A DNA stretch of 12,083 nt from an uncultured Ignavibacteria bacterium (GTDB taxonomy: Bacteria > Bacteroidota > Ignavibacteria > Ignavibacteriales > Melioribacteraceae): assembly GCA_937930275.1 (NCBI GenBank), contig CALGLM010000148.1, positions 1 through 12,083 of the forward strand. The letters run 5' to 3'. The position numbers and the translations under genes are program-made. The notes under the pieces are model-generated. The model was not told the DNA's origin. It saw only the letters and a program-made list of their open reading frames with translations, and did not search any database. This document shows, one piece after another, positions 1 to 12,083 of the stretch (within the stretch, counting starts at the first letter, position 1; every line of letters begins with the position of its first letter).

Positions 1-682
1 AAGAGGTTTCTAAAACCACTAAATGTTCGCCGTTTTTTCGTTTTACCGTTAGTTCGTAATTTTTAACATATCCGGAGCTTTCAACTATAGATTTAAATTT
101 ATCTCTATCGGCAGGATTTACATAAAGGTCGTTAACTACATCTATTTTTAATAATTCTTCTTTGCTGCTATATCCGAACATTTCCAAACCGGAATCGTTA
201 ATATCAATTAATTTTCCATCCGGAGAACTCTCGTAAACAACATCCTTAATATCGTTAAATAACTGCCTGTATCTATCTTGAACCTCTTTTAACCTGTTTT
301 CGGCTTTAATTTTTTCTGTTAAATCTTGTGCGCTACCTACTAAAGCTACAGGGTTTCCGGCTTCGTCTTTTACAATACCCGTACGCAGCAAAACCCAAAA
401 TTCAGTACCGTCTTTTTTCTTATTCAGTATTTTTCCTTCCCAAGCACCGTTTAATGTTTTTGGCAAAATTTCGGTTGCAAGTAAAGGATCGCTTCTATCA
501 GTTCGTAAAAAGGTTATATGTTTACCAATCAGTTCTTCTTTGCTATATCCGTAAGTATCCAAAAATGCTTGATTAACAAATAAAATATTATCCTGCATAT
601 CGGTTATACTTATGCATTCACTTAAACTATTAAGGGTCTGTTCTGCAATCTTTTCGTTATAAAAAGTTTCAAGTTTCGGCAA
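1..682 (-). CDS. PAS-domain sensor protein, N-terminal part (cut by window edge)
   Basis: An open frame runs without a stop from the left edge to a TTG start whose first base is at 682. The start is chosen because AAAGGAG lies 5 nt upstream of the TTG, an in-frame TAA lies eight codons upstream of it, and no ATG occurs near the N-terminus. The 227 visible residues hold two tandem PAS domains. The first, about residues 13-118, has the typical ITDMQDNILFVNQAF and YGYSKEELIGK segments and closes with a PAC motif (KKDGTEFWV ... GxAQDLTEK). A short helical linker (about 122-138) leads to a second PAS at about 139-227, with MFGYSSKEEL and KRKNGEHLVV. PAS domains sense ligands, redox state or light and usually control a C-terminal histidine kinase or GGDEF/EAL output; that output lies outside the window, so the function stays open. 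There is no signal peptide or membrane segment in the visible part, suggesting a cytoplasmic sensor. It is divergent from the HD-domain gene. Confidence 0.88.
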   Translation of the reverse strand, partial: MPKLETFYNEKIAEQTLNSLSECISITDMQDNILFVNQAFLDTYGYSKEELIGKHITFLRTDRSDPLLATEILPKTLNGAWEGKILNKKKDGTEFWVLLRTGIVKDEAGNPVALVGSAQDLTEKIKAENRLKEVQDRYRQLFNDIKDVVYESSPDGKLIDINDSGLEMFGYSSKEELLKIDVVNDLYVNPADRDKFKSIVESSGYVKNYELTVKRKNGEHLVVLETS

Positions 683-809
683 ATATGCTCCTTTATATAC
701 AAATTAGTATTAATAAAACAAATTACTCCTATTTAAATATAATAAATTAGTTGCTTTTTTCTATACTTTTTTTTACAATTATTTTAGGAATATACATTGG
801 GTGGAATTA
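683..809. promoter_or_regulatory. Divergent intergenic region with candidate promoter for the HD gene
   Basis: This AT-rich spacer separates the PAS gene (minus) from the HD gene (plus). On the plus strand, TTGCTT at 751-756 and TACAAT at 774-779 are 17 bp apart, the right geometry for a sigma-70-type promoter reading into the HD gene; the -35 box is only a half match. A 10-bp palindrome, TATTTAAATA, lies at 730-739 but is too AT-rich to be a convincing operator. No clear promoter for the PAS gene was recognised. If the organism uses Bacteroidota-like promoters, this call may be wrong. Confidence 0.3.
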
Positions 810-1955
810 ATGAATTACAATAATTTTATAGATAACATATTGCTGGGGAATGTTCCTTATAATGAAATAAATATACTTTATAGCAACTCACGTAAAACTG
901 CAGCTAATATAATATCCGATTCTATTATTGAAAACAACTTACAACATACAATAAGATATACCGAGAGCAGTAAAAACGAAATTACCGAAACAAGTGATAA
1001 CTTATTAACAATAAAACAGTTTAAGGAAGGCGAGCAGCAAATTGTTAGGAATAAAATCCCCACTGACGAAATATTATTTTTCTTCTATAATAAGGACTAT
1101 CTTCTTGTAAAAAAACATTTTGGATTATTTTTTGACTTAAACCTAAAAAGAAAATGCGGGTTACCGTATGTTGCACATTTATATCGAGTTTCCGCAACCC
1201 TTTTTTCTCTTTTCGCTAATAGCGATAATAGACATTTTTATTCAACATTAGCTGCCATTCACGATTCATTTGAAGATATTCCCTTAAAAATTGCCAAAAA
1301 CAATCGTAATTTTAACCTTTCTGCACTATCAAAATTTATTGACGAGAATATACCTTCGGATTACATTAATGATATAATAACTATTACAAATATGTACGAC
1401 TTACTACTCGGTTATACAGAAAGTTTTTTATTAAGTAAAGATATGGCTTTTTCTCCTAATAATATAGTTCCCCTTTTGGAAGAATTTTACACAAAAACCG
1501 ATTTCTTTAAACAAGAAATAATTAATTTAATTGCAGTTCTTGCAAGTATTGAATTTGATTCTGATTTTTTAAGAAATTTACGCTGGTTTACTTATATTAA
1601 TTATTATCTTCCTTCAATTGTTAACTCCTGTTTGCAGAATAACAATTTTTCGTTAATTGAATTAAAAACAATTGATTTATTAGACAACGCTTGGGGAATG
1701 AAATCGTTAGATATTACAGGAAAAATAAGACAAATTTTAAAGCGTCAAGAATTTATTAACTTAATTAAAAGCTCCGGAGTAGATTTTTGGGCAGTTAATC
1801 ATCATGTTAACGAACTTCAAAATATCACCTTACAAGATGCACGTGAATTAATAATCGAGTATCTAAGCAGTCCAAGATTAAGATTAGATTATCTTGAAAC
1901 TGCGTTAAAAATCATAAAATCATTACTCCCAGTATTAACCATAAACGAAACTTAA
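801..1955 (+). CDS. Stand-alone HD-domain protein, RelA/SpoT-type alarmone hydrolase-like
   Basis: The protein has 384 residues from GTG at 801, or 381 from ATG at 810. ATG 810 is better placed behind GGGTGG (798-803). The middle carries the RelA/SpoT hydrolase signature: RKCGLPYVAH (R117-H126), matching the family's R-K-S-G-x-P-Y-x-x-H; AAIHDSFED with H154-D155 and E158-D159, matching L-H-D-x-x-E-D; an IITITN segment where the family has LVxGVTK; and LKTIDLLDNAW with D292, matching the K-x-A-D-R-L-x-N motif. In Rel enzymes the two His, the HD Asp and this last Asp bind Mn2+, and the ED pair is catalytic; all are present. The D155-D292 spacing (137) is about twice that of Rel (about 66), so there is an insertion. 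No synthetase, TGS or ACT domain follows. Inference: hydrolysis of (p)ppGpp or a related nucleotide. The N-terminal 100 residues match nothing I recognise. The gene converges on the glycosyltransferase gene, overlapping it by 4 nt. HD fold is fairly sure; substrate is not. Confidence 0.72.
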   Translation: MELMNYNNFIDNILLGNVPYNEINILYSNSRKTAANIISDSIIENNLQHTIRYTESSKNEITETSDNLLTIKQFKEGEQQIVRNKIPTDEILFFFYNKDYLLVKKHFGLFFDLNLKRKCGLPYVAHLYRVSATLFSLFANSDNRHFYSTLAAIHDSFEDIPLKIAKNNRNFNLSALSKFIDENIPSDYINDIITITNMYDLLLGYTESFLLSKDMAFSPNNIVPLLEEFYTKTDFFKQEIINLIAVLASIEFDSDFLRNLRWFTYINYYLPSIVNSCLQNNNFSLIELKTIDLLDNAWGMKSLDITGKIRQILKRQEFINLIKSSGVDFWAVNHHVNELQNITLQDARELIIEYLSSPRLRLDYLETALKIIKSLLPVLTINET

Positions 1956-4006
1956 AGTCCGTATTTAGATTTTATCTCTCTTAAGCGTGTTCTTATATCT
2001 TTAGCTATTTCATCGTTAGGGTTACTTGTAATTGCAATCTCGATATATTTAAGAGCTTTTTCAATATCGCCTAAATAAGAGTAAGTAAGCGAAAGTTTGA
2101 AATTAGTGACATACAAATCTGGATAGAATTTTATTAATTCTTCTAAAATTTCCGCCGCTTTTTCATACTGTTTATTCTCAATTAATCTTTCGGCAAAGTC
2201 ATTTACATACTCCGCATAACCGCTAACAAAAAAATCTTTATATTCAGCAGAATGTTTAACCATTAATTCTTTGTGTATTTCATTCCATTTTTTAGTATAT
2301 ATTTCTGCGTTTCGGTTTAATATATCTCTCGCTGTTTCTTCTTTATCCAAATACTTAATCTTTTTGTAAGACCCGATACTTCCGCCCCATATATGGTCGT
2401 ATGATACGCTCGGAATAATATAGCTTTTTAAGCCTGCTAATTTAATCTGTAACCCTATATCCCATTCTTCGTAATAACAGGGAGTAAACTTATTTTCAAA
2501 CTTTATTCCGTGCTTATCAAATAGTTGCATATTTACGCCAAACAAAAAGCCGCTAACGGCATCCACCGTAGAAGTTTCGGGAAATGAACCCTTATCAAAA
2601 TACATAAAATCGGCTTTATCTTTATAACTAAAAAATGATCCTTGAGGACCAACCATTGCAGCATCCTTTCTCCATTCTATTAAGGAAGAAATTTTTTCAA
2701 CAACGTCATTTTCGATATGGATATCGGAGTTTAATATTAACGTAATGGGTGTTTCACTCATATTTAGTCCAATATTCCACGCACGGGCAACCCCGACATT
2801 TTTTTTCATTACTGCATAATTATTTATTCTTGGGTGATCTTTTATCTGATTAGCAACCGTTTCATCATTAAAAACAATTAGTAATTTCCCTTCAATTTTT
2901 TCTAAATCAGTCAATAATGTTTTAATATTGTACTTACTTGCGGGGGCATAATCTAAAACAGGAATAACAAAACTCCTTCTAAGATTATTAATTTCTTTTA
3001 ATGAAACTGTTACATTTTGTAAAGACCTTTCTCGCCATTCGCTACCTTTGGGAGTATTTTGTTTTTTACCCAGCACTACATCAACCAACTCATTTAATCT
3101 GTGTTCGTATGTATGAGCATTCAATACAACTTGCTTTCCCCTTTTAGCAATAAGTTCGCGTAGTTCGGCATTTTCAAGATAATACTTAATCGTATAATTT
3201 ATATTATCGTCTTCATAAAGAGCCAATTCTTCGGAGTGATTAAAAAACTCTTCCTGCCCGTTAGAAAAAGTAGGATCTGTTAATAAAAACGAACCAATCG
3301 ATAAAGTTTCAAACACTCTCATGTTCAAATCGTTATTTACTGCGTTATTAAACACAATTTTAGAAGAATCGAGCACCTTAGCCATATCATCCCAAAAACA
3401 TCTTTCGTAGTAAACATCGTGCTCTTCTTTCATTTTATTAAGCAAGCTTACTCTTCTTGGGTTAGCCATAGTACCGCCTACAAAACCTACGTCATAAATC
3501 TTTTTGCTACCTATTGATTTATGAATTTCGGGGTCACAACCCAATGGCAACCAAAACACATTTTTATGACCTTTTTCCGTAAAACTTGGTATATATTCTT
3601 TTTGAGCCAAAAAAATAAAATCAAAATTTTTTGCCCATTCTAATTGGTAATCTAAATTATTTAAATGTGAATCTATAAAGTACGCTGATGTAGGAATACC
3701 CATTTTATCAATATTCTTAGGAAAATAACCAAATACCGATTCCACCCACAAATACATATCCGGTTTAGCATTATTTGGTGTTCTATCATATAAATCTTTC
3801 ATATCCGGGCTGTCACCGGTCGGTATGTTATGATCAACAATAGGAAGTTTCATGTTTTCCAAATTCCAGTCTTTAACAAGAGACTGCGAAATTTTTGGAC
3901 CTATTGTAACAACATTAAAATTCTTTTTTAGTGCCCGCTCAAAATATGCTCCGGTTGTTACAGGATAGGAAGCATAAGCCAGCCAAATATTAATATTCTT
4001 AATCAT
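1952..4006 (-). CDS. Two-headed glycosyltransferase: CgeB-like GT-B, then GT2 (GT-A), then TPR
   Basis: The protein has 684 residues. An in-frame TGA lies two codons before the ATG at 4006, so the start is fixed; GGTG just upstream is the only, weak, ribosome site. Residues 1-310 look like a CgeB/DUF3880-type GT-B enzyme: PDMYLWVESVFGYFP (82-96), YDVGFVGG (171-178) and a C-terminal motif LNMRVFETLSIGSFLLTD (227-244) with R230 and E233, where the family binds the nucleotide sugar. Residues 345-575 look like a GT-A family 2 enzyme: KKNVGVARAWNIGL (401-414), a metal-binding ILNSDIHIEND (424-434, D428), GFLFGVN (486-492) and YYEEWDIGLQIKLAG (511-525) as the acidic catalytic segment. Residues 603-672 form two TPR-like repeats. 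There is no signal peptide or membrane helix. The two heads probably add consecutive sugars to one glycan. Acceptor and sugar cannot be read; the nearby flagellins make flagellin or a surface polysaccharide the natural candidates. Confidence 0.85.
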   Translation of the reverse strand: MIKNINIWLAYASYPVTTGAYFERALKKNFNVVTIGPKISQSLVKDWNLENMKLPIVDHNIPTGDSPDMKDLYDRTPNNAKPDMYLWVESVFGYFPKNIDKMGIPTSAYFIDSHLNNLDYQLEWAKNFDFIFLAQKEYIPSFTEKGHKNVFWLPLGCDPEIHKSIGSKKIYDVGFVGGTMANPRRVSLLNKMKEEHDVYYERCFWDDMAKVLDSSKIVFNNAVNNDLNMRVFETLSIGSFLLTDPTFSNGQEEFFNHSEELALYEDDNINYTIKYYLENAELRELIAKRGKQVVLNAHTYEHRLNELVDVVLGKKQNTPKGSEWRERSLQNVTVSLKEINNLRRSFVIPVLDYAPASKYNIKTLLTDLEKIEGKLLIVFNDETVANQIKDHPRINNYAVMKKNVGVARAWNIGLNMSETPITLILNSDIHIENDVVEKISSLIEWRKDAAMVGPQGSFFSYKDKADFMYFDKGSFPETSTVDAVSGFLFGVNMQLFDKHGIKFENKFTPCYYEEWDIGLQIKLAGLKSYIIPSVSYDHIWGGSIGSYKKIKYLDKEETARDILNRNAEIYTKKWNEIHKELMVKHSAEYKDFFVSGYAEYVNDFAERLIENKQYEKAAEILEELIKFYPDLYVTNFKLSLTYSYLGDIEKALKYIEIAITSNPNDEIAKDIRTRLREIKSKYGL

Positions 4007-4129
4007 TATTCACCGCTACACTTTTATTCACAAAATTTATTATATTTAGTTTTGTATTAAAATTAAAAAAATATAATATAATATAAACGTATTTTTTTTA
4101 TTCTACAATATTTATTAGGGTTATATTAA
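4007..4129. promoter_or_regulatory. AT-rich divergent intergenic region between the two glycosyltransferase genes
   Basis: This 123-bp spacer must hold the promoters of both divergent genes. It contains three tandem TATAA units (4072-4086), giving overlapping -10-like boxes on the plus strand. TTGTAT at 4052-4057 is 14 or 19 bp from them, so the pairing is not ideal. There is no FliA-type TAAA-N15-CGATA element, so the triple-module gene does not seem to use the promoter class of flagellins 2 and 3. The TTAGGG before the start at 4130 is a weak ribosome site. Confidence 0.3.
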
Positions 4130-7100
4130 ATGAAAAATTTGCCGATTCCGGAACATACGGAAGGAGAATTAGACTCTGCCGAAAAGAAATATTTGGAGCT
4201 AAAAAACCTTTTACCTGCAAATAATGAAGTAAACTTTTGGTTGGGGTATTTATATTTTCAAAAAAATGATTTTATTTCCGCACAAAAAACTATAGAGGAA
4301 TTTTTAAAGGTAAATAATAATATAAAAGCTTGGAATCTACTCGGATTAATATATCAAAACATGAAACAGTTTGAAAAAGCAAAAGAAGCTTATCAAACAG
4401 CAATTAGTTTAAATCCCAAATACTTGGATTCTCAATTTAATCTGGGGGTATTATTAACAGAAAATAATTTTTTTGATGAAGCAATAGAAATATTTACATT
4501 AATTAACGAAGAAAATTCCGAAGATTGCGAACCCTATTTTTTACTCGGATATTGCTATCAGCAAAAGAAAAATTACAATTTGGCAATACACTTTTATTCA
4601 ACTTCCCAAAGCTTAAATTGCAATAAAGCAGAGTTATACGCTAATTGTGCTAACATATTTTGCGAAATTAGTCAATTTGATAAAGCAATAGAATATATAA
4701 ATGACGGATTAAACTTATATCCCGAAAATGAAGATTTATTAATCGCTTTGGCATTTTATTACGAAAAAACAAGCGACTTTCAAAATCAAGAGTCCGTTTT
4801 ATTAAAATTAACTGAATCGGGTACAGCCAATTATATTCCGTTTTTTAGATTGGCTAATCTTTATAAAACTATTTGGCAGTTGGATAAAGCAGAATTATAT
4901 TATAAAAAGGCTTTGTCTTTATCTCCCGAGAACGAGGATGTTTTACTTAATTACGGCGTACTGTGTCATGCTTTAGGAAATTTTGAAAATGCAGTTGAAT
5001 TATTCAAAGTTGTGCTAAAAAAAATGCCTAATAATCTTTCGGCTTTGAATAACTTGGCTAATTCTCTGTTAGACCTTGAAAAATTTGATGAAGCAAAAAA
5101 TGTTTATCAAATAATATTTAATAATTTTCCAAATTCGTCATTAGAACACTTTAACTTTGGTCTCGCATTATTACTAAACGGCAACTATGAAGAAGGTTTT
5201 AAGCATTATGAATGGAGACTTTTACTTAATGAATACAAAAGAGAAATAGCAGGTAAACTAAGATGGAACGGTGAAAACTTATACAATAAGACTTTATTTG
5301 TTTACGGTGAACAGGGTATAGGCGATATAATTATGTTCTCAAGATTTTTACCGCAAATTAAAGAAAAATATAATTGTAAAATTATTTTTGAATGCCGCAA
5401 AGAAATAATTAATCTTATCATTCTAAACTTCCCCGAAATATCTGTTATTGAAAGGGGAAGTAATATAAACATTAACAGCTTTGATTATTATTGTTCTTTA
5501 TTAAGCTTACCGTTATTATTAAAAATAAAAAATACAAACGATATAAATCCAAATCCTTACCTTAAAGCCGATATAAATAAGGAAGCAAAATGGCAAAATT
5601 ATTTTTCTACATTTAATAAACTTAAAGTCGGAATTGTTTGGAAAGGTAATCCGTTTCCTTTAGAACATAGGAAACGACATACTGAATTGAAATATTTTTT
5701 TGAGATTGCTAAAATTAATGAAATTCAGCTTTTTAGTCTTCAATTCGGTGAAAATTGCAAAGCCGAGCTTGATATGCATAACATTATTGAATTGGCATAT
5801 AATTTTGACGAAACAGCTGCCATTATTAAAAATCTTGACTTAATAATAACCGTTGATACCTCAATTGCCCATTTAGCAGGTGCGCTCGGTACAAAAACTT
5901 GGGTACTTTTAACAAAAATTCCGGATTGGCGTTGGCTATTAAAAGATAACTCTTCCTACTGGTACTACTCAATAATGCTTTTCAGACAAAAAGAATTTAA
6001 TAATTGGAATAGTGTATTTGATGATGTAAAAAGCAGCTTAATAAAACTAATTACAACTTCAAGTGAAAATATTGAGCTTAACTATCAAATACTAAAAGAA
6101 AAAGCTTTTAACTTGCTTGAAGAAAATAAACTTAATGAAAGCATAGAAATTTATAAATTGCTTACTATAAATTTTCCTAACGATATTGAAAGTTTTATTT
6201 GGTTAGGGGTAGCATATTATAATTTTGGTAATTACAAAAGTGCAATTTCTAATTTCAAAAAAGTTTTAGAAACTCTTGGGTCGTTACCTGAGCAAATTTA
6301 TAATTATTATTGCACAAGTTTTTTAAATCTCGGTCAATATGATGAGGGCATAAAAGAAACCAAAAATGCAATTGAAATTTATGAGAACTCTGCCGAATTA
6401 AATAATACTTACGGTTTGTTGTTAGCAGCAAATAACAAAAAAGATGAAGCATTAAATTATTTTTATAAAACGTTAAAGCTAAATAATTACTTTCTTCCTG
6501 CAATGGTAAATATTGCAAATACTTACCAAGATTTAAAACAATTTAATAAGGCTATTGATTATTCGAAAGAAGCATTAAAAAATCATCCGGATATATTACA
6601 ATTTAACCAAATTATTGGCAACTGTTATTTAAATATTAATAAACCGGATGAATCGATTAAATACTTCAAGTTAATTGCTGAAAAAAGCGAAGACCCAAAG
6701 CTGTGTAATAACTATGGAATAGCACTTCAAAGGATTCATAATTATCATTTAGCTAATCATTATTTTTTAAAAGCATTAAATTTAGAGAATGATAATTACG
6801 GATACTTAGGAAATTTAGGAAACAACTATGCTTTAACTCATAATTTTGAAAAAGCATTAGAATGTTTTAACAAAGGATTAGAAATAGCTCCCGGGAATAA
6901 AGATTTGATTAGTATGGTTGGGTTAATAAAACTATTAACAGAGGATTTTAATAAAGGATGGCAGTTATTTGAATATAGTTTGACTAAAAATGTTCCTTTT
7001 GCAAATATTCCGGATTGTAAAGAATATAACGGTGAAAACCTGACCGGAAAAACTATTTTAATTTACTCCGAACACGGGTTAGGGGATACTTTACAATTTA

Positions 7101-9379
7101 TACGTTACATTCCTTTACTAAAAGAAAAAGGTTGTAATATTATTTTTGAATTTCAAAAAGAATTAGCTCCCCTATTATTTTACACAAATGGCTATTATAA
7201 GCCATTAATTAAGAATAATTTCGATTTAAAGGACGTAAAATCGGATTATTATATTTCATTATTAAAGTTGCCGAGAATCTTTTGCACAAATATAGCCAAC
7301 ATTCCAAAATTAGCCCCCATAATCAAATTAAATGAAGCTTTAGTTTTTAAATATAAAAGTATGCTTAATGTAAAAAAGAAAAAAATAGGGCTTGTTTGGG
7401 CGGGCAACCCTATTCATCCGAACGACCATAATAGAAGCATCCCTTTTGCATACTTAAAAGTATTATTTAATAGTCCGGATACACATTTTTATTTACTTCA
7501 AAAAGAAAATAAACTTCTTTTGGAAGAGTACAATGTTTACAACAATATAACCGATTTATCGGCAGAATTAACAACTTTAGAAAATACTGCTGCAATTATA
7601 TTCAGTTTAGACATAATTGTAACTGTTGATACAATGGTTGCACACTTAGCCGGTACATTAAATAAACCAACTTACTTATTGTTGCCTTTTTTACCTGATT
7701 GGCGCTGGTTATTAAACAGGGAAGACTCAGTTTGGTACAATTCCATTAAGATTTTCAGACAAATAAGTCCCGGCGATTGGAGTTTTCCTGTTGAAAAGAT
7801 TTATAAAGAATTAAATGACAATAAAGAAACTCGACTATTGGAGCAACAAATAAAACTTTTAGTCAATTCCGGAAAATATGGTGAAGCGATTGAGCTATTA
7901 AAAGATGACTTAACAAAGCCCGGCAATAAAGTTAATTTATTAAGTGAGATTGCGCTTGTTTTTATAAACTTAAAAGAATTTGATACGGCAATATCTATTT
8001 TAGAAACGGCCATAAAGTTAGATGATAAAAATTTTGAAATAATATATAACTTAGGATATTGCTATCACCTATTAAACAATTTTGAAAAGGCAAGTTTTTA
8101 TTACAAAGAGACATTAAATTTAAATCCGATTAATATTAACGCATTAAATAATCTCGGATTAATTGAAAGAGATTTTGGCAATATTAATTGTGCTGAAAAA
8201 CTATTTACAAAAGCAATATCCATATGTTTTAATAAGCCCTTTTTACATAATAACTTAGGAACTATAAACGAATCATGCGGGAATAATGCCTTAGCTATAG
8301 AAAACTTTAATACGGCTCTTTCCATTGATCCTAACAACGTAGATGCTTTAATAAATTTATCAAATGTATATCATTATACTAATAAACCCGAAACCTCACT
8401 CGAAATAATTGATAAAGCAGTAAAACTATCTCCCAATAATCCTACCGTAAGATTTAACAGGGCTTTATTATTACTGCGAATAGGAAAATTAAAAGAAGGC
8501 TTTGAAGAATATGAGTATAGGGCAAAAAGAATTGATTATCCCAACTACTCATTTAGAAAACCTCGCTTAACAAGTTTGGAAGAAATTAAAGGAAAGACAA
8601 TTCTTGTTTATGATGAGCAAGGTTACGGCGATACAATTCAATTTTGTAGATATATAAAAAACTTAAATAGTTTAGGATGTGAAGTAAAATTATTATGTCA
8701 TCCTCCCCTTGTTGATTTAATGAAAGGATGTTTAGGCATTTCTCAAGTTATCGGCAGAACGAATTTAGGTGATTCCGATATAGAATATGATTATTATATA
8801 CCCTTATTAAGTTTAGGCATGTTTTTTGAATCCCGTTTAGAAGAAATAAAAGTTAATGTTCCTTACATATTGGTTGACCATAACTTACAAGAGAAATGGG
8901 CTAATGATTTAATAAAAACCGGAAGGTTAAGAGTTGGTATTGTTTGGAAAGGAAAGCAAACACCGGGGAATACTCACAGAACGTGCAAATTAGAAAACTT
9001 TGTGCCTCTTTTTAATAATAAAGCTGATTTTTATAGTTTACAATTCGATTTACAAGACGAATATCAGATTGAGATTTTAAAGAAGTACAATGTTCAAAAT
9101 TTAGGAAATAAAATAAAAACGTTTAACGATACTGCAGCAATAATATCCCTCCTTGATTTGGTAATTAGTATTGATACTTCAGTAGCCCATTTATCATGTG
9201 CATTAGGAAAACAAACATGGATTCTACTATCCTCAAAGTGTGACTGGCGTTGGCACGATTTTAGAAGTGATAGTCCATGGTATCCTACTGCAACATTGTT
9301 TAGACAAATAGAATTTAATAAATGGAATACTGTATTTGCGGAAGCAGACAAAAAATTGAAAGAATTAATCAATAACTAA
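4130..9379 (+). CDS. Triple-module TPR-glycosyltransferase, probable flagellin O-glycosyltransferase
   Basis: This 1749-residue protein holds three consecutive modules of TPR array plus GT-B (GT9/GT41-like) domain. TPR arrays lie at about 14-367, 653-950 and 1232-1468; GT domains at about 376-640, 963-1228 and 1480-1747. Each GT domain repeats the same landmarks: E-x-G-x-G-D (394-399, 981-986, 1496-1501); G-x-V-W-x-G (501-506, 1087-1092, 1603-1608); D-T-x-x-A-H-L (576-582, 1167-1173, 1682-1688); D-W-R-W (599-602, 1190-1193, 1705-1708). Before each GT the last TPR ends in a Gly-Trp/Phe helix with YEWR, FEYS or YEYR. Bacterial proteins with a single such module include FlmG of Caulobacter, which binds flagellin through its TPRs and glycosylates it in the cytoplasm. 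Flagellin 1 starts 27 nt downstream, so cotranscription is likely. An in-frame TAG 15 nt upstream fixes the start. No signal peptide or membrane helix is seen. The architecture is certain; the flagellin substrate is inferred from context. All three GT domains look intact, though the third has Lys for Asn after W-K-G. Confidence 0.9.
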   Translation: MKNLPIPEHTEGELDSAEKKYLELKNLLPANNEVNFWLGYLYFQKNDFISAQKTIEEFLKVNNNIKAWNLLGLIYQNMKQFEKAKEAYQTAISLNPKYLDSQFNLGVLLTENNFFDEAIEIFTLINEENSEDCEPYFLLGYCYQQKKNYNLAIHFYSTSQSLNCNKAELYANCANIFCEISQFDKAIEYINDGLNLYPENEDLLIALAFYYEKTSDFQNQESVLLKLTESGTANYIPFFRLANLYKTIWQLDKAELYYKKALSLSPENEDVLLNYGVLCHALGNFENAVELFKVVLKKMPNNLSALNNLANSLLDLEKFDEAKNVYQIIFNNFPNSSLEHFNFGLALLLNGNYEEGFKHYEWRLLLNEYKREIAGKLRWNGENLYNKTLFVYGEQGIGDIIMFSRFLPQIKEKYNCKIIFECRKEIINLIILNFPEISVIERGSNININSFDYYCSLLSLPLLLKIKNTNDINPNPYLKADINKEAKWQNYFSTFNKLKVGIVWKGNPFPLEHRKRHTELKYFFEIAKINEIQLFSLQFGENCKAELDMHNIIELAYNFDETAAIIKNLDLIITVDTSIAHLAGALGTKTWVLLTKIPDWRWLLKDNSSYWYYSIMLFRQKEFNNWNSVFDDVKSSLIKLITTSSENIELNYQILKEKAFNLLEENKLNESIEIYKLLTINFPNDIESFIWLGVAYYNFGNYKSAISNFKKVLETLGSLPEQIYNYYCTSFLNLGQYDEGIKETKNAIEIYENSAELNNTYGLLLAANNKKDEALNYFYKTLKLNNYFLPAMVNIANTYQDLKQFNKAIDYSKEALKNHPDILQFNQIIGNCYLNINKPDESIKYFKLIAEKSEDPKLCNNYGIALQRIHNYHLANHYFLKALNLENDNYGYLGNLGNNYALTHNFEKALECFNKGLEIAPGNKDLISMVGLIKLLTEDFNKGWQLFEYSLTKNVPFANIPDCKEYNGENLTGKTILIYSEHGLGDTLQFIRYIPLLKEKGCNIIFEFQKELAPLLFYTNGYYKPLIKNNFDLKDVKSDYYISLLKLPRIFCTNIANIPKLAPIIKLNEALVFKYKSMLNVKKKKIGLVWAGNPIHPNDHNRSIPFAYLKVLFNSPDTHFYLLQKENKLLLEEYNVYNNITDLSAELTTLENTAAIIFSLDIIVTVDTMVAHLAGTLNKPTYLLLPFLPDWRWLLNREDSVWYNSIKIFRQISPGDWSFPVEKIYKELNDNKETRLLEQQIKLLVNSGKYGEAIELLKDDLTKPGNKVNLLSEIALVFINLKEFDTAISILETAIKLDDKNFEIIYNLGYCYHLLNNFEKASFYYKETLNLNPININALNNLGLIERDFGNINCAEKLFTKAISICFNKPFLHNNLGTINESCGNNALAIENFNTALSIDPNNVDALINLSNVYHYTNKPETSLEIIDKAVKLSPNNPTVRFNRALLLLRIGKLKEGFEEYEYRAKRIDYPNYSFRKPRLTSLEEIKGKTILVYDEQGYGDTIQFCRYIKNLNSLGCEVKLLCHPPLVDLMKGCLGISQVIGRTNLGDSDIEYDYYIPLLSLGMFFESRLEEIKVNVPYILVDHNLQEKWANDLIKTGRLRVGIVWKGKQTPGNTHRTCKLENFVPLFNNKADFYSLQFDLQDEYQIEILKKYNVQNLGNKIKTFNDTAAIISLLDLVISIDTSVAHLSCALGKQTWILLSSKCDWRWHDFRSDSPWYPTATLFRQIEFNKWNTVFAEADKKLKELINN

Positions 9380-9406
9380 CAAATTACATTAAATAGGAGA
9401 AACGAT

Positions 9407-10279
9407 ATGCCATTCAGAATTAATACCAACATTGATGCGCTGAAAGCATATTACAATTTGTCGAAGATCAATTCCGACTTAACCGAATCACAATTACGTA
9501 TAGCAAGCGGTAAAAAATTAAACCGCGTTGCAGACGATACATCCGGTTTTAACGTTGGTACATCTCTACAAGGCAAGTTGAAAATCATGGAAGGTGCCTT
9601 AGGCAATATTTCTGCAGCAAAAGACTTACTTTCAACAGCGGAAAGCAACTTATTAGGTATAAACGACCTTTTAACCAAAATTGAAGGAAAACTTTCTGAC
9701 GCTACAAACCCGACAGCAGATCCGACTGCAATTAAAGACGATATCCTTTCTTTAGCAAAAGAAATCGAATCAAAATTAAAGAGCTCGAAATTTAATACCA
9801 CCTCGTTATTGTATTCAACAGCGGGTAAAGGATTTACCTTTAGCGTTGGTGAACTTGGCGATACTTTGCAATTAGATTTTGCATCAACTCTCGCTTCAAC
9901 CGGTAATAACGGTTATGCAACAAACTTTTCTGCAGGTTTAACAAGTTTTGTTAATGTTTCTACCAGTTATTTAACATCTTTATCAACAACAAATACCGGA
10001 ACACTTTCCAGCTTAACAACTGCTTTAAGTTCGCTTAAAAGTGCTGTTGTAACTGCTTTAGGTAAAATCGGTAACTCGGTTCAAAGATTAGATGTTAAAG
10101 AAGAAACACTTAACACATCTATTTCAAATGCTAAATCAAGCATTAGCCGTATATTTGATACAGATATGGCTTGGGAACAACTAAACGCAATGCGCGGAAC
10201 AATTTTACAACAGTCTGCCACTTCTATGTTGGCACAGTTAAACATGAGCCCGCAACAAGTTATGCAGTTATTCCAATAA
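9407..10279 (+). CDS. fliC: Flagellin 1 (short, Ser/Thr-rich centre)
   Basis: The product is a 290-residue filament subunit. The N-terminal D0/D1 part shows NTNIDALKAYYNLSK and RIASGKKLNRVADDTSGFNVG (31-51), equivalent to the classical LSSGxRINxAxDDxAG. The C-terminal part shows DMAWEQLNAMRGTILQQSATSMLAQLN (253-279), equivalent to the usual coiled C-terminus, and ends SPQQVMQLFQ. It is much shorter than enterobacterial FliC, so the D2/D3 outer domains are missing or tiny. Residues 185-212 hold 17 Ser/Thr in 28 positions, a plausible O-glycan acceptor region. The ribosome site AGGAGA lies 6 nt before the ATG. The gene follows the TPR-glycosyltransferase by 27 nt and lacks the FliA-type promoter block of its paralogues, so it is probably read from the upstream gene's promoter or from one inside that gene. 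Of the first 100 residues, 83 match flagellin 2. Like other flagellins it should be exported by the flagellar type III system, without a cleaved signal. Confidence 0.96.
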   Translation: MPFRINTNIDALKAYYNLSKINSDLTESQLRIASGKKLNRVADDTSGFNVGTSLQGKLKIMEGALGNISAAKDLLSTAESNLLGINDLLTKIEGKLSDATNPTADPTAIKDDILSLAKEIESKLKSSKFNTTSLLYSTAGKGFTFSVGELGDTLQLDFASTLASTGNNGYATNFSAGLTSFVNVSTSYLTSLSTTNTGTLSSLTTALSSLKSAVVTALGKIGNSVQRLDVKEETLNTSISNAKSSISRIFDTDMAWEQLNAMRGTILQQSATSMLAQLNMSPQQVMQLFQ

Positions 10280-10297
10280 TATAATTTTATCCTTAAA

Positions 10298-10328
10298 CGG
10301 AAGAAGTTTTGTTGCTAAACTTCTTCCG
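10298..10328 (+). terminator. 12-bp perfect hairpin after flagellin 1, without T-run
   Basis: CGGAAGAAGTTT at 10298-10309 is exactly complementary to 10317-10328, with a 7-nt loop. It begins 19 nt after the flagellin 1 stop codon. No T-run follows, so this is not a textbook intrinsic terminator. It may instead stabilise the 3' end of the flagellin mRNA or give partial termination before fliS. The hairpin is certain; the role is inferred. Confidence 0.5.
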
Positions 10329-10391
10329 AATCTGGATACTATTTGAAAATTTTATTAATATTTCCTGTAAATAACTAAACAGAGCAAAAAG

Positions 10392-10706
10392 ATGAACCCA
10401 AATAACAAAGCCAACGCATATCTAATGAAAGAGATAGCAGAAGCCTCACCACAAAAACTACTTCTAAAGACCTATGATTTTGCAATCGTGCATTATCAAA
10501 GAGGAGATTACTATAAAGCTAACAAAGCCGTAACCGAGTTAATCAATTCATTAAATTTTACTGATGAAAACACTAAGGATATTTCGCTTGGTTTGTTAAG
10601 GTTATACCAATTTACACAAGAAATGGGTAGAAAAGGTAATTTTGCCGTTTCGGTAAAAATTTTACAAGAATTACGTGATACTTGGCAAATTGTTTTTAAT
10701 CGATGA
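10392..10706 (+). CDS. fliS: FliS-like flagellin export chaperone
   Basis: The protein has 104 residues, slightly shorter than typical FliS (about 120-135). It has the family's N-terminal pattern NAYLMKEIAEASPQKLLLKTYDFAI, corresponding to N-x-Y-x-x-x-x-V-x-x-A-S-P-x-x-L-x-x-x-L-Y-D-G-A-I. Amphipathic helices follow, with a KANKAVTELINSLNF segment, LLRLYQFTQEMGRKGNF (usual L-Y-x-Y-x-x-x-x-L-x-x-A-N) and a final LQELRDTW (usual L-x-x-L-R-E-x-W). FliS binds the C-terminal helix of flagellin in the cytoplasm and keeps it unpolymerised until export. An in-frame TAA seven codons upstream and the absence of other start codons fix the ATG; there is only AGAG as a ribosome site, suggesting modest translation. 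The gene lies between flagellins 1 and 2, which fits its role. No fliD or fliW is visible in this window. Shortness and sequence divergence leave some doubt, but context and motifs agree well. Confidence 0.88.
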   Translation: MNPNNKANAYLMKEIAEASPQKLLLKTYDFAIVHYQRGDYYKANKAVTELINSLNFTDENTKDISLGLLRLYQFTQEMGRKGNFAVSVKILQELRDTWQIVFNR

Positions 10707-10712
10707 AAAAAC

Positions 10713-10739
10713 TAAACTTTTAAATTTTTTTTTCGATAG
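10713..10739 (+). promoter_or_regulatory. FliA (sigma-28) type promoter for flagellin 2
   Basis: TAAA at 10713-10716 and TTCGATAG at 10732-10739 are separated by exactly 15 nt. The classical FliA consensus is TAAA-N15-GCCGATAA, so the -35, the spacer and the CGATA core agree. The spacer contains a long T-run. Transcription should start near 10746, giving a leader of about 57 nt. The same element at the same place before flagellin 3 supports the call. Confidence 0.75.
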
Positions 10740-10784
10740 TGTTGATAGAATAACTTTAAACAAATAACATTTTCCCAAATTAAA

Positions 10785-10796
10785 TTACACGGAGGT
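10785..10796 (+). promoter_or_regulatory. Shine-Dalgarno with CsrA-like motif, flagellin 2 leader
   Basis: TTACACGGAGGT holds the strong ribosome site GGAGG (10791-10795), 7 nt before the ATG at 10803. It also fits the CsrA recognition pattern around A-N-GGA (consensus RUACARGGAUGU). CsrA control of flagellin translation is known in Bacillus (hag, with FliW) and Campylobacter (flaA). The ribosome site is sure; CsrA binding is only a suggestion. Confidence 0.5.
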
Positions 10797-10802
10797 AATA
10801 CA

Positions 10803-11672
10803 ATGGGATTTAAGGTTAACACAAACATCGATGCGCTAAGTGCCTATTACAATTTAGCCAAGGTTAACAACGATTTAACCAAATCACAACTCAGAATAGC
10901 CAGCGGTTCAAAACTCCAACATGTTTCAGATGATACAAGCGGTTTTAACGTTGGTAACTCGTTAAAAGGTAAAGTAAAAATCATGGAAGGAGCTCAAGGT
11001 AACATTTCTGCTGCTAAAGACTTATTATCTACTGCAGAAAGTAACTTACTTGGCGTTAACGACCTTTTAACAAAAATAGAAGGTAAACTTTCCGATGCTA
11101 CAAACCCAACCGCAGACCCAACCGCAATTGGTGACGACATCAAAGCTCTTGCTACAGAAATTGAAGCAAAATTAAAATCAACCAAATTTAACAACACAAG
11201 TCTTCTTTATTCATCAGCAGGTGCCGGATTCGTATTCCAAGTTGGTGAAGCAACAGATACCTTAAAGTTAGATTTTGCTACTACGATTGCATCAGGTAGT
11301 AATAATGGTTTTGCTACAAGCTTCTCGGCTTCGTTAAACAGCTTTGTTAACGTTTCTACAAGTTATTTAACATCAACTTCAGGCGGTGACGGCGGATTAA
11401 AAGGCTTAACTTCAGCTTTAACTTCGTTAAAGAGCGCTGTTACGGGTGCTTTAGGTAAAATCGGTAACTTTACACAAAGATTGGATATTAAGGAAGAAAC
11501 CCTTAATACCGGTATTTCTAACGCCAAATCGAGCATAAGCAGAATTTATGACACAGATATGGCTTGGGAACAATTAAATGCTATGAGAGGAACTATATTA
11601 CAGCAGTCTGCTACTTCAATGTTAGCTCAATTAAACATGGCTCCTCAGCAAGTTTTACAATTATTCGGTTAA
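10803..11672 (+). CDS. fliC: Flagellin 2 (short)
   Basis: The product is a 289-residue flagellin with the same plan as flagellin 1: N-terminal MGFKVNTNIDAL, RIASGSKLQHVSDDTSGFNVG (31-51), and C-terminal DMAWEQLNAMRG through APQQVLQLFG. It differs most in the middle: the Ser/Thr-rich stretch of flagellin 1 is here broken by a glycine-rich STSGGDGGLKG (191-201), leaving 12 Ser/Thr among residues 185-211. This could mean fewer glycosylation sites or a different filament surface. It has its own FliA-type promoter 63 nt upstream of the ATG, a strong ribosome site (GGAGG) and its own intrinsic terminator, so it forms a self-contained unit. Together with flagellin 3 it forms a recent tandem duplication; flagellin 1 is the older paralogue. 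It may be the major filament protein, judging from the expression signals. Confidence 0.97.
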   Translation: MGFKVNTNIDALSAYYNLAKVNNDLTKSQLRIASGSKLQHVSDDTSGFNVGNSLKGKVKIMEGAQGNISAAKDLLSTAESNLLGVNDLLTKIEGKLSDATNPTADPTAIGDDIKALATEIEAKLKSTKFNNTSLLYSSAGAGFVFQVGEATDTLKLDFATTIASGSNNGFATSFSASLNSFVNVSTSYLTSTSGGDGGLKGLTSALTSLKSAVTGALGKIGNFTQRLDIKEETLNTGISNAKSSISRIYDTDMAWEQLNAMRGTILQQSATSMLAQLNMAPQQVLQLFG

Positions 11673-11692
11673 TTTTGATTTTCCCCTTCCCC

Positions 11693-11730
11693 AAAAACGA
11701 ACCCTTTCGCAAGAAAGGGTTTGTTTTTTT
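11693..11730 (+). terminator. Intrinsic terminator of flagellin 2
   Basis: An 11-bp stem (11698-11708 with 11713-11723, one G-T pair) is closed by a GCAA tetraloop of the GNRA type. An A-run before and a T-run after (to 11730) extend the pairing and supply the U-tract. It starts about 20 nt after the flagellin 2 stop and isolates flagellin 3 as a separate transcript. Confidence 0.93.
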
Positions 11731-11752
11731 AAATATTTTTATTAAATTATAT

Positions 11753-11779
11753 TAAACTTTCGAAATTTTTTTTCGATAA
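11753..11779 (+). promoter_or_regulatory. FliA (sigma-28) type promoter for flagellin 3
   Basis: TAAA at 11753-11756, a 15-nt spacer and TTCGATAA at 11772-11779 match the classical TAAA-N15-GCCGATAA at 10 of the 12 fixed positions. The start of transcription should be near 11786, leaving a leader of about 54 nt. It closely resembles the element at 10713-10739, including the T-run in the spacer. Confidence 0.8.
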
Positions 11780-11821
11780 TGTTTGTAGAATAAAAACAAA
11801 TAACATATTTCCCAAAATAAA

Positions 11822-11833
11822 TTACACGGAGGT
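11822..11833 (+). promoter_or_regulatory. Shine-Dalgarno with CsrA-like motif, flagellin 3 leader
   Basis: The 12-mer TTACACGGAGGT is identical to the one before flagellin 2 and sits 6 nt before the ATG at 11840. It contains the ribosome site GGAGG within an A-N-GGA context. Much of the leader upstream (ACAAATAACAT, TTTCCCAAA) is also shared with flagellin 2. Confidence 0.5.
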
Positions 11834-11839
11834 AATACT

Positions 11840-12083
11840 ATGGGATTTAAAGTAAATACCAACATCGATGCGCTAAATGCTTATTACAATTTAGCGAAGG
11901 TAAACAATGATTTAACCAAATCACAGCTAAGAATAGCCAGTGGTCAAAAATTGCAACACGTATCTGATGATACCAGCGGTTTTAACGTAGGCAACTCGTT
12001 AAAAGGAAAAGTAAAAATTATGGAAGGAGCTCAAGGTAACATTTCTGCTGCTAAAGATTTATTATCTACTGCAGAAAGCAACT
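11840..12083 (+). CDS. fliC: Flagellin 3, N-terminal part (cut by window edge)
   Basis: ATG at 11840 opens a frame that runs off the right edge after 81 codons. The visible residues are identical to flagellin 2 except at residues 13 (Asn for Ser) and 36 (Gln for Ser), and contain the same RIASGxKLQHVSDDTSGFNVG signature. The gene has its own FliA-type promoter and strong ribosome site. The near identity at protein level with many silent third-base changes shows a duplication kept under selection, or gene conversion followed by drift. Whether its central region is Ser/Thr-rich like flagellin 1 or glycine-rich like flagellin 2 cannot be seen. A further flagellin copy may lie beyond the edge. 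Confidence 0.96.
   Translation, partial: MGFKVNTNIDALNAYYNLAKVNNDLTKSQLRIASGQKLQHVSDDTSGFNVGNSLKGKVKIMEGAQGNISAAKDLLSTAESN

Follow-up and report, generated by a model that had tools for sequence, protein, structure and literature searches.

A protein with three tetratricopeptide repeat–glycosyltransferase modules encoded beside flagellin genes in an uncultured Ignavibacteria bacterium

Introduction

The closest described system is FlmG of Caulobacter crescentus, a cytoplasmic protein of 596 residues with one tetratricopeptide repeat (TPR) region and one glycosyltransferase (GT) domain. Flagellins are reported to bind to its TPR half and to receive the sugar from its GT half; neither half is dispensable, and several flagellins are substrates (PMC7591256). 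FlmG, with its single GT domain or 'head', is also the only TPR-GT for flagellin that we found in the literature; the search covered open-licence papers, so this is a weak absence. A search of that literature for flagellin glycosylation in the Ignavibacteria lineage gave one paper, which by its title concerns another organism. Eukaryotic OGT and SPINDLY, which combine TPRs with a domain of family GT41, likewise have one head per chain. GT9 enzymes classically build the LPS core; the heptosyltransferases of this family (E. coli heptosyltransferase II, structure 1psw, which acts on the LPS core) and the Veillonella protein 3tov are single domains without TPRs.

Here we describe a protein of 1749 residues, encoded at positions 4130-9379 (+) of a 12,083-nucleotide stretch of DNA from an uncultured member of the Melioribacteraceae (contig CALGLM010000148.1, assembly GCA_937930275.1); the whole of this stretch is referred to as the window. 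In layout the protein resembles FlmG, with TPRs at the N-terminus and a GT-B domain behind them, but where FlmG has one of each it has three. It differs from OGT and SPINDLY in that its GT domains match GT9 and not PF13844, and from the GT9 heptosyltransferases in possessing TPRs. Other TPR-GT9 proteins with three to six heads share with it the presence of several modules per chain, although most have at least four heads and are longer.

Architecture of the three-headed protein

In the open reading frame, a TPR array and a complete GT domain alternate three times over. On the forward strand, TPR array 1 (residues 1-351, positions 4130..5182) precedes GT domain 1 (residues 352-640, 5183..6049), array 2 (residues 651-937, 6080..6940) precedes GT domain 2 (residues 938-1229, 6941..7816) and array 3 (residues 1235-1452, 7832..8485) precedes GT domain 3 (residues 1453-1745, 8486..9364). 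The arrays contain about 10, 9 and 7 TPRs, counted by eye as helix pairs in AlphaFold models (over residues 36-365 for array 1). Scored singly, heads 1, 2 and 3 reach 24.9, 22.8 and 19.6 bits with PF01075 (curated cut-off 22), and the whole protein 58.2. Each of the motifs E-x-G-x-G-D, V-W-x-G, D-T-x-x-A-H-L and D-W-R-W occurs in exactly three copies in the 1749-residue protein, and with a GT-domain profile three domains are recognised in it and in each of eight full-length relatives, as against two in the incomplete record P0007. The earlier note's description of three complete TPR-GT modules in one frame is thus borne out by motif sets, profile and models alike, and the FlmG-type layout of an N-terminal TPR region and then a GT-B domain occurs three times in a single, presumably cytosolic chain. 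The most hydrophobic 19-residue segment averages 1.82 and lies within GT domain 2.

Two AlphaFold models have mean pLDDT values of 88.0 and 89.4, with pTM values of 0.74 and 0.50; their confidence therefore holds within modules, and the relative placing of the modules is unreadable from them. Structure comparison of the modelled head 3 shows the two-domain GT-B fold of GT9/heptosyltransferase, matching 3tov and 1psw; GT9 structures are absent among the fold matches listed for heads 1 and 2, and a sequence search found no PDB relatives of the GT domains. The best Foldseek matches of the whole model are SPINDLY and OGT. Membership of GT41 was considered and rejected, since PF13844 is absent among matches up to E = 1 for all three GT domains.

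Conservation and history of the heads

Eight independent relatives of 1748-1758 residues, 48-69% identical, retain all three heads, and the incomplete ninth (P0007) retains two. A chance arrangement or a misassembly was rejected on this ground, the same three-headed protein being present in eight other records. The named relatives are mostly Melioribacteraceae, other Ignavibacteria and Chlorobi. In an alignment of nine rows (the window protein, P0003-P0006 and P0008-P0011), mean pairwise identity is 0.60, 0.62 and 0.67 for GT domains 1-3, and 0.51, 0.43 and 0.51 for TPR arrays 1-3. Sequence conservation in the protein is highest in its GT domains, and all three modules are under purifying conservation. 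Taking as the criterion a residue present in at least eight of nine rows per head, 45 GT columns carry one residue across all heads. A further 24 are conserved within each head and different between heads, five of them directly past VWxG, which argues for specialised specificities, that is, different donors or acceptors. Head 2 deviates beside two motifs: Q is replaced by H in ExGxGD, and S by M behind DT. The motif residues that are presumably catalytic in GT9 enzymes do not vary in any head across the nine rows.

In a FastTree phylogeny of 189 domains, the domains of the first, second and third modules (M1, M2 and M3) form separate clades (support 99, 100 and 99), and low support (37) is given to the fork at which they meet other modules from Ignavibacteria. 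A quick IQ-TREE analysis of 72 rows recovers the three clades (97, 99 and 95) and gives 85 for the wider fork with other Ignavibacteria modules, which includes one- and two-headed proteins. Heads 2 and 3 are retained in the same order in a second three-headed group (P0099, P0102, P0111 and P0121; identity about 35%), which argues that the triplication is ancient. In the quick IQ-TREE, three of its four second heads join M2 (99) and all four third heads join M3 (98); its first heads lie near M1, weakly resolved (91, at an open fork), where the second head of P0121, a long branch, is also placed. The simplest history, as far as trees of the domains can tell, would be that one three-headed ancestor predates the split of both groups. 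The proposal that the triplication is old and its copies diverged therefore stands: M1-M3 are separate in both trees, and the heads parted before the two groups split.

Multi-headed relatives

The earlier note implied that a multi-headed form is rare, and this does not hold. Among the 119 homologues listed (P0003-P0121; window protein excluded, length limited to 0.55-1.75 times that of the query), one has two heads, 16 have three, 78 four, 21 five and three six. With 118 of the 119 carrying three to six full GT domains, the idea that three heads are exceptional was rejected, the set having been selected by length and so saying nothing on frequency among TPR-GT proteins generally. In a set of 120 shorter proteins, GT domains number none in 43, one in 74 and two in three. 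Multi-headed TPR-GT9 proteins are thus frequent among the homologues retrieved. Record names of multi-headed proteins include Geobacteraceae, Desulfuromonadaceae, cyanobacteria and Xanthobacteraceae. Entries P0012-P0120, TPR-GT9 proteins mostly with at least four full GT domains and some with added Pfam GT41, GT2 or GT4 matches, are a large uncharacterised set.

A whole-protein search of genome contigs gave no match, and in an alignment-based search of them the single match was L001, where a TPR protein is encoded but no GT domain was seen. On a viral contig (L012, 9833-11329), a 498-residue open reading frame contains a single TPR-GT module with the ExGxGD and DWRW motifs, and a Synechococcus phage S-SRM01 protein (BFVD A0A879R292) matches the model with TM 0.78 over the phage protein's own length. 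Phages may use single TPR-GT modules on their own proteins; a flagellin search of the viral contigs gave no match.

The flagellin link

Downstream of the three-headed gene, all on the forward strand, lie flagellin 1 (290 residues, 9407..10279), a FliS-like chaperone gene (104 residues, 10392..10706; PF02561 32.4 bits, cut-off 26.7), flagellin 2 (289 residues, 10803..11672; 80% identical to flagellin 1) and flagellin 3 (11840..12083; 81 residues visible, the window end cutting the gene). Residues 161-200 of flagellins 1 and 2 contain 17 and 15 Ser/Thr out of 40. The GT stop codon is 27 nt from flagellin 1, whose ATG has AGGAG seven bases upstream. The sigma-28-like box TAAACTTT-N11-TTCGATA occurs exactly, in a search of the whole window, only upstream of flagellins 2 (10713..10738, +) and 3 (11753..11778, +), the pattern having been derived from those two sites and so fitting there by construction. 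With three mismatches it has three more matches, all within the GT gene and at chance level. A classical sigma-28 pattern gives no more matches than in shuffles, and promoter and terminator scans of the window are near shuffle level. The 27-nt gap, together with boxes before flagellins 2 and 3 but not before flagellin 1, fits an operon, and we infer that the three-headed gene and flagellin 1 probably share one transcript.

Upstream, a 684-residue glycosyltransferase-like protein (1952-4006, -) is encoded divergently, 123 nt from the three-headed gene. It matches Glyco_trans_1_2 (83.1 bits) and DUF3880 (26.6 bits, cut-off 25.2), with a GT2-like stretch slightly under its cut-off (23.0 against 23.3) and TPRs at its C-terminus; it is a second multi-domain glycosyltransferase, possibly a partner in the three-headed protein's pathway. 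The remaining window genes are a 384-residue open reading frame (801-1955, +), with no Pfam match above cut-off, a weak match to phrog_990 (phage metal-dependent phosphohydrolase, E 0.006) and an HD-like pattern by eye, and the truncated end of a PAS-domain protein (2-682, -).

In relatives, exact equality of base counts between the longest contigs recorded for three-headed proteins and those recorded for flagellin-2 homologues was used as a proxy for linkage, the flagellins compared being those close to the window's (120 of 756 matches listed). Of the 13 three-headed relatives, at least six have a contig equal in length to one that carries a close flagellin homologue: P0003 (48044 bases), P0006 (221470), P0009 (2407775; a weak match, the contig being as large as a whole genome), P0010 (37727), P0111 (30697) and P0121 (59184). 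On the 30697-base contig, both P0111 and flagellin P0311 are named Melioribacteraceae; one flagellin record, P0258, is named Thermotogota. Among the flagellin matches listed, there was no contig match for P0004, P0005, P0007, P0008, P0011, P0099 and P0102, nor for any of 105 other multi-headed homologues or of the 120 shorter proteins (0/225). Ten three-headed relatives lie on contigs of at most 60 kb, and four of these match, as compared with 0.07-0.32 expected from random placement in an assumed 3.5-Mb genome with 1 to 5 flagellin loci; kinship among the genomes makes such probabilities over-optimistic. The contigs of P0006 and P0009 each contain four flagellin clusters, so that either genome has four or more flagellins, each about 290 residues long. 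The link to flagellin in the three-headed lineage is thus indirectly supported and recurs in relatives.

Plasmid relatives present a different picture. A relative was found in 132 plasmid records, of which 25 are listed, 24 of them matching about one module's span. Six neighbourhoods were read (two being one locus in two strains, and the gene table incomplete), and annotated flagellar genes were near the relative in none. Ten records hold both a TPR-GT and a flagellin, as the overlap of the best 60 of 80 flagellin and best 60 of 107 TPR-GT records; in none are the best places within 100 kb, the distances being 144 kb to 1.2 Mb. No annotated TPR-GT is near plasmid flagellins in four neighbourhoods. 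The earlier note had regarded homologues lying mostly away from flagellar genes as telling against a flagellin link; that is how these distant plasmid relatives lie, whereas the 27-nt spacing and the contig matches uphold the link, indirectly, for the three-headed lineage.

At least two plasmid relatives adjoin giant secreted-protein-like genes. On Arcobacter plasmid CP146529.1 (L018), the TPR-GT lies near ABC, HlyD and TolC genes, an FkbM methyltransferase, SapC and a 25.7-kb open reading frame (L018 5739-31406), which possibly encodes a glycosylated giant surface protein. On plasmid p1 of Azospirillum sp. TSH100 (L021 1-14481), four TPR genes, one of them annotated as a glycosyltransferase, lie near a 19.9-kb Ig-like-domain gene; these separate genes are perhaps a split counterpart of the multi-headed proteins. 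The remaining neighbourhoods read contain glycan or metabolic genes. The wider family may therefore follow various secreted substrates, with flagellin as the partner in the three-headed lineage.

Proposed function and alternatives

The protein probably works in the cytosol as an O-glycosyltransferase of proteins, guided by its TPRs and with all three GT-B heads active, and modifies the co-encoded flagellins before export by an FlmG-like logic; its catalytic activity, protein acceptor and flagellin substrate are inferred from the comparisons above. Each TPR array would grip unfolded flagellin and offer Ser/Thr residues to the next head in the chain, so that the co-encoded flagellins would be glycosylated in the cytosol ahead of export. 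With a common catalytic core and distinct conserved loops, the heads most likely differ in the sugars or acceptors that they use. A module could function by itself, since no head lacks a TPR array of its own and some relatives consist of one module (the 74 one-headed members of the shorter set). It is quite possible that a short glycan is built stepwise at one site, and equally conceivable that each head has its own site or sugar on one and the same flagellin. One head per flagellin is improbable, and was rejected as the main reading in view of the 80% identity between flagellins 1 and 2.

It is unlikely, though worth weighing, that the main substrate is something other than flagellin, such as a polysaccharide of the cell surface or some other protein that is secreted or surface-exposed, with the flagellin adjacency reflecting a clustering of surface genes. 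The plasmid relatives beside a type I secretion set with a 25.7-kb open reading frame or beside a 19.9-kb Ig-like-domain gene, others in glycan or metabolic neighbourhoods, and the LPS core as established product of GT9 enzymes are all in keeping with this, but the close spacing to flagellin 1 and a contig match limited to the three-headed lineage speak for flagellin. The heads might also be redundant, of a single specificity, and retained for fast modification of many sites, as the 45 identical columns of the common core and the Ser/Thr-rich centre of flagellins 1 and 2 would allow. This we consider decidedly unlikely, given the 24 columns fixed differently per head and the parting of the heads before the two three-headed groups split. 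Least probable of all is that one or more heads are non-catalytic, serving as structural or binding modules; head 3 does fall under the Pfam GT9 cut-off and head 2 is changed beside two motifs, yet what we presume to be the GT9 catalytic residues are unchanged in every head throughout the nine-row alignment, and evolution has been slower in the GT domains than in the TPR arrays.

Implications

A bolder form of the preferred reading, glycosylation of the co-encoded flagellins by three active heads, is speculative, and we hold it with considerable doubt. The protein might be a three-station assembly line, in which the TPR arrays pass unfolded flagellin from head to head and a trisaccharide is built directly on Ser/Thr without a lipid carrier or separate enzymes; across the wider family, the number of heads (2 to 6 seen) might then encode glycan length. 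If this is right, one chain would do decoration that needs several enzymes elsewhere, and the sequence would reveal the order of its modules. Removing single heads could then test how long the glycan is and in which order it is built, in a large family that we have not found described. Flagellins of the Ignavibacteria lineage would also, by this account, be glycosylated.
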